Source: Roseomonas marmotae
Lineage (GTDB): Bacteria > Pseudomonadota > Alphaproteobacteria > Acetobacterales > Acetobacteraceae
Direction of reading: 5' to 3'
Assembly: GCF_017654485.1 (NCBI RefSeq)
Contig: NZ_CP061091.1
Coordinates: forward strand, 691,001 to 755,000
DNA: 64,000 bases
The translations under genes and the position numbers were made by a program. The notes beneath the pieces were generated by a model, which made no database searches, was not told the origin of the DNA, and saw nothing but the letters and a program-made list of their open reading frames with translations. Each line of letters opens with the position of its first letter. Within the stretch, counting starts at the first letter, position 1. Below are positions 1-64,000 of the stretch, piece by piece.

Positions 1-21
1 TTCGCGGATGCGGATGACCAT
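1..21 (-). CDS. start of a downstream gene, cut by the window edge
   Basis: An ATG at 19-21 on the minus strand opens a frame reading M-V-I-R-I-R-E before the window ends. It lies 11 bases after the stop of the oxidase subunit I/III gene in the same direction, so it is probably the next gene of that operon. Seven codons are too few to name it. Confidence 0.35.
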
Positions 22-32
22 GGCGCTCTACC

Positions 33-2558
33 TCAGGCCAGCAGGGGGAAGAGGGTGACGACGGCCAGCGTGACGGCGCCGGTGATGGCGGCGAAATGCC
101 AGTAGAGCACGACATTCTGGATATCGATGTCCCAGCGCGTCGTCAGCTTGCCCGCCAGGCTGCGGGCCATGCAGTAGGACTGCATCAGCACGCCCACCGC
201 CAGATGCAGCGCCGCCCAGCCCAGCAGGACCCAGACGGCGGCGGGATAGACATGCGCCTGCGGGTCCAGCCCGGCCTGCCAGGGAGCCCAGAGCATGGCG
301 CCGCCGCTGCCCAGCCCCGCCAGGGCCGCCAGCAGGAGCCCGAGGCGCAGCCCCGCTGCGCTGCCGGCCGTGTTTCGCGCCCTCGCCCAGAGCATGGCGC
401 CCCAGGCCAGCGCCAGCAGCAGGAAGGCCAGGGCCGGCCAGAGCAGCCCCGGCCCCTGCGCCACCCCGTCCGGCCCCAGGGGCGGGAAGGGGTCGTGGAT
501 GGTCCAGTAGTAGAAGTAGCTGAAGACCAGGCTGGCGAAGGCCGTCATGTCGCCGAACATGGTGATGAACATCGCCCACCAGCCGACGGACTGCGGGCCT
601 GAGACATAGAGCGGCAGGAAGAGGCCGTGGCCCACATCCTTCGCCGCCTTCTCCGGGATCAGGGCGGTGCCCCGCCAGAGCCAGACCATGATGGAGAAGA
701 TGCCCGCCAGCCCCACCGCCAGCGCGGACCAGTAGAGATGGAAGGTGGTGGCGATGAAACTGCCGCCGATCAGCACCGCGCTGATCATCGGCATGAAGCT
801 GTTGCCCGGGACGCGCAGGCACTGGATGGGGCGGCTGTCCAGCACCGAGGTCACCATGGTCTCGCGCTTGCCTTCCTCGGCATCGGCCAGGTACCAGCGG
901 CCTTCATCCACCTCGCGCGGCAGGTCAGGCTGGTCCCAGAGCGGATAGCGGGAGGCGACCTCCGGCACGCTGCGTACGCCGTATTCGGGGCCGGGCAGGG
1001 CGTTCAGCCATTCCAGCGTGCCGGCGTTCCAGGGGTTGCGCGGCGCCTGCTGCCGCCGGCGCAGGCCGAAGAGCAGATCCCAGGCGAAGAGCGCGACGCC
1101 GGCAGCGAAGATGAAGGCGCCGAGGGTGGAGGCCAGGTTCAGCCAGTTCCAGCCGATATCGGCGGGGTAGGTGAAGACGCGGCGCGGCATGCCGCGCATG
1201 CCCGTGAAATGCATGGGCATGAAGCCGATGTTGAAGCCGGCGAACATCAGCCAGAAGACCCAGCGCCCGAGACGGTCGGAGAGCTTCTTTCCCGTCACCA
1301 GCGGCACGTAGTAGTAGGCCCCGGCGATCAGCGGCATCAGCATGCCACCGATCAGCACGTAGTGCAGATGCGCCACCACGAAATAGGTGTCATGCGCCTG
1401 CCAGTCGAAGGGCGCGATGGCCACCATCACGCCCGTCAGCCCGCCGATGACGAAGACGGCCAGAGAGCCCGCGGCGAAGAGCATGGGCGTGGAGAAGACC
1501 ACCCGCCCCGCCAGCATGGTGGCGATGAAGACGAAGATCTGCACGCCCGTCGGGATGACCACGGCTTCCGAGGCCGCCGAGAAGAAGCCGAGCGAGATGG
1601 CGGGCAGGCCGGTGGTGAACATGTGGTGGACCCACAGCCCGAAGCTGAGGAAGCCCGTGCCCACGGCGGCCAGCACGATCCAGGAATAGCCGATGATCGG
1701 GCGCCGGGCGAAGGTCGGCACCAGCATGGCCATCAGCGCGATGGAGGGGAGGAAGACGATGTAGACCTCCGGGTGCCCGAAGATCCAGAAGAGGTGCTGC
1801 CAGAGCAGCGGGTCGCCGCCGCGCGCGGGGTCGAAGAAGGGCCAGCCCGCCAGCCGCTCCAGCTCGAAGAGGATGTCCCCGGCGATCAGCGGCGGGAAGG
1901 CGAAGAGGATCATTCCGCCGACGATCAGCACATACCAGCAATAGAGCGGCATGGTGTTGATGCGCATGCCCGGCGGCCGGCATTTCAGCACGCCGACGAT
2001 CAGCTCCACCGCCGCGGCGATCGAGGCGACCTCGATGAAGGAGAGGCCGAGCAGCCAGATATCCGCGCCGATGCCCGAGAGCTTCGGGTCGGTGGTGAGC
2101 GGCGGATACATGAACCAGCCGGCATCCGGCGCCGCGTTGAAGAAGATCGAGCCGCAGACGAAGACGCCGCCGATCAGGAAGCACCAGTAGCCGAAGGCCG
2201 AGAGCCGCGGGAAGGGCAGGTCGCGCGCCGCCAGCATGGTGGGCAGCAGCAGGATGGCCACCGCCTCGAAGATCGGCACGGCGAAGAGGAACATCATCGC
2301 CGTGCCGTGCAGCGTGAAGAGCTGGTTGTAGAGCGAGGCCGAGACGAAGCTGTTCTCCGGCAGCGCCAGCTGCGTGCGGACCAGAAGCGCCAGGACGCCG
2401 GCGAAGAGGAAGAAGCCGAAGGAGGTGAGGGTGTACCAGCGCCCGACCTCGGTATTGTTGACCGCCGACCAGTAGCGCCAGCCCGGCGGCGAGAGCCAGA
2501 CCCGCTTCAGCCGCTCTTCCTGCTCCCGGCGCAGGGTTTCCTCATCCTTACGGCTCAT
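33..2558 (-). CDS. ctaD: cytochrome c oxidase subunit I/III fusion
   Basis: This 841-residue integral membrane protein is the catalytic subunit of a heme-copper oxidase that reduces O2 to water and pumps protons. The first ~520 residues are subunit I. The motif FGHPEVY carries the Tyr and Glu typical of A1-type oxidases, HHMFTTG supplies the CuB histidines, and HDTYFVVAHLHYV supplies the heme ligands. A short linker leads into a subunit III domain (from about residue 560), which is usually a separate ctaE gene. The gene starts inside the stop of ctaC (ATGA overlap), so the two are translationally coupled. The family and fusion are clear; the exact type name (caa3 or CoxMN-like) is inferred. 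Confidence 0.95.
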   Translation of the reverse strand: MSRKDEETLRREQEERLKRVWLSPPGWRYWSAVNNTEVGRWYTLTSFGFFLFAGVLALLVRTQLALPENSFVSASLYNQLFTLHGTAMMFLFAVPIFEAVAILLLPTMLAARDLPFPRLSAFGYWCFLIGGVFVCGSIFFNAAPDAGWFMYPPLTTDPKLSGIGADIWLLGLSFIEVASIAAAVELIVGVLKCRPPGMRINTMPLYCWYVLIVGGMILFAFPPLIAGDILFELERLAGWPFFDPARGGDPLLWQHLFWIFGHPEVYIVFLPSIALMAMLVPTFARRPIIGYSWIVLAAVGTGFLSFGLWVHHMFTTGLPAISLGFFSAASEAVVIPTGVQIFVFIATMLAGRVVFSTPMLFAAGSLAVFVIGGLTGVMVAIAPFDWQAHDTYFVVAHLHYVLIGGMLMPLIAGAYYYVPLVTGKKLSDRLGRWVFWLMFAGFNIGFMPMHFTGMRGMPRRVFTYPADIGWNWLNLASTLGAFIFAAGVALFAWDLLFGLRRRQQAPRNPWNAGTLEWLNALPGPEYGVRSVPEVASRYPLWDQPDLPREVDEGRWYLADAEEGKRETMVTSVLDSRPIQCLRVPGNSFMPMISAVLIGGSFIATTFHLYWSALAVGLAGIFSIMVWLWRGTALIPEKAAKDVGHGLFLPLYVSGPQSVGWWAMFITMFGDMTAFASLVFSYFYYWTIHDPFPPLGPDGVAQGPGLLWPALAFLLLALAWGAMLWARARNTAGSAAGLRLGLLLAALAGLGSGGAMLWAPWQAGLDPQAHVYPAAVWVLLGWAALHLAVGVLMQSYCMARSLAGKLTTRWDIDIQNVVLYWHFAAITGAVTLAVVTLFPLLA

Positions 2559-3523
2559 CGCAGCGATCCCAGCCAGGCCGCAATGGCGGCGCTTTCCGCC
2601 GCCGGCAGCATATCGAAGGAGGGCATGCGCGCGGCGGGCTTCACCTCGCGTGCATGGCGGATGAAACGGTCGATATTCTCCGCCGTGTTCGGCAGGATGC
2701 CGGCGGCGATGCTGGGCCGCGCGCCCAGATGCGTCAGGTCCGGCCCGATGCGCCCGGAGGCCTCCGTGCCGCGCACGGTGTGGCAGGCGCCGCAGCCGCG
2801 CGCGAGGAAGAGCGCCGCGCCGTCATTCATCGGCGGAGTGGCGGCACTGGCCTGGCGCGCCGCCCAGGCCTCGAAATCAACCGGCTCCATCACTTCGACA
2901 TCGAAGGCCATCAGCGCGTGGGAGGCGCCGCAGAATTCGGCGCAGACGCCCCGGAAGCGGCCGGTGCGCCGGGGTTCCAGCACCAGGCGGTTGGTCGTGC
3001 CGGGGATGAGGTCCATCTTGCCGCCCAGCGCCGGGATCCAGAAGGAATGGATGACATCCTGCGCCGTCAGCAGGAATTCGGTGCGGCTGCCCAGCGGCAG
3101 GCGGACATCGTTGGCAGTGTCGAAGCGCCGGCCGTCCGGCAGCTCGTAGCGCAGCCGCCACCAGAACTGCTCGCCCTGCACGGCGATCCGCAGTCCCTCG
3201 CCCGGGGCGCGCAGCTCCGGCATCATGCGCAGGCCGAAGACAAGCAGCACCGCCAGCAGCAGCGTCGGCAGCACGGCGCCGCAGGCCAGGATCAGCCGTG
3301 CCGCGCGCCGGGCGGGCCAGGGCCGGCCGCCGCGCTGCGTGGCATAGAGCGCGAGCCCGACCACCAGCAGCCAGATCACCCCGCCGGCCGCCGTCATCCA
3401 CCAGAAGAGCCGTGCCACGGCCTCGGCTTCATACCCCGACGGATCGAGCGCCGACTGCCGGCCGCTGCAGCCCGCCAGCAGCAGCGGAAGCAAGAGCCAC
3501 GCCGCCTTGTCCTGCTTCAACAC
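2555..3523 (-). CDS. ctaC: cytochrome c oxidase subunit II with C-terminal cytochrome c domain
   Basis: This 322-residue protein is the electron-entry subunit of the oxidase. It begins with a lipoprotein signal (LAGC, Cys19), followed by two transmembrane helices and a periplasmic cupredoxin domain. The CuA site is visible as CAEFCGASHALM. A C-terminal cytochrome c domain carries a CGACH heme site with a likely Met ligand in ARMPSF. The extra heme domain marks a caa3-type subunit II that can take electrons without a separate soluble cytochrome. It overlaps the subunit I/III gene by 4 bases. Upstream, a 105-base gap separates it from the divergent DUF983 gene. Confidence 0.94.
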   Translation of the reverse strand: MLKQDKAAWLLLPLLLAGCSGRQSALDPSGYEAEAVARLFWWMTAAGGVIWLLVVGLALYATQRGGRPWPARRAARLILACGAVLPTLLLAVLLVFGLRMMPELRAPGEGLRIAVQGEQFWWRLRYELPDGRRFDTANDVRLPLGSRTEFLLTAQDVIHSFWIPALGGKMDLIPGTTNRLVLEPRRTGRFRGVCAEFCGASHALMAFDVEVMEPVDFEAWAARQASAATPPMNDGAALFLARGCGACHTVRGTEASGRIGPDLTHLGARPSIAAGILPNTAENIDRFIRHAREVKPAARMPSFDMLPAAESAAIAAWLGSLR

Positions 3524-3628
3524 CTTCCCCCGGCCTCTGCCGCGGCAACGCGGGCATTTCTGTCAGGTTTCAGGAAATTTACTCTCCGCTTCCGCCCCTT
3601 CCGCGTTGCACAGGCGAGGAAGAGAATC

Positions 3629-4030
3629 ATGGCCGAAGACACCGAGCACCGACTGCCGCCAGGAGAGACCCCGTTCAGCCTGGGCATCCGCGGCCGCTGC
3701 CCCCGCTGCGGGCAGGGGCATATCTTCGCCGGCTTCCTGCGCCTGGCGAAGCGCTGCGAGGTCTGCGGGCTGGACATGTCCTTCGCCGACCCCGCCGACG
3801 GGCCGGCCTTCTTCGTCATGTCGATCGTGGCGGTGCCCGTGACGATCTTCGCCATCTGGCTGGAGCTGGGATATGAGCCGCCCTTCTGGGTGCATCTGCT
3901 GACCACCTTTCCGCTGCTGATCGTCAGCTCGATGCTGCTGTTGCGGCCCTTCAAGGGCTGGCTGGTCTGCTCGCAATACATCAACAAGGCCGAGGAAGGG
4001 CGCTTCGGCACGCGCACCCCGGAAGCCTGA
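3629..4030 (+). CDS. DUF983 family membrane protein
   Basis: This 133-residue protein has an N-terminal zinc-ribbon pattern (CPRCGQG, then CEVCG about 25 residues on) and two predicted hydrophobic helices, the DUF983 layout. DUF983 genes are often found beside cytochrome oxidase genes, and this one is divergent from ctaC, so a role in oxidase biogenesis is a reasonable inference without direct proof. I chose the ATG at 3629. The same frame stays open far upstream, but that stretch lies antisense to ctaC and is not coding. Confidence 0.85.
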   Translation: MAEDTEHRLPPGETPFSLGIRGRCPRCGQGHIFAGFLRLAKRCEVCGLDMSFADPADGPAFFVMSIVAVPVTIFAIWLELGYEPPFWVHLLTTFPLLIVSSMLLLRPFKGWLVCSQYINKAEEGRFGTRTPEA

Positions 4031-4080
4031 CAGCAAGGCGGGGACTGGCATCTTGCCGCGCCCTGTGCCATCCGCGCGCC

Positions 4081-4773
4081 ATGGAACAGCCTCCGGAATA
4101 CTGGCAGCACTACGAGGCGGAGCCGCTGCCGGCACCCTTCACCACCGCCGCCACGGCCCGCATGCCGGATGGGCGCTGGCTGCGCCTGCCGCTGCGCGAT
4201 TACGGCGCCATCGCCGTGACCGGCTTCATCGCCAACCAGGCCTCCTTCGCCGTGCTGCGGCCGGTCCATGCCTGGATGGCGGCGGCGGCGCGGGATTTCG
4301 GGGCCGAGGTGGTGGTGGGGTTGCCGACGCTCGGCCATGTCTTCGGCGGGCCGGTGGCCGAGGCGCTGGGGCACCCCAACTGGGTCGCGCCCGGCTATTC
4401 CCGCAAGAAGTGGTACGAGGAGGCGCTCTCCGTGCCCACCGCATCCTCGACCGCGCCGGATGCGCGGCGGATGTGGCTGGACCCCCGGCTGCTGGGGCGG
4501 CTGCGGGGCCGGCGCGTGCTGCTGGTAGATGACGTGATCAGCACCGGCTCCTCCTCCCTCGCGGGGCTGGCGCTGCTGGAGAAGGCGGGCGTGCGGCCGG
4601 TCGGGCTTTGCGTCGCCATGGCGCAGGGGGACCGCTGGCGCGCCACCTGGCCGGAGGACGTGCCGGTGGCCGCCGCCTTCGCCACGCCCCTCTACCGCCG
4701 CCAGGAAGGCGGATGGATGCCCGATGAGGCCAGCCGGCCCCAGGTGCGGCTGCCGGTGGAGGAGACGGTCTGA
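4081..4773 (+). CDS. phosphoribosyltransferase-family protein
   Basis: This 230-residue protein carries the PRPP-binding motif VLLVDDVISTGSS near residues 144-156, preceded by the expected beta-alpha scaffold. That makes it a type I phosphoribosyltransferase fold (the adenine PRTase/ComF-like superfamily). The substrate cannot be read from the sequence. Its stop shares bases with the next start (TGATG), so it is coupled to the DUF423 gene and then to a methyltransferase. This suggests a three-gene unit. Confidence 0.8.
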   Translation: MEQPPEYWQHYEAEPLPAPFTTAATARMPDGRWLRLPLRDYGAIAVTGFIANQASFAVLRPVHAWMAAAARDFGAEVVVGLPTLGHVFGGPVAEALGHPNWVAPGYSRKKWYEEALSVPTASSTAPDARRMWLDPRLLGRLRGRRVLLVDDVISTGSSSLAGLALLEKAGVRPVGLCVAMAQGDRWRATWPEDVPVAAAFATPLYRRQEGGWMPDEASRPQVRLPVEETV

Positions 4774-5129
4774 TGGCGCGTCTGTGGCTGGTTCTGGGGG
4801 CGCTCTCGGGCGGCGTGGCGGTCGGGCTCTCGGCCTGGGCGGCACATGGGCTGGCGCCCGAGCAGGCGGCGCTGGCGGCCAGTGCGCTGACCATGCAGGG
4901 CTGGCACGCCCTGGCCCTGCTGGCGGTCGGCCTGCTGGCGGAGCGGCGCGGGGGCTGGGCGGTGCATCTGGCCGGCGGCGGTTTCGTCCTGGGCGCGCTC
5001 TGCTTCTGCGGCGCGGTATGGTGGCGGGCGCTGACCGGCGGCTCGCTGGGTGGCGTGGCGCCTTTCGGGGGAACCCTACTGATGCTGGCCTGGCTGATGC
5101 TGGCTCTGGCAGCGGGGCGCCGGGCATGA
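4773..5129 (+). CDS. DUF423 family small membrane protein
   Basis: This 118-residue protein is almost entirely hydrophobic, with four predicted helices and the family features GALSGGVAVGLSAWAAHGL at the N-terminus and a Gly/Phe-rich last helix pair. DUF423 proteins (YwdK/YgdD-like) are inner-membrane proteins of unknown function. The gene overlaps both neighbours by 1-4 bases. Confidence 0.85.
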   Translation: MARLWLVLGALSGGVAVGLSAWAAHGLAPEQAALAASALTMQGWHALALLAVGLLAERRGGWAVHLAGGGFVLGALCFCGAVWWRALTGGSLGGVAPFGGTLLMLAWLMLALAAGRRA

Positions 5130-6052
5130 CGCCGCGCAGCGCCTATCTCGCCGCCGAGGGTTTCGAGCGGGAACTGGAAGAAGAACTGCGCCGCGCCGGC
5201 GTCGCCATCGCCGCCTGGCACGGGCTGCTGGCGCTGTCGGAGGCGCCGCCGGTGCCCGCCGCCTGGGCGCTGGATGTCTGGACCGACCCGCGCGAGATGC
5301 CGGTGGCGTCCATCAAATCCGCCGCCACGGCGCTGCGGGGCATCCAGCGCAACTGGTCGCTCTACGCCGCAGCCTTCCACCGCCGCGCCGCGCTGATCGA
5401 GGCGGCGCTGCCGCCGGTCAAGGCGCGCCCGCTGCATTTCCCGGAAGCGGCGCCCACCGGCCATCTGGGCGCCTGGACGCTGCTGGCGCCCGACATGATG
5501 CTGGCCAGCCCCACCAAGACCAGTCCCTTCGTCAATGGTGCCGTGCGCTTCGAGGAAGACCGCGAGGGCCCGCCCTCCCGCGCCTATCTGAAGCTGTGGG
5601 AGGCGCTGACGCGCATCGGGCGCTGGCCGGGGCCGGGCGAGACGGTGCTGGACCTCGGCGCCGCGCCGGGGGGCTGGACCTGGGCGCTGGCGCAGCTGGG
5701 CTGCGAGGTGGTGGCGGTGGACAAGGCGCAGATGGACCCCGGCGTGGCCGCGCTGCCCAATGTCACCATCCGCACCGAAAGCGCCTTCGGGCTGGAGCCG
5801 GAGAAGCAGCCGGCGGTGGATTGGCTGTTCAGCGACATCATCTGCTATCCGGCCCGGCTGCTGGGGCTGGTGCAGCGCTGGATGGAGGCGGGGCGGGCGC
5901 GCAATTTCGTCTGCACCCTGAAGTTCCAGGGTGAGACCGACCACGATACCGCCGCCGCCTTCGCGGCGATCCCGGGCGCGCAGGTCTTCCACGGCGCGCA
6001 TAACAAGCACGAGCTGATGTTCTGCCTGCTGCGCGACGACCCCGCCGCATAG
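5126..6052 (+). CDS. SAM-dependent methyltransferase, RlmM/FtsJ-like
   Basis: This 308-residue protein has a C-terminal Rossmann methyltransferase domain with the SAM motif LDLGAAPGGWTWAL (about residues 174-187), followed by VVAVDKAQMDP and a lysine in CTLKFQGE. This is the K-D-K-type pattern of RrmJ/FtsJ enzymes. The N-terminal half resembles the RNA-recognition part of RlmM, the 23S rRNA C2498 2'-O-methyltransferase. The start at 5126 overlaps the DUF423 stop (ATGA). The target RNA is inferred from family resemblance only. Confidence 0.82.
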   Translation: MTPRSAYLAAEGFERELEEELRRAGVAIAAWHGLLALSEAPPVPAAWALDVWTDPREMPVASIKSAATALRGIQRNWSLYAAAFHRRAALIEAALPPVKARPLHFPEAAPTGHLGAWTLLAPDMMLASPTKTSPFVNGAVRFEEDREGPPSRAYLKLWEALTRIGRWPGPGETVLDLGAAPGGWTWALAQLGCEVVAVDKAQMDPGVAALPNVTIRTESAFGLEPEKQPAVDWLFSDIICYPARLLGLVQRWMEAGRARNFVCTLKFQGETDHDTAAAFAAIPGAQVFHGAHNKHELMFCLLRDDPAA

Positions 6053-6055
6053 CGA

Positions 6056-6086
6056 AAGGGCCGGCCCCCGAGGGGAGCCGGCCCTT
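6056..6086 (+). terminator. hairpin terminator after the methyltransferase gene
   Basis: A perfect 10-bp stem, AAGGGCCGGC paired with GCCGGCCCTT, encloses an 11-base loop. It starts 4 bases after the methyltransferase stop and lies between convergent genes, so it could serve both strands. There is no T-tract beyond the stem. Confidence 0.6.
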
Positions 6087-6130
6087 GCGGAACGGACTGG
6101 CCCGAGGGGCCAGCCGGTATTTCCCCGGCC

Positions 6131-6439
6131 CTAGCGGTTGGCCAGGAACTGGCCCTGGGCAGCCGGCAGATAGGCGACCCTGCCTTCGCCACCACCAACG
6201 AAGACCGGGATGCCGGCGGGCTGCTGGGCGAAGCTGGCGGTCAGATGCGCAATCCGCTGGCTTTCACCCTGGCCGCTCACCCGGACGGCGCCGCCGCCGA
6301 GGATATTGCCAGTATAGCCGGCGGGGTAATGCACCTCGAACTGCTCACCCTGGTTGACGACCTGCAGATCCTGAGCATGGGCGGCGCCGGCCAGGCCAGA
6401 GGCGAGCAGGGCGGCTGAGAGCATGGCAATGCGGAACAT
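6131..6439 (-). CDS. small exported protein of unknown function
   Basis: This 102-residue protein has a clear Sec signal peptide (MFRIAMLSAALLASGLAGAAHAQ) with an AxA cleavage site. The mature part is about 80 residues and Gly-rich. I chose the ATG at 6439 because GAGGA lies about 10 bases upstream and the signal peptide starts there; a longer frame to 6526 adds only charged, non-signal sequence. I do not recognise a domain. It is probably a single-gene unit with its promoter in the 260-base gap upstream. Confidence 0.7.
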   Translation of the reverse strand: MFRIAMLSAALLASGLAGAAHAQDLQVVNQGEQFEVHYPAGYTGNILGGGAVRVSGQGESQRIAHLTASFAQQPAGIPVFVGGGEGRVAYLPAAQGQFLANR

Positions 6440-6607
6440 GGAGAGATCCTCGTTTTGATGGAGAGGGAAGCCTGTCCGCTTCCGTTGGAGGACATCTACG
6501 CGTCCACCACGGGCTTTCCCAATCATACGAGGCGATGTCGGGTATCGGCCGGGACGATCATCGACAGGTCGTGAGCACGTCCTTGGAAGAGGATTTCCCC
6601 TTGGTCA

Positions 6608-6638
6608 TGAAAAAGGCCGGAGAATGCTCTCCGACCTC
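6608..6638 (-). terminator. rho-independent terminator of maeB
   Basis: On the minus strand GGTCGGAG and CTCCGGCC form an 8-bp stem (one G-U pair) with a 6-base loop, followed directly by a run of five T residues. It lies about 60 bases beyond the maeB stop. Confidence 0.75.
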
Positions 6639-6700
6639 CTTCACAGCGCTTTTCCTGCCGGTGGAACGCCCGGGGGGCATTCCGTCCATGACGGGCTGTT

Positions 6701-8992
6701 TCAGTCCTTCATCACCGCGCCATGCGCGGCGAAGCAGGCCATGTCCAGGATCTGGTTCACGCTGGCGCCCATGCTGGCGATCTGCACCGGCTGCTCAAGC
6801 CCGACCAGGATCGGGCCCATGGCGGTCGCGCTGGTCAGGCGCGGCACGGCCTTGGTCAGGATATGAGCGGCATGCAGCCCCGGCATCACCAGCACATTGG
6901 CCGGGCCGCTGAGGCGGCAGAAGGGGTAGAGGGCGCGCAGCTGCGGGTCCAGCGCCACATCGGCGCCCATCTCGCCATCATACTCGAAGTCCGCACCGCG
7001 GCCGTCCAGCAGCTTCACCGCCTCCCGCACCGGGCTGACAATGGTGCCGCCGGGCGCGCCGAAAGTGGAGAAGGAGAGGAAGGCCACGCGCGGCTCCAGC
7101 CCCATCCGGCGGGCGGCGGCGGCGGCACCCTTGGCGATCTGCGCCAGGGTCTCGGCATCCGGCCGCTCATGGATGGCGGTGTCGGCGATCAGCGTGGTGC
7201 CGGCGGTGCGGCTCAGCAGCACCGTCAGGCCGAACAGCGCCCGCCCGGGGATGGTGTCCACCGCCTTGTTCACGCCTTCCAGCGTGACGCTGAAGGAGCG
7301 GGTGACGCCGCTGACCATGGCATCCGCGTCGCCCATCGCCACCATGCAGGCGGCGAAGACATTGCGGTCCTGGTTGACCAGCCGCTGGCAGTCGCGGAAG
7401 AGCAGCCCGCTGCGCTGCTGCCGCGCATAGAGCCATTCGGCATAGCGCAGGTTGCTGCCGGACAGCCGGGCATTGTGGATCTCGATTCCATCCGGCAGCG
7501 GGATGCCGAGGGCCGCGACGGTTTCCCTGACCCTCTCCTCGCGTCCCACCAGCACCGGCGTGCCATAGCCGGCATTGCGGAAGGCGATGGCGGCACGGAT
7601 CACCTTCTCCTCCTCGCCCTCGGCGAAGACGACCTTCTGCGGATTGGCGCGCACGCGCTCCGTCACGGCTTCCAGCGCCGCCATGCCGACATCCAGCCGC
7701 GCCGCCAGGCCGCGCGCGTAGCGCTGCAGGTCCAGGATGGGCTTGCGGGCGACGCCGCTCTCCATCGCGGCCTTCGCGACCGCGGGGGAGACATGGGAGA
7801 TCAGGCGCGGGTCAAAGGCATGCGGGATGATGTACTCGGGGCCGAAGCGCAGGCCCGTACCGCCGCCGGCGCCCGCCACTTCCTCCGGCACATCCTCGCG
7901 CGCCAGCATCGCCAGCGCCTCGGCGGCGGCGATCTTCATGGTCTCGTTGATGGTGCTGGCGCGCACGTCCAGCGCGCCGCGGAAGATGAAGGGGAAGCCC
8001 AGGACATTGTTGACCTGGTTGGGATAGTCGGAGCGGCCGGTGGCCACGATGACGTCGGGCCGCACCGCGCGCGCCTCGTCCGGCGTGATCTCGGGGTCCG
8101 GATTGGCCATGGCGAAGATGATCGGGTTCTTCGCCATGCTGGCCACCATGGCGGGCGTGACCGCGCCCTTCACGGAGAGGCCGAAGAACGCGTCGGCACC
8201 TTCCAGCGCCTGGGCGAGCGTGCGGCGGTCGGTGGTGACGGCATGGGCCGACTTCCACTGGTTCATCCCCTCCGTGCGGCCGCGCCAGAGCACGCCCTTG
8301 GTGTCGCACATCAGGATGTTCTCGGGCCGTATGCCCATGGCCTTCACCAGCTCGGCGCAGGCGATGGCGGCGGAGCCCGCGCCATTGATGACGAGCCGGG
8401 TGTCCCGCAGCTCCCGCCCCGTCAGGTGGCAGGCATTGATCAGCCCGGCGGCCGCGACGATGGCGGTGCCGTGCTGGTCATCGTGGAAGACCGGGATGTC
8501 CATCAGCTCGCGCAGGCGCTGCTCGATGACGAAGCATTCCGGCGCCTTGATGTCCTCGAGATTGATGCCGCCGAAGGACGGGCCGAGGTAGCGGACGGAA
8601 TTGACGAAGGCATCGACATCCTCGGTGTCGATGCAGAGGTCGATGGAATCGACATCGGCGAAGCGCTTGAAGAGCGCGGCCTTGCCCTCCATCACCGGCT
8701 TGCCGGCGAGCGCACCCAGGTTGCCCAGGCCGAGCACGGCGGTGCCGTTCGAGATGACGGCGACCATGTTGCCCTTGGCCGTGTAGTCATAGGCCAGCGC
8801 GGGGTCGCGATGGATATGCAGGCAGGGCTCGGCGACGCCTGGCGAATAGGCGAGGCTGAGGTCGCGTGCTGTGGTCAGTGGCTTCGTGAGCCGGATTTCC
8901 AGCTTGCCGGGTTTTCCCTCGGCATGCAGGGCCAACGCCTCCTCGGCGGTGATGCGGGCAGTACGGGTATCCGTCGAGCGGGCGTCGTCCAT
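6701..8992 (-). CDS. maeB: NADP-dependent malic enzyme with phosphotransacetylase domain
   Basis: This 763-residue protein has an N-terminal malic enzyme (about residues 1-430) that converts malate to pyruvate, CO2 and NADPH. Visible motifs are SLAYSPGVAEPC, VISNGTAVLGLGN, the metal-site stretch VFHDDQHGTA and the nucleotide fold VINGAGSAAIACAEL. The C-terminal ~320 residues form a phosphate acetyl/butyryltransferase-like domain, probably regulatory as in other long MaeB proteins. Length and order match the family. It is flanked by its own terminator and a ~230-base upstream gap, so it appears monocistronic. Confidence 0.95.
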   Translation of the reverse strand: MDDARSTDTRTARITAEEALALHAEGKPGKLEIRLTKPLTTARDLSLAYSPGVAEPCLHIHRDPALAYDYTAKGNMVAVISNGTAVLGLGNLGALAGKPVMEGKAALFKRFADVDSIDLCIDTEDVDAFVNSVRYLGPSFGGINLEDIKAPECFVIEQRLRELMDIPVFHDDQHGTAIVAAAGLINACHLTGRELRDTRLVINGAGSAAIACAELVKAMGIRPENILMCDTKGVLWRGRTEGMNQWKSAHAVTTDRRTLAQALEGADAFFGLSVKGAVTPAMVASMAKNPIIFAMANPDPEITPDEARAVRPDVIVATGRSDYPNQVNNVLGFPFIFRGALDVRASTINETMKIAAAEALAMLAREDVPEEVAGAGGGTGLRFGPEYIIPHAFDPRLISHVSPAVAKAAMESGVARKPILDLQRYARGLAARLDVGMAALEAVTERVRANPQKVVFAEGEEEKVIRAAIAFRNAGYGTPVLVGREERVRETVAALGIPLPDGIEIHNARLSGSNLRYAEWLYARQQRSGLLFRDCQRLVNQDRNVFAACMVAMGDADAMVSGVTRSFSVTLEGVNKAVDTIPGRALFGLTVLLSRTAGTTLIADTAIHERPDAETLAQIAKGAAAAARRMGLEPRVAFLSFSTFGAPGGTIVSPVREAVKLLDGRGADFEYDGEMGADVALDPQLRALYPFCRLSGPANVLVMPGLHAAHILTKAVPRLTSATAMGPILVGLEQPVQIASMGASVNQILDMACFAAHGAVMKD

Positions 8993-9189
8993 GGACCTCT
9001 AACTTCTGACAGCGAAGACAAGGGGCTCATCATGAGCCGCCAGCTCTTCCACCGCTAGACAGCCGCTTCGCAGGTGCGGCATCGCGCGACGGCAGGGGAC
9101 GGGAATGCTGTCAGCCGGGAGAGGCGTGGGAAGCAGCGGGGAGGATGCCGGAGCGGCACCGGCCGCATGAGGCTCATCCCAGGCCAGAT

Positions 9190-9217
9190 GGCCCGTCCCC
9201 TCGCGAGGGGACGGGCC
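9190..9217 (-). terminator. strong hairpin after the FAS1 gene
   Basis: A perfect 28-base palindrome (GGCCCGTCCCCTCG and its complement) sits 7 bases beyond the FAS1 stop. It would form a very stable stem in the transcript. No T-tract follows, so it may protect the 3' end rather than terminate. Confidence 0.5.
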
Positions 9218-9224
9218 TGGGGGA

Positions 9225-9812
9225 TCAGGGGATCAGCAGGTTGTCGATGCCATGCACGATGCCGTTGCTGGCCATCAGGTCCGGCATGATGATGCGGGCG
9301 GGGGGTTGCAGGCTCTGACCGCCGGCGCCGGTGCCGAAGTTACTGGAAGGGCCGCCCGAGGGCCGGGCGACGGCGATCGTGGGTGGCGTGGCCGTGCCAT
9401 CGAGCCGGACCAGGCCGCCATTGATGGTGGGCATGTCCTGCACCCTGCCGGTCAGGCTCTGCACCGTGCCCACGCCCGGCAGCATGTGATGGGTCAGCAG
9501 CGCGCCCAGGCGGAACTGGTCGGCCGTGCCGGCCTGGCTGCCGGAACCCATGCCCATCAGGTCCTGCATCAGGCCCGGCTGCTGCTCGATCGCCGCATTG
9601 ACCGGCACGAAGACCGTCAGCTGCTGCGTGCCGCGCAGCCGGTCCAGCTCGCCGCCCCGTTGCGCCAGTTCCAGGAAGCGCGAGAACTGCGGCACCCTGG
9701 CCAGCGTATCGGCGATATTGACCATGGAGGGGACCTGCGCCCGCAGCACGGCCGGCGCCGCCAGGGTCGTCGTCAGCGTGGCGCCCAGAAGGGCACGGCG
9801 TTTCAAGGTCAT
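9225..9812 (-). CDS. secreted fasciclin (FAS1) domain protein
   Basis: This 195-residue protein has an N-terminal export signal (KRRALLGATLTTTLAAPAVLRA, possibly Tat because of the paired Arg). One FAS1 domain follows: TVFVPVNAAI, a conserved His pair in LLTHHMLPG, and the closing stretch ASNGIVHGIDNLLIP. FAS1 domains mediate adhesion or surface association. I chose the start at 9812 because GAGGAAG lies just upstream and the signal peptide begins there. Confidence 0.88.
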   Translation of the reverse strand: MTLKRRALLGATLTTTLAAPAVLRAQVPSMVNIADTLARVPQFSRFLELAQRGGELDRLRGTQQLTVFVPVNAAIEQQPGLMQDLMGMGSGSQAGTADQFRLGALLTHHMLPGVGTVQSLTGRVQDMPTINGGLVRLDGTATPPTIAVARPSGGPSSNFGTGAGGQSLQPPARIIMPDLMASNGIVHGIDNLLIP

Positions 9813-10063
9813 GAGAGCTTCCTCAACGACTGGATAGGCGTGGATCGGGTTTGTTGCCGGCCATGCGGTCCGCCGAGGTGTCGTTGGCATTGGCGCGGCC
9901 ATTCTGTGGCTGCAACGCTGCTGTGATGAACGGGGTTGCATGACAGAGAAGGCGGTGAGGAGCCATGCACAGTCTGCACTCTCCAGTGGAACCTCCGGCC
10001 AAGCTTGGCGTTGTCGTGGGCGTAGCCGGTCCGCAAGCCGGGCCGATCATGAGGAGAAACACC

Positions 10064-10468
10064 ATGTCACGCCGTTCCGGGATTATCGCCGCCGTCGCCG
10101 CCAGCACTCTGATGCTGGGCCTCGCAGCCTGCGATAACACCAATAATTCGGCGACCCGTGCCGTGGACCGCGCCGCCGGCACCAATACCTCTGGCGCCTA
10201 TCCCACCCAGTCCGATGGCACCCGCGCCAACCCGCCGGGCACCGAGGCGAGCCGTGCCGCGGACCGCGCGGCCGGTACCAATACCTCGGGCGCCTATCCC
10301 ACCCAGTCCGACGGCACCCCCGCCAATCCGCCGGGCACCGAGGCCACCCGCGCCCTCGACCGCGCGGCCGGCACCAATACCTCGGGCGCCTATCCGTCCC
10401 AGTCCGATGGCACCCGCGCCAACCCGCCGGGCACCGCCGCCGGCCGCGCCATCGATCGCGCCCGCTAA
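10064..10468 (+). CDS. lipoprotein made of three tandem 32-residue repeats
   Basis: This 134-residue protein has a lipoprotein signal ending in LAAC (Cys near residue 24). The mature part is almost only a 32-residue unit repeated 3.2 times, each with RAxDRAAGTNTSGAYPxQSDG followed by TxANPPGTEA. It is rich in Thr, Pro and small residues and has no hydrophobic core, so it is probably an extended surface or periplasmic spacer. GAGGAG lies 8 bases before the ATG at 10064. I do not recognise a named family. Confidence 0.8.
   Translation: MSRRSGIIAAVAASTLMLGLAACDNTNNSATRAVDRAAGTNTSGAYPTQSDGTRANPPGTEASRAADRAAGTNTSGAYPTQSDGTPANPPGTEATRALDRAAGTNTSGAYPSQSDGTRANPPGTAAGRAIDRAR
10157..10465 (+). repeat. 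three 96-bp in-frame tandem repeats
   Basis: Units run 10157-10252, 10253-10348 and 10349-10444, with a 7-codon partial copy to 10465. They differ at only a few codons at protein level, for example V/A/L at the third residue and R or P after GT. The repeats make up the whole mature lipoprotein. Confidence 0.9.
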
Positions 10469-10571
10469 GGCAGGTCTTCCGGGGCGGCGGTGGAGCCATG
10501 CGTTCCACCGCCGCCCCATGCCGGGACAGCGCGGTGTGCTAACTTGTGGCGGTCCGTTGAGGAGAAGCCGC

Positions 10572-10943
10572 ATGAGCGATGCCGCGCCCCTGCCCGAGAA
10601 TGATCCGCCGCCCTGGTTCCGGGCGCATGTCTTTGTCTGCTGCAACCGCCGGCCGGAAGGCCATCGGCGCGGTTCCTGCGCTGCCCGCGGCAGCGAGAAG
10701 CTGAAGGACTACATGAAGGCCCGTGCCAAGGAGCTGGGCCTGAAGGGCGTGCGGGTGAATACCGCCGGCTGCCTGGACCGCTGCGAATTCGGGCCGACCA
10801 TCGTCATCTATCCCGAGGGCATCTGGTACCACGCCGAGACGACGGCGGATATCGACGAGATCCTGAACGCGCATCTGGTGGAAGGCGGCCGCGCCCGGCG
10901 GCTGATGCTGACCGAGCATGATGTGCCGCCGCCCAAGGGCTGA
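10572..10943 (+). CDS. thioredoxin-like [2Fe-2S] ferredoxin
   Basis: This 123-residue protein has the cysteine pattern of thioredoxin-like ferredoxins: HVFVCCNRR, a second Cys in RRGSC about 12 residues on, then GCLDRCEFGP with the C-x3-C pair. Such proteins carry electrons or assist cofactor assembly in the cytoplasm. The start at 10572 follows GAGGAGAAG at good spacing. It lies 36 bases upstream of mnmE and may be cotranscribed with it. Confidence 0.88.
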   Translation: MSDAAPLPENDPPPWFRAHVFVCCNRRPEGHRRGSCAARGSEKLKDYMKARAKELGLKGVRVNTAGCLDRCEFGPTIVIYPEGIWYHAETTADIDEILNAHLVEGGRARRLMLTEHDVPPPKG

Positions 10944-10979
10944 GGCCCCGGCGCGGCTCTCGCAGGATTAACAGGAATC

Positions 10980-12293
10980 ATGACCGATACCATCTTCGCC
11001 CTGGCGTCCGGCGCGGGCCGGGCCGCCATCGCGGTGCTGCGGCTCTCCGGCAGTGGGACAGGGGAGGTGCTGCGCCGCCTGGCCGGCCCTCTGCCGCCGC
11101 CACGCCTTGCCAGCCTGCGGCGCTTGCGGGCGCCTGGGGATGACGAGTTGCTGGACGAGGCGCTGGTGCTCTGGTTCCCGGGGCCGCGCAGCTACACCGG
11201 AGAGGCCTCGGCGGAACTACACCTCCATGGCGGGCGCGCCGTGCTGGAGGGTGTCAGCAATGCCCTGCTGGCACTCGGTGCCCGGCCGGCGGAGCCGGGG
11301 GAATTCACCCGCCGCGCCTTCCTGAACGGAAGGCTGGACCTGACGGCAGCCGAAGGCATCGCCGACCTGATCGATGCCGAGACCGCCGCGCAACGGCGGC
11401 AGGCGCTGCGGCAGGCGGGCGGCGCGCTGGCGGAGCGTTATGCCGGCTGGGCCGGGCGTCTGACGCGGCTGCTGGCACATCAGGAAGCCGCCATCGAATT
11501 CGCCGAGGAAGGGCTGCCGAATAGCCTGGAGGACGAGATGCGCGCCGGCGCCATGTCCCTGGCCGCCGAGATCCGCGCGCATCTGGATGATGGCGGGCGC
11601 GGGGAGCGGCTGCGGGAAGGGGTCTGGGCCGCCATCATCGGTGCGCCCAATGCTGGGAAAAGCTCGCTGCTGAACGCCCTGGCAGGGCGCGATGCCGCCA
11701 TCGTCTCCTCCACCGCCGGCACCACGCGGGACGTGGTGGAGGTGCGGCTGGAACTGGCGGGCGTGCCGGTGCTGCTGGCCGATACCGCCGGGTTGCGCGA
11801 AACCGTGGATGACATCGAGGCCGAGGGTGTCCGCCGCGCGCGCCGGCAGGCGGAGCAGGCGGATCTGGTGCTGGCCGTCTTCGCGGCCGATCAGACGCCG
11901 GATGCGGAGACGCTGGCGATGGTGGCGCCAGGGGTAGTGGTCGTGGCCAACAAGACGGACCTGGCCGCCGCTCCGGCCGGGATCGGCGGCGTGGCGCCGC
12001 TGGCTGTTTCCGCCCGGACCGGCGCTGGCATGGACAGGCTGCGGGCAGCCCTGACCGAAGCCGTGGCGGCCCGGGCCGGACTGACGGCGGAAGCGGGACT
12101 GACCCGGCCCCGGCATCGCGCCGCGCTGGACGAAGCCGCGGGCTGGCTGGATGAGGCGGCGGCGGCCCCCTTGCCGGAACTGGCTTCCGAAGCCCTGCGG
12201 GCAGCGCTGCGGGCGCTGGGGCGGCTGACCGGGCGTGTCGGCGTCGAGGATGTGCTGGACGTCGTCTTCGGGGATTTCTGCATCGGAAAATGA
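10980..12293 (+). CDS. mnmE: tRNA modification GTPase MnmE
   Basis: This 437-residue protein works with MnmG to install the 5-carboxymethylaminomethyl group on wobble U34 of certain tRNAs. The N-terminal formyl-THF-binding domain begins MTDTIFALASG. The inserted G domain has the Walker A stretch GAPNAGKSS and DTAGLRE. The protein ends in the invariant FCIGK with its essential cysteine. It is followed 24 bases later by its partner mnmG, and a ribosome site (ACAGGAA) precedes the ATG. Confidence 0.97.
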   Translation: MTDTIFALASGAGRAAIAVLRLSGSGTGEVLRRLAGPLPPPRLASLRRLRAPGDDELLDEALVLWFPGPRSYTGEASAELHLHGGRAVLEGVSNALLALGARPAEPGEFTRRAFLNGRLDLTAAEGIADLIDAETAAQRRQALRQAGGALAERYAGWAGRLTRLLAHQEAAIEFAEEGLPNSLEDEMRAGAMSLAAEIRAHLDDGGRGERLREGVWAAIIGAPNAGKSSLLNALAGRDAAIVSSTAGTTRDVVEVRLELAGVPVLLADTAGLRETVDDIEAEGVRRARRQAEQADLVLAVFAADQTPDAETLAMVAPGVVVVANKTDLAAAPAGIGGVAPLAVSARTGAGMDRLRAALTEAVAARAGLTAEAGLTRPRHRAALDEAAGWLDEAAAAPLPELASEALRAALRALGRLTGRVGVEDVLDVVFGDFCIGK

Positions 12294-12317
12294 CGCGGGG
12301 GCGGTATACCCCGTGGC

Positions 12318-14183
12318 ATGCGCGACATGAATTTCGATGTGGTGGTGGTAGGCGGCGGCCATGCCGGCACCGAAGCCGCCGCCGCCGCCGCCCGCTGCGG
12401 CGCCCGGACCCTGCTGCTGACCCACAAGCTGGAGACGCTCGGCGAGATGTCCTGCAACCCCGCCATCGGTGGCGTGGGCAAGGGGCATCTGGTGCGCGAG
12501 ATCGATGCCCTGGACGGGCTGATGGGGCGTGCCGCCGATGCGGCCGGCATCCATTTCAAGCTGCTGAACCGCAGCAAGGGGCCGGCGGTGCGCGGCCCCC
12601 GCGCCCAGGCCGACCGCAAGCTCTACCGGCAGGCGGTGCAGGCGCTGCTGGCGGAGCAGGCCAACCTGACCATCCTGGCCGTGGCGGCCGAGGGGATCGA
12701 GCGCGACGGCGCCGGGCGTATCTGCGCCGTGCTGACGGCCGATGGCGCGCGCATCGCCTGCGGCGCACTGGTCATCACCACCGGCACCTTCCTGCGCGGG
12801 GAGATCCATATCGGCGAGACGCGCATCCCGGCCGGGCGGGTGGGGGATGCGCCCTCCGTCGGACTGGCCCTGGCCATCGAGGCGCTCGGCCTGCCGATGC
12901 GCCGGCTGAAGACCGGCACGCCGCCGCGCCTGGATGGCCGGACCATCGACTGGGCCAGCCTGGAGATGCAGCCGGGCGATGCGGAGCCGGAGCCGCTCTC
13001 CTGGATGACGGAGCGCATCACCAACCCGCAGGTGCAATGCGGCATCACCTCCACCACGCCGGAAGGCCATGCGCTGATCCGCGCCAACCTGCACCGGGCG
13101 CCGATCCATTCCGGGCAGATCCAGGGCGTGGGGCCGCGCTACTGCCCCTCGATCGAGGACAAGGTGGTGCGCTTCGCCGAGCGGGAGCGGCACCAGATCT
13201 TCCTGGAGCCGGAGGGGCTGGACGACCCCACCATCTATCCCAACGGCATTTCCACCAGCCTGCCGGAGGATGTGCAGCGCGCCTTCATCGCCTCCATCCC
13301 CGGGCTGGAGAAGGCGGTGATCCTGCGGCCGGGCTATGCCATCGAGTATGATCATGTGGACCCGCGCGCACTGAAGCCGACGCTGGAGGTGAAGGCGGTG
13401 CCCGGCCTTTTCCTGGCGGGGCAGATCAACGGCACGACCGGCTATGAGGAGGCCGGCGCCCAGGGGCTGCTGGCGGGGCTGAACGCAGCGGCGCTGGCGA
13501 GTGGTGCTGCGGGGCGCTGCCTCTCCCGCACCGAGGCCTATCTGGGCGTGATGGTCGATGACCTGACCCTCCAGGGCGTGAGCGAGCCCTACCGGATGCT
13601 GACCGCCCGGGCCGAGCACCGGCTGGCGCTTCGGGCTGACAATGCCGGACTGAGGCTGACGGAGACCGGTATCGCCTGGGGCTGCGTCGGCACCGGGCGC
13701 GCGACGCGGTACCGCCGCTTTGCCGCCGAGGTGGCCGAAGCCCTGGGCCGCGCGCGCGCCGAGGGTGGAACCCCGGCGGCGCTGCAGGCGGCGGGCATCG
13801 CCATCAACCAGGATGGCCGCTGGCGCAGCTTGCTGGAGGTGCTGGCCCTGCCGGAGCTGGACAGCGCGGCGCTTGAGCAGGCTTTCCCCTGGCTGCGCGA
13901 CCTTCCGGCTGGCGTGCGCCTGCAGGTGGAGGCCGAGGCACTTTACGCCCCCTATCTCCAGCGGCAGGCAGCCGAGCTGCGGATGATCGAGCGGGAGGAA
14001 CGAACCGCCATCCCTTCTGGACTGGACTTCTCGGCCATCCCCGGCCTTTCCAACGAAATGCGCCAACGGCTTTCCACGGCACGTCCTCCCACCCTTGGGG
14101 CGGCGGGGCGTCTGGCGGGTATTACGCCCGCGGCCATGGCCGCGCTGGCGGTGCATCTGCGCAAGACGGAGCGTTTCACGTGA
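12318..14183 (+). CDS. mnmG: tRNA uridine-5-carboxymethylaminomethyl synthesis enzyme MnmG
   Basis: This 621-residue FAD protein (GidA) is the partner of MnmE in U34 modification. It opens with the dinucleotide-binding motif [14 protein letters not shown]. Other family marks are [31 protein letters not shown] and the C-terminal helical region. The start is at 12318 or the ATG at 12327; neither has a strong ribosome site. Its last codons contain the first parS site, and its stop overlaps the GTG of rsmG. Confidence 0.97.
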
Positions 14184-14186
14184 AAC
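14173..14186. other. parS site 1 (ParB-binding)
   Basis: GTTTCACGTGAAAC is a perfect 14-bp palindrome identical to the core of the canonical bacterial parS centromere. It spans the end of mnmG and the first codons of rsmG, about 1.4 kb upstream of parB. It should be bound by the ParB encoded here. Confidence 0.9.
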
Positions 14187-14800
14187 AGGACCATGCCCTG
14201 ACCCTGCCGCCACTCGATGTTTCACGTGAAACGCTGGCGCGGATCGAGGCCTTCGTGCCGCTTCTGCTGCGCTGGAACGAACGGATTAACCTGATCGCCC
14301 CCACCACGGAGGCCGTGCTGCGGCAGCGTCATGTTGCCGATTCCCTGCAACTGCTGCCACTGATCCCGCCGGGTGAGGGGGCGGTCGGGGATCTCGGCAG
14401 CGGGGGCGGCTTTCCTGGGCTGGTGCTGGCCATGGCGCTGGAGCGCTCGGTGCATCTGGTGGAAGCCGACCGCCGCAAGGCCGCCTTCTTGCAGACGGCC
14501 GCAGGGGAGCTGGGGTTGACCCATGTGCGGGTGCATGCCGCGCGTATTGAAGCCGTCAGCCTGCCGCCGCTGGCTGTGCTGACTGCGAGAGCGCTCGCGC
14601 CTCTCGAGAGGATGCTGCCTTGGGCGGAGCGTCTGCTGGCGCCCGATGGTGTCGCTATCTTCCCCAAGGGGCGCAGCGCCCTGGAAGAGATGGAGGCTGC
14701 CGCCCTGGGCTGGACAATGACCGCCGAGCGGTTCAAGAGCACCACTGACGCCGAAGCTTCCATTTTCCGTCTGACCAGGATTCGCCGTGCCGGGGCCTGA
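14180..14800 (+). CDS. rsmG: 16S rRNA (guanine527-N7)-methyltransferase RsmG
   Basis: This 206-residue SAM-dependent enzyme methylates G527 of 16S rRNA (GidB). Visible motifs are [12 protein letters not shown], the SAM loop [14 protein letters not shown] and [11 protein letters not shown]. The best start is the GTG at 14180, which overlaps the mnmG stop (GTGA); no in-frame ATG lies near. The N-terminal codons V-S-R-E-T are themselves the second parS site. The gene overlaps parA by 14 bases. Confidence 0.94.
14219..14232. other. parS site 2 (ParB-binding)
   Basis: A second perfect copy of GTTTCACGTGAAAC, here preceded by T, lies inside rsmG with its centre 46 bases from that of site 1. It encodes V-S-R-E-T in the rsmG frame, so the site and the protein are constrained together. 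Confidence 0.9.
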
Positions 14801-15605
14801 CCGCACAACACGCCGCATCGCGCTTGCCAACCAGAAGGGCGGGGTGGGCAAAACCACGACCGCCATCAATCTGGCCACCGCCTTGGCCACCAAGAAACGT
14901 GTCCTGGTTATCGACCTGGACCCGCAGGGCAATGCCTCGACCGGCCTTGGACTGCCGCGCGCTGACCGGGGCTCCGGCAGCTATGCCCTGCTGGTGGGTG
15001 AGCGTCCGCTCGGCGAGCTCATGCAGGCTACCAAGGTTCCCAACCTCTTTCTGTTGCCGGCCGACAACGATCTGGCGGGGGCGGAGATCGAGCTGGTGGG
15101 GATGGAAAACCGGGAGAGGCGGCTGCGGCAGGCGCTGGACGCGGCGTCCGAAACCCTGGCGAGCTTCGACTTCATCCTGATCGACTGCCCGCCTTCGCTC
15201 GGCCTGCTGACGCTGAATGCCCTGGTGGCCGTGCAGTCCGTGTTGATCCCGCTGCAGACAGAGTTCTTCGCGCTGGAAGGGGTGTCCCAGATCACCCGCA
15301 CCATCGAGCGGGTGAAGCGCGCGCTGAACCCGACGCTCAGCCTGGACGGCATCGTGCTGACGATGTTCGACCGCCGTAACAACCTGTCCGAGCTGGTGGC
15401 GAATGACGTGCGCGCCTTCTTCCGCGACAAGGTCTTCGAGACGGTGATCCCGCGCAATATCCGCGTCAGCGAGGCGCCATCCCATGGCCTGCCTGTGCTG
15501 CTCTACGACATGAGATCCACCGGCGCCCAGGCCTATATCAAGCTGGCCGCCGAGTTGCTGCGGCGCGAACGCGCAGCCGCCAAAGCCGCGGGAGCGAAGG
15601 CATGA
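14787..15605 (+). CDS. parA: chromosome-partitioning ATPase ParA (Soj)
   Basis: This 272-residue Walker-type ATPase segregates chromosome origins with ParB. The deviant Walker A box KGGVGKTTTAINLA lies near residue 18, with DLDPQGNAS and the Walker B stretch FILIDCPPSLG following. It starts at a GTG at 14787 that overlaps the end of rsmG, and its stop overlaps the parB start (ATGA). Confidence 0.97.
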   Translation: MPGPDRTTRRIALANQKGGVGKTTTAINLATALATKKRVLVIDLDPQGNASTGLGLPRADRGSGSYALLVGERPLGELMQATKVPNLFLLPADNDLAGAEIELVGMENRERRLRQALDAASETLASFDFILIDCPPSLGLLTLNALVAVQSVLIPLQTEFFALEGVSQITRTIERVKRALNPTLSLDGIVLTMFDRRNNLSELVANDVRAFFRDKVFETVIPRNIRVSEAPSHGLPVLLYDMRSTGAQAYIKLAAELLRRERAAAKAAGAKA

Positions 15606-16450
15606 GCGGACGCAAACCCTCCCGTCTCGGCATGGGGCTCTCGGCTCTGCTGGGCGACCAGCCGGCCCCGCCCGCCAGCGGCGCCACGCCCCGCACGCTG
15701 CCCGTGGAGGCGCTGGAGCCGGGCCCTTTCCAGCCGCGCGGGCCGATCGACCAGTCCGGGTTGGCGGAACTTGCGGCTTCCATCCGCGAGCATGGCGTGC
15801 TGCAGCCTATCCTGGTCCGTCCCAAGCCCGGCGCCCCCGGCACCTACCAGATCATCGGCGGCGAGCGGCGCTGGCGGGCCGCGCAGCTGGCGCAGCGGCA
15901 TGATGTGCCCGTCATCATCCATGAGTTGGATGACCGCGCCGCCATGGCCGCAGCGCTGGTGGAGAACCTGCAGCGCGAGGATCTGAACGCGCTGGAGGAA
16001 GCCCAGGGCTATCGCCGCCTGACTGATGAATTCGGCCTGACGCAGGAGCATCTGGGCCGCGCCGTCGGCAAGAGCCGCAGCCACGTGGCCAATACCCTGC
16101 GCCTTCTCGCCCTGCCGCAGAAGGTGCGGGAGATGATGGCCCGCGGCAGCCTCTCCGCCGGCCATGCCCGCGCGCTGCTGACGGCGCCTGATGCGGTGAA
16201 GCTGGCGGAGCTGGTGGTGACGCGCGGGCTGAACGTGCGCCAGACCGAGGCGCTGGCCGCCGCCGCCGAGCGCCAGAAGCCCGCGAAGGCCGAGGATGCG
16301 GATACCAAGGCCCTGGAGCGTGACCTGACCGTCAAGCTGGGGCTGAAGGTGGCGGTGCGCCATGGCCGGCGCGGCGGCCAGATCACCATCGGCTACAAGG
16401 ACCTGGATCAGCTGGATGCGCTGATCCGCCTCCTGACCCCCAGTGGTTAG
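15602..16450 (+). CDS. parB: chromosome-partitioning protein ParB (Spo0J)
   Basis: This 282-residue CTP-dependent DNA clamp loads at parS. The N-terminal nuclease-like domain shows GERRWRAAQLA and ENLQREDLNALEEA. The helix-turn-helix region covers TQEHLGRAVGKSRSHVANTLRLLALP. A C-terminal dimerisation segment follows. It is coupled to parA and is the last gene of the block, convergent with holA across a 68-base gap. Confidence 0.97.
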   Translation: MSGRKPSRLGMGLSALLGDQPAPPASGATPRTLPVEALEPGPFQPRGPIDQSGLAELAASIREHGVLQPILVRPKPGAPGTYQIIGGERRWRAAQLAQRHDVPVIIHELDDRAAMAAALVENLQREDLNALEEAQGYRRLTDEFGLTQEHLGRAVGKSRSHVANTLRLLALPQKVREMMARGSLSAGHARALLTAPDAVKLAELVVTRGLNVRQTEALAAAAERQKPAKAEDADTKALERDLTVKLGLKVAVRHGRRGGQITIGYKDLDQLDALIRLLTPSG

Positions 16451-16518
16451 AACGCTTCGGCACGGCGTCTGAGGGTAGGTTTCCCGTCTGGCGGGCGCGC
16501 GGAGGGCTGGAGCTTTCC

Positions 16519-17556
16519 TCAGCCCCTCCGGCGGGCCGCCAGGGCCTGCCGCGCCAGGGCCAGCACCGCGCCCCGGGCGATGACCTGATCCGGGATGGGG
16601 CGGGCCGCCGAACTGGATTTGGTGCGCTTCTCCGCCTCCAGAAGCGCGTCCCCTGCCGCCGCCAGCGCCTCCGCCGACCAGCAGCGCAGGGCGCGCTCGA
16701 AGCCACCCTTGTGGCGGAAGAAGACCGGCGGCCGCAGCCCCTCCAGCGCCGAGGAAGCGGACGCCCCGCCTGCCATGGCCAGCGCCGCCAGGTGCAGCCG
16801 CTGCACATGCCGCAGCGCCGCCCGGACGACCATGACGGGATGCGCGCCTTCCCCCAGCGCCGCGTCCAGCGCACGGTCGGCCACGGCGATCTCCCCGGCC
16901 GTGGCTGCGATCAGCGCCTCGTCCAGATCCAGGGTCGAACCGTCGCCGATGCAGGCGAGCACATCCTCCTCGCCCAGCCTGCCGCCCCGGCCGGCATAGA
17001 GGGCCAGTTTCTCGACCTCCCGCCGCAGCATCATCCGGTCCTCGCCCAGCCGGCCGGCCAGCCATTCCAGGGCGGAAGGCTCGGCCGTGACATCCTGCTC
17101 GCGCAGCAGGGTGGCGATGGTCTGGGTCAGCTCGGGGCCACGCTCGCGGTAGCAGGCGATCACGGCTGCCGCGGAGTGGGGTTCCAGCAGGGCGCGCAGC
17201 TTGGCGCGGGCAGGCAGTTCCCCAGCCTCCAGCAGCAGCAGGGCATCGCCAGGAGCCGCCAGGGCCTCCTTCACGCCGGCCGTCAGGGCATCGGTGGCAT
17301 CGCGCACCCTGACCAGCCTGCGGCCGCCCGTCAGCGCCAGAGCAGAGATCTCGGCGGAAAGCGCGCCCGGCTTCGCTGCCGCCTCGCGTGGCAGTTCCGC
17401 CAAACGGAAAGGATCGTCGCCGCCGACGACAGCCTGCTGAAGGGCTTCGGCACGTTCCCGCACCAGCCCCGCATCCTCCCCGTGCAGCAGCACCACGCGG
17501 GTGGCGCCGGGGTCCTTCAGGAAGGCGGGGAGGCGGCGGGCGTCGAGCTTGGCCAC
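16519..17556 (-). CDS. holA: DNA polymerase III delta subunit
   Basis: This 345-residue clamp-loader subunit opens the beta sliding clamp. The N-terminus shows the family pattern FLKDPGATRVVLLHGEDAGLVRERAE, and the C-terminal helical domain contains ALRHVQRLHLAALAMAGG, as in alphaproteobacterial HolA. It is the last gene of the leuS-lptE-holA operon, starting 2 bases after the lptE stop. Confidence 0.93.
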   Translation of the reverse strand: MAKLDARRLPAFLKDPGATRVVLLHGEDAGLVRERAEALQQAVVGGDDPFRLAELPREAAAKPGALSAEISALALTGGRRLVRVRDATDALTAGVKEALAAPGDALLLLEAGELPARAKLRALLEPHSAAAVIACYRERGPELTQTIATLLREQDVTAEPSALEWLAGRLGEDRMMLRREVEKLALYAGRGGRLGEEDVLACIGDGSTLDLDEALIAATAGEIAVADRALDAALGEGAHPVMVVRAALRHVQRLHLAALAMAGGASASSALEGLRPPVFFRHKGGFERALRCWSAEALAAAGDALLEAEKRTKSSSAARPIPDQVIARGAVLALARQALAARRRG

Positions 17557-17558
17557 AC

Positions 17559-18128
17559 TCAGGCGGCGCTCTGGCCGTAGAAATATGCGGCCAGGCGGGT
17601 GACGATATCCTCGGCCATCTGGTCCATCAGCCGGGCCAGCATGGCATCCCGCGCCGCATCGGCGGCGAAGAACTGATTATCCGGCAGGTCGAAGGCATCC
17701 AGGCTGCGCTCCGTCCCGTTGATCACGGGCTGAGGCGGCACTCCATTGGTGGTCAGCCACCAGTTGGTGGTGACGATGTAGCGCAGGCGGGTGGGCGTGC
17801 CGTTGATGCGGATGCCCTCCGCCTCCACCCCGAAGGCCGGGAAGGCCGTCAGGGTGTAGCGGGGGGCTGATTGCCCGCCGACCCAGAGCCGCTGCTGCAG
17901 CGCCCGGTACATCAGCTGGCCCGTCCGCTCCGGGATGAGCGCCACCTCGATGGTCGAGAGTTCCGTCATCACCGGGCTGCTGGCCGTGGCGCCGGCATCG
18001 CCGTAGAGCGGGCGGAAGCCGCAGCCGGACAGACCGAGCAGCCCGGCCGTGCCGGCGCCCAGCAGGCCCCGGCGGCCCAGCCGCAAGCGGTGGTCAGACG
18101 ACGAAGTTGACGATGCGTCCCGGGACAT
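17559..18128 (-). CDS. lptE: LPS-assembly lipoprotein LptE
   Basis: This 189-residue outer-membrane lipoprotein forms the LPS translocon plug with LptD. The signal ends in GLLGLSGC, followed directly by GFRPLYGD, the usual start of mature alphaproteobacterial LptE. The ATG at 18128 lies 35 bases inside the end of leuS. A TTG at 18089, just after the leuS stop region, would also keep the signal peptide, so the start is uncertain. Its place between leuS and holA is the usual one and supports the call despite low sequence conservation. Confidence 0.88.
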
Positions 18129-20706
18129 GGATGCGCTTCCTGATCGGGCGCCCGGCAATGGCGCGCTGCACATTCTCATCCGCCTCGGCCGTGGCGAAAA
18201 TGGTTGCCTCTTCCGTGCCGACCGGAACGGAGATGGTCGCCCGCAGCTTGCCCAGCACCTGCACGGCCAGGGTCACACTGTCGGCGGCGGCCAGGCCGGC
18301 ATCGGAGTCGGGCCAGGGCTGCTGGGCTACCAGACTCTTTTCCCCGGCCCGCAGCTGCGACCACAGCTCCTCCGCCAGATGCGGCATCATCGGGCTGATC
18401 AGCTTGGCCATGGCTTCCAGCGCCTCCCGCAGGGCGGCGCCATCCTCCTTCGCCCCGGCCTCGACGGCATTGGCGAATTCATGGATTCGGGCGACGGCCA
18501 CGTTGAAGGAGAAGCTCTCCAGCGCCTCCGTCACGGCGGCGATGGTGCGGTGGGTGGCGCGGCGCAGGTCACGTGCGGCCCCCGGTGCCGGCTGGATGCC
18601 GGGGGGAGGCAGGCCCTCCAGGCTGGCCGCCACCAGGCGGTAGAGCCGCTGCGTGAAGCGGGAGGCGCCTGAGACGCCGGCTTCCGTCCACTCCATGTCG
18701 CGGTCGGGCGGGTTGTCCGACAGGATAAACCAGCGCGCGGTATCGGCGCCGTAACGGTCGATGATGGCACCGGGGTCGATGGTGTTGCGCTTCGACTTCG
18801 ACATCTTGTCGTTGCGCGAGATCGTCACGGTGAGGCCTGTGGCCTTTTCCACCGCGCCCCCGTCAGCGGTAGCCTCCACCTCGTCGGGGGCCAGCCAGCG
18901 GCCGTCCTGGGACTTGTACGAGGCATGCTGGACCATGCCCTGGGTGAACAGCCCGGCGAAGGGCTCGGGCGTCGCGAGATGGCCCATGCCATGCAGGGCG
19001 CGGGTGAAGAAGCGGGAATAGAGCAGGTGCAGGATCGCGTGCTCGATGCCGCCGATATACTGGTCCACCGGGAGCCAGCCATTGGCGGCCTCCGGCACCA
19101 GCGGCGTCTCCGCCTTGGGCGAGGTGAAGCGGGCGAAATACCAGGAGCTGTCGACGAAGGTGTCGAAGGTATCGGTCTCGCGCCGCGCCTTGCCGCCGCA
19201 ATGGGGGCAGGAGACGTGCTTCCAGGTCGGGTGGTTGTCCAGCGGGTTGCCGGGCTTGGTGAAGTCCACATCCTCCGGCAGCACCACGGGCAACTGGTCC
19301 TGCGGCACCGGCACGGCGCCGCAGGCCTCGCAATGGATCACCGGGATGGGGCAGCCCCAGTAGCGCTGGCGGGAGACGCCCCAGTCGCGCAGGCGCCAGT
19401 TCACCACGCCCGTACCTGCGCCCTTGGCCTCCAGCGCGTCGATGGCAGCGCGCTTGCCCTCGGCGGTGCCCAGCCCGTTCAGGAAGTCGGAGTTATAGAG
19501 GGTGCCGTCATCGGTATAGGCGGTCTTGCCGATGGTGAAGGTGGCGGGGTCCTCGCCCGGGGGCAGGATGACCGGCGGCACCGGAAGGTCGTATTTGCGG
19601 GCGAAGTCCAGGTCGCGCTGGTCGCCGGAGGGGCAGCCGAAGATGGCGCCCGTGCCGTATTCCATCAGCACGAAATTGGCGATCCAGACCGGGAAGGTCT
19701 CGCCGGTGAAGGGGTGCTTCACCCGCAGCCCGGTATCCATGCCGCGCTTCTCGGCCTGCTCGATGGCGGCCTCGGAGGTGCCGAGGCTGCGCACCTCGGT
19801 GATGAACTCGGCGATCTTCGGGTCGCGGGCGGCGGCGGCGGCGGCCAGCGGGTGTTCGGCGGCGACGGCCAGGAAGCTCATGCCGAAGAGCGTGTCGGGG
19901 CGGGTGGTGAAGACCTCCACCTGCCCGATGCCCTCGACCGGCGTGGCGAGGTCGAAGCGCACCCGTGCGCCTTCGCTGCGGCCGATCCAGTTGGCCTGCA
20001 TCAGCCGCACGCGCTCCGGCCAGCGCTCCAGCCCGTCGAGGGCGGAGAGCAGCTCCGGCGCGAATTTGGTGATGGAGAGGAACCACTGGGAGAGCTTCTT
20101 CTTCTCCACCAGCGCGCCGGAGCGCCAGCCGCGCCCGTCGATCACCTGCTCATTGGCCAGGACGGTGTTGTCCACCGGGTCCCAGTTGACCCAGCTCTCC
20201 TTCCGTTCCGCCAGCCCGGCCTTCATGAATTCCAGGAAGAGCTTCTGCTGCTGGCCGTAATAGGAGGGGTCGCAGGTGGCGAATTCACGCTCCCATTCCA
20301 GGGAGAGGCCCATGCGCTGCAACTCGGCGCGCATGGCGGCGATGTTCTGGTAGGTCCACTTGGCCGGATGGACGCCGCGCTCCCGTGCCGCGTTCTCGGC
20401 CGGCAGGCCGAAGGCGTCCCAGCCCATGGGATGCAGCACCTGATGCCCACGGGCCCGCTTGTAGCGTGCCACCACGTCGCCCAGCGTGTAGTTCCGCACA
20501 TGCCCCATATGGATCTTGCCCGAGGGATATGGGAACATCTCAAGAACATAGTATTTGGGCTTGCTGCCGTCCGGCACATCCGGGGCGCGGAAGCAGCCCT
20601 GCTCGGACCATGCCGCCTGCCAGCGCGGCTCGGCCTGCGCGAAGTCGTAGCGCGCCGGCTCTGTGCGGGGGCTCTCGGGACGGGGGTGGGTCACGGCATC
20701 ATTCAT
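18094..20706 (-). CDS. leuS: leucyl-tRNA synthetase
   Basis: This 870-residue class I aminoacyl-tRNA synthetase charges tRNA-Leu. The HIGH-type motif is in [17 protein letters not shown], the editing (CP1) insertion occupies the middle, zinc-binding pairs CEAC and CPHC are present, and the KMSKS loop reads [13 protein letters not shown]. Length is normal. It is the first gene of the leuS-lptE-holA unit. Confidence 0.98.
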
Positions 20707-20853
20707 GGAACGGGGCGATCGATCTGTTCAGGCGCTGCGACACAGGCATAGGCGGCTGGCGCGCCGATGGGAAGGGCCGCCGCCGCAGGCCTGCGGTGCC
20801 TGGGAGGTGAGGGGGCGGACATGCCTTGTGTCATGCCTGCCGCCCCCATGGTC

Positions 20854-21369
20854 TCAGCTGGAGGCGGAGAGGCTGCGCAGTTCCCGCGCACGGCTCAGGA
20901 CCTGGTTCTCGAGGTCCCTCGCGGTGGCGGCGGAGGCGGGGGCATCGACCCAGTCATTGCCTTGGCGCACCTGGCGGAAGACCGTGATCCGCACGCCGTC
21001 CGAGCGGAGCTGGCGGCCGAGGATATAGGCCGTGGCGCGGAAACGCTCATCGGGCGCGGTGGGGGGCGAATACCAGTCGGTGATGATGACGCCGCCGAAG
21101 GGATCGGCCGAGGTGAGCGGCAGGAAGGACAGGGTGTCCAGTGTGGCGCGCCAGAGATAGGCGTTCACCCCCAGGCCGGCGCCATCCTGCGCCCCCTGGC
21201 GGGAGGAACGGTCTGTCCCCAGGATCAGGATGCCGTCGCTGCCACCCAGGCGTCCTTGCACGCGGGCGCGGCGGCTGTCGTCGTAATATTCATCATTCGA
21301 CACCGGGCGGCCATAGCCGCAACCGGCGAGGACAGGGAGGAGCAGCCCGAAGGCGAGGAACTTGCGCAT
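20854..21369 (-). CDS. DUF3576 family lipoprotein
   Basis: This 171-residue protein has a lipoprotein signal (LLLPVLAGC) and a conserved central part with VNAYLWRATLDTLSFLPLTSADPFGGVIITDWY, the hallmark of DUF3576. The family is found beside leuS in many alphaproteobacteria and is thought to act in the envelope; its function is unknown. I chose the start at 21369 so that the signal peptide begins the protein. Confidence 0.88.
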   Translation of the reverse strand: MRKFLAFGLLLPVLAGCGYGRPVSNDEYYDDSRRARVQGRLGGSDGILILGTDRSSRQGAQDGAGLGVNAYLWRATLDTLSFLPLTSADPFGGVIITDWYSPPTAPDERFRATAYILGRQLRSDGVRITVFRQVRQGNDWVDAPASAATARDLENQVLSRARELRSLSASS

Positions 21370-21442
21370 GGCGGGCGCACGATAGGGGGGTGCGGGGATC
21401 AATCAAGAGCAAAAGCGGCTGACGGCCCTGGCATCAGGCAAG

Positions 21443-21472
21443 GAAAAAGGCGGCGGGTTTCCCCGCCGCCTT
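21443..21472 (-). terminator. rho-independent terminator of the porin gene
   Basis: An 11-bp perfect stem (AAGGCGGCGGG with CCCGCCGCCTT) and a 4-base loop are followed on the minus strand by a T run. It lies 26 bases past the porin stop. Confidence 0.85.
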
Positions 21473-21497
21473 CTCCCAGCCCAATGATCCGGAAGGA

Positions 21498-22727
21498 TCA
21501 GAAGGCGATGCGGGTGCCCAGCAGGACCACGTCGGCCTCGGAGCTGTTGTTCGCGGAGCCGAGCGTGCCGTTCGCGAAGTCGAAGCCACCTTCCTTCTTC
21601 TTGGAGGAGATGTACTCGGCGACCAGCTGCAGGCCAGGGGCCAGGGTGTAGCTGGCGCCAACGGCCCAGGCGCGGTCCGTACGGCCACCTGTGAGGATGT
21701 TCTGGTTGCCGGCGCTCTTCACGTCGAAGAAGTTCGCGCCGACCGTCAGGCCGCTGATGGTGTACGAAGCGCCGGCGAACAGCTGCTTCATGTTGCGCGT
21801 GTCGAGGCGCGTGCCGGGGGCCGGACGGTTCAGGATGCCGAGGCCGGCCTGAGCGTCACCCCAGCTGTAGTTCGCGCCCACCAGGAAGCCGTAGGCGGTC
21901 GCCTGCAGGCCGACGGAGTAGACGTCGAGGCCCTGGGCGGACGGGCCACCGATGTTGGCGGTCACGTCGGAGCCGATGTAGCCGACATTGGCCTGCACGC
22001 CGACGCCGGAGAAGCTGCCGCGGTAGCGGACGGCGGCCTGACGCTCGTTGCGGATGCGCGGGGCGCCGAGGGCGTAGGAGAAGGCGGCCGTGCGGTCGCA
22101 GCTGATGCTCAGGGCATCGCAGCCGCTGTCTTCACCCTCGTTGTTGTTGAAGGCGAAGGAGGCGCCGAAGTCGAAGCCGAAGAACTGCGGCGAGGTGTAG
22201 ATGACCTTGGTGCTGTCGGACAGACCGCCGCCGGCGAAGTAGCTCGGACGGTTGTTGGCGCCGATCACGTTGTCCCAGGCATCGCCGTCGACGCCGCCCG
22301 TGCCGAAGTTGGTCACGAAGCCCGTCAGCATGGCGCCGAGCACCACGCCGTCCTCGTCACCGAAGCGCAGCTGGCCAGCGGTGGGGGAGGCGATCCACAT
22401 GTACATCTCATCGATGTCCAGGGAGGTCTTGGAGAAGCCCGTGCCATTGCCGCGGTTGAGGTCCGTCTGGATCTCAATGGTCGAGCCGTAGGTCAGGCCG
22501 TTGGCGGTCTTGCCTTCGACGATGACATGCACCTCGGCATCGGCGGCGAAGTCGGACTTGCCCTCACGAATGTTCTGGGTGACGACGTTGTCCTGATCGG
22601 TGAAGGCGTAGTTGAAGCGGAAGTAGCCGCCAACACGAACCGTCGGAGCCTGCTGAGCAGCAGCCTCGACCGGGCCAAACAGAGCGGCGGCGGCAACGGC
22701 CGTCGTCGCCAGCAAAATCTTGCGCAT
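21498..22727 (-). CDS. outer-membrane porin
   Basis: This 409-residue protein has a Sec signal (MRKILLATTAVAAAALFGP, cleavage after AAAQ). Alternating amphipathic strands follow, with frequent aromatic residues and Gly-rich turns (YFRFNYAF, VGASYTLAPG) and a C-terminal aromatic (RIAF), which is the mark for outer-membrane insertion. It fits the general porin family of alphaproteobacteria. Selectivity cannot be read. It has its own terminator and a 260-base upstream gap. Confidence 0.9.
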   Translation of the reverse strand: MRKILLATTAVAAAALFGPVEAAAQQAPTVRVGGYFRFNYAFTDQDNVVTQNIREGKSDFAADAEVHVIVEGKTANGLTYGSTIEIQTDLNRGNGTGFSKTSLDIDEMYMWIASPTAGQLRFGDEDGVVLGAMLTGFVTNFGTGGVDGDAWDNVIGANNRPSYFAGGGLSDSTKVIYTSPQFFGFDFGASFAFNNNEGEDSGCDALSISCDRTAAFSYALGAPRIRNERQAAVRYRGSFSGVGVQANVGYIGSDVTANIGGPSAQGLDVYSVGLQATAYGFLVGANYSWGDAQAGLGILNRPAPGTRLDTRNMKQLFAGASYTISGLTVGANFFDVKSAGNQNILTGGRTDRAWAVGASYTLAPGLQLVAEYISSKKKEGGFDFANGTLGSANNSSEADVVLLGTRIAF

Positions 22728-22988
22728 CCCAAAAACCTCCTCACGCGCCGGTGCGTACCGGCTGTTCCCGCGGCCCGGCCTGTCCCCCTCGACAGACCTG
22801 CCCCGTTGCCGTTCGACATCGGGTAGAGCCCGACGGCACTATGGTTCAGCGGTCAGAAAGGGAGCAATGGTTCGTGAAGCGATATCGCGACTTCAACGAG
22901 ACACTGTGGCCCCGGCGCAACAACGTGGGGCGCGCACCGGGCATCGCGGCTTGAGCCTCCGCCCTGACACCCCTAGGGTCGCCCCATA

Positions 22989-23666
22989 ATGACCAGCATC
23001 GCCGCCTCCCTGCACCGGATTCGCGACCGGATCGCCACCGCCTGCGCCGCCGCCGGGCGGAAGGCGGAGGAAGTGACCCTGGTGGCCGTCTCCAAGACCC
23101 ATCCGGCCGAGTCGGTCGCCGAGGCCCTGGCAGCCGGGCAGGCGGTCTTCGGGGAAAACCGGGTGCAGGAGGCGGCCGCCAAGTTTCCCCCGCTGCGCGA
23201 GAGCCACCCGGCGATGCGCCTGCACCTGATCGGTGCGCTGCAGACCAACAAGGCCCGTGACGCCGTGCGGCTGGCCGATACCATAGAGAGTCTGGACCGG
23301 CCGAAGCTGGCCGCGGCCCTGGCCGAAGCCATGGTGCGGGAAGGCCGGCGCCCCGGCCTGCTGATCCAGGTGAATATCGGACGGGAGCCCCAGAAGGCCG
23401 GCATCGACCCCGATGCGGTGGAGGACTTCCTCGCCCTGTGCCGCGACAGCCATGGGCTGGATGTCACGGGGCTGATGTGCATCCCTCCCGCTGAGGAAGA
23501 CCCCATTCCCCATTTCCGCCGCATGGCGGCGCTGCGGGCGCGACTCGGGCTGCCCATCCTGTCGATGGGCATGAGCGGGGATTTCGAGTCCGCCATCGCC
23601 GAGGGTGCCACCCATATAAGAGTGGGCTCTGCCATCTTCGGGCAGCGGCCCTACCCGGCGGGGTAA
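22989..23666 (+). CDS. YggS-family pyridoxal phosphate homeostasis protein
   Basis: This 225-residue protein is a single TIM-barrel PLP-binding protein. The PLP lysine lies in LVAVSKTHP near residue 38. Other marks are GENRVQEA, LHLIGALQTNK and the closing SMGMSGDFESAIAEGATHIRVGSAIFG. Family members buffer free PLP and have no known enzymatic activity. Confidence 0.95.
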   Translation: MTSIAASLHRIRDRIATACAAAGRKAEEVTLVAVSKTHPAESVAEALAAGQAVFGENRVQEAAAKFPPLRESHPAMRLHLIGALQTNKARDAVRLADTIESLDRPKLAAALAEAMVREGRRPGLLIQVNIGREPQKAGIDPDAVEDFLALCRDSHGLDVTGLMCIPPAEEDPIPHFRRMAALRARLGLPILSMGMSGDFESAIAEGATHIRVGSAIFGQRPYPAG

Positions 23667-23670
23667 AGGC

Positions 23671-23692
23671 CAAGGGGGAATCCGCCCCCTTG
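23671..23692 (+). terminator. hairpin after the yggS-like gene
   Basis: CAAGGGGG and CCCCCTTG form a perfect 8-bp stem with a 6-base loop, 4 bases after the stop and between convergent genes. The T-tract is poor (TCCCTTCC). Confidence 0.5.
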
Positions 23693-23722
23693 TCCCTTCC
23701 GCATGCTTCCCGGGGCGCGGCC

Positions 23723-24517
23723 TCAGGGCAGCCCTTGAAGCTCCCGCTCCAGCAGGGCGCGCCAGGGAGCGTCGGCCGGCGTATCGGCCAGCAGGGCCTG
23801 CCAGGTGGCGCGGGCGTTCTGGCTGCGGCCCTCGCGGGCCTCCAGCAGACCGGAGAGGAAGCGCAGGCGCGGGTCGCCGGGGCTCTGGCGCAGGGCCGTG
23901 GCCAGGATGCGGGCCGCCGCCGCCGTATCCCCGCGCTGGATCTGCAACTCCGCCAGATCCGCCGCCAGACCGGCGTCGAAGCGGATGGCCAGGGCATGGG
24001 ACAGGGCCTCGGCGGCTTCATCCAACCGGCCGCGGCCGCGCTCGGCATTGCCCAGCAGCAACCAGCCCTGGCGCGCACCCTCGCTCTGCGGCGGCACCAT
24101 GGCTATGCGGTTCCGCAGCTGCGCCAGCAGCGCATCGTCCCGCGCCGCGACGGCGGCGCGTTCGACATAAGGGGCGGCGGGCACGTCCGGCGCGCCGTGC
24201 CAGAGATAAAGGGCAAAGCCCCCCGCCGGGATCAGGAAGAGCCCGGCGGCGAGCAGGGCGCTGCCGCGCGAGGCCTGGGCAGGCGCCCGATCGGCCGGGG
24301 CGGCCAGCAGGCGGCGCTGCACCTCGGTGCGGGCGGCATTGAAGGCGGGTTCATCCAGCCGGCCGGCGGCGCGCTCGCGCTCCAGCTCGGTCAGCTGGGC
24401 ACGGTAGAAGGCGAGGTCGGCCTCCTGCCGCCCATGCGGGCGGGGCGGGCGCAGCAGCACGAGGCCGAGCGGCGCCAGGGCCAGCACGGCCAGGGCCAGG
24501 AAGAGCAGCCAGATCAT
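23723..24517 (-). CDS. ccmI: cytochrome c biogenesis protein CcmI
   Basis: This 264-residue apocytochrome c chaperone has an N-terminal membrane helix (WLLFLALAVLALAPLGLVLL), a cytoplasmic segment with DLAFYRAQLTELERERAAGRL, a second helix and a periplasmic TPR-like helical domain. It presents apocytochrome to the CcmFH heme ligase. It is the last gene of the ccm unit and starts in the ccmH stop (ATGA). Confidence 0.92.
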   Translation of the reverse strand: MIWLLFLALAVLALAPLGLVLLRPPRPHGRQEADLAFYRAQLTELERERAAGRLDEPAFNAARTEVQRRLLAAPADRAPAQASRGSALLAAGLFLIPAGGFALYLWHGAPDVPAAPYVERAAVAARDDALLAQLRNRIAMVPPQSEGARQGWLLLGNAERGRGRLDEAAEALSHALAIRFDAGLAADLAELQIQRGDTAAAARILATALRQSPGDPRLRFLSGLLEAREGRSQNARATWQALLADTPADAPWRALLERELQGLP

Positions 24518-24984
24518 GGGGAGGGACGGTCCTCCAGCGCGGCGAGGCGGGCCTGTTCCTCGGCCGAGAGCGGCGGCACGGCGAGGGGGTCCAGCCGGCG
24601 GCGGCGGGCGAGCAGGATGGCGGCCAGCCCGCCGCCCAGCGCCAGGAAGGGCGCGCCCCAGAGCAGCGCCGTGGCGGCATTGAAGGGCGGGCGCAGCAGG
24701 ACGAAGTCGCCGTAGCGGTCGTGCAGATAGGCGACGATCTGGCGATCGCTGTCGCCGGCGGCCACCCGCTCCCGCACGACGCGGCGGAGGTCGCGCGCCA
24801 GGTCGGCCTCGCTCTCCTCGATGGACTGGTTCTGGCAGACCAGGCAGCGCAGCTCATGCCCGATGTCGCGGGCGCGCTGTTCCTGCGCCGGGTCGGGCAG
24901 CATCTCGGAAGGCAGGCCCACGGCGAGGGCGGGGCCCGAGGCCAGGCCCAGGGCCAGGAGGGGGGCGAGCAGCAGGCGGCGCAT
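24514..24984 (-). CDS. ccmH: cytochrome c biogenesis thioreductase CcmH
   Basis: This 156-residue protein has a signal peptide (MRRLLLAPLLALGLASGPALA) and the diagnostic LRCLVCQNQSIEES motif, whose two cysteines reduce the apocytochrome CxxCH site. A single C-terminal membrane helix follows. The frame extends far upstream, but the signal peptide and the 4-base overlap with ccmG fix the start at 24984. Confidence 0.94.
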   Translation of the reverse strand: MRRLLLAPLLALGLASGPALAVGLPSEMLPDPAQEQRARDIGHELRCLVCQNQSIEESEADLARDLRRVVRERVAAGDSDRQIVAYLHDRYGDFVLLRPPFNAATALLWGAPFLALGGGLAAILLARRRRLDPLAVPPLSAEEQARLAALEDRPSP

Positions 24985-25574
24985 CAGGCGTGGCGCCTCA
25001 GCAGGGGGCGGATGTCCTGCTCCAGCACCTCGGGCGTCACCGGGCCGGGCCAGCGCCAGCGGATGATGCCCTGGCGGTCCAGCAGATAGGTCTCCGGCAC
25101 GCCATAGACGCCCCAGTCGATGGCGACGCGCCCGGGCTCGTCCCGCCCCAGGCGGGTGAAGGGATTGCCGTGGCGGGTGAGGAAGGTGGCGGCATCGGCC
25201 GGCCTGTCCTTGTAGTTGACGCCGAAGACCTGCACCCCCTCCCGCGCGAGGCGCATCAGCTGCGGGTGCTCGACGATGCAGGGCACGCACCAGCTGGCCC
25301 AGAAATTCACCAGCATGGGGGCCGGCAGGTCGCGCAGCGCGGCGTCGGAGAAGCCGGGCACCCCGGCCTCCTCCAGCGGCGGCAGGGTGAAGGGCGGCGC
25401 CTGGCGGCCGAGCAGCGCGGAGGGCACGCCGCGCGGGTCGTAGCTGCCGCTGCCGAGGCCGCGCAGCATGGCGTAGAAGCCGGCGCCGCCCGCCAGCGCC
25501 AGGCCGAGCGGCGCCAGCATCAGGGCGCGGCGGCGGCCGAGTCGGGGGGCGGGGGAATCGCTCTGCCCGCTCAT
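24984..25574 (-). CDS. ccmG: thiol:disulfide interchange protein CcmG (DsbE)
   Basis: This 196-residue membrane-anchored periplasmic thioredoxin-fold protein has the active site WASWCVPC and the CcmG-type stretch VFGVNYKDRPADAATFL. An N-terminal helix with a preceding Arg-rich stretch anchors it. It keeps apocytochrome thiols reduced for heme attachment. It overlaps ccmF upstream and ccmH downstream. Confidence 0.95.
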   Translation of the reverse strand: MSGQSDSPAPRLGRRRALMLAPLGLALAGGAGFYAMLRGLGSGSYDPRGVPSALLGRQAPPFTLPPLEEAGVPGFSDAALRDLPAPMLVNFWASWCVPCIVEHPQLMRLAREGVQVFGVNYKDRPADAATFLTRHGNPFTRLGRDEPGRVAIDWGVYGVPETYLLDRQGIIRWRWPGPVTPEVLEQDIRPLLRRHA

Positions 25575-27541
25575 GCCGGCACCTTCTCCGCCTGGGTGGC
25601 GCGCTTGGCGCCGGGCGCCGAGACCCGGATGCGCCGGTCGCTGAGGGAAATGCCGCCGCCGAGGGCCATGATGGCGGCGCCCAGCCAGATCCAGGGCGCC
25701 ATCGGGTTATGGTGGATCCGCAGCACGGCGCGGCCATCCTCCTCCTCGCCCAGCACGAGGTAGAGATCGGCCAGCCAGGTGGTGTGGATGGCGGCCTCGG
25801 TGGTGGTCTGGCGGGCCAGCGGGAAGAAGCGGCGTTCCGGGTGCATGACGGTGACGGTGGCGCCGTCGCGCAGCACCGTCACGGTGGCGCGACGCGAGGT
25901 CCAGTTGGGGCCGACGGCATCGGCCAGCGAATCCAGCCGCCATTCATAGCCGGCGAGCGGCGCGGCGGTGCCGGGCCGCAGCGCCACCAGCCGGTCGGTG
26001 GCCAGGCCCATGCCGGCCATGCCGGCAATGGAGACACCAAGGCCGGCATGGGCGATGACCGCCCCCCAGGCGGCGCGCGGCAGCCCGCGGGCGCGCGCCA
26101 GGGCGGCCGAGGGGCGGCGGAAGAGGGCGATGCGGTCGAAGAGGTCGGTCAGCGCGCCGGCGATGAGCCAGATCGCGGCGGCGAAGCCCAGCGCCGGGCC
26201 GATCCGCAGCCCGGCATAGGCCAGGACCAGCGCCGCGGTCAGGGCCGACAGCAGGGCCGCCCACCAGAGCCGCTGCAGCACGGGCCAGAGATGCGCGCGC
26301 TTCCAGGCCAGCAGCGGGCCGGCGGCCATGGCCAGCACCAGCGGCACCGCCAGAGGCAGCATGGCCGTGTTGAAGAAGGGGGGGCCGACCGAGATCTTCT
26401 GGTCGAAGAGCAGGTCGGCGAACATCGGCCAGAGGGTGCCGGTCAGCACCACCGCCGCCATGGAGCAGAGCAGCAGGTTGTTCAGCACCAGCCCGCCCTC
26501 CCGCGACAAGGGCGCGAAGACGCCCGTGGGCGTCATGGACGGCGCGCGCCAGGCGAAGAGGGCGAAGGCGCCGCCGATATAGAGGCCCAGCAGGGCGAGG
26601 ATGAAGACGCCGCGCTCCGGGTCGTTGGCGAAGGCATGGACGGAGTTCAGCACGCCGGAGCGGACGAGGAAGGTGCCCAGCAGCGACATGGCGAAGGCCA
26701 GCAGCGCCAGCAGCACCGTCCAGATCTTCAGCGCCTCGCGCTTTTCGACCACGGTGGCGGAATGCAGCAGGGCGGTGCCGGCCAGCCAGGGGAGGAGGGA
26801 CGCGTTCTCGACCGGGTCCCAGAACCAGTAGCCGCCCCAGCCCAGCTCGTAATAGGCCCACCAGGAACCGAGCGCGATGCCCAGCGTCAGGAAGGCCCAG
26901 GCGGCGAGTGCCCAGGGGCGCACCCACCGGCCCCAGGCGGCATCCACCCGGCCTTCCAGCAGGGCGGCCACGGCGAAGGCGAAGGTGACGGCATAGCCGA
27001 CATAGCCGAGGTAGAGCAGCGGGGGATGGAAGGCGAGGCCGGGGTCCTGCAGCACGGGGTTCAGCCCCTGCCCGTCCGGCGCCGGCGGCCATATGCGGCC
27101 GAAGGGATTGGAGGTGGCGAGGATGAAGGCCAGGAAGCCGGCGGCGATCAGCCCCAGCACCGCCAGCACCCGCGCCTGCAGCGCGGTGGGCAGCCCCCGG
27201 CCGAAGCCGGCCACCGCGCCCGCGCAGAGCGCCAGGGTCAGCACCCAGAGGACCATCGAGCCCTCATGATTGCCCCAGGCGCCCGCCAGCTTGTACAGCA
27301 TGGGCTTGGTGGAGTGGCTGTTCTGCACCACCCCCACCACGGTGGTGTCGTTCACCGCGAAGACATAGAGCAGCGCGCCGAAGGCTGCGGCGCTGGCCAG
27401 CAGCAGGCCGCCGGCCAGCGGCGGGGCGGCGGCCATCAGCCGCCCGTCGCCCCGCGCGGCGCCCCAGAGCGGCAGCACAGCCAGCGCCAGAGACAGCGCC
27501 ATGGCCAGCGCCAGCGCGAAATGTCCGAGTTCCGCGATCAT
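25571..27541 (-). CDS. ccmF: heme lyase subunit CcmF
   Basis: This 656-residue polytopic protein is the core of the heme ligase. The tryptophan-rich WWD signature reads YYELGWGGYWFWDPVENAS. Family histidine regions are LAFHPPLLYLGYVGY and LLHSATVVEKREALKIW. Length is normal. It overlaps both neighbours by 4 bases. Confidence 0.97.
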   Translation of the reverse strand: MIAELGHFALALAMALSLALAVLPLWGAARGDGRLMAAAPPLAGGLLLASAAAFGALLYVFAVNDTTVVGVVQNSHSTKPMLYKLAGAWGNHEGSMVLWVLTLALCAGAVAGFGRGLPTALQARVLAVLGLIAAGFLAFILATSNPFGRIWPPAPDGQGLNPVLQDPGLAFHPPLLYLGYVGYAVTFAFAVAALLEGRVDAAWGRWVRPWALAAWAFLTLGIALGSWWAYYELGWGGYWFWDPVENASLLPWLAGTALLHSATVVEKREALKIWTVLLALLAFAMSLLGTFLVRSGVLNSVHAFANDPERGVFILALLGLYIGGAFALFAWRAPSMTPTGVFAPLSREGGLVLNNLLLCSMAAVVLTGTLWPMFADLLFDQKISVGPPFFNTAMLPLAVPLVLAMAAGPLLAWKRAHLWPVLQRLWWAALLSALTAALVLAYAGLRIGPALGFAAAIWLIAGALTDLFDRIALFRRPSAALARARGLPRAAWGAVIAHAGLGVSIAGMAGMGLATDRLVALRPGTAAPLAGYEWRLDSLADAVGPNWTSRRATVTVLRDGATVTVMHPERRFFPLARQTTTEAAIHTTWLADLYLVLGEEEDGRAVLRIHHNPMAPWIWLGAAIMALGGGISLSDRRIRVSAPGAKRATQAEKVPA

Positions 27542-28083
27542 CCGCCTTGCCTCGGCATACCGGCGGCGGCCTGAGGCTCCACCGCCTGCGGGTCCAGCCG
27601 GTTCCAGGAAGCGGCGGGGGGCGGGGCGCCCTTCTCCGGCTCCCAGTGGCCGGTGCGCTTCAGGGCATCGGCCACCTCGGGCGGCATATAGGTCTCGTCG
27701 TGCCGGGCCAGCACCTCGCTGGCGCGGAACAGCCCGTCATCGCCCAGCTTGCCCAGCGTCACCACGCCCTGGCCTTCCCGGAACAGGTCCGGCAGCACGC
27801 CGACATAGACCACGGGCACCGTGGCCGGGCCGTCGGTCACGATGAAGCGCGCCTCCGGCCGGCCCTCGGGCGAGACGGATTTCCTCACGCTGCCGGCCTC
27901 GACCAGCCCGCCCAGGCGGAAGGCGCGTTCGGGCCCCGGATGCTTCTGGGCGATCTCGCTGGGGGCCAGGAAGAAGACCAGATTGTCCTGAAAGGCGGTC
28001 AGGGCCAGTGCCGCGGCGCTGCCGAGGCCGAGGCCACCCAGCAGCAGCATCCAGATCCGCCGCTTCTTGCGCGAGAGACTCAT
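27538..28083 (-). CDS. ccmE: heme chaperone CcmE
   Basis: This 181-residue membrane-anchored periplasmic protein carries heme from CcmC to CcmF. The heme-binding motif H-x3-Y is visible as ARHDETYMP. The N-terminal anchor is RRIWMLLLGGLGLGSAAALALTAF. An AAGGAG ribosome site about 14 bases upstream overlaps the ccmD stop. Confidence 0.95.
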   Translation of the reverse strand: MSLSRKKRRIWMLLLGGLGLGSAAALALTAFQDNLVFFLAPSEIAQKHPGPERAFRLGGLVEAGSVRKSVSPEGRPEARFIVTDGPATVPVVYVGVLPDLFREGQGVVTLGKLGDDGLFRASEVLARHDETYMPPEVADALKRTGHWEPEKGAPPPAASWNRLDPQAVEPQAAAGMPRQGG

Positions 28084-28101
28084 GCCGCTTCCGTCCGCTC
28101 C

Positions 28102-28278
28102 TTATGCCGGCCCGGGCCGGGCCGTGCGGCCCCGCGCGCCGGGCGGGCGCAGTTTCTCGAGTGCCGCCAGCCGGCGCCTCGCGGCGGACTGGCGGCGCAG
28201 CGTGTCCGCCAGCAGCACCCCGAAGAGCAGCGCCGCCAGCCCCCAGGCGGCGGCGACATAGGTCCAGTGCTGGTTCAT
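28102..28278 (-). CDS. ccmD: heme exporter protein CcmD
   Basis: This 58-residue protein is short enough to be missed by length-filtered gene calls. It reads MNQHWTYVAAAWGLAALLFG onward: an N-terminal segment, one membrane helix (about residues 7-25) and an Arg-rich cytoplasmic tail with RRQSAARRRLAALEKLRPP, the CcmD pattern. It starts inside the ccmC stop (ATGA) and ends 18 bases before ccmE, the normal ccmCDE order. CcmD helps release holo-CcmE from the CcmABC complex. Confidence 0.92.
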   Translation of the reverse strand: MNQHWTYVAAAWGLAALLFGVLLADTLRRQSAARRRLAALEKLRPPGARGRTARPGPA

Positions 28279-29084
28279 GCCACGCTCTCCTGCCGCCGCG
28301 CCTGGGCGATCTGGAGCTGGCGGATGCGTTTTTCCATGACCGCGGCACGGGTGCGGGCCAGCACCAGGGCGGCGAAGAGGAAGGTGAAGCCCAGGGCGCA
28401 GGCCAGCAGGGGGTAGAGCAGGTCCACATGCAGGCTGGGCCCGCCCATGCGCGCCACCGAGGCCGGCTGGTGCAGGGTATTGAAGAAGTCCACCGAGAAC
28501 TTGACCACGGGCAGGTTGATGGCACCGATCAGCGCCAGGATGGCCCCGGCCCGGGCACCGCGCTCATCCTCGTCGAAGGCGCGCACCAGGGCGGCGTGGC
28601 CGACCCAGAGGAAGAACAGGACCAGCACGCTGGTCAGCCGGGCGTCCCAGACCCACCAGGTGCCCCACATGGGTCGGCCCCAGAGGCTGCCGGTGGCAAG
28701 GCAGAGCGCCGTGACGGCCGCGCCCACCGGAGAGAGCTCCCGCGCCAGCAGGTCGGCCAGCGGGTGGCGCCAGATCAGCGCGGTGGCGGAGGCCAGGGCC
28801 AGCCCGGCATAGCCACCCATCGCCAGCCAGGCCATGGGGACATGGAGATACATGATCCGCACCGTCTCGCCCTGCTGCCAGTCCGGCGGGGAGAAGGCGA
28901 GCCCCCAGGGGATGCCGATGGCCAGCCCCAGCGCCGCCAGCCCCCAGAGCCAGGGCAGCACCCGGCCGGAGAGACGCAGGAAACGGCCGGGATTGGCGAA
29001 GCGGTGGAGGCCGCTGGCGGCGCGGGGCGCCAGGGCGGGTTTCGGCGCGTCGCGGGTGGGGGAGGGGGCTGAGGGCGCGTTCAC
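28275..29084 (-). CDS. ccmC: heme exporter protein CcmC
   Basis: This 269-residue membrane protein loads heme onto CcmE. The WWD signature reads WGTWWVWDARLTS. Flanking histidines lie in YLHVPMAW and in NTLHQPASV. The likeliest start is a GTG at 29084: no suitable ATG precedes the conserved LHRFANPGRFLRLSG, and the frame further upstream runs antisense to the yciI-like gene. No ccmA or ccmB lies next to it, so the ABC subunits must be elsewhere. Confidence 0.94.
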   Translation of the reverse strand: MNAPSAPSPTRDAPKPALAPRAASGLHRFANPGRFLRLSGRVLPWLWGLAALGLAIGIPWGLAFSPPDWQQGETVRIMYLHVPMAWLAMGGYAGLALASATALIWRHPLADLLARELSPVGAAVTALCLATGSLWGRPMWGTWWVWDARLTSVLVLFFLWVGHAALVRAFDEDERGARAGAILALIGAINLPVVKFSVDFFNTLHQPASVARMGGPSLHVDLLYPLLACALGFTFLFAALVLARTRAAVMEKRIRQLQIAQARRQESVA

Positions 29085-29234
29085 GGTGCGCAACCTAGTC
29101 CATATCGGGGGGGTGCGGAAACGGCCCGGTGCGTAACCCCGTGTTGCACGGGGGCCAGGGCGCCGCGGCCATTGAAGCGGAGGCCGGGCGGCGGTAGTCC
29201 AGTCCCACAGGATCTCGCAGGAAGGAACGGCCTC

Positions 29235-29528
29235 ATGCTCTTCGCCATCATCTGCCAGGACAAGCCCGGCGCGCTGGAATTGCGGCTGGCGACGCGGCCG
29301 AGCCACCTGGAATACCTGGACGGCCAGGCCGAGGTCGTCGTGCAGGGCGGCCCGGTGCTGGATGCCGAGGGCAAGCCCTGCGGCAGCCTGCTGCTGGTGG
29401 ACGTGGCCGACCAGGCCGCCGCCGAGGCCCTGGCCGCCGGCGACCCCTATGCCAAGGCCGGGCTGTTCGAGAGCGTCACCATCCGGCCCTTCCGCTCCGT
29501 CTTCAAGGACGGCATGCGCATCGGCTGA
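29235..29528 (+). CDS. YciI-like protein
   Basis: This 97-residue protein has the YCII fold: MLFAIICQDKPGA, a conserved His in RPSHLEYL, and AGDPYAKAGLFESVTIRPF near the end. The family is related to ferredoxin-like dehydratases and dimeric alpha-beta barrels; its role here is unknown. AGGAAGGAA lies upstream of the ATG. It is divergent from ccmC and 9 bases upstream of the EVE gene. Confidence 0.9.
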   Translation: MLFAIICQDKPGALELRLATRPSHLEYLDGQAEVVVQGGPVLDAEGKPCGSLLLVDVADQAAAEALAAGDPYAKAGLFESVTIRPFRSVFKDGMRIG

Positions 29529-29537
29529 GGCGCGGCC

Positions 29538-29954
29538 ATGGCCTACTGGCTGGTGAAGTCGGAGCCCGATGCCTTCTCCTGGCAGCAGCAGGTGGAGAAT
29601 GGCGTCGAGCCCTGGACCGGGGTGCGCAATGCCCAGGCCGCCAAGTTCCTCCGCTCCATGGCGGTAGGCGACCGCGCCTTCTTCTACCACTCCAATATCG
29701 GCAAGGAGATCGTCGGCGTGGTGGAGGTGGCGCGCGCCGCCTATCCCGACCCGACGGAGGAGAGCGGGCGCTGGGCCTGCGTCGACATGCGCGCCGTCGC
29801 GCCCATGCCGAAGCCGGTGACGCTGGCCGCCATCAAGGCGGAGCCGGGGCTGGAGGGGATCGGGCTGGTGCGCCAGTCCCGCCTTTCCGTCATGCCGATC
29901 TCGGATGACCACTGGGCGCTGCTCTGCCGGATGGGAGAGTGGCGGGACCCGTGA
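29538..29954 (+). CDS. EVE-domain protein
   Basis: This 138-residue protein consists of a single EVE domain: MAYWLVKSEPDAFSW, then WTGVRNAQAAKFLRSMAVGDRAFFYHS and GVVEVARAAYPDP. EVE domains share the PUA-like fold and recognise modified bases in DNA or RNA (thymocyte nuclear protein 1 family). It is linked to the Rieske gene by an overlap. Confidence 0.93.
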   Translation: MAYWLVKSEPDAFSWQQQVENGVEPWTGVRNAQAAKFLRSMAVGDRAFFYHSNIGKEIVGVVEVARAAYPDPTEESGRWACVDMRAVAPMPKPVTLAAIKAEPGLEGIGLVRQSRLSVMPISDDHWALLCRMGEWRDP

Positions 29955-30277
29955 GCCTGGTGCCCCTCTGCCGGCTGGAGGATATCCCGAACGGGCAGGC
30001 ACGGGGCTTCGGCGCGCTCTTCGCCGTGCGGCGGGGCGCGCGGGTCTTCGTCTATGTGAATGCCTGCCCGCATATCGGCGTGTCGCTGGAGATCATGCCC
30101 GACCGCTTCCTGGACCACCGCGGCACCGCCATCATCTGCGCCCTGCACGGGGCGCAGTTCCGCATCGAGGACGGCTTCTGCACCCACGGTCCCTGCGCCG
30201 GCGACAGCCTGGAGGCCGTGCCGGCGGAAGTGGATGCCGAGGGTGTGGTGCGCGTGCCGGAGGATGCCGGCCTTTAG
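29951..30277 (+). CDS. Rieske [2Fe-2S] ferredoxin
   Basis: This ~108-residue soluble Rieske protein has cluster ligands in ACPHIG and ICALHGAQF (C-x-H and C-x2-H). It lacks a membrane anchor, so it is an electron carrier or oxygenase-type ferredoxin. The GTG at 29951 overlaps the EVE stop (GTGA). An earlier GTG at 29939 adds four residues. Confidence 0.88.
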   Translation: MSLVPLCRLEDIPNGQARGFGALFAVRRGARVFVYVNACPHIGVSLEIMPDRFLDHRGTAIICALHGAQFRIEDGFCTHGPCAGDSLEAVPAEVDAEGVVRVPEDAGL

Positions 30278-30304
30278 GTCACGGGCCGGCCCGATCCGAC
30301 GCGC

Positions 30305-32743
30305 CTACCGCACCGGCAGGTCCCAGATCTCATCCGCGTATTCGCGGATGGTGCGGTCGGAGGAGAACCAGGCGACATTCGCCGTGTTCAGCACCGCGCT
30401 GCGCCACCACTCGGCCGGCTGCCCCCAGCGCTGCGCCACCTGCCGCTGCGTGGCGACATAGCTGGCGAAATCGGCGGTGACGAGGAAGTTGTCATGCGCC
30501 AGCAGCCCCTCCACCAGGGCACGGTAACGGTCCGGCTCCTCTGGCGAGAAGACGCCGGACGCGATGGCGTCCAGCACGCCGCGCAGCTCGTCATTGCCGG
30601 CGACGGCGGCGCGGGCATCGTAGCCATCCCGCCGCAGCGGCCCGGCTTCGCTGGCCCTCAGGCCGAAGATGAAGATGTTCTCAAGGCCGACCCGCTCACT
30701 GATCTCGATATTGGCGCCATCCAGCGTGCCGATGGTGAGGGCGCCGTTCAGCGCGAATTTCATGTTGCCGGTGCCCGAGGCCTCCAGCCCGGCGGTCGAG
30801 ATCTGCTCGGACAGGTCGGCGGCGGGCATGATGCTCTCCGCCAGCGTCACGTTGTAGTTGGGGATGAAGACGACGCGCAGCAGGTCGCGCACCGTGGGGT
30901 CGCTGTTGATGACCTTGCCCACGTCATTGGCCAGGCGGATGATCAGCTTCGCCTGGTGGTAGCTGGGCGCCGCCTTGCCGGCGAAGATCTTCGTCTGCGG
31001 CACCCAGCTGCCCATGGGCTGGGCGCGCATCGAGTTGTACAGCGCGACCGTGTGCAGGATGTTCAGCAGCTGCCGCTTGTATTCGTGGATACGCTTGACC
31101 TGCACGTCGAAGAGGCTGGCGGGGTCGAGCATGACGCCCGTCCGCGCCCGCACCAGCCGGGTGAGGGACTCTTTCGCCTTGCGGCGTTGCGCGGCGAAGG
31201 CTCGCTGGAAGGCTGCGTCGCGCGCATAAGGCGCGAGATCGGCCAGCCGCTCCGGCTCGTCCAGCACCCGGGGACCGATGGTCTCCACGATCAGGCTGGT
31301 CAGGCCGGGATTGGCGCGCATCAGCCAGCGGCGGAAGGTGATGCCGTTGGTCTTGTTGGTGATGCGCCCCGGGCAGACACGGTCCAGCTCGGCGAAGACG
31401 GTGCTGCGCATCAACCCCGTGTGCAGGGCCGAGACGCCATTGATCTTGTGCGAGCCGACGAAGGCCAGATGGCCCATCCGCACGCGCCGCCCGTGATGCT
31501 CGTCGATCAGCGAGACGGCGGAGAGCAGCGCGTCATTCGCGCCCTGCTGCCGGGCCTTCTCCAGATGCCGCGCGTTGATCAGGTAGATGATCTGCATGTT
31601 GCGCGGCAGCAGCCGCTCCATCAGCGCGACGGGCCAGCTCTCCAGCGCCTCCGGCATCAGGGTGTGGTTGGTATAGGAGAAGGTGGCGCGGGCGATGTCC
31701 CAGGCCCTGTCCCATTCCACCCCCTGCACATCCACCAGCAGCCGCATCAGCTCCGCCACGCCGATGGCGGGGTGGGTATCGTTGAGCTGGACGGCCACCT
31801 TCTCGGCCAGGGTGGCGATATCGCCATACAGCCGGAGATGCCGCTGGATCAGGTCCTGCAGCGAAGCGGAGGCGAAGAAATATTCCTGTCGCAGCCGCAA
31901 TTCCTGCCCGGCCGCATTCTCGTCGCCGGGATAGAGCACGCGGGAGATGGCCTCCGCCTGCATCCGCGTCAGCTGCGCGCCGACATGGTCGCCGCTGTTG
32001 AAGGCATCGAGATGCAGCGGGTCGGTGGCGCGGGCGGACCAGAGGCGTAGCGTATTCACCCAGTGGCCGCGCCACCCCACCACCGGCGTGTCATAGGCGA
32101 TGGCGCGCACCACCTCGCCGGGGTGCCAGACCAGCCCGCCATCCGGGCGCCGCACGACATGCCCGCCGAAGCCGATGTCGTAGGTGATGCCGGACCGCTC
32201 GAACTCCCAGGGATTGCCGAGGGAGAGCCAATCCTCCGGCACTTCCATCTGCCGGCCATCCTGGATCAGCTGGCGGAAGAGCCCGTTCTCGTAGCGGATG
32301 CCGTAGCCGACGGCGGGGATGCCGATGCTGGCCATGCTTTCCATGAAGCAGGCGGCCAGGCGCCCGAGGCCGCCATTGCCCAGGGCCGCGTCCGGCTCCT
32401 GCGCGCAGACCTCCTCCAGATCGACGCCCACGCCATCCAGCGCCTGCCGCATGGCTTCCGTCAGGCCCAGATTGCCCAGCGCGTCAGAGAGCAGCCGGCC
32501 GATCAGGAACTCCATCGAAAGATAGCAGACGCGTTTATGGCCCTGCGCCACCGTTTCGTCGTTGGAGGCACGCCAGCGGTCCACGATGCGGTCACGAGTG
32601 GCGAGAGTGGCGGCCAGGAACCAGTCGCGCGCGCTCGCGCGCTCGGCGCGCCCGCCGACTTCGTAGGTCAGCTTGGACAGGATGTCCTGGCGCAGCGCCT
32701 CGGCTTCGGCGGTGATCTCCATCGCCATGCTGTCATCTGTCAC
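30305..32743 (-). CDS. glgP: glycogen phosphorylase
   Basis: This 812-residue PLP enzyme releases glucose-1-phosphate from alpha-1,4-glucans. The PLP-lysine signature EASGTGNMKFALNGALTIGT is near residue 650. Other marks are GNGGLGRLAACFMESMA and QLNDTHPAIGVAELMR. The start is a GTG at 32743 with AGGAT upstream; an ATG at 32728 is the alternative. No other glycogen gene is adjacent. It ends 27 bases from the convergent Rieske gene. Confidence 0.97.
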   Translation of the reverse strand: MTDDSMAMEITAEAEALRQDILSKLTYEVGGRAERASARDWFLAATLATRDRIVDRWRASNDETVAQGHKRVCYLSMEFLIGRLLSDALGNLGLTEAMRQALDGVGVDLEEVCAQEPDAALGNGGLGRLAACFMESMASIGIPAVGYGIRYENGLFRQLIQDGRQMEVPEDWLSLGNPWEFERSGITYDIGFGGHVVRRPDGGLVWHPGEVVRAIAYDTPVVGWRGHWVNTLRLWSARATDPLHLDAFNSGDHVGAQLTRMQAEAISRVLYPGDENAAGQELRLRQEYFFASASLQDLIQRHLRLYGDIATLAEKVAVQLNDTHPAIGVAELMRLLVDVQGVEWDRAWDIARATFSYTNHTLMPEALESWPVALMERLLPRNMQIIYLINARHLEKARQQGANDALLSAVSLIDEHHGRRVRMGHLAFVGSHKINGVSALHTGLMRSTVFAELDRVCPGRITNKTNGITFRRWLMRANPGLTSLIVETIGPRVLDEPERLADLAPYARDAAFQRAFAAQRRKAKESLTRLVRARTGVMLDPASLFDVQVKRIHEYKRQLLNILHTVALYNSMRAQPMGSWVPQTKIFAGKAAPSYHQAKLIIRLANDVGKVINSDPTVRDLLRVVFIPNYNVTLAESIMPAADLSEQISTAGLEASGTGNMKFALNGALTIGTLDGANIEISERVGLENIFIFGLRASEAGPLRRDGYDARAAVAGNDELRGVLDAIASGVFSPEEPDRYRALVEGLLAHDNFLVTADFASYVATQRQVAQRWGQPAEWWRSAVLNTANVAWFSSDRTIREYADEIWDLPVR

Positions 32744-32804
32744 GCGGCGAGATCCTCTCGTTCGGGCGGAGCCGCCCCGTCCCTATAATCCCCGCGTGTC
32801 GAGA

Positions 32805-33323
32805 CTATGGCGTTTTGACGCCCGGGTCGCCGGAGCCGGGCCGTCCCGGCTCGGCTGCGGATGCGGCCGGTGCGGGGGAGCCTGACGGGGCCGGCAGCAC
32901 CACAATAACGACGCTACGGGCCTCCCGGTTCTCGGTCCGGCGGCTGAAGCCGGGATTGCGGGCTTCGGCGCGGATACGGTCGCGCTCGATGCCATGGCTG
33001 ACCGAGAGCATTTCCGCCACCTCCCGCGCCCGGCGGGCAGCCAGCTCGGTGGTGGTGCTCTGCCCCCCCTCCCGCGTGGCATGGCCGAGGACGCAGATAT
33101 TGCGCCGGGGATCGGCGGCGGCGAGGGCGGCGGCGGCGGCCACGGGGGTGCGGGCGGCGGCGGCCGGCCGGGAGCTGCGGGCGGGGAAGGGCACCTCGAA
33201 GACGTCATCCTCCAGCTGCTCGGCGCCGATGCAGCGGAAATCGCGCGGCTGCCCCTGCGCCGGGGCGGCGGCCAGCAGCGGCAGGAGCAGCGGCAGGAGC
33301 AGGGGCAGCATGCGCTTGGTCAT
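32805..33323 (-). CDS. OmpA-like C-terminal domain protein
   Basis: This 172-residue protein has a very Leu/Pro-rich signal peptide (LLLPLLLPLLAAAPAQG). A peptidoglycan-binding OmpA-type domain follows, with ICVLGHATREGG, ELAARRAREVAEMLSVSHGIERDRI and NREARSVVIVV. The N-terminal half of the domain is short and Ala-rich, and the tail is a Pro/Ser/Gly linker, so this is a divergent member. It lies 15 bases after the JmjC gene and may share its transcript. Confidence 0.78.
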   Translation of the reverse strand: MTKRMLPLLLPLLLPLLAAAPAQGQPRDFRCIGAEQLEDDVFEVPFPARSSRPAAAARTPVAAAAALAAADPRRNICVLGHATREGGQSTTTELAARRAREVAEMLSVSHGIERDRIRAEARNPGFSRRTENREARSVVIVVLPAPSGSPAPAASAAEPGRPGSGDPGVKTP

Positions 33324-33338
33324 GGGGGGTGCGGACCT

Positions 33339-34568
33339 TCAGGCCGGGGCCAGCAGGCCGGCGCCGGTCAGGCGTTGCAGCAGGGTGGGCGCATCCACGC
33401 CGGGATGGGCGGCACGCAGCTCGGCCTCCGCCACATCGGGCCGGGACAGCAGCCAGGCCGTGGCCTCGGCCTCGGCGGGAAGCAGGGGCAGGGTGGCATT
33501 GGGGCCCTTCAGCTGCCATTCGGCGCCGCGCCGCACGGGCTTGGCGCCATTGACCAGCACGCGGAAGGTGGTGCCTTCGGCGGCTTCCTCCGGAATGCCG
33601 GGGGCGCCGGCCTGGGCCAGGCCACGGGCGGCCAGCAGGTCGTTGCCGCCACGGCGGTAGCGGTAATCCGCCACGAACTTGCCCAGCACATCCATTACCT
33701 TCGGGTCCCGCGTCAGTTCGGAAAGGCGCTGCCCGAGCTGGGCGGCGCGGCTGGTCAACGCGAAGCGGGCGGCGGCGGTTCCATCCTGGCGCGGCAGCGG
33801 CTGGCGGAAAGCGGCGTCGTAGATGGCGCGCTCCAGCAGGATGTTCATGAGGTCCATGCCCAGCGGCGCATGCACGCCATAGGCGATATGGACGGAGGCC
33901 GGTGCCTCGGCCAGGGCGTCATGGTACCAGCCGCGCGGCAGGTAGAGCAGGTCGCCGGTCTTCACCAGCACCTTGGCGCGCAGCTTGCCCTTGGCGCGGT
34001 CGTGGTGCTCCTGCCCCAGGCCCTTGAAGACGGGGTGGGCGATCGGCCACTCGGCGCGGCCTTCCCAGATGTTCCAGTATTTCTCGCCCTCGACCTGCAC
34101 GGCCCAGACGTCATGCGTGTCGAAATGGGAATGGAAGGCCTTATGGCTCTGCCAGGAGATGTAGACATTGGCCTGGGCCTTGCCGAGGCCCGCCGCTTCC
34201 AGCGCATCCGAGACGCTGGCGAGGCCGGGGGAGAGGCTGTCCACGTCGTTCATGACGACCGAGGCGCCGCGGCCGACCCATTGCGCCACCAGCGCGGAAT
34301 CCGGCTGCATCACGGGCGCCCCGTCGCGGCTGGTGGCGCGGGTGCAATACTGCTCCGGCGGCACCGCCACGCCCTCCCGCACCAGCTTCAGCGACTGGCT
34401 GGACCAGATATGCGTCTGGTCCAGCAGCCGGTTGATGCCGCGCCAGGACAGCACCTGGGCGAATTTCGCCGGGCTGCCCGGGATGTGCAGGGGCTGCTTG
34501 TCATAGTACTCGGCGAAGAACTGTTCCGGCGTGATGGGCGCCAGGAGGTCGGCCAGCGTCATGCTCAT
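33339..34568 (-). CDS. JmjC-type cupin oxygenase
   Basis: This 409-residue protein is of the bacterial JmjC/cupin_4 type, an Fe(II)/2-oxoglutarate dioxygenase fold. The metal ligands are visible as H-x-D in FHSHFDTHDVWAVQ and the distal His in LLYLPRGWYHDA. Relatives such as YcfD hydroxylate ribosomal proteins, but the length and C-terminal part differ, so the substrate is unknown. It is divergent from the glutamate dehydrogenase gene across ~150 bases. Confidence 0.85.
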   Translation of the reverse strand: MSMTLADLLAPITPEQFFAEYYDKQPLHIPGSPAKFAQVLSWRGINRLLDQTHIWSSQSLKLVREGVAVPPEQYCTRATSRDGAPVMQPDSALVAQWVGRGASVVMNDVDSLSPGLASVSDALEAAGLGKAQANVYISWQSHKAFHSHFDTHDVWAVQVEGEKYWNIWEGRAEWPIAHPVFKGLGQEHHDRAKGKLRAKVLVKTGDLLYLPRGWYHDALAEAPASVHIAYGVHAPLGMDLMNILLERAIYDAAFRQPLPRQDGTAAARFALTSRAAQLGQRLSELTRDPKVMDVLGKFVADYRYRRGGNDLLAARGLAQAGAPGIPEEAAEGTTFRVLVNGAKPVRRGAEWQLKGPNATLPLLPAEAEATAWLLSRPDVAEAELRAAHPGVDAPTLLQRLTGAGLLAPA

Positions 34569-34718
34569 GCCCTCAGCTTAGGGTTGGATGCTGCCCCTTG
34601 AGAATGCGCCACCTGCATGAATTTACGAGCCACTGCGTATCGAAGGCGCTTCCCTGGCTTGAAGCGGGACCGCTGCGGCCCGATCCTCAGCAGCAGTGAT
34701 ACGAACGTCAGGGGACTG

Positions 34719-37700
34719 ATGATGCCGGAAGGATTGAGCGGTGCCGCCACCAGTGAGGGTGGAGCCCGTGCCGAGTTGCTGCGCGCGGCGGCGGAGACGC
34801 TGCGGCGCCAGGCGCCGGCGCTGCCGGAGGATGCCGTCCTGCTGCTGCATCACCTGGCCGCTGCCCTGCCGACCGAGGAGCTGGCGGCCGAGCCGGCGGA
34901 GCGCCTCGCCGCCGCCGCCGCCAGCCTCTACGCCCATGCCGCGCAGCGCCGGCCGGGCGAGGCCAAGGTGCGCCTGACGCCGCCCGGGCCTGGCCGGGGC
35001 GGCGCGGCACTGGCGGAAATCGTCACGGACGACATGCCCTTCCTGGTGGACAGCGTGCTGGCGGCGCTGGCCCTCTCCGGCCGCAAGGTGCGGCGGCTGC
35101 TGCACCCCGTGCTGCGGGTGCGGCGGGATGCGGAGGGCCGGCTGCTCGGGCTCGGTGCGGCCGAGGGCAAGGCCGAGAGCATGATGCATGTGGAAATCGC
35201 CCCCGGCCTGCTGCGCCTGACCGGCGAGCACCGGGCGCCCGTAGAGAACTGGGAGGCGGTGGAGACCGCGCTGCGCCAGGCCATGGCCGATGTGCGGCTG
35301 GCCGTGACGGATTACCCGGCCATCCTCAAGCGGCTGGAGACGGCGGAGCGGGAAATCGCCGGCTCGGCCGAGGCCGCCCCGGCCCAGGCCTTCCTGCGCT
35401 GGATGGCCGAGGAGAATTTCGTCTGCCTCGGCCACCGCCTGCTGCGGCTGGAGCCGGAGGTGGCCGCCGAGGACGGGCTGGGCCTGCTGCGCGACGAATC
35501 CCTCCCGGTCTTCGACACGCTGCGCGACCTCAAGGCCATTCCCGCCGCCGTGCTGGCGCAGCTGCGGGACGGCGTGCCCCTGACCGTCGCCAAGGCCAAT
35601 ATGCGGGCGCGGGTGCACCGGCCGCAGCATGCGGATGTGGTGGCCACGCGCGTCTTCGGCGCCGATGGGCGGGTGGTGGCCATCCGCCTCTTCCTCGGCC
35701 TCTTCGCCGCCGCCGCCTATAACCGCAACCCCCGCAGCATCCCCTGGCTCTCCGCCAAGGTGGAGCGCATCCTGGCCGCCGCCGGCGTGGCCGGGGACAG
35801 CCATGACGGCCGCGCCCTGCGCAACATCCTCGACACCTGGCCGCGCGACGAGCTGTTCCAGGCCGATGAAGCCGCCATCCTCGATGGCGCCCGGCGGGCA
35901 CTCGACCTCTCCATCCGTCCGCGCGCCGCGCTGGTGCTGCGGCGCGACCCCTTCGAGCGCTTCGTCTCCGCCATCGTCTGGCTGCCGCGGGACACCTTCG
36001 ACACGCGGCTGCGGGAGGCGGTGGGCGGCATCCTCGCGCGCGCCTTCGGCGGCCGGCTCTCGGCCTTCCATATCGCGCTGGGGGACGGGCCGCTGGCGCG
36101 GGTGCACTACGTGCTCGGTACCACCCCCGGCGCCGTGCCGGTTGTGGATGACGCCGCGCTGGAAGCCGCCATCGGCCAGGCCGCGCGCTCCTTCACCGAC
36201 CGCCTGGCCGAGGCGCTGACCGCCGAGCTGGGCGAGGCGCGCGCGGCCGATACCCTGTCCCGCTGGTCCGATGCCTTCTCGGGCTTCTACGCCGCCCATA
36301 CCGGCACCACGACGGCGGTGGCGGATATCCAGATGGCGGAGGCGGCGCTGGCCAGCGGCCATCCCAGCGCGCGGCTGGAACGCGCGCCGGGTGCCGGGCC
36401 GCGCGTGCTGTCGCTGCGGCTGGCCAATCCCGGCGGCCCGCTGCCGCTGGCCGATGTGCTGCCGCTGTTCGAGAGCCTGGACCTGCGTGCCATCGAGGAG
36501 ACGCCGCACAACCTCTCCCTCCCGGGCGGCAGCCGTGTGGTGCTGCATGTCTTCGCGCTGGAAGCCGGCGCCGATCTCACGGAGGCGCGCTTCCCGGCAA
36601 TGCTGGAGGCGCTCTCCGCCCTGCTGGAAGGGCGGGCGGAGGCCGACGGCTTCAACCGTCTGGTGGCCCGCGCCGGCCTCTCCTGGCGTGAGGCCTGGCT
36701 GTTGCGCGCCCTCTTCCGCTGGCTGAAGCAGGTGGGCTTCGCCTTCGCGCAGGGCTCGGTGGAAGCCGCGCTGGCGGCGGAGCCGCGCGCCGCGCGGTTG
36801 CTGGTCGCGCTGTTCCAGTCCCGTTTCGATCCCGCCCGCCCCCGCGAGGCCCAGGCCGAGCAGGCCATCGAGGCCGAATGGTCGGCGCTGATGGAGCAGA
36901 TCGAGGATCCGGATGCCGACCGCATCTTCTCCCGCCTGCGGCTGGTGCTGGATGCGGTGCTGCGCACCAATTTCCATCAGGACAAGCCCTATCTCTCGCT
37001 GAAGATCGACAGTGCCGCGGCCGGCGAGATGCCGAGCCCGCGCCCCTGGCGCGAGATTTTCGTGCATGCCCCCCACATGGAGGGCTGCCATCTGCGCGCC
37101 GGCGCGGTGGCGCGCGGCGGCATCCGCTGGTCCGACCGGCGGGAGGATTTCCGCACGGAGATCCTGGGGCTGATGAAGGCGCAGCGGCTGAAGAACGCCG
37201 TCATCGTGCCGACCGGCGCCAAGGGCGGCTTCGTCCTCAAGGGCCATGTGCCGCCGGCCAGCGACCGCGAGGCTTTCATGGCCACCGGCATCGCCGCCTA
37301 TACGACGCTGATCCGCGGCATGCTGGACATCACCGACAACCTGCGCGGCGAGGAGGTGGTGCCGCCGCCCGACCTGGTGCGGCGCGATGGAAACGATCCC
37401 TATATCGTTGCCGCCGCCGACAAGGGCACGGCCAAGTTCAGCGACCTCGCCAACAGTCTGGCGCAGGAATACGGCTTCTGGCTGGGCGATGCCTTCGCCA
37501 GCGGCGGCAGCCAGGGCTACGACCACAAGGCCATGGGCATCACCGCCCGCGGCGCCTGGGTGATGATCGCCCGCCACTTCGCCGAGTTCGGCCACGACAT
37601 CCAGGCCGAACCCTTCAGCTGCGTCGGCGTGGGCGACATGTCCGGTGACGTCTTCGGCAACGGGCTGCTGGTCTCGAGGCAGACGAAGCTGATCGCGGCC

Positions 37701-39437
37701 TTTGATCACCGCCACATCTTCATCGACCCCGATCCGGACCCCGCGACCAGCTATGAGGAGCGCGCCCGCCTCTTCGCGCTGCCGCGTTCCTCCTGGGCCG
37801 ATTACGACGTGCGCAAGGTGAGCGAGGGCGGTGGCGTCTATCCGCGCAATGCCCGCTTCATCCCCCTCTCCGACCGCGCGCGGGAGGTGCTGGGGATCGA
37901 GGAGCAGAAGCCGGACCCCGCCACCGTCATGCGCGCCATCCTGCGCGCGCCCGTGGACCTGCTCTATTTCGGCGGCATCGGCACCTACATCAAAGCCGGC
38001 ACGGAGACCCAGGCCGAGGCCGGGGACCGCGCCAACGACGCCATCCGCATCGACGGGCGGGAAGTTCGGGTGCGCGTGATCGGGGAGGGCGCCAACCTGG
38101 GCGTCACCCAGGCCGGCCGCATCGAGGCCGCGCGCCAGGGTGCGGGCGGCGCCGGGGTGAAGCTGAACACCGACGCGCTGGACAATTCGGCCGGTGTCTC
38201 CACCTCCGACCATGAGGTGAACATCAAGATCCTGCTGGCGGACGTGCAGGCTGCCGGCGCCATCACCCCGCAGCGCCGCGATGCCTTGCTGCGGGAGATG
38301 ACGGATGAGGTCGCGGCCCTGGTGCTGCGGGACAATTCCGAGCAGTCCCTGGCCATCAGCCTGGAGGAAGCGGCGGGGGCGGAGGCGCTGCCCGCCCATG
38401 CGGCGCTGATCGCCCGGCTGGAATCCGTGGGCCTGCTGGACCGTGCCGTGGCCGGCCTGCCCGATGCCGGCGTCATCGCCGACCGTGCCGCCGCCGGGGA
38501 AGGGCTGTGCCGGCCCGAGCTGGCTGCACTGCTGCCCTTCACAAAGCTCTGGCTGACCGAGGCGATCGAGGCCAGCACGCTGCCGGACGACCCGGCCCTG
38601 GCGCCGCTGCTGCAGGCCTATTTCCCGCAGCCGCTGCAACGGGAATTCCCGGAGGCCATCGCCCGCCACCGGCTGCGCAGGGAACTGCTGGCGACCATCC
38701 TGGCCAATCTGGTGGCCAACCGCCTGGGCCCGGCAGAGCTGGCACGGCTGGCCACCGGCACGGAGCCGGCCGAGGTGGTGCGCGCCGCCATCCTGGCCGA
38801 CCGCCTGCTGGGGCTGGATGCCGCGGCCCAGGCCGCCGATGCGGCGCCCGCCCCCGCCACCGCGCGGCGGGATGCGGCGCTGGCCATCCGCCAGCTGCAT
38901 GCCGCCGTGGCGCGGGACCTGCTCAGCCTGCCCGGCCAGGGTGGGCTGGAGGAGGACCTCGCCGCCCTGCGCCCGGGGATCGATGCCCTGGCCGCGGCCG
39001 AGATGGAAGCCGCTGCCGGTGATCCCACCGCCAGCGCCCTGCAGGCGGCAGGCCTGCCGGAACAGGTGGCGCGCCTGGCCGCCGCCGCGCCCTCGCTGGA
39101 GGCCGCGCCCGCCATCGTGCGGCTGGCCGCCACCGCCGGTGTGTCGCCGGCCCAGGCCGGTGCCGCCTGGCATCAGGCAGGGGAGGCTTTCCACCTGCCG
39201 GCCCTGCGCCTTTCGGTTAGTCAGGCCACGGCCCCCGGTCCCTTCGGGGCTCGTGCCAAGGCGGCGCTGCTGGACGACCTGACGGCATTGCAAGCCCGGC
39301 TGGCGGTGGCGCAACTGCGCGGCACCGCCTTGCCGGATGCCGAGGCCGTGGCACGCACGGCACAGGAAGCCTCCGCCCGGCCGGATCTGGCGGCGGTGAC
39401 GGTGGCGGTGCGGGAGATCGGGCGGATCCTCGGCTGA
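34719..39437 (+). CDS. gdhB: NAD-specific glutamate dehydrogenase, large (180-kDa) type
   Basis: This 1572-residue enzyme catabolises glutamate to 2-oxoglutarate and ammonia. It has a long N-terminal regulatory region and the catalytic core near residues 790-1090: RGGIRWSDRREDFRTEIL, the lysine loop PTGAKGGFVLKG, and DKGTAKFSDLAN. A C-terminal helical region follows. I chose the start at 34719 (tandem ATG ATG) because AGGGG lies about 5 bases upstream; the frame is open further upstream. Family and length agree. Confidence 0.95.
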   Translation: MMPEGLSGAATSEGGARAELLRAAAETLRRQAPALPEDAVLLLHHLAAALPTEELAAEPAERLAAAAASLYAHAAQRRPGEAKVRLTPPGPGRGGAALAEIVTDDMPFLVDSVLAALALSGRKVRRLLHPVLRVRRDAEGRLLGLGAAEGKAESMMHVEIAPGLLRLTGEHRAPVENWEAVETALRQAMADVRLAVTDYPAILKRLETAEREIAGSAEAAPAQAFLRWMAEENFVCLGHRLLRLEPEVAAEDGLGLLRDESLPVFDTLRDLKAIPAAVLAQLRDGVPLTVAKANMRARVHRPQHADVVATRVFGADGRVVAIRLFLGLFAAAAYNRNPRSIPWLSAKVERILAAAGVAGDSHDGRALRNILDTWPRDELFQADEAAILDGARRALDLSIRPRAALVLRRDPFERFVSAIVWLPRDTFDTRLREAVGGILARAFGGRLSAFHIALGDGPLARVHYVLGTTPGAVPVVDDAALEAAIGQAARSFTDRLAEALTAELGEARAADTLSRWSDAFSGFYAAHTGTTTAVADIQMAEAALASGHPSARLERAPGAGPRVLSLRLANPGGPLPLADVLPLFESLDLRAIEETPHNLSLPGGSRVVLHVFALEAGADLTEARFPAMLEALSALLEGRAEADGFNRLVARAGLSWREAWLLRALFRWLKQVGFAFAQGSVEAALAAEPRAARLLVALFQSRFDPARPREAQAEQAIEAEWSALMEQIEDPDADRIFSRLRLVLDAVLRTNFHQDKPYLSLKIDSAAAGEMPSPRPWREIFVHAPHMEGCHLRAGAVARGGIRWSDRREDFRTEILGLMKAQRLKNAVIVPTGAKGGFVLKGHVPPASDREAFMATGIAAYTTLIRGMLDITDNLRGEEVVPPPDLVRRDGNDPYIVAAADKGTAKFSDLANSLAQEYGFWLGDAFASGGSQGYDHKAMGITARGAWVMIARHFAEFGHDIQAEPFSCVGVGDMSGDVFGNGLLVSRQTKLIAAFDHRHIFIDPDPDPATSYEERARLFALPRSSWADYDVRKVSEGGGVYPRNARFIPLSDRAREVLGIEEQKPDPATVMRAILRAPVDLLYFGGIGTYIKAGTETQAEAGDRANDAIRIDGREVRVRVIGEGANLGVTQAGRIEAARQGAGGAGVKLNTDALDNSAGVSTSDHEVNIKILLADVQAAGAITPQRRDALLREMTDEVAALVLRDNSEQSLAISLEEAAGAEALPAHAALIARLESVGLLDRAVAGLPDAGVIADRAAAGEGLCRPELAALLPFTKLWLTEAIEASTLPDDPALAPLLQAYFPQPLQREFPEAIARHRLRRELLATILANLVANRLGPAELARLATGTEPAEVVRAAILADRLLGLDAAAQAADAAPAPATARRDAALAIRQLHAAVARDLLSLPGQGGLEEDLAALRPGIDALAAAEMEAAAGDPTASALQAAGLPEQVARLAAAAPSLEAAPAIVRLAATAGVSPAQAGAAWHQAGEAFHLPALRLSVSQATAPGPFGARAKAALLDDLTALQARLAVAQLRGTALPDAEAVARTAQEASARPDLAAVTVAVREIGRILG

Positions 39438-39447
39438 TCGGGCGTGG

Positions 39448-39650
39448 CCAGGGGCTCTGCCCCTGGACCCTGGCAGAGGGCTCTGCCCTCTGCACTCCCG
39501 CCGGGGTGGAAACTCCACCCCGGACCCCGGTTCGGGTTTTGCCGGGTGCTTCGGCTCCCCGGCGCGGCGATGCCCGTCAGCGTTCAAGATCTTCGAAAAA
39601 GGCCGCGCGAGCTGAGGCCGCAGGCGCCGGAGGTCATCGACCTCCGGCGC
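39448..39650. repeat. cluster of four perfect intergenic palindromes
   Basis: In the 400-base gap between the dehydrogenase and the MFS gene I find four perfect inverted repeats: CCAGGGGC at 39448-39466; GCAGAGGGC at 39473-39493; CCGGGGTGGA at 39501-39523; and GCGCCGGAGGT at 39624-39650. The first three have 3-base loops and the last a 5-base loop. They resemble a REP-type transcript-end cluster. No gene is supported in 39438-39837. Confidence 0.7.
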
Positions 39651-39837
39651 ACCCGACCCTGCCCCCTGCGCCAGACGGACGGCGGGGGGCTGGGGTGACA
39701 CTGTCACCTCAGCGGGGAGGTCTGGAGGGGCAGTGCCCTCCGGCGTCTGGCCCGTGAGAAACCCCAAGCCTTGCCCTGGCTTTTCCCTCTGGTCCTGACC
39801 GGGCACACTCCCGCGGATCACCACGAAGGATGAGCCG

Positions 39838-41091
39838 ATGTCGCGAAAGGCCTGGGCCTGGGCGTTCTATGACTGGGCCAATAGCGCCTTTCCCACGGTC
39901 GTCTCCACCTTCGTCATTGCCGCCTATGTCGCGCAGGGCGTGGCGGCGGACCCGGCCACGGGGCAGGCCATGTGGGGCTGGATGCAGACGCTGGCGGGCA
40001 TCGCCATCGCGTTGCTCTCCCCCGTGCTGGGGGCGGTGGCGGATGCGGGCGGGCGGCGGCGGTTGATGCTGCTGGCCTGCATCCTCTTCACGGCCTTCTT
40101 CACCGCACTGATCTGGTTCACCGAGCCGCAGCCGCAGGATGCGGTCTGGGCGCTGGTCTGCGTCGGCCTGGCGACGGTGGGGTTCGAGCTGGGGACGGTC
40201 TTCTACAATTCCATGCTGCCGCAGGTGGCGCCGCCGGAGCGGCTGGGGCGGGTGTCCGGCCTGGCCTGGGGGCTGGGCTATGCGGGCGGGCTGGCTTGCC
40301 TGGCGGTCTGCCTGCTGCTGCTGGTGCTGCCCGATCCCTCGCCGCTGGGACTGGACCGGGGGCAGGCGGAGCATGTCCGCGCCACGGCGCTGCTCGTGGC
40401 GGCCTGGATGCTGTTCTTCGGCTGGCCGGTGCTGCTGGCCCTGCCGGACCCGCCCCCACCGCGCCCACGCTGGGGGGAAGCGGCGCGGCGTGGGCTGGCC
40501 GAGATCGGCGGCGTGCTGCGCGGCCTGCCACGGCACCCCGCCATGGCGCGCTTTCTGGTGGCGCGGCTGTTCTATACGGACGGGCTGAACACGCTCTTCG
40601 CCTTCGGCGCCATCTATGCCGCGGGCGTCTTCGGCATGAAGTTTGAGGAGATCCTGCTCTTCGGCATCGCGCTGAATGTCACGGCCGGGCTCGGGGCCGC
40701 CGGCTTCGGGATGCTGGAGGACCGGATAGGGGCGAAGCGCACTATCCTGGTGGCGCTGGGCTGCATCATCGTGATCGGCCTGGGCCTGGTGCTGGTGCAG
40801 AGCAAGACGGTGTTCTGGGGGCTGGCCATGGTCCTGGGGCTGTTCATGGGGCCGGCGCAATCGGCTTCCCGCAGCCTCATGGCGGCCCTGGCGCCGCCGC
40901 GGGAGGCTTCCGCCTATTTCGGCCTTTTCGCGCTCTCGGGGCGCATCACCGGCTTCCTGGGGCCGGCCACCCTGGCGGCGGTGACGGCCATGACAGGCAG
41001 TCAGCGCCTGGGCATTGCGACCGTGCTGGTCTTCCTGGCACTGGGAGCGGCCATCCTGGCGACGATGCAGGTGCCGGCGCCAAGGCGCTGA
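39838..41091 (+). CDS. UMF1-family MFS transporter
   Basis: This 417-residue protein has about 11-12 hydrophobic helices. The N-terminus AWAFYDWANSAFPTVVSTF is the signature of UMF1/Atg22-like permeases. The loop ADAGGRRRLM and the later EDRIGAKR follow the MFS layout. The substrate is unknown. The ATG at 39838 begins that signature. Confidence 0.92.
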   Translation: MSRKAWAWAFYDWANSAFPTVVSTFVIAAYVAQGVAADPATGQAMWGWMQTLAGIAIALLSPVLGAVADAGGRRRLMLLACILFTAFFTALIWFTEPQPQDAVWALVCVGLATVGFELGTVFYNSMLPQVAPPERLGRVSGLAWGLGYAGGLACLAVCLLLLVLPDPSPLGLDRGQAEHVRATALLVAAWMLFFGWPVLLALPDPPPPRPRWGEAARRGLAEIGGVLRGLPRHPAMARFLVARLFYTDGLNTLFAFGAIYAAGVFGMKFEEILLFGIALNVTAGLGAAGFGMLEDRIGAKRTILVALGCIIVIGLGLVLVQSKTVFWGLAMVLGLFMGPAQSASRSLMAALAPPREASAYFGLFALSGRITGFLGPATLAAVTAMTGSQRLGIATVLVFLALGAAILATMQVPAPRR

Positions 41092-41105
41092 TGGGTGTTG
41101 TCAGT

Positions 41106-41138
41106 CCATCTGTCAGATGGCATCCCATCTAATGGGAT
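41106..41138. promoter_or_regulatory. paired inverted repeats upstream of marR, likely operator
   Basis: Two adjacent perfect inverted repeats lie 23-55 bases before the marR start: CCATCT-gtc-AGATGG at 41106-41120 and ATCCCAT-cta-ATGGGAT at 41122-41138. Both have 3-base centres and share a CCAT core. MarR proteins usually bind such palindromes near their own promoter, so these are candidate autoregulatory sites. Confidence 0.65.
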
Positions 41139-41160
41139 CGCATTTATTAGGAGCGCCGCC

Positions 41161-41616
41161 ATGTCCCAGGACCTCCTCCGTGGCCGGTTGCCGATGCTGA
41201 TCGGCCATGCGGCGCGGCAATGGCGTCGCGCCCTGGACCGCCGCCTGCAGCCCTTCGGCTTGTCCGAGGCCACCTGGCGGCCGCTGCTCCACCTCTCCCG
41301 CGCGCAGGCGCCGATGCGGCAGAAGGAGCTGGCGGCCTCGCTGGGGCTCGACGGCTCCTCCGTCGTGCGGCTGCTGGATGCCTTGCAGGCCGCCGGCTTC
41401 ATCGAGCGGCGGGAGGAGGAGGCCGACCGCCGCGCCCGCGCCATCGTGCTGATGCCAGCCGGCCATGCCATCGTCGCGCAGGTCGAGGCGGTGGCGCGTC
41501 AGGTTCGCGACGCCACCCTGGCCTGCCTCTCCGAGCAGGAGATCGGGACGGCGCATGACGTGCTCGACCGCATCTGCCGCACCCTTTCCGAAGCGGCGGA
41601 GGAAGCCGCGCCATGA
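41161..41616 (+). CDS. MarR-family transcriptional regulator
   Basis: This 151-residue winged-helix regulator shows PMRQKELAASLGLDGSSVVRLLDALQAAGFIERREEEADRRARAIVLMPAG, the MarR recognition helix and wing (quoted from residues about 56-105). The ATG at 41161 has AGGAG at ideal spacing; the frame is open upstream but covers the operator. It overlaps the efflux gene (ATGA), which it probably controls. Confidence 0.92.
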   Translation: MSQDLLRGRLPMLIGHAARQWRRALDRRLQPFGLSEATWRPLLHLSRAQAPMRQKELAASLGLDGSSVVRLLDALQAAGFIERREEEADRRARAIVLMPAGHAIVAQVEAVARQVRDATLACLSEQEIGTAHDVLDRICRTLSEAAEEAAP

Positions 41617-42848
41617 CCGCGCATGCGGGGGCGGAGGCGACCGAGGTGCCGGCGGCGCCCCGGCCGCATGTGCCGCTCTGGTTGCTGGCGCTGCTGACCT
41701 TCAGCGGCACCGTGGCCATGCATATCTTCGTGCCGGCACTGCCGTCGGCGGGCCGAGACCTGGGCGCCAGTGCCGGGGCGATGCAGATGACGGTCAGCCT
41801 CTACATCCTTGGGCTGGCCTTCGGGCAGCTCGTCTATGGGCCACTGTCGGACCGCTATGGCCGCCGCCCCGTGCTGATGATCGGGCTGACGCTCTATACC
41901 CTCTCCGGCCTCGCCGCGGCCCTCGCGCCGGACGCGCAGGCGCTGATCGCGGCAAGGCTGTTCCAGGCACTGGGGGGTTGCGCCGGGCTTGTGCTGGGCC
42001 GCGCCATCGTGCGCGACTTGGCGGGGCCGCAGGAGGCCGCGCGCCGGCTGGCACTGATGAACCTGATGGTGACGCTGGGGCCGGGGCTGGCGCCGCTGCT
42101 GGGCGGTGCCATGGCGTCCTCCATGGGCTGGCGCTCGATCTTCGTGCTGCTCTGCGGGCTGGGCGCCGTCAATTTCCTCTTCGCCTGGCGCATGCTGCCG
42201 GAGACGGGGCGGCGGGCAGCCAACTTGGGCGGCACGACGCTGATGCGGAACTATCTGCGCCTGCTCCGCTCCCCGACCTTCCTGGGCTATGCGCTGGGCG
42301 GCGGCTGCGCGACGACCTCGATGTATGCCTTCATCGCCTCAGCTCCCTTCATCTTCGTCAATGAGCTGCGCCGCCCGGCCGAGGAGGTAGGCATCTATCT
42401 CGCCATCATGATCGGCGGCGTCTGGCTGGGCAGCGTGCTGGCCAGCCGGCTGATGAGTGGGGCGGCGATCGGGCGGGTCATGGTGCGCGCCAATCTGCTG
42501 AGCCTGCTGGGGGCCGCGCTCTTCCTGGGGGCGGCGCTGTCGGGGCGGTTGAGTGTCGCCTGGGCGGTGGCGCCGATCTTCATCTTCACGCTCGGCGCCG
42601 GCATCGCCAGCCCGGCGGCGCTGACCCAGGCCATCGGCGTCAATCCGCAGGTCATCGGCTCGGCCTCCGGCCTCTATGGCTTCATACAGATGGCGGTGGG
42701 TGCGATCTGCACGGCACTGGCCGGGATCGGTGGCGATCCGGCACTGGCGGCGGGGTTGGTACTGGTGGGCTCGGGGCTGGTCGCGCAGCTGGGCTTCTGG
42801 GTGGCGATGCGCGAGACGGGCGTGACGGCGCGGCGGGAGCCGGCCTGA
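41613..42848 (+). CDS. Bcr/CflA-family drug efflux MFS transporter
   Basis: This 411-residue, 12-helix protein has the family motifs FGQLVYGPLSDRYGRRPVLM and RLFQALGGCAGLVLGRAIVRDL. Members export drugs such as bicyclomycin or chloramphenicol; the substrate here is not readable. Its start overlaps the marR stop, a common regulator-pump pairing. Confidence 0.92.
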   Translation: MTAHAGAEATEVPAAPRPHVPLWLLALLTFSGTVAMHIFVPALPSAGRDLGASAGAMQMTVSLYILGLAFGQLVYGPLSDRYGRRPVLMIGLTLYTLSGLAAALAPDAQALIAARLFQALGGCAGLVLGRAIVRDLAGPQEAARRLALMNLMVTLGPGLAPLLGGAMASSMGWRSIFVLLCGLGAVNFLFAWRMLPETGRRAANLGGTTLMRNYLRLLRSPTFLGYALGGGCATTSMYAFIASAPFIFVNELRRPAEEVGIYLAIMIGGVWLGSVLASRLMSGAAIGRVMVRANLLSLLGAALFLGAALSGRLSVAWAVAPIFIFTLGAGIASPAALTQAIGVNPQVIGSASGLYGFIQMAVGAICTALAGIGGDPALAAGLVLVGSGLVAQLGFWVAMRETGVTARREPA

Positions 42849-42948
42849 GCACCGTCCGGGCCCGGCTTTGAGCCCGTCCCTTCAGCGGAGGTGGCATGGC
42901 GGCAACCTGGAACCCTGCCGTATCACGGCCTCGTGCCGCCGCTGGAAC

Positions 42949-43719
42949 TCAGGCCCCACCACGCCGGAACAGACGGGCGAGCCAGGCGCGGAAGCCACCC
43001 TGGCCACGCGTGCGACCGATACGCTGCTGCGCCACATGCGGTCGGGGAAAGCTGGGGGGGATGGCGGAGGCGAGGGTGTGCCGCCCGCTATCCTGCGCCG
43101 CGACCAGCCTGGCCTCCAGCGCGGCCACCTGCGCCACCGGGGAAGGCGGGTTGGTGGCGGCCAGGCTCTCGGCGGTGGCGGCGGCATCGGCCCAGGCCCC
43201 GGCCCGCCGGAGCGCATCGATCACCCGCACCGTCTGTTCGGCATCCAGTGGCGGGCCGCTACGCCAGAGCGCCACGGCATCCAGGCGCCATTCCGAGGCG
43301 AGGTCCGGGCGGTTCATGTCATCGGCCACCCAGGCGGCATGCAGCGTGGCTTCGGCCCCCGCATGCAGGGCGCCCGTTTCCTCCAGCACATGCGCCCAGG
43401 CCAGGAAGCGGCGGGCCAGCGGGGGATAGCTGGTCTCCGCCACCAGAGCACGGAAAGGGGCGGCGGCCACGGCCTCGGCGGCGGCGGGATGGGCGCGGGC
43501 GATGTCCGGCGCGGCATAGGCGCAATGCGGGCATTGCTGCAGCCAGCGGGCCATGGTGCCGCGCAGCGGCTCGCCCGGCCGCAGGTCGAGATCCGGCGCC
43601 TGCTCGGGCGGGCCGGGCCGGAAGGGTGGTTGCCGGCTTTCGCCGCCGCAGACGGCGCAACGCACGGAGCCGGCCGCTTGGCCCGCCTCCGACCCGGTGG
43701 AGGAAGAGGAACTCGCCAT
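42949..43719 (-). CDS. zinc-ribbon protein of unknown function, DUF2225-like
   Basis: This 256-residue protein begins Ser-rich, then has two cysteine pairs, CAVCGGES and QQCPHCAYAAPD, about 45 residues apart. The second matches the CPHCGYA pattern of DUF2225 proteins. The rest is helical and Ala-rich, like degenerate TPR repeats, and the C-terminus is Arg-rich. I chose the start at 43719, just after GAGG; the longer frame overlaps the divergent pip gene. The DUF2225 link is tentative. Confidence 0.6.
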   Translation of the reverse strand: MASSSSSTGSEAGQAAGSVRCAVCGGESRQPPFRPGPPEQAPDLDLRPGEPLRGTMARWLQQCPHCAYAAPDIARAHPAAAEAVAAAPFRALVAETSYPPLARRFLAWAHVLEETGALHAGAEATLHAAWVADDMNRPDLASEWRLDAVALWRSGPPLDAEQTVRVIDALRRAGAWADAAATAESLAATNPPSPVAQVAALEARLVAAQDSGRHTLASAIPPSFPRPHVAQQRIGRTRGQGGFRAWLARLFRRGGA

Positions 43720-43873
43720 TCGCCTCAAGTTAGGCACGAAGCCCGCCCGCGCGAAGGGGCCGCGGGCGAACTGACGCAATAATCCGCGCCGGGAGGTTGC
43801 TCCCAGGGGTTCCGCGGGCCTGCGGCCGGGCCATCCTGTTGCGTGGACGGGCCGGGCCGGGCCACACTCCGGC

Positions 43874-44824
43874 ATGCCCCGCGGAGACCTCTTTCCCGAC
43901 ATCGCGCCCTATGAAACGGGCCTGCTGCCGCTTTCCGGCGGGCACGTCATGTATTGGGAACAGGCGGGTAACCCGCGTGGCCAGCCCGTGCTCTTCCTGC
44001 ATGGAGGGCCGGGGGCGGGGGCCGGGGCCGTGCACCGCCGCTTCTTCGACCCGCAGCAATGGCGCATCATCATCTTCGACCAGCGCGGCGCCGGCCGCTC
44101 CCGCCCGCTGGGAGAATTGCGGGATAATACCACCCCGCATCTGGTGCGGGATATCGAACTGCTCCGGAATTTCCTGGGCGTGGAGCAGTGGCTGCTCTTC
44201 GGTGGCTCCTGGGGCTCGACCCTGGCGCTGGCCTATGCCCAGGCGCATCCGGAGAGGGTGACGGGCTGCGTGCTGCGCGGCGTCTTCCTGGGCCGGAAGC
44301 GGGAGGTGGAGTGGTTCCTCTACGGCCTCCGCCGCGTCTTCCCGGATGCCTGGACCGAATTCGCCGAGCATGTGCCGGAAGCCGAGCGGGGGGATCTGCT
44401 CGGTGCCTATCTGCGGCGGCTCTGCCACCCCGAGCCGGAGGTGCACCTGCCCGCCGCCCGGGCCTGGAGCCAGTATGAGGGCATGTGCAGCACCCTGCTG
44501 CCCAGCCCGGACACCGTGGCCAGCTTCGCCCAGGACCGCTCGGCCCTGGGGCTGGCGCGGATCGAGGCGCACTACTTCGCCAATGACCTTTTCCTGCCCC
44601 CGGAGGGGCTGCTGGGGGGCATGGGAAGGATCGCGCATATTCCGGCCGAGATCATCCAGGGCCGCTACGACATGGTCTGCCCCGCGGAATCCGCCTTTGA
44701 CCTGGCAGCCGCCTGGCCACGGGCACGGCTGACCGTGATTCCCGATGCCGGGCACTCGGCGCTGGAGCCCGGGGTGAGGATAGCCCTGGTGGCGGCGGTA
44801 GAGCGCTTCCGGCGCCGTAGCTGA
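43874..44824 (+). CDS. pip: prolyl iminopeptidase
   Basis: This 316-residue alpha/beta hydrolase removes N-terminal proline from peptides. Family marks are GGHVMYWEQAGNPRG, the oxyanion loop FLHGGPGAG, FDQRGAGRSRP and the nucleophile elbow GGSWGSTLAL (Ser near residue 114). The catalytic Asp is probably in IIQGRYDMVCP and the His in PDAGHSALEPG. Confidence 0.95.
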   Translation: MPRGDLFPDIAPYETGLLPLSGGHVMYWEQAGNPRGQPVLFLHGGPGAGAGAVHRRFFDPQQWRIIIFDQRGAGRSRPLGELRDNTTPHLVRDIELLRNFLGVEQWLLFGGSWGSTLALAYAQAHPERVTGCVLRGVFLGRKREVEWFLYGLRRVFPDAWTEFAEHVPEAERGDLLGAYLRRLCHPEPEVHLPAARAWSQYEGMCSTLLPSPDTVASFAQDRSALGLARIEAHYFANDLFLPPEGLLGGMGRIAHIPAEIIQGRYDMVCPAESAFDLAAAWPRARLTVIPDAGHSALEPGVRIALVAAVERFRRRS

Positions 44825-44883
44825 AGCCACGGCGAAGGACTGTGGACCGGCGGGCGCGGGAAGGTTAAACCCTTCCCGCTGGA

Positions 44884-44960
44884 GTCTCCGTAGCTCAGCA
44901 GGATAGAGCACAGGATTCCTAATCCTGGGGCCGTGGGTTCGAATCCCGCCGGGGACACCA
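44884..44960 (+). tRNA. tRNA-Arg (anticodon CCT)
   Basis: The full cloverleaf can be folded: acceptor GTCTCCG with CGGGGAC (one G-U pair), D arm GCTC...GAGC, anticodon stem CAGGA/TCCTG with loop TTCCTAA giving anticodon CCT, T arm GTGGG/CCCGC with TTCGAAT, discriminator A and an encoded CCA. It reads AGG codons. The accessory island begins right after it, and tRNA 3' ends are common integration sites. Confidence 0.95.
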
Positions 44961-45489
44961 GCTTCCTCTTGAGAAATGCTCTCCGGACGGGGAGCTACCG
45001 CTCAGAAGCCCAGGTTCCGCCTGGATTGGCATAAGGACCTGGGGAGAGCCGAGGTCGGAGAAGGCCGGAATTCTCTCTCCAAATGGCCTAATCTCTCCGA
45101 AGCTGGGGACTTAGCCGACTTCCTCTACAAGGTTTAAGTAACTGATCTAATTGCCTTTGCTCTGAGCCGAGGCCGGTGAGAGTTGAAGTTCGAATGCCTC
45201 CGCTGCTTAAAAATTTGGCGTGCCAGAATAGCAGGGAGCTAGCATACCGATGCTTCGAAGCCCGTCTGCTCCGCCAGTTCTCATGTGAGCCGTGCTCTCC
45301 GCCAGACCAATTGCCGCGCTGAGTGGCAGGTTTCCTGGGGTTTTTGGGGCAGACCTGTTGATCGATAGCGCGTGGAGACGGCGAGAATTCGCTCTCCGGA
45401 GGCCCCTTCTCTCCGGACCTCCTGACTTGGCCGTTTTAGTACGGAACTCAAAAACTTGGGTCAAAGGCCGGTTTCAGCGCGGTCGGCAC
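44961..45489. other. gene-free AT-richer segment after the tRNA
   Basis: About 530 bases with visibly lower GC than the rest hold no convincing gene: the only longish frame (45207-45464, minus) has no ribosome site or recognisable domain. The segment contains degenerate repeats described separately. It is probably decayed mobile DNA at the left edge of the island. Confidence 0.6.
45057..45433 (+). repeat. two diverged 60-bp direct repeats
   Basis: Positions 45057-45117 and 45374-45433 align over about 60 bases with one single-base gap. They share GGAGA, GAATTC, CTCTCC, TCTCCG, GACTT and GCCG blocks in order. A shorter relative (GAGAAATGCTCTCCGGA) sits at 44971-44987. Confidence 0.55.
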
Positions 45490-45491
45490 TA

Positions 45492-46338
45492 GGTAGGGGA
45501 CTCATTCAGATCCACTCTGTGACGGCGGCGATCAGCGCGAGTGAGGCCAGGTAGTTCTGGGCCAGGCGGTCGTAGCGGGTGGCGACGCGCCGCCAGTTCT
45601 TGAGGCGGCAGAACAGGCGCTCGATCTGGTTGCGGCGCCGATAGGCCTGGCGGTCGAGTGGGTAGGGCCTGGTGCGGGTCGCGGTGGAAGGGATGACGGC
45701 CTTGATGCGGCGCTCCTTGAGCCAGCGCCGCAGGCTTTCGGCGTCATAAGCCTTGTCTGCGATGAGGCACTTCGGTGCGGCCACGGCCCCGAGCAGTGGC
45801 AGCGCCATGCTGATGTCGGCGGTGTTGCCCGGCGTCAGCGCGAAAGCGACCGGTCGGCCGCGATCATCGGCCAGACAATGGATTTTCGAGGTGCGGCCGC
45901 CGCGCGAGCGGCCAACCGCCTGCGTCCACTCCCCCCTTTTCCACCCGCGGCCGAGCGGTGCGCCTTCACGTGGGAGCTGTCCAAGCTGAGTTCCTGAGGT
46001 ATCTCGCCGGAGGCGGCCATCTTCGCGAACAGGCGCTGCCACAGACCACGTCCGGACCACCTGTTGAAGCGATTGTAGATGGTGGTCGGCGGACCGTAGG
46101 CCGCAGGCACATCGCGCCAGCGGCAGCCGGTCTTGAGCACGTGCAGGATGCCGCTGATCACCCGCCGGTCATCCACGCGGGGCTTGCCTGGCCTGCCGCG
46201 CGGCAGGTGTGGCTCAATGGCAGCCCAAGCCTCATCCGACAGCCAGAACAACCGCGCCATCTCAGCCTCCTGAGCCGTTCAAACCCGTTCAGGAGATAAA
46301 ACACCAGCAGCGCCAATAAGTTGTATGGGTTCCCTACC
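45492..46338 (-). mobile_element. IS5-family insertion sequence, IS427-like group, 847 bp
   Basis: Terminal inverted repeats start GGTAGGGGACTCATTC on the left and GGTAGGGAACCCATAC on the right (13 of 16 identical). A TA target duplication flanks it at 45490-45491 and 46339-46340, within CTAG contexts. The single transposase fills the element. Size, ends and the two-frame transposase match the IS427-type group; the group name is inferred. Confidence 0.88.
45506..46260 (-). CDS. IS5-family transposase in two frames (probable -1 frameshift)
   Basis: The first frame starts at 46260 (GGAGG upstream) with MARLFWLSDEAWAAIEPHL and carries the first catalytic Asp (SLDSSHVKAHR). The second frame continues from GGRTSKIHCLADDRGRP through IADKAYDAE (second Asp) and RNQIERLFCRLKN (Glu) to 45506. 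The switch falls at a run of A4G6 near 45929-45942, where a -1 slip joins GGK to RGEWTQ and restores the expected family sequence. I read this as programmed frameshifting, so the element may be active. Confidence 0.85.
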
Positions 46339-46372
46339 TAGACCTCAGGAAATTGGATCCGCACGCCAGCGA

Positions 46373-46789
46373 TCAACCGGTGCTGTCCGGGGCCGCCTTC
46401 CTGGCCTCCATCCTCTTGGCCGAGTGCCTCTGCAGCGCGCGACTGATCTGCTTGGCTGACCAGTATCCGCCGCGCGGCGCCGGGATGCCCTTCTCATTCA
46501 GGTCGGCCGCAACCCGGGTGCGCAGGTTCCCCCAGCGCCCGAAATACGGATAGCCCAGCAGATCCAGGTCGGTGGTGCCGACCCGGTGATTGCGCTGAAG
46601 GAAATCGACGATCTCCTTTACCACCATGTCATCCTTCTCGGCAGCGGTTAGGGTCCGCTTGGCGTTGGCCTTCCGGGTCTGTCCGAATCCACGCTCGCGC
46701 AACTCGACCATCTCCGCCTCGAGCCGGTCCATCCGCGCCTGCAACTGCGCGACCACCGCCTCCAACTGGCTCTGACGATCCATCGCCAT
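46373..46789 (-). CDS. small coiled-coil protein with serine-recombinase-type C-terminal segment
   Basis: This 138-residue protein starts with a heptad-like coiled coil (QSQLEAVVAQLQARMDRLEAEMVELRE, residues about 6-32). It ends with LNEKGIPAPRGGYWSAKQISRALQR, which matches the 'Recombinase' domain stretch of large serine recombinases but without their catalytic domain. I chose the ATG at 46789 because GGAGGG lies 8 bases upstream. It is divergent from the UDG-like gene. It may be a DNA-binding accessory protein or a remnant; function unknown. Confidence 0.6.
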   Translation of the reverse strand: MAMDRQSQLEAVVAQLQARMDRLEAEMVELRERGFGQTRKANAKRTLTAAEKDDMVVKEIVDFLQRNHRVGTTDLDLLGYPYFGRWGNLRTRVAADLNEKGIPAPRGGYWSAKQISRALQRHSAKRMEARKAAPDSTG

Positions 46790-46824
46790 GCGCACTGCCC
46801 TCCATCGCCAGCACCTGCGGACAT

Positions 46825-46834
46825 TTCGTACGAA
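46825..46834. promoter_or_regulatory. 10-bp palindrome between divergent genes
   Basis: TTCGTACGAA is a perfect palindrome midway in the 135-base gap between the coiled-coil gene and the UDG-like gene, with a TATACT box at 46850-46855 nearby. It could be a shared operator. Confidence 0.4.
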
Positions 46835-46924
46835 TTGTCCATCTTAGCCTATACTTTGCTGTTGCGGAACGATTTCGCAGTGCCGATACTTCCGGCCGAG
46901 CCGCTACCGGAGGATCTCTTGCCC

Positions 46925-48097
46925 ATGTCGCCGCTACCCCCGTACCCTCAAGCATCCTTGTCCTCCTTCGCATCACTGATTGCCCGTGCTGGCGTAGAAG
47001 CCGTCCGCAGCCCTGGGACGCTGGTCGGCGCCTCCGGTCGTGATCAGGTCTTCTACATCCCGTTCGAGCACGTCGAGCGTCGAGCCAAGCTGGTCCTGGT
47101 CGGCATCACGCCTGGTCCAGAGCAGCTGAAGCTCGCTTACGGGAAGGCGCAGATGCTGCTGCGCGTCGGGCGACCGCATGACGAGGTGCTGCGCCTGGTG
47201 AAGCCGCACGGCGCCTTTGGCGGCCAGATGCGCCCAGGCCTCTTGAAGATGCTCGGACATTTCGGCTTCGCGTCCCTGATGGGCGTGAAGGATGAACTAG
47301 AGTTCTGGGAAGGATCGCCGCACCTGCTGCACTCGACCTCGGTGGTGCCGCACGCGGCCTTCACCGGCGAGGACATGTTCAACGGCTCCTTCGAGGACGT
47401 CATGCGCTCCGCGGCGCTGCGCGAGTGCTTCGAACAGCACTTCCTCCCCGAGCTGGCGCTGCTGCCGCAAGAGGCGGTCTTCATCGCCCTCGGCCCGACG
47501 CCGCTGGACGCGCTGGATTACGCTGCGGCGCGCGGCCTCCTGGCCCCGGAGCGCATCCTCGGTGCCCTGGCGCACCCGTCCAAGAGCGGCGGCAGCCAGG
47601 TGGACGTCTATCTCGGCCTGCGGGATCCCTCGACGCTGCAGCCCCGCGATCCGGTACGCCACCGCGTGCCCCGACTGCTCGCCGCAGCCGAGCGGATGCG
47701 GATCTCGGTCGCCAGGCTCCGGGGGGAGGTGGTCACCCCTGCCGCGCCACCGTCGCCCGTGCCAGTGGTCATCCCGGCCCCGATGAGATCGGCTTCCACA
47801 CCGCGCTTGGACCCCGCTCCGACGCCAAGGCCGATCGCGACATCCGGCGGCGCCAATAACCGGCTGCACGCCTTCGTCAAACGCGGCAAGAACAAGGGCA
47901 TGAAGCTGGTGCCGCACATCTACGAGGACGGCTGCTACGTGGTCAGCCCGACTCGCTACGAGGAGGACTATATCCGCGTACCCGCCGACCAGCCCCTGGA
48001 GCGGTATCTGCAGCAGGGCCTGCGGCTGCGGATGAGCGCGCGCGTCCACGGCCATAGCCTGATCATGCCGGAGTCCATCTACGGAAGGGACGGGTAA
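46925..48097 (+). CDS. uracil-DNA-glycosylase-fold protein of unknown role
   Basis: This 390-residue protein has the order of motifs seen in the UDG superfamily: LVLVGITPGPEQ (residues 56-67), a TSVVPHAAF strand (138-146), a helix then EAVFIALGPTPLDAL (183-197), and ALAHPSKSGG (214-223), equivalent to the HPS loop. A Pro/Ala-rich linker (~270-315) leads to an ~75-residue C-terminal domain with basic RGKNKGMKL that I do not recognise. GGAGG lies 11 bases before the ATG. It sits alone between insertion sequences. The fold is inferred by motif; activity is unknown. Confidence 0.65.
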   Translation: MSPLPPYPQASLSSFASLIARAGVEAVRSPGTLVGASGRDQVFYIPFEHVERRAKLVLVGITPGPEQLKLAYGKAQMLLRVGRPHDEVLRLVKPHGAFGGQMRPGLLKMLGHFGFASLMGVKDELEFWEGSPHLLHSTSVVPHAAFTGEDMFNGSFEDVMRSAALRECFEQHFLPELALLPQEAVFIALGPTPLDALDYAAARGLLAPERILGALAHPSKSGGSQVDVYLGLRDPSTLQPRDPVRHRVPRLLAAAERMRISVARLRGEVVTPAAPPSPVPVVIPAPMRSASTPRLDPAPTPRPIATSGGANNRLHAFVKRGKNKGMKLVPHIYEDGCYVVSPTRYEEDYIRVPADQPLERYLQQGLRLRMSARVHGHSLIMPESIYGRDG

Positions 48098-48160
48098 TCC
48101 GGCGCGAGAGGCGCCACCACACTGAGTTGCTGGCTGGCGTCCGTCGCGGGCGCCGCCTAG

Positions 48161-49574
48161 CACTACCTGGGCATTTTGTTTGCGTATGATCTGATGGTGT
48201 GCGACGCCTCCTGCTGGAGGCGACGATGATGACGAGCATCCTTGGTGGTGGAGCAGATCTGGATCGCTGGCTAGCGCCGTTCCTGGAGGTTCTGGGGCGC
48301 AAGACCCGCCGCACCTGGGCACCGCTCTACCTGCGGGGTCTGCTCGGACCCGGCGAGCGCAAGAGCCTGCAGCCGATGGCCGCCCGGCTTGGCTTGGGCG
48401 GCCACGACCAGCTGCAGCACTTCATCGCCAGCCCCGCCTGGGATGATGCGCCGCTGTGGTCGGTGCTGGCGCAGCAGGCCGACAAGCTGGTCGGCGGTCC
48501 GCAGGCTTGGCTGGTGATCGATGACACGGCGCTGCCTAAGAAAGGCACGATGTCAGTCGCGTGCTGCCGCAGTACTGCGGCCAACTCGGCAAGAAGGCCA
48601 ATTGCCAATCGCTGGTGTCGCTCACCCTGGCACAGGGCGAGGTGCCTGTTCCGGTCGGTCTACGGCTGTTCCTGCCGGAGAAGTGGACCGATGACCCTGC
48701 ACGCTGTGCCCAGGCAGGCGTGCCGGAGGCGGCGATGGCGCCGCGAACCAAGGCCGAAATCGCACTGGACGAACTCGACCGGCTGAGGGCGGCGGGCGTG
48801 CGGTTCGGCACTGTGCTGGCCGATGCGGGCTATGGCGCAAGTGCGGCGTTCCGGCAGGGCCTGGATGCTCGGGATCTGCGCTGGGCGGTGGGCATCCCGC
48901 GCAACCAGAAGGTCTACAGCGCCGCCGTGCAGCTGGTGCCGCCGCAGGGACGGGCTCGTAAGCCAGTGCCGAACGAAGAGCCAGCAGAGGCGGAGAGGGT
49001 GTTGGCCTCGCAAACCTGGCGCCGCATCGCCTGGCGGCAGGGTACCAAGGGCGCATTGGCGGCCCGGTTCGCCGCGGCGCGCATCCGGGTGGGCGACGGC
49101 GCGGTTTGGGGCAACAACCGGCATCTGCCGGGTGATGAAGCCTGGCTGGTCGGCGAATGGCGCTCTAGCGGCGAGCGGAAGTACTATCTGAGCAACCTGT
49201 CCGCCGACACACCGCTGCGGGCGCTGGCGGCCACCATCAAAGGACGCTGGATCTGCGAACAGGCGCACCAGCAGCTGAAGCAGGAACTCGGGCTCGGCCA
49301 CTTCGAGGGACGGTCCTGGACAGGCCTGCACCGACACGCGTTGATGAGCTGCATCGCCTGTGCCTACCTGCAGCACCTCCGCCTCGCCGCGCACCGCCGG
49401 ACGAGGCGGGGGGAAAATGCGGCCCCCAATGCCGGGCCCGCCACCCTCACCAAGCCTGCCCGCCGTGCGACGCGCCATTCTCGACCGCCTGTTCAGCCAT
49501 CTCGTCACGCCGATCCGATGTCCGCACTGCCGACGCAGGTTCCTGTCACCTCATCATAAAATGCCCAGGTAGTG
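48161..49574 (+). mobile_element. IS701-family insertion sequence, 1414 bp
   Basis: The ends are 17-bp perfect inverted repeats, CACTACCTGGGCATTTT. They are flanked by 4-bp direct repeats CTAG at 48157-48160 and 49575-49578, matching the YTAR target of IS701 elements. It carries one broken transposase and abuts the next IS, sharing the base at 49578. Confidence 0.92.
48226..49559 (+). pseudogene. IS701-family transposase, frameshifted
   Basis: The protein starts MMTSILGGGADLDRWLAPFL (GGAGG upstream) and has the first Asp in WLVIDDTALPKKG. Directly after KKGTMSV the frame is lost: the sequence GTCGCGTGCTG lacks one G compared with the GTCGGCGTGCTG needed to read V-G-V-L-P-Q-Y. The rest follows in the other frame from about 48561 with VLADAGYG and EQAHQQLKQELGL. 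IS701 transposases are normally one frame, so this copy is probably inactive. Confidence 0.88.
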
Positions 49575-49577
49575 CTA

Positions 49578-50440
49578 GAGGTTGTTATGGACCTATGGCC
49601 TGGTAACGATCAGGTTGCGGGGTATGACTGCCCGCAAGCCGTACCCATCCGATGTGTCTGATGAAGAATGGGCGCTGGTCGCGCCCTATCTGACGCTCCT
49701 GCCGGAGGACGTCGGACAGCGGGAGCATTCACTGCGCGAGGTATTCAACGGGCTGCGCTACGTGGTGAAGACCGGCGCGCCCTGGCGCTGGATGCCCAAT
49801 GACCTGCCACCTTGGGCGGCGGTGTACCAGCAAACGCAGCGCTGGCTGGCGGCAGGCTGCTTCGAGGCGCTGGCCGAGGACCTTCGAACCGTGCTGCGGC
49901 TTGCCGCAGGGAGAAAGGCGCAGCCCAGCGCTGCTATCCTGGACAGCCGCACCTTGCGCTCCACGCCGGAGAGCGGCGAACGGGGGGGCTATGACGGCGC
50001 GAAGCGGAAGAAGGGCTCGAAGCTGCACCTGGCGGTCGACACACTGGGGCATCTGCTGGCGTTGCACGTCATGCCCGCAAGCGTGGACGACCGGGCCGAA
50101 GTCGGACGCCTGGCCCAGGCGGTGCAATCCTCCACAGGGCAAAGTGTTGATCTGGCCTATGTCGACCAGGGGTACACCGGCCGGAAAGCAGCCGATGCCG
50201 CGAAAGCCCACGGCATCGAGCTGGAGGTGGTCAGGCTGCCGGAAGCCAAGCGCGGCTTTATCCTGCTGCCGCGACGCTGGGTAGTGGAAAGGTCCTTCGC
50301 CTGGGCCACTCGCTTTCGGCGCCTGGTGAAGGACTACGAGCGCTATGCGAGCACTCTGGCCGACCTCCACCTCGTCGCCTTCGCCTGCATCATGCTCAAG
50401 CAGGCCGCTCAACTCACAGCAGGTCCCTGAGAAGCACCTC
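49578..50440 (+). mobile_element. IS5-family insertion sequence, 863 bp
   Basis: Ends begin GAGGTTGTTAT (left) and GAGGTGCTTCT (right, reversed), an imperfect inverted repeat. TA duplications lie at 49576-49577 and 50441-50442. The intact transposase fills it. Its left end formed the CTAG target later used by the IS701 element. Confidence 0.82.
49624..50430 (+). CDS. IS5-family transposase, intact
   Basis: This 268-residue DDE transposase begins MTARKPYPSDVSDEEWALVAPYL and shows VVKTGAPWRWMP. The catalytic residues are ILDSRTLRS (Asp), VDQGYTGRKA (Asp) and RRWVVERSFAW (Glu). The frame is unbroken, so this copy could be active and might mobilise its defective relatives. Confidence 0.9.
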   Translation: MTARKPYPSDVSDEEWALVAPYLTLLPEDVGQREHSLREVFNGLRYVVKTGAPWRWMPNDLPPWAAVYQQTQRWLAAGCFEALAEDLRTVLRLAAGRKAQPSAAILDSRTLRSTPESGERGGYDGAKRKKGSKLHLAVDTLGHLLALHVMPASVDDRAEVGRLAQAVQSSTGQSVDLAYVDQGYTGRKAADAAKAHGIELEVVRLPEAKRGFILLPRRWVVERSFAWATRFRRLVKDYERYASTLADLHLVAFACIMLKQAAQLTAGP

Positions 50441-51333
50441 TATTCAGACGCTGACGCCACCACGGCTGCCCGCAAGGTCTCCATCAGATCCCGCGCCGCA
50501 GGTGTGAGAAGGCGGTCGCGCCGCTGCAACAGCCCGATCGTGCGGGACACGGTTGGCTGCACCAGGGGAATGCGGACGACCGACTTCGTGGCCTCGCCGA
50601 AGAGCGCGGAATCCGGCAGCATCGTGATGCCGGCTCCCGCCGCGACCAGCGCCACGGCGGAGCCGAGGTGACGCACTTCGGTCTGCCAGCTGGCATTGAC
50701 CTGGGCGCGGCGGAAGGCGGCCTCGATGATGCGCCGGTTCTCGCTCAGGGGGCCGATCGAGATCAGCGGCGCCTGTGCCAGCTCGGCCCAGGCGACGCTC
50801 TTGCGGCGGGCCAGGCGATGGTCCCGTGGGCAGACCAGGAAGAACGGCTCCTCCCGCAGGGGCGTCACCTCCAGCTCCCGCCGCTCGGAGCCGATGGCCG
50901 CCAGGGCGAAGTCCAGCCGGTTCTCGACCAGCAGGTTGCGGATCTCGGTGGCGGAACTGTCATGGACCACCACGGCCCCGCCCCAGCGCTTGTGGTGGCT
51001 GGCCAGTACCGCGCCCAGGTAGCGCACGGCCAGTGTCGGCAGGCAGCCGATCACGATATCCGCTACCGCCGGCCTCGCACCGGCCCGGCGCATGGCATTG
51101 CTCAACCTCGCCAGCGCGTCCCGTGCTTCCGGCAGCAGCGTCTCTCCGGCGGGGGTGAGCTGCACCGGCCGGCCAGAGCGTTCCAGCAGCGGTGCCCCGA
51201 TGATCGCCTCAAGCCGCTGCACGCGCCGCGTCAGGGCCGGCTGGCTCAGCCCGAGCCGCTGCGCCGCGCGGCCGAAGGAGCCGAGGTCAGTGACAGCGAG
51301 GAAGGCCTCGAGGCCGGGAAGGTCGAGATGCAT
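50440..51333 (-). CDS. LysR-family transcriptional regulator
   Basis: This 297-residue regulator has an N-terminal winged helix (LEAFLAVTDLGSFGRAAQRLGLSQPALTRRVQRLE, residues about 7-41) and a C-terminal effector domain ending VVASASE. It is divergent from the four-gene catabolic operon and probably regulates it, as LysR proteins usually do. I chose the start at 51333 so that the protein begins right before the helix-turn-helix. An IS5 element inserted exactly at its stop codon, yet TAG is kept because both sides supply CTA. Confidence 0.92.
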   Translation of the reverse strand: MHLDLPGLEAFLAVTDLGSFGRAAQRLGLSQPALTRRVQRLEAIIGAPLLERSGRPVQLTPAGETLLPEARDALARLSNAMRRAGARPAVADIVIGCLPTLAVRYLGAVLASHHKRWGGAVVVHDSSATEIRNLLVENRLDFALAAIGSERRELEVTPLREEPFFLVCPRDHRLARRKSVAWAELAQAPLISIGPLSENRRIIEAAFRRAQVNASWQTEVRHLGSAVALVAAGAGITMLPDSALFGEATKSVVRIPLVQPTVSRTIGLLQRRDRLLTPAARDLMETLRAAVVASASE

Positions 51334-51433
51334 GACGCGGAGCAGCATGCACCAAGCTGATCGAACAGTCATCTCGTTGCATTGGACACATCGGCAGAAG
51401 TGGCGGCACACCGGTGGCAATGGGAGGAACCGG

Positions 51434-52315
51434 ATGAGCAGCAGCATCGTGTCCGAAGTCGCGCGCCTTCAGGATTGGATCGGCCGCAGCGAGGTGGTGG
51501 AGGACGAGGCCAGCCTGCCCATCGTGCGGCGGCTGGCGGCGCTCCTGGACCAGGACCCAGGCGCCTATCGCCGCGGCGACGCCCTGCCGGAGAACTGGCA
51601 CGCCATCTTCTTCAGCCCCACCGCGCGGCAATCCCAGCTTGGTCCGGACGGACATCCGCGCAAGGGAGACTTCCTGCCGCCCGTGCCGCTGCCGCGCCGC
51701 ATGTTCGCCGGCCGCCGGCTGCACTTCCTGGCGCCGCTGCCGATCGGGGCGGAGATCCGCCGCACCTCCACCGTCGCCGCCATCACCCACAAGACCGGAC
51801 GCTCCGGGGAGATGGTCTTCGTGCGCGTCGACCACGTCGTCGAGGCGGAGGGGAGGGCCGCGGTGCGGGAGGAGCATGACATCGTCTACCGGCCCGAGGC
51901 CGCGCCCGGTGCCGGGGCGCCGCCCGCCGCGGCCGAGGCCGCTCTGCCGGAGCCGCATGCGCGGGAGGACTATGCCCCGGACCCCACCAACCTGTTCCGC
52001 TATTCCGCCCTGACCTTCAATGCCCACCGCATCCATTACGACCTGCCCTACACGCAGGAGCAGGAGGGCTATCCTGCCCTGGTGGTGAATGGCGGGCTTA
52101 CAGCCATGCGCCTGGCCGAGCTGGCGAAGCGGCACCTCCCAGGCGGGCGGCTGGGCCGGCTTTTCGTGCGCAACGTGCGCCCCTTCTTCCTCGGCCAGCG
52201 CGGCGAGCTGCGGCTGCGGCGTGAGGAAGGCGGTGGCCTCTCGCTCTGGGCGCTCGATGCCAAGGGGCGCCCCGTCGCCCAGGCCGAGGCGGCGGGGCCG
52301 GAGGCCGCGTCGTGA
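51434..52315 (+). CDS. FAS1-like/MaoC-type acyl-CoA hydratase (mesaconyl- or itaconyl-CoA hydratase candidate)
   Basis: This 293-residue double-hotdog protein has the hydratase-2 signature FNAHRIHYDLPYTQEQEGYP followed by ALVVNGG in the C-terminal half. The N-terminal half resembles the FAS1-like dehydratase domain of mesaconyl-C4-CoA hydratases. In itaconate catabolism such an enzyme hydrates itaconyl-CoA to citramalyl-CoA. GGGAGGAA precedes the ATG. It is first of four genes joined by 4-base overlaps. Substrate inferred from neighbours. Confidence 0.85.
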   Translation: MSSSIVSEVARLQDWIGRSEVVEDEASLPIVRRLAALLDQDPGAYRRGDALPENWHAIFFSPTARQSQLGPDGHPRKGDFLPPVPLPRRMFAGRRLHFLAPLPIGAEIRRTSTVAAITHKTGRSGEMVFVRVDHVVEAEGRAAVREEHDIVYRPEAAPGAGAPPAAAEAALPEPHAREDYAPDPTNLFRYSALTFNAHRIHYDLPYTQEQEGYPALVVNGGLTAMRLAELAKRHLPGGRLGRLFVRNVRPFFLGQRGELRLRREEGGGLSLWALDAKGRPVAQAEAAGPEAAS

Positions 52316-53508
52316 GCGGCCCGCTCGCCGGACTGCGGGTGCTCGATGTCACCAGCACCATCGTGGGTCCGGCCGCCACGCTGATCCTGGGCGAGCAGGG
52401 GGCCGATGTCATCAAGGTGGAACCGCCGGAAGGCGATGTGATGCGCCGCCTGGGCGGACGCCCGCGCGAGCCGGGCATGGCGCCGAAGTTCCTGCACTTC
52501 AACCGCAACAAGCGGTCCATCGCGCTGGACCTGAAATCGCCGGAGGGTGCCGCGGCCATGCGGCGGCTGGCGGAGCGCGCGGATGTCTTCGTCTCCAACA
52601 TGCGGCCGCGCGCCCTGGAGAAGCTCGGCCTGTCCTGGAAGGATCTGTCGGCGCTCAACCCGCGCATGGTCCATTGCACCATCGTGGGCTTCCTCTCGGG
52701 CGGGCCCTATGAGGGCGCGCCCGCATACGACACCATCATCCAGGGGGTTTCCGGCGTGGCCGGCGCGCATGCCGAGCTGTTCGGTGCGCCGCGCTTCGCG
52801 CCCTTCGTCCTGGCTGACCATGTCACCGGCATCACGGCCGCGCAGGCGATCTGCGCCGCGCTCGTGGCGCGGGAGCGCAGTGGCCAGGGCGAGGCCATCG
52901 AAGTGCCGATGTTCGAGACCATGGCTGGCTTCGTGCTGATGCAGCATCTCGACCAGCGCACCTTCGAGCCTAATGGGCACATGGGCGATCCGCGCATCAT
53001 GACGCCCGACGCCCGGCCCTTGAAGACGCGGGACGGCTATATCTGCGTCTCCGCCAATACGGACATCCAGGCCCGCTCCTTCTTCGATGCGATCGGCCGG
53101 CCGGAGCTGAAGCAGGACCCGCGCTTCGCCACGGTGGCATCGCGGATCGTGCATGTGGACGAATATTTCAGGCTGCGTGCCGAGGCGATGACCGCGCGCA
53201 GCACGGCGGAATGGGTCGAGGTGCTGCGGAAGCACGATGTGCCCTCGATGCCCTGCCACTCACTGCAGAGCCTGCTGGAGGATCCGCAGCTGCGCGGCTC
53301 CGGCGTGCTGGTGAATGAAGAAGCGGATGGGGAGGAAGAAACAATGCTGGGCCTGCGACATGCGAGCCGATACGGCGGGTCGGGCATCGCGCCCTCCCGC
53401 CAGGCACCGCGCCTGAACGAGCATGGCGAGGAGATCCTTGCCGAGCTTGGCTACAGCGAAGAGGAACGCACCAGGCTACTCGGGCGCAAGCGGGAGACAG
53501 CGGCATGA
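52312..53508 (+). CDS. class III (CaiB/BaiF) CoA-transferase
   Basis: This 398-residue enzyme moves CoA between carboxylic acids. Marks are RVLDVTSTIVGPAATLILGEQGAD (start), FNRNKRSIALDLK and the probable catalytic Asp169 in FVLADHVTGI. It starts with GTG overlapping the hydratase stop (GTGA). With the hydratase and CitE-like lyase it could activate itaconate, mesaconate or citramalate using succinyl-CoA. Confidence 0.92.
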   Translation: MSGPLAGLRVLDVTSTIVGPAATLILGEQGADVIKVEPPEGDVMRRLGGRPREPGMAPKFLHFNRNKRSIALDLKSPEGAAAMRRLAERADVFVSNMRPRALEKLGLSWKDLSALNPRMVHCTIVGFLSGGPYEGAPAYDTIIQGVSGVAGAHAELFGAPRFAPFVLADHVTGITAAQAICAALVARERSGQGEAIEVPMFETMAGFVLMQHLDQRTFEPNGHMGDPRIMTPDARPLKTRDGYICVSANTDIQARSFFDAIGRPELKQDPRFATVASRIVHVDEYFRLRAEAMTARSTAEWVEVLRKHDVPSMPCHSLQSLLEDPQLRGSGVLVNEEADGEEETMLGLRHASRYGGSGIAPSRQAPRLNEHGEEILAELGYSEEERTRLLGRKRETAA

Positions 53509-54482
53509 ACCGGCGCGCGCTCCTGCTCGGCGGGTTGGCCGGCCTTGCCGCCCCCGTCATTCGCCCGTCCTTCGCCCAGCGCGACTGGCCGAACCAGCCG
53601 ATACGCCTCGTCGTGCCCTTTCCGCCAGGCGCGGCGAACGACAATATCGGCCGCGCCATCGCTGACCAGCTCTCGATCCGCCTCGGCAAGCCCGTGGTCG
53701 TGGAGAACCGTGCCGGCGCCGGCGGTTCCGTGGGGTCGGATGCGGTCGCCCGCGCCGCGCCGGATGGCCACACGCTGCTGCTCGGTCACATCGGCACGCT
53801 GGCCGTGAATCCGGCCATCTACCCGAAGCTGTCCTACGACCCGGTGAAGGACTTCGCCCCGGTCGCGCTGATCGCCAGCCTGCCCAATGTGCTGGTGGTG
53901 AATCCGAAGAAGCCCTTCCAGGACATCAAGGCGCTGGTGGATTTCGCCAGGGCCAACCCGAACGAGCTTCGCTACTGCTCCGCCGGCAATGGCTCGGCCG
54001 GGCATATCGTGATGCTCGCCTTCCTGGAAGCGACCGGCGTTAAGATGGAGCATGTGCCCTATAGCGGCCTGGCACCGGGCATCAACGACCTCGTCGCCGG
54101 CTATGTGGATCTGACGCTCGGCGGCGCGCCGACGGTCATGCCGCTCGTCGAGCAGAAGCTGCTGCGTGCCCTCGCGGTGACCAGCCCCGAGCGTATGCCG
54201 ACGAATGCGGATCTGCCGACCGTGGCGGAAACGGTGGCCCCCGGCTTCGACGTGCAGCCCTGGTACGGGATCGCCGCGCCCGCCGGCACGCCGGAGCCGA
54301 TCATCCGCCGCCTGAACGAGGAGATCAATCAGGCGCTCAGCAGCCCGGCGGTGGCGGACCGGTTCAGGAAGGAGGGCGCGAACCCCCAGCCCATGACGGC
54401 GGCCGCCTTCGGCGACCTGATCCGTGCCGAGGTGCCGCGCTGGGCCCAGGTCATCCGCGCGGCCGGGGTGGTCGCGGAATGA
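53505..54482 (+). CDS. tripartite tricarboxylate transporter substrate-binding protein (Bug family)
   Basis: This 325-residue periplasmic protein has a Tat/Sec-type signal (MNRRALLLGGLAGLAAPVIR). The Bug/TctC core follows: YPNQPIRLVVPFPPGA-type start, VVENRAGAGGSVGSDAVARAAPDGHTLL, and YSGLAPGINDLVAGYVDL. Family members bind carboxylates. No TctA/TctB membrane genes are adjacent, so it may serve a distant transporter or act in sensing. Confidence 0.93.
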   Translation: MNRRALLLGGLAGLAAPVIRPSFAQRDWPNQPIRLVVPFPPGAANDNIGRAIADQLSIRLGKPVVVENRAGAGGSVGSDAVARAAPDGHTLLLGHIGTLAVNPAIYPKLSYDPVKDFAPVALIASLPNVLVVNPKKPFQDIKALVDFARANPNELRYCSAGNGSAGHIVMLAFLEATGVKMEHVPYSGLAPGINDLVAGYVDLTLGGAPTVMPLVEQKLLRALAVTSPERMPTNADLPTVAETVAPGFDVQPWYGIAAPAGTPEPIIRRLNEEINQALSSPAVADRFRKEGANPQPMTAAAFGDLIRAEVPRWAQVIRAAGVVAE

Positions 54483-55354
54483 GCGGCATGGAGGGAGTGC
54501 GCGCCGCGACATGGCGCTCCATGCTCTATGTTCCCGCGAGCGTGCCGCGCTTCATCGCCAAGGCGGCCGGCGCGGGGGCGGATGCGATCATCCTCGACCT
54601 GGAGGATGGCGTTCCCGCCAATGCGAAGACCGAGGCGCGGGAGGCGCTGGCGGGAGCGGTGGCGACCTGCCGCGCCGGTGGCGCCGATGTGCTGGTGCGA
54701 ATCAACCGCCCGCTGCGGCTCGCCGTGCCGGACCTGGAAGCGGCGATGGCGGCTGGGGCGGATGGCGTGCTGGTGACGAAGGTGACCGGCGCCGAGCATC
54801 TCGCTCTTCTGGCGGAACTGCTGGACGAGTTGGAGATCGAGCACCCGCGTGCCCGGCCGGCGATGGTGGTGCCGCTGATCGAGACACCCCGCGCCGCCCT
54901 GCGGATGGAGGAGATCGCCGCCGCCCCGAGGGTCGCCGGGATGCTGGTCGGCGCGGAGGATCTGGCCGCCGAATGCGGCAGCGCGGCCGATGATCCGCTC
55001 ATCGTGGACATCAAGCGGCGGATGGTGCTGGCGGCGGCTTCGGCCGGCATCGCTCCCCTGGGAACGCTGGGCAGCGTCGCGGATTTCCGCGACGCGGACC
55101 GCGTGCGGCGCGTCGCGGAAGAGGCCCGGCGATCCGGCTTCGTGGGCGCGAGCTGCGTGCATCCGGCATTGGTGGCGGTCCTCAACGGGGCCTTTTCGCC
55201 CGGCGAGGCGGAGCTGGACCTAGCCCGCCGCCAGCTCGCCGCGGCGGAAGCGGCGGCGTTGGAGAAGCGCGGCGCCTTCCAGGTCGATGGGCGGATGGTC
55301 GATGAGCCTATCCTCCGGCGCGCGCGTCGTCTCCTGGCAACGGCGAGGGGGTAA
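54479..55354 (+). CDS. CitE-like HpcH/HpaI lyase (citramalyl-CoA lyase candidate)
   Basis: This 291-residue TIM-barrel protein of the citrate lyase beta family has RSMLYVPASVPRFIAKAAG, the metal/CoA stretch IILDLEDGVPANAK, VPLIETPRAAL and VGAEDLAAECG. It would cleave citramalyl-CoA (or malyl-CoA) to pyruvate (or glyoxylate) and acetyl-CoA. It is the last gene of the operon, overlaps the Bug gene, and is followed by a strong hairpin. Confidence 0.88.
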   Translation: MSGMEGVRAATWRSMLYVPASVPRFIAKAAGAGADAIILDLEDGVPANAKTEAREALAGAVATCRAGGADVLVRINRPLRLAVPDLEAAMAAGADGVLVTKVTGAEHLALLAELLDELEIEHPRARPAMVVPLIETPRAALRMEEIAAAPRVAGMLVGAEDLAAECGSAADDPLIVDIKRRMVLAAASAGIAPLGTLGSVADFRDADRVRRVAEEARRSGFVGASCVHPALVAVLNGAFSPGEAELDLARRQLAAAEAAALEKRGAFQVDGRMVDEPILRRARRLLATARG

Positions 55355-55378
55355 GCTCCGGGCTTCCGGCGATGCGGG

Positions 55379-55406
55379 AAGCGGGGGCGAATTTTCGCTC
55401 CCGCTT
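55379..55406 (+). terminator. hairpin after the CoA operon
   Basis: A 13-bp stem (AAGCGGGGGCGAA with TTCGCTCCCGCTT, one G-U pair) with a 2-base loop lies 24 bases past the lyase stop. Only a short TCCC tail follows. Confidence 0.65.
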
Positions 55407-55604
55407 TCCCTCGCCACACCATCTTCCTTGTTCGGTCGCAAATCCTTGATTGTGAAGAATTTTGTTTCCGGGCGAGGGAAGGTTTACCTACCTACTTCAT
55501 GTCTGGTCGCGGGACATTGTTGGGATCCCGTCGGGCCGGCCATCGTAGATGATGCCTATCGCTTTGAGCGCCTGGGGGGCGCTGTGCCGAGAGGCAGGTG
55601 AGCC

Positions 55605-56179
55605 ATGCACCAGATCCACTCCAATGCCCGCACCACCCCCGCCGTCCGGGCTGAGATCGCCCGCTCCTCCGAACCCTCGGTGTCCTGGCTCGCCGCTTCG
55701 GCGTGAGCAGCGAGACCATCCGCAAGTGGCGCCAGCGCGGACCGGAAGACTGCCTCACCCACGTGCTGACCGGCAACGGCAGTTGCTTCACCCCCGTTCT
55801 TGCCAAGGTGTGCGCTGAGCCCGGCGCGGCGTATCGCCACACCCGGCGGTTGGACGCATACGTCCAACCGCCGCAAACAAATGGCATGGTGGAGAGGTTC
55901 AACGGACGGGTGGGCAGCGAGGTGCTGGGCATCGCCATCTGGTCCCATGCCCAGCTCGAGCATCTGCTCCGAGGCTTCAACGCCGCCTACAACGCCCGCC
56001 GCCAGCGCGTCCTCGACGGCAGGACGCCCGGCCAGGTTGTCAAGGAACGCCTCCGGGCGCGACGAAAGCTCGCCCGCCGCAAACCCGAAACACCTGAAGG
56101 TCGAGCCGGACCAGAGGACATCGCCCGCGCACGCCTCATTGCTGAGGACGCCAAGGAGGTCTCACAACCGGGCAGCTAG
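55605..56179 (+). pseudogene. IS481-type transposase remnant
   Basis: It starts like IS481 transposases (MHQIHSNARTTPAVRAEIAR) but loses one base before the helix-turn-helix: CTCGCCGCTTC needs an extra C to read L-A-R-F-G-V-S. The other frame continues SSETIRKWRQRG and then jumps straight to LTGNGSCF and QTNGMVERFNGRVGSEVLG, so most of the central catalytic part is deleted. TGTC-type ends may lie near 55500 and 56196, but I could not confirm a duplication. Confidence 0.75.
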
Positions 56180-56188
56180 GTAATGCCC

Positions 56189-58909
56189 TCAGGACAAAAA
56201 GAGTTCATCCGAGGCTGGCGGGACACTGAAATGAGCCTCACCATTGCTCCAAAGTTCGGCGCTGCTACCGAGGCTCGCATCCCCCAGATGGATGTCATTG
56301 ACGAAGAGGTTCCGGTCCCCGACACCTGCCATCGAGGCATCATTGGTGAAGGCCACTACAACATCATGGGCCGTATCGGCGGCAACATTCCCCAGCATCA
56401 ACTCCGTGCCGTGCTGAATACCGTTCCCAGGCACAGTTCCACGGTAGATCTCCTCTCCATTCACCCAGACAACCGCCGCTGGATCCCCCCGCCAGGAGTC
56501 ACCGCTCAGCGTGAGGGTAAGCGGCACCGCCGCCTTCAAGCCCGGAGCCGGAGTGGTGTTGGAGTTGCCGTGACCCGCATCCGGTAGGATGGGAGCGGAA
56601 GTCGCCGGCATGTTCGGGTCCGTCACAGGCCCGGGCCAGCTGATATTATTCGAATTGCCCGGCGGGGTCGTGCTGTCGGGCTGGCTGGGTATGTTCGGAT
56701 CGGTCACGGGTCCGGGCTGCGTTACACCGCCGCCGGCCGGCGTATCCGTCTCATCCGGCCGGGTCGGCTGATTCGGGTCCACAGGTGTGGGGGCGTTCCC
56801 GTCGGTCGACTCGCCGGGCTTGCTCGGAGTGGCGGGACCGTTCCCGTTATCCGGATCTGCCGGTGGCACCGGCTGGTTCCCGTCATCGGAGTTGTCAGGC
56901 CGGTCCGGCACGACCGGTGGCGTCGGCGTCACCGGCACGCCTGGGATGATGTGGCTTCCCGGCGGGGCCAGGGCGAAGGTGGGGTCGTTGGCGTAGATGT
57001 CGCCGCTGGTCATCGGCGGGTTCTCGGCCCGCAGATCATGGTAGACCTGGGCGGCCTCGGCATCGCCGGTCAGCTGCGCCAGGCCGGAGAGCGTCGCCAG
57101 CGCCAGCTGCGCATAGTCGCCCTGGCTGTGCTGCCACCCCTCGCCGTTCGACCAGTCCCGCGCCTTGGTCTGCGCGCCGATCTCCGCCCAGGTCTTGTAG
57201 ATCTCGCCCGTCACCGGGTCGCTGTTGGCGATAAGATAGGCCGCGCCGTCATGCTGCGGCAGGCCATCGGCCTCATGCTGGAAGCGGCCGATCAGGAAGT
57301 TCGACATCCAGTCCAGCAGCGTCAGCGCGTCGGCATTGCCGCGCTCGGCGGCGGCGATCGCGGTGGAGGCGAAGTAGTCCTGCTGCCACGGCGGCAGCGC
57401 GCCCGCCGTGCCGTAGACGCCCGGCACCCAGCCATGCGCCTCGCCCTGCTGCTCGGTCCAGGTGGGGATCTGCGAGACCAGCCACTTCCAGTTGCTCTCG
57501 GAGGCCGCGGTGAAATAGGCCTTCTCCGCGCTGCCGTCCGGCGCCGCGAAGGCGGCATTGTCGATCTGCCGCAGCGACCAGGCGGCGCCGCGCACCTGGT
57601 TGCCGTTGACCACCAGGTCCTCGGCCATGCTGCGTTCTTCCGGCCAGTGCGCGAGGATGTTCCAGCTGGCCTGGGCGTTCAGGTTGTCCAGCATCCAGCG
57701 CTCGCCGGTCAGCAGGTAGGGCACGAAGGAGAGGTCGGGCTGGTGCGCCACATCCAGCACCCAGCCGGACTGGCCGTCGTTGAACTGCACCAGCGAGCCG
57801 GAACTGGCGTCGCCCGGGCGGCCCTGGCCGCCGCGGCCATCGGTCCAGAGGCGGGGGTAGTCGTCGGTGCTGAGCCAGCTGTCGTTCCGGGCGTCCCAGT
57901 GGTGCCAGGGGATGGCGCTGGCGGCCTCGGCCTGGCCCAGGGCGTATTCGGCGGCACGCGCATCCTGCGACAGCAGCCAGGTGGTGTTGCCGAAGGTGGT
58001 GAAGCCGATATCGCGGCGACCACCCGTATTCGGCATGTACTGCATCACGTCATTGGCGGCGAGCGGCGCGTCCCAGCCGGGCGCGCCGATGGTGTTGCCA
58101 AGATTGTTCAGGACAGCTTCGGAGACCTTGAGGCCGAGGTCGTAATTGGCGACGGCGCCGGTCTGCTGCAGGTGGGCGATGTCATGGCGGATGTTCAGCC
58201 AGCCGCTCTGGGCGTCGCCCAGGCCCTGGCCGCCATTCTGCTCGTCGAGCTGGAAGCTGCGGTGCCAGTTCTCATACTGGCCCTGGCTGACGGTTTCCTT
58301 CGCCAGCACCTGGCCATCCATGGTGACGGTGACGCCGTAGTTGGCGCGGCCGCCGGTGGCCTCCATGGCGCGGTCGTTGTTGAACTGGGCGTCGACGGAG
58401 AGGGTGCCGTCCTTGAAGGCGGTGACGTCGAAGATCAGGCGCTGCGACCCCTCGAGGGTCATCTCGACGCGGGCCTGGCTGGCCAGCGGGCCGTCCTGCC
58501 AGACGCTGGCGGTGCCGTTGGCGATGGCCTGCTGCAGGGCGGCGAGGACGTCGACCTGGGTGGTGCCGGCGGCGGTGTCGAGCGTCACGTTGAAGCTGTG
58601 CTGCCGGGCCACGGCGGCGAGGTCGACGGCGGCGCCGGTGGCGGCCGTGGCGGCGGGGGCGAGGCTGAGGGCGAGGCTCTGGCCGGCGGCGAGATCGGGG
58701 CGCTCGAGGGAGAGCACGGCCATCTTCACCGAGCCATCCTCATGGGTGGACTTGATGTCCATCTGCACGGGGACCTCGCGGCCGCCGATCCGGGCGGTGA
58801 GGCCGGAAGATGCCGGAAGTTCTCCGCGCACGAAGACTTGGCCGAAGGTTGTCACGCCACCGACAAGAGCGTCGGAGCCGGAGTTCTCAAGGGTCAGTGA
58901 AATGGTCAT
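56189..58909 (-). CDS. large protein with C-terminal CBM60-like carbohydrate-binding domain
   Basis: This ~906-residue protein (start at 58909, uncertain; the frame extends to 59032) has an N-terminal beta-rich region, a central Trp-rich helical region with WHHWDARNDSWLS and GWVPGVYGTAGALPPWQQDY that looks like an alpha/alpha-toroid polysaccharide enzyme, and a Pro/Asn/Asp-rich linker with repeated GPVTDPNxP. The last ~100 residues show AAVVWVNGEEIYRG and FTNDASMAGVGDRNLFVNDI, typical of CBM60-like xylan/galactan-binding modules. No signal peptide is visible, so export may use another route. The catalytic identity is not established. Confidence 0.65.
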   Translation of the reverse strand: MTISLTLENSGSDALVGGVTTFGQVFVRGELPASSGLTARIGGREVPVQMDIKSTHEDGSVKMAVLSLERPDLAAGQSLALSLAPAATAATGAAVDLAAVARQHSFNVTLDTAAGTTQVDVLAALQQAIANGTASVWQDGPLASQARVEMTLEGSQRLIFDVTAFKDGTLSVDAQFNNDRAMEATGGRANYGVTVTMDGQVLAKETVSQGQYENWHRSFQLDEQNGGQGLGDAQSGWLNIRHDIAHLQQTGAVANYDLGLKVSEAVLNNLGNTIGAPGWDAPLAANDVMQYMPNTGGRRDIGFTTFGNTTWLLSQDARAAEYALGQAEAASAIPWHHWDARNDSWLSTDDYPRLWTDGRGGQGRPGDASSGSLVQFNDGQSGWVLDVAHQPDLSFVPYLLTGERWMLDNLNAQASWNILAHWPEERSMAEDLVVNGNQVRGAAWSLRQIDNAAFAAPDGSAEKAYFTAASESNWKWLVSQIPTWTEQQGEAHGWVPGVYGTAGALPPWQQDYFASTAIAAAERGNADALTLLDWMSNFLIGRFQHEADGLPQHDGAAYLIANSDPVTGEIYKTWAEIGAQTKARDWSNGEGWQHSQGDYAQLALATLSGLAQLTGDAEAAQVYHDLRAENPPMTSGDIYANDPTFALAPPGSHIIPGVPVTPTPPVVPDRPDNSDDGNQPVPPADPDNGNGPATPSKPGESTDGNAPTPVDPNQPTRPDETDTPAGGGVTQPGPVTDPNIPSQPDSTTPPGNSNNISWPGPVTDPNMPATSAPILPDAGHGNSNTTPAPGLKAAVPLTLTLSGDSWRGDPAAVVWVNGEEIYRGTVPGNGIQHGTELMLGNVAADTAHDVVVAFTNDASMAGVGDRNLFVNDIHLGDASLGSSAELWSNGEAHFSVPPASDELFLS

Positions 58910-59512
58910 GGGCGGCGAGAAATACATAGATGCGACGGTCGCGCTATATAAAATTTCTCCATCTATAATATATACTTGAAACATTAAAGCGGGATGCATT
59001 TTTTTAAATGGCTCGGATGTCTCATAACTCAAAGACGATTTCCAAGACTGAGTTTTAACTGGATGGTTGAGGCGGGTTGCGGTTGCGAAGGGGCGGAGGG
59101 GAATAGGAGGCGCTGGCTCGCCGCTGTCTCAGCAGTACGATTGCGAGCGGCAGCGCAGCTCAGAGACTGAGCCCAGCTGTGGCTCGCCCGAGCCAACCTC
59201 CCTGATCTGTGATTGCGGTGCGGCGGCATCCCAGCACCGAATCGCCCTGCTTCAGGCCGCCGGCCGAGCCGGAGGAACTGATTCGTTGGGGAAAGGTGCC
59301 TTGTGGCGGCCAACTGACGGGCCGTCACGGCGCATCGTCCGGATCAGATACCGCCGGCAGGCCAGGCTCTGCTATCGGCGGTGCCGGGTACCGGTCTGCG
59401 CCGCCGTGGCCTGGGCAGAGATCCCGCGGCCGGGGTGAATAGCCATGCGGCGAGAGGCCCCCGCCGATCCCAGGCCCGCCCGGCCTGGGGCCAGGAAGGG
59501 CGGGGCGCCGGC
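58910..59512. other. gene-free gap: AT-rich promoter region then GC-rich spacer
   Basis: From 58920 to 59045 the sequence is strikingly AT-rich (runs such as CTATATAAAATTT, TATAATATATA and TTTTTTTAAA) and probably holds the promoter of the CBM60-like gene. From about 59060 to 59512 it returns to high GC with no gene I can support; frames there lack ribosome sites and domains. Confidence 0.55.
59469..59489 (-). terminator. hairpin after the RraA-family gene
   Basis: CCCAGGCC and GGCCTGGG form an 8-bp stem with a 5-base loop, 24 bases beyond the stop on the minus strand. No T-tract follows. Confidence 0.4.
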
Positions 59513-60178
59513 TCAGAGGATTCCGTATTTCTCGAAGACGACACGCAGCGGCACGCCGGCACGCAGTTCCCGCAGCGTCTCCTTCTCGCCCTTCAGCTTC
59601 ACTTCGGCCCGCCTGGCCACCTCGGCCTCCAGGGCCCGGGGCACCACGATCGCCCCATCGGCGTCGCCGAAGACGAAATCGCCGGGGCAGACCCGCACGC
59701 CGCCGCATTCCACCGGCACATCCACCGCCACGATCTTGCCGCGGCCCTTGCTGTCCAGCGGGCCGATGCCGCCATGGAAGACCGGGTAGCCCATGGCGCG
59801 GATGGCGGTCACGTCGCGCACCATGCCGTCCATCAGCGCGCCGCTGCTGCCCCGCACCTGAGCGGCGGTGCTCAGCAGCTCGCCCCAGGGCGCGATGCGG
59901 CCGCTGTGGCCGCAGGCGAAGACCGGGATCTCGCCCGGCTGGAGGGAATCCACCAGATCGATCTCGAGGTCATAGGGGTTCTCGCCCTCCCTGGCCTCAT
60001 AGACATCCAGATAGAGCGCGGTACGCGCCCGGCCGGCCATGCGGCAGGCTTCGTCCAGCGGGCGGATGCGGGCGGGCAGGGCTTGGTGCATATGGCCCAG
60101 GCTATCCAGCACGTCGGACAGCAGGGCGGTGAACAACCGGTCCTGCATGCGTTCCAGAACCGTCTTGGTTTCGCTCAC
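59513..60178 (-). CDS. RraA-family protein
   Basis: This 221-residue protein has the RraA/HMG-aldolase core: GEIPVFACGHSGRIAPWGELLSTAA, then GALMDGMVRDVTAIRAMGYPVF and GDFVFGDADGAIVVP. Members are metal-dependent 4-hydroxy-4-methyl-2-oxoglutarate/oxaloacetate-type aldolases; only some regulate RNase E. Here, behind a LacI regulator, a small-molecule lyase is likelier. It lies 51 bases after lacI with a palindrome between. Confidence 0.9.
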   Translation of the reverse strand: MSETKTVLERMQDRLFTALLSDVLDSLGHMHQALPARIRPLDEACRMAGRARTALYLDVYEAREGENPYDLEIDLVDSLQPGEIPVFACGHSGRIAPWGELLSTAAQVRGSSGALMDGMVRDVTAIRAMGYPVFHGGIGPLDSKGRGKIVAVDVPVECGGVRVCPGDFVFGDADGAIVVPRALEAEVARRAEVKLKGEKETLRELRAGVPLRVVFEKYGIL

Positions 60179-60193
60179 GGCGGGCTCCCTATT

Positions 60194-60201
60194 TAACGTT
60201 A
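60194..60201. promoter_or_regulatory. TAACGTTA palindrome, candidate LacI-family operator
   Basis: The perfect 8-bp palindrome TAACGTTA, with an AACGTT core as in PurR-type operators and a central CpG, lies 15 bases upstream of the RraA-family start and just after the LacI-type gene. Confidence 0.45.
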
Positions 60202-60229
60202 TAGTCTGAGCGCGGCCGGAAGCTGGCTG

Positions 60230-61267
60230 TCAACAGGATCCTCCTTCCCGCAGATGTACGGGCAGGATGATGTCGCGCATGCGGAAGGAAGTCTGTTCCA
60301 GCCGCGCCATGATCTCCTCGCCCGCCCGCACGCCGATCTCGTAGGCGGGGCTGACGACGGTGGTCAGCGCCGGCCAGGCATAGCGGAACATCTCAAAGCC
60401 GTTGAAGCCGGCGACGGGCATCGCATCGGGCACGGCGATCCCCCGGCCCCGCAGCAGCAGCATCGCCGCCAGCGCCATCTGGTCATTGCCGCCGACGATG
60501 GCGGCGGGCGCGGGATGTCGCTCCAGCGCGGCGGCGAGGGCGGCCTGGGTGGCGGGGCAGCTCTCATCGCCACAGAGGATGAGCCGCACCGTGAAACCGG
60601 CACCGAGCCCCTGGCGCAGCCCCTCCGCGCGTTCGGCCTGGGCCGTCCAGGCGAGTTCCGGTGTCAGGAAGAAGACCAGCCCCTGGCGCGGCAGCCGTGC
60701 CCGGAGATAGGCGCCCAGCATCCTGCCTCCCTCCCGGTCGTCCTGGCGGATCAGGCAGACATCCCTGAGGCCGCCGGCGGCGTGTTCCTGCACCAGCACC
60801 ACCGGCTGGCGCAGCCGCTCCACCTGCTGCAGCAACCGCCTGCGGGCCGCTTCGGGGCCGGAGAGCAGCAGGCAGAGCGCATCCGTCTCGGAATGGGAGA
60901 GCAGGGGCACCGTGCCGTCGGTATTCGGGTTCATGCCTTGCAGCACCAGGGAAAAGGCCTGCGTGGCGGCAAAATTGCCCAGTCCGGCGATCACGTTGGT
61001 GATGAAGGGGTCGCGCAGGTAGTCCGGCGCGCTGTCGAGCACCAGCACGCCGATGGCGCCCGTGCGCTTCAGGCGCAGGCGGCGGGCATTGGCATCGGGA
61101 CGGTAGTTCAGCCGCTCCACCTCCCGCAGGATGCGCGCGCGTGTCTCGGCGCTGGCGCCGGGGCGGCCGTTCAGGACATTGGACACCGTCATGGGCGTGA
61201 CGCCCGCCGCCTCGGCCACATCCCGCAGCCGGCTGCTTCTGTGCCTCGTGGGCTTCTGTTGATCCAC
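60230..61267 (-). CDS. LacI-family transcriptional regulator
   Basis: This 345-residue regulator has the LacI helix-turn-helix and hinge (LRDVAEAAGVTPMTVSNVLNGRPGAS, residues about 14-39) and the periplasmic-binding-like core with GAIGVLVLDSAP and IVGGNDQMALAAMLLLRGRGIAVPD. It is divergent from the D-aminopeptidase gene and upstream of the RraA-family gene, so it may control both sides. Confidence 0.94.
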   Translation of the reverse strand: MDQQKPTRHRSSRLRDVAEAAGVTPMTVSNVLNGRPGASAETRARILREVERLNYRPDANARRLRLKRTGAIGVLVLDSAPDYLRDPFITNVIAGLGNFAATQAFSLVLQGMNPNTDGTVPLLSHSETDALCLLLSGPEAARRRLLQQVERLRQPVVLVQEHAAGGLRDVCLIRQDDREGGRMLGAYLRARLPRQGLVFFLTPELAWTAQAERAEGLRQGLGAGFTVRLILCGDESCPATQAALAAALERHPAPAAIVGGNDQMALAAMLLLRGRGIAVPDAMPVAGFNGFEMFRYAWPALTTVVSPAYEIGVRAGEEIMARLEQTSFRMRDIILPVHLREGGSC

Positions 61268-61512
61268 GCCGTCATCCTGCCTGCTGGAACTGCCCGCTGG
61301 AATTGCCCGGCATCGCTTGAAGGCCCGTGGTTATGATGAGGCGGGGGAGGGGGGACAAGCGCGCCCCCGGCCTCTGCGTGATATGGGAGGCGGCATCCGC
61401 GTGATGACCTGTGCCGCCGCGCATGGAGGAGGGAGTTGACGGCGGCCGCGAAGGCTGGGGGAATGCCGTGGTGGGGCCATGCCTCCGTCCTTTTGCCGCC
61501 GGGAGACGCCGC

Positions 61513-63039
61513 ATGCCGGATTGGATCAGCGCGACCCAGGAGGCCGCCGCCGTCACCCGCGCCTGGAGTGACGCGCGCGGGCCTGGCGGCGCCATCCTGC
61601 TCTTCGACAGCGCCGGCATCCGTCAGGCGATGGCGGGCGGGCTGGCGAGCATCGAGCATGGCATTCCCTTCCTGCCGGAGACACCGAGCCGCTTCGCCTC
61701 CATCAGCAAACACTTCCTCGCCGTGACGGCCTTGCTGGAGGATATTCCGCTGGAGGCGCCGCTGGGCACGCTGCTTGGCGGGCTGCCGGCCGCGGTGGGT
61801 GGGGTGCCGCTGCTCCGGGCCCTGGATATGACCGCCGCGCTGCCGGACATGATGGAACTGCTGTGGCAGCAGGGCGTGCCCTTTACCGCCAGCCTGGGCG
61901 CCGAGGAGATCCTGGGCCTCGCCCGCCGCCTGCCCGGCCTGAACGCCGCGCCCGGCACCGAGATGGCCTATTCCAATACGGGCTGGCGTCTGGCCCAGGC
62001 GGTCTTCCCAGCACAGCGTGGCGTCTCCTATGCCGAGGCACTGCGCCGCAACCTGCTGGCGCCGCTCGGCCTGCCGGTCGCCTTCCCCGGCGATGAGACG
62101 GAAGTCGTGCCCGGCCTGGCCACTGGCTACTGGTGGGACGGCGCGTCCTGGCGGCGCGGGCGGTATGGAGTGAATTTCTCCGCCTCGGGCGGGCTGGCCG
62201 GCAGCGCCGTGGCCCTGGCGCGCTGGCTTTCGGCGCTGCTGGCCGGGCAAGGGCCGCTGGATGGGATGCTGGAGCGCCTGGCCGCGCCCCGGTATTTCGC
62301 CGACGGCACGGAGAGCCTGTACCGGCTGGGCCTGGTGCAGACCCGGCTGGGGGATGTGACGCTGCTGGGCCATGGCGGCTCGCTGCCGGGCTATCGCAAC
62401 CACTTCCTGCTGGCGCCGGAGCATGATCTCGGCGTCGTGGTCATGACCAACCGGGAGGAGGACGCGCTCTGGCCCGCCCTGCGGGTCTTGGCCGCCCTGG
62501 TGGAGCAGCCTTTGCCGGAGCCGCCGCGCGATCTCCCCACCGGACTGTTCGCGGCCGCGGAAGGGCCCTTCTGGGCGGAGATGACGGCCGGGTCCATCAG
62601 CTTCATGGGCGGGCATGAGCAACTGGCCGCGCTGCCCGAGGGCGGCGCGCGCAGCCTGCCGGCCTATCTCGACATCCAGCTGCGGGCGGAGGGGCCGGAT
62701 ATCCTGTCCGGCCGGATCGGTGGGGTGGCGCGGCGGCTGCTGCGCGTGCCTGCGGGGCAGGCGCTGGATGCCGCGCTGGCCGGCGAATGGCATGAGCCAC
62801 GCCTCGGCCTGCGGATCACCATCCGCGGCGATGGCACGGCGTGCCTTCCCTGGGCGGGTGGCCTGGGCTGGGAGACGAAGCTCACGCCCCTGCCCGGCGG
62901 GCGGGCCCTTGCCGAGCTCGCCCACGGTCCCTGGCGGCACCGCCCCTGCCTTTGGCTGCAGCCGGACGGCTCGCTGAGGGTGGCCAGCCACCGGGCCCGG
63001 GTCCTGCACCTCCATCGTCACGTCCATCAGGAGGACTGA
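61513..63039 (+). CDS. dap: D-aminopeptidase (serine hydrolase, penicillin-binding fold)
   Basis: This 508-residue enzyme removes N-terminal D-amino acids from peptides. It has all three motifs of the S12-type DAP family: SISK (Ser63-x-x-Lys66), YSN (Tyr153-x-Asn155) and HGG (His287). Length and the two C-terminal beta domains also match DAP rather than a plain class C beta-lactamase. The start at 61513 follows GGGAG. A peptide-type binding protein starts 2 bases after its stop. Confidence 0.82.
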   Translation: MPDWISATQEAAAVTRAWSDARGPGGAILLFDSAGIRQAMAGGLASIEHGIPFLPETPSRFASISKHFLAVTALLEDIPLEAPLGTLLGGLPAAVGGVPLLRALDMTAALPDMMELLWQQGVPFTASLGAEEILGLARRLPGLNAAPGTEMAYSNTGWRLAQAVFPAQRGVSYAEALRRNLLAPLGLPVAFPGDETEVVPGLATGYWWDGASWRRGRYGVNFSASGGLAGSAVALARWLSALLAGQGPLDGMLERLAAPRYFADGTESLYRLGLVQTRLGDVTLLGHGGSLPGYRNHFLLAPEHDLGVVVMTNREEDALWPALRVLAALVEQPLPEPPRDLPTGLFAAAEGPFWAEMTAGSISFMGGHEQLAALPEGGARSLPAYLDIQLRAEGPDILSGRIGGVARRLLRVPAGQALDAALAGEWHEPRLGLRITIRGDGTACLPWAGGLGWETKLTPLPGGRALAELAHGPWRHRPCLWLQPDGSLRVASHRARVLHLHRHVHQED

Positions 63040-63040
63040 C

Positions 63041-64000
63041 TTGAACCGTTCACGCCTCGCACTGCTTGCCGCGGCCGCGCCGCTCGCCCTGAGTCTGGCC
63101 CATGGAGCCATGGCGCAACCGGCGCCGAACCGCGTGCTGCGCGTGGCGCCGCATGCTGACCTGAAGACGCTGGACCCCGTCTTCGCCTCCATCGTCATCA
63201 CCCGCATGCACGGGCTGATGATCTATGAGACGCTCTTCGCCTGGGATTCGAAGCTGCAGCCTCATCCGCAGATGGTGGAGAGCTTCTCGACCTCCCCGGA
63301 TAACCTGGTCTGGAGCTTCCGCCTGCGGGAGGGGCTCCGCTTCCATGACGGCCGTCCTGTCACCAGCCGCGATGTCATCGCCTCGCTGCAGCGATGGATG
63401 AAGCGTGACACGGTGGGCGGCAAGATGGCCGAATACACCGCGGCGCTGGAGGCGCAGGACGACCGCAACTTCACGCTGCGGCTGACGAAGCCCACGGGCA
63501 TGGTGCCCTTCGCCCTGGGTTCGGCGGTCGGGCAGATCCCCGCCATCATGCGGGAGAGCGACGCGGCGACCGACCCGATGACGCCGGTGACGCAGACCAT
63601 CGGCAGCGGTCCCTTCCGCTTCAACCGCGAGCAATGGCAGAGCGGCGCGCGGGTGGTCTATGACCGCAACGCCGATTACGTGCCGCGCGCGGAACCCGCC
63701 GACGGGCTGGCCGGCGGCCGGGTCGTGAAGCTCGACCGCGTCGAATGGACCATCATGCCGGACCCCGCCACGGCGGCGGCGGCCCTGCAGACCGGTGAGA
63801 TCGATATCTGGGAGCAGCCGGGGCAGGACCTGATCCCCGTCATCAGCCGCAGCCGCGACATCAAGGTGGAGCGCTATTCCAGCCTGGCCAACCAGGTGAT
63901 GCTGCGGCCCAACCACCTGCACCCGCCTTTCAATGACCCGCGCGCCCGGCTGGCCCTGGCCTATGCGACGGATCAGGCGGATTTCCTGGCCGCTGGCTAC
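63041..64000 (+). CDS. ABC transporter family 5 substrate-binding protein, partial
   Basis: The frame opens at a TTG (63041) with AGGAGG 7 bases upstream and runs off the window, giving 320 residues. A signal peptide (LALLAAAAPLALSLAHGAMA) is followed by the oligopeptide-binding pattern LKTLDPVFASIVITRMHGLMIYETLF (residues about 42-67) and GSGPFRFNREQW. Family members bind peptides or nickel. Placed directly after the D-aminopeptidase gene, it probably imports peptides that enzyme then trims. Confidence 0.92.
   Translation, partial: MNRSRLALLAAAAPLALSLAHGAMAQPAPNRVLRVAPHADLKTLDPVFASIVITRMHGLMIYETLFAWDSKLQPHPQMVESFSTSPDNLVWSFRLREGLRFHDGRPVTSRDVIASLQRWMKRDTVGGKMAEYTAALEAQDDRNFTLRLTKPTGMVPFALGSAVGQIPAIMRESDAATDPMTPVTQTIGSGPFRFNREQWQSGARVVYDRNADYVPRAEPADGLAGGRVVKLDRVEWTIMPDPATAAAALQTGEIDIWEQPGQDLIPVISRSRDIKVERYSSLANQVMLRPNHLHPPFNDPRARLALAYATDQADFLAAGY

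Follow-up and report, generated by a model that had tools for sequence, protein, structure and literature searches.

Two perfect parS sites at the mnmG–rsmG junction of Roseomonas marmotae, lying wholly in coding DNA, very probably form an ordinary ParABS centromere to which ParB is predicted to bind. Comparison with related genomes points further, with good though lesser confidence, to the near-invariant VSRET of RsmG, an rRNA methyltransferase, being a ParB-binding site in disguise across the class, kept by chromosome segregation, with the protein following shifts of the site. As part of this second reading, the site would over evolution have occupied all three reading frames: as VSRET, as FHVK with a start codon inside, and as Phe-Thr-stop. 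The interpretation of the initial annotation, which had taken the repeats as segregation sites under simultaneous constraint from two reading frames, is supported.

The parS sites and their surroundings

The window, the whole 64,000-nucleotide stretch analysed here, is part of contig C1 (3.57 Mb). The features concerned are as follows.

10980..12293, plus strand: mnmE, first gene of the mnmE-mnmG-rsmG-parA-parB series
12318..14183, plus strand: mnmG (gidA); TIGR00136, 748 bits
14168..14171, plus strand: GGAG, Shine-Dalgarno-like by inference, 8 bases upstream of the GTG start
14170..14235, plus strand: 18-base perfect inverted repeat, arms 14170–14187 and 14218–14235, predicted to pair in the mRNA over the rsmG start
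14173..14186, no strand assigned: parS site 1, perfect 14-base palindrome GTTTCACGTGAAAC
14180..14800, plus strand: rsmG (gidB), with its GTG start inside parS site 1; TIGR00138, 123.5 bits
14219..14232, no strand assigned: parS site 2, perfect 14-base palindrome GTTTCACGTGAAAC
14787..15605, plus strand: parA (ParA-type ATPase); Pfam AAA_31 and CbiA
15602..16450, plus strand: parB, with ParB_N, HTH_ParB and ParB_C domains; TIGR00180

A scan of the sequence confirmed the two copies at 14173–14186 and 14219–14232, with centres 46 bases apart, and the gene coordinates place them as the initial annotation had described, site 1 over the mnmG stop and rsmG start and site 2 in RsmG as VSRET. The central bases of site 1, GTGA, hold both the rsmG start (GTG, 14180–14182) and the mnmG stop (TGA, 14181–14183), in different frames, and the same site spells the last mnmG codons, Phe-Thr-stop. 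This GTG is the first ATG, GTG or TTG in the rsmG frame past the preceding stop in the open reading frame listing. Site 2 reads GTT TCA CGT GAA AC and supplies RsmG codons 14–18 (V14-S15-R16-E17-T18); in nine genes of the window these codons are used rarely (GTT 6/256, TCA 4/165, CGT 29/345 and GAA 60/265). Constraint by two reading frames at once is thus literally true of site 1; at site 2 the DNA constraint dominates, according to the comparison given below. On the minus strand a 1002-codon open frame (11217–14225) lies antisense across mnmE, mnmG and the beginning of rsmG, and is probably an artefact of the G+C-rich sequence.

Measured against the published 16-base consensus TGTTNCACGTGAAACA (PMC2346475, excerpt), each site matches the core at 14 of 14 bases and the long form at 15 of 16, the single deviation being C in place of the first T at site 1 and G in place of the last A at site 2. 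Noc-binding sites (NBS) differ from parS at bases 1 and 6 (PMC7383237, excerpt); both sites carry the parS bases G1 and A6 and are not of the NBS form. No third match to GTTTCACGTGAAAC was found at up to three mismatches in the 64-kb window, and sites 1 and 2 are the only matches at zero or one mismatch in the whole assembly (4,833,053 bases, 10 contigs). The genome-wide search for the 14-mer gave two copies in 4.83 Mb, both at this junction; the scattered, unlinked copies that would have spoken against the segregation reading were absent. The reversed pattern, taken as a control, had no match in the whole assembly, and composition arithmetic at 70% G+C gives an expectation of ∼0.002 chance copies per genome. 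Four more places in the assembly differ from GTTTCACGTGAAAC by two mismatches and could be weak binding candidates.

The sites stand just ahead of parA and parB, as had been noted, and both genes lie directly downstream with their domains intact. In ParB, R159 and G187 were paired with the published residue numbers Arg 173 and Gly 201 of Caulobacter by a constant offset of 14; arginine and glycine at these two positions go with parS-type rather than Noc-type recognition (PMC7383237, excerpt), and the recognition region of the window ParB thus appears to be of the parS type.

Distance from the replication origin

The initial annotation also placed the window near the replication origin. By GC skew this holds, and the sites show the origin proximity of chromosomal parS: the cumulative skew minimum of a 195-kb stretch (560–755 kb), over which the curve is shallow and noisy, lies at C1:680,824, 24 kb from the sites. 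As nearness to dnaA it does not hold, since dnaA is at C1:284–1684, 705 kb from parAB and the parS sites. A survey of the chromosome with twenty 20-kb samples and the window gave negative skew at 1, 360 and 540 kb, positive skew from 691 kb to 2.34 Mb and negative skew again from 2.52 to 3.24 Mb, the sign switching between 2.34 and 2.52 Mb; the values at 180 kb and 3.42 Mb were slightly positive. The skew minimum is also ∼680 kb from dnaA. As a result of both distances, the origin is probably not adjacent to dnaA.

Seven DnaA-box matches at up to one mismatch occur in the 195 kb. Two of the boxes are perfect (C1:615,872 and 615,905) and lie ∼90 kb away; DnaA boxes were set aside as a marker of oriC.

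ParB-CTP loads at parS, slides onto the flanking DNA and is moved by ParA. As known for the ParB family, ParB-CTP would be predicted to load at each of the two sites and to spread, and ParA would then pull the ParB-parS complex, segregating the origin region. Sites 1 and 2 likely form the entire centromere of the chromosome.

Codon usage at the RsmG pentapeptide

Among 200 genomes of the family Acetobacteraceae, 161 contain the exact 14-mer and one the reversed control. RsmG was found in 192 of the 200, and 150 loci were taken, the window's own included; the nearest relatives with a name are Acetobacteraceae bacterium AT-5844, whose RsmG is 78% identical, and Pararoseomonas baculiformis. V[SP]RET is present at the expected place in 101 of the 150 loci and absent from it in 49. 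Its spelling is GTTTCACGTGAAAC in 88 loci, GTTCCACGTGAAAC in 12 and GTCTCACGTGAAAC in one, so that 100 of the 101 conform to GTT[T/C]CACGTGAAAC. The family and class counts throughout concern loci related by descent, and are hence not counts of independent events.

Between positions −450 and +600 of rsmG in the 150 loci, exact sites fall 95 times in frame 0 (VSRET), 82 times in frame 2 (F-H-V-K, which includes a GTG in frame) and once in frame 1, which would place a stop in rsmG. Fourteen of the frame-2 sites make an ATG using the first G of parS, six are preceded by an in-frame ATG at a greater distance and the other 62 lack one. At 45 of the 82 an open frame of at least 100 codons ends on the parS TGA, like mnmG in the window, and the stop-and-start layout of site 1 thus recurs in the family. 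At least two exact sites were present between −90 and +75 in 51 loci, one in 75 and none in 24; seven of the first 130 loci had no site at up to two mismatches between −600 and +2300, one of which (L125) carries an altered palindrome described below. Most parS-bearing genomes of the family have one to three copies; in two genomes (G196 with 14 copies and G178 with 10) exact parS sites are scattered over contigs.

The same codons are fixed across the class, which the two named relatives identify as Alphaproteobacteria. RsmG was found in 256 of 289 class genomes, from which we took 82 loci outside the family (66 families, by hand count of labels) from the upper part of the 256 ranked by similarity to the window RsmG; this choice raises the share of VSRET and leaves its codon spelling unaffected. 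V[SP]RET occurs in 74 of the 82, spelled as exact parS in 70, with GTTCC in one, as GTTTCCCGTGAAAC in two and as GTTTCGCGCGAAAC in one, and hence as GTT[T/C]CACGTGAAAC in 71 of 74. The commonest codon for V, S, R and E accounts for shares of 0.97, 0.92, 0.99 and 0.99 in the class codon alignment and 0.96, 0.91, 1.00 and 0.96 in the family. The fifth codon extends past the 14-mer by its third base, and its share is 0.79 in the class and 0.64 in the family; at the other conserved RsmG columns the share is mostly 0.3–0.8 and at most 0.90, the highest value belonging to a TTG leucine close to the gene end. Synonymous positions at the site are thus fixed beyond those of the rest of rsmG, as in a coding site under DNA constraint, and the codons, which the initial annotation had proposed to follow through the family, stay fixed in the whole class as well.

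A second codon-locked stretch lies near the 3′ end of rsmG in the relatives (family alignment column 185, class column 212; about 14680–14725 in the window). It reads GAA-TTG-AC(C/G), ∼15 bases ahead of TGG-ACA-ATG, and resembles the −35 and −10 elements of a parAB promoter embedded in rsmG. The leucine at this stretch is encoded by TTG in 130 of 144 family cases and in 61 of 68 from the class; the window has ATG instead.

Altered and relocated sites

The frequent change of S to P in V[SP]RET falls on the N position left free in the published consensus (PMC2346475, excerpt). In other lineages both arms of the palindrome have changed together, giving GCTTCACGTGAAGC, GCGTCACGTGACGC and GTTTCGCGCGAAAC. 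The first is found at three loci (L119, L135, L155), where the VSRET frame reads ASREA (L135, L155) and the other frame LHVK (L119, L135); the second, at L125, reads ASRDA in the VSRET frame. GCTTCACGTGAAGC is present in 12 of the 200 family genomes. Three of them lack the canonical 14-mer and carry GCTTCACGTGAAGC at rsmG sites only (both copies in G002 and G182, the single copy in G039); in the remaining nine the copies were found elsewhere or not placed against rsmG. One genome (G019) has GCTTCACGTGAAGC arrays with a 42-base period on contigs C330, C434 and C465, with 10 copies in the genome and the canonical 14-mer absent.

The place of parS in rsmG is not obligatory. Two loci (L291, L317) have parS 48 bases upstream, and the old place reads VADQT and VSDQA; in two genomes (G028, G115) a one-mismatch site lies ∼3.2 kb upstream and RsmG reads VSPDL or MTPEL. 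Where parS has moved, the RsmG pentapeptide is gone. As an outgroup we took another class of the same phylum (centre G488), where 60 of 61 genomes yielded an RsmG and 30 loci were compared. None of the 30 has VSRET near the RsmG N-terminus, so that RsmG has been conserved in that class in its absence. A parS at up to one mismatch instead lies by the rsmG end in 28 of the 30 loci, the other two having none in the locus: 11 of these sites are just ahead of the stop, in the VSRET frame, eight supply the rsmG stop by their own TGA, and nine are up to 32 bases downstream of rsmG.

At residue 163 (window numbering) of the ParB recognition helix, Ala occurs in 103 of the 120 loci that have a canonical site, in 7 of 8 with GTTCC only and in 5 of 13 with another site or none, counts which leave out loci without a ParB match and in which lineages are not independent. 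Put the other way, it is non-Ala in 8 of the 13 loci lacking a canonical rsmG parS, versus 17 of the 120 that have one. The pattern is suggestive of co-evolution of this residue with the form of parS.

The alternative that RsmG needs V-S-R-E-T as a protein motif at a helix start, with the DNA identity merely following, is disfavoured by these data, and we regard it as very unlikely. The motif is at least 90% conserved in 42 RsmGs chosen for alignment. In the AlphaFold2 model (mean pLDDT 92.3, residues 1–3 below 50) the first helix spans residues 16–36, and Ser15, directly preceding it, is its predicted N-cap. In addition, 3 of the 74 class loci and 1 of the 101 family loci keep VSRET despite synonymous changes, and a preference on the side of the protein may thus persist to some degree. 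However, synonymous variation is nearly absent at the site and common elsewhere in rsmG, residue changes fall on the degenerate position of the DNA site and occur as palindromic pairs, 40 of the 149 family loci in the alignment have varied residues here, unlike VSRET or anything close to it, and none of the 30 RsmGs of the other class has the motif near its N-terminus. The Pfam GidB and TIGR00138 matches start at residues 20 and 23, both past VSRET. Because of the codon lock, the loss of VSRET at loci with a relocated parS and the palindromic co-change of the arms, selection on the DNA is likely to be the main force keeping the five residues across the class, with the need of the protein secondary. 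RsmG would tolerate the imposed residues: with the helix starting at residue 16, VSRET would make an acceptable cap, at a place where imposed residues do little harm.

Pairing between the sites and possible regulation

A mainly regulatory role, in which ParB at site 1 or the 18-bp hairpin controls the expression of rsmG or parAB, or couples the translation of rsmG to mnmG, has in our estimate a slight probability. The predicted mRNA fold has an 18-bp perfect stem over the rsmG start (z −2.0; 9 of 200 shuffles fold as well), although any two identical palindromes can pair. The flanks of paired sites are also more complementary than those of permuted pairs (77 pairs), most clearly in the outer three bases, at 1.33 versus 0.91 (0 of 5000 permutations) for the 69 pairs that remain once L141, L145 and all pairs spaced over 70 bases are dropped. 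Site 1 alone, however, has a self-complementary flank excess of similar size (1.25 versus 0.99), site 2 having none, and the flanks may accordingly reflect composition or a longer palindrome; the hairpin is not claimed as a selected feature. The recurrent closing of long open frames by the parS TGA, and the M. bovis BCG parS that overlaps a gidB promoter (PMC2346475, excerpt), would fit regulation. Against it, half of the family loci (75 of 150) and 65 of the 82 class loci have a single exact site between −90 and +75, and a simple scan of 14000–14900 found no promoter-like or terminator match near the sites.

The two loci removed above (L141 in G077, L145 in G144) have two parS sites upstream of rsmG within a long inverted repeat, flanked by AATCCACAG / CTGTGGATT, which we take to resemble DnaA boxes.

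That some other DNA-binding protein recognises the palindromes, or that they are repeats arisen by chance, is hardly credible: ParB binding to them is here a prediction, but the exact parS core stands beside parAB in two copies only, with ∼0.002 expected by chance per genome, and the sites are conserved across the class.

Discussion

The centromere reading puts the window among known ParABS systems. It shares the 14-base core with those of B. subtilis and Caulobacter crescentus, its sites lying beside parAB and, by skew, close to the origin. Livny 2007 is reportedly a survey of parS positions. Whereas Caulobacter has a cluster, parS1–7, ∼8 kb from ori (PMC5815017, excerpt), the window has two sites only, 46 bases apart and both coding. 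Two genomic sites, one of them at the gidB 5′ end, also accompany the mycobacterial gidB/parA pair; in M. bovis BCG, however, parA holds the second site, while the first overlaps a gidB promoter (PMC2346475, excerpt), unlike the window, where both are at the mnmG–rsmG junction and one contains a stop and a start codon. Hyphomonas neptunium likewise has two consensus parS upstream of parAB, and its ParB bound a parS oligonucleotide in vitro (PMC6650430, excerpt, in which the host gene of the sites is not stated).

Intragenic parS has already been published. In Pseudomonas aeruginosa nine of ten parS sites are predicted to be intragenic (PMC4368675, excerpt), Caulobacter parS sites lie ‘within essential genes’ (PMC5815017, excerpt), and work on repABC plasmids has put forward the hypothesis of positive selection for parS lying in coding sequences (PMC9040568, excerpt). 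The excerpts for P. aeruginosa and Caulobacter describe neither a class-wide locked codon position nor an effect on protein evolution (PMC4368675, PMC5815017). An incomplete literature search found, judged by titles and the opening lines of abstracts, no earlier account of a class-wide codon lock of parS in rsmG, and the papers listed for the pentapeptide have unrelated titles. As far as this search shows, the class-wide codon lock and the evidence of RsmG following the DNA are new.

Conservation in a protein is usually taken to reflect the function of that protein. For the five well conserved RsmG residues a DNA segregation site is the better explanation, and motif-based inference on RsmG would thus mislead. 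Deletions of rsmG in such bacteria may also remove centromere sites. With two sites 46 bases apart that likely make up the whole centromere, this chromosome would offer a minimal system for ParB loading, and the lineages with altered palindromes would provide a natural series for ParB-parS co-evolution, of which RsmG would be the readable record.
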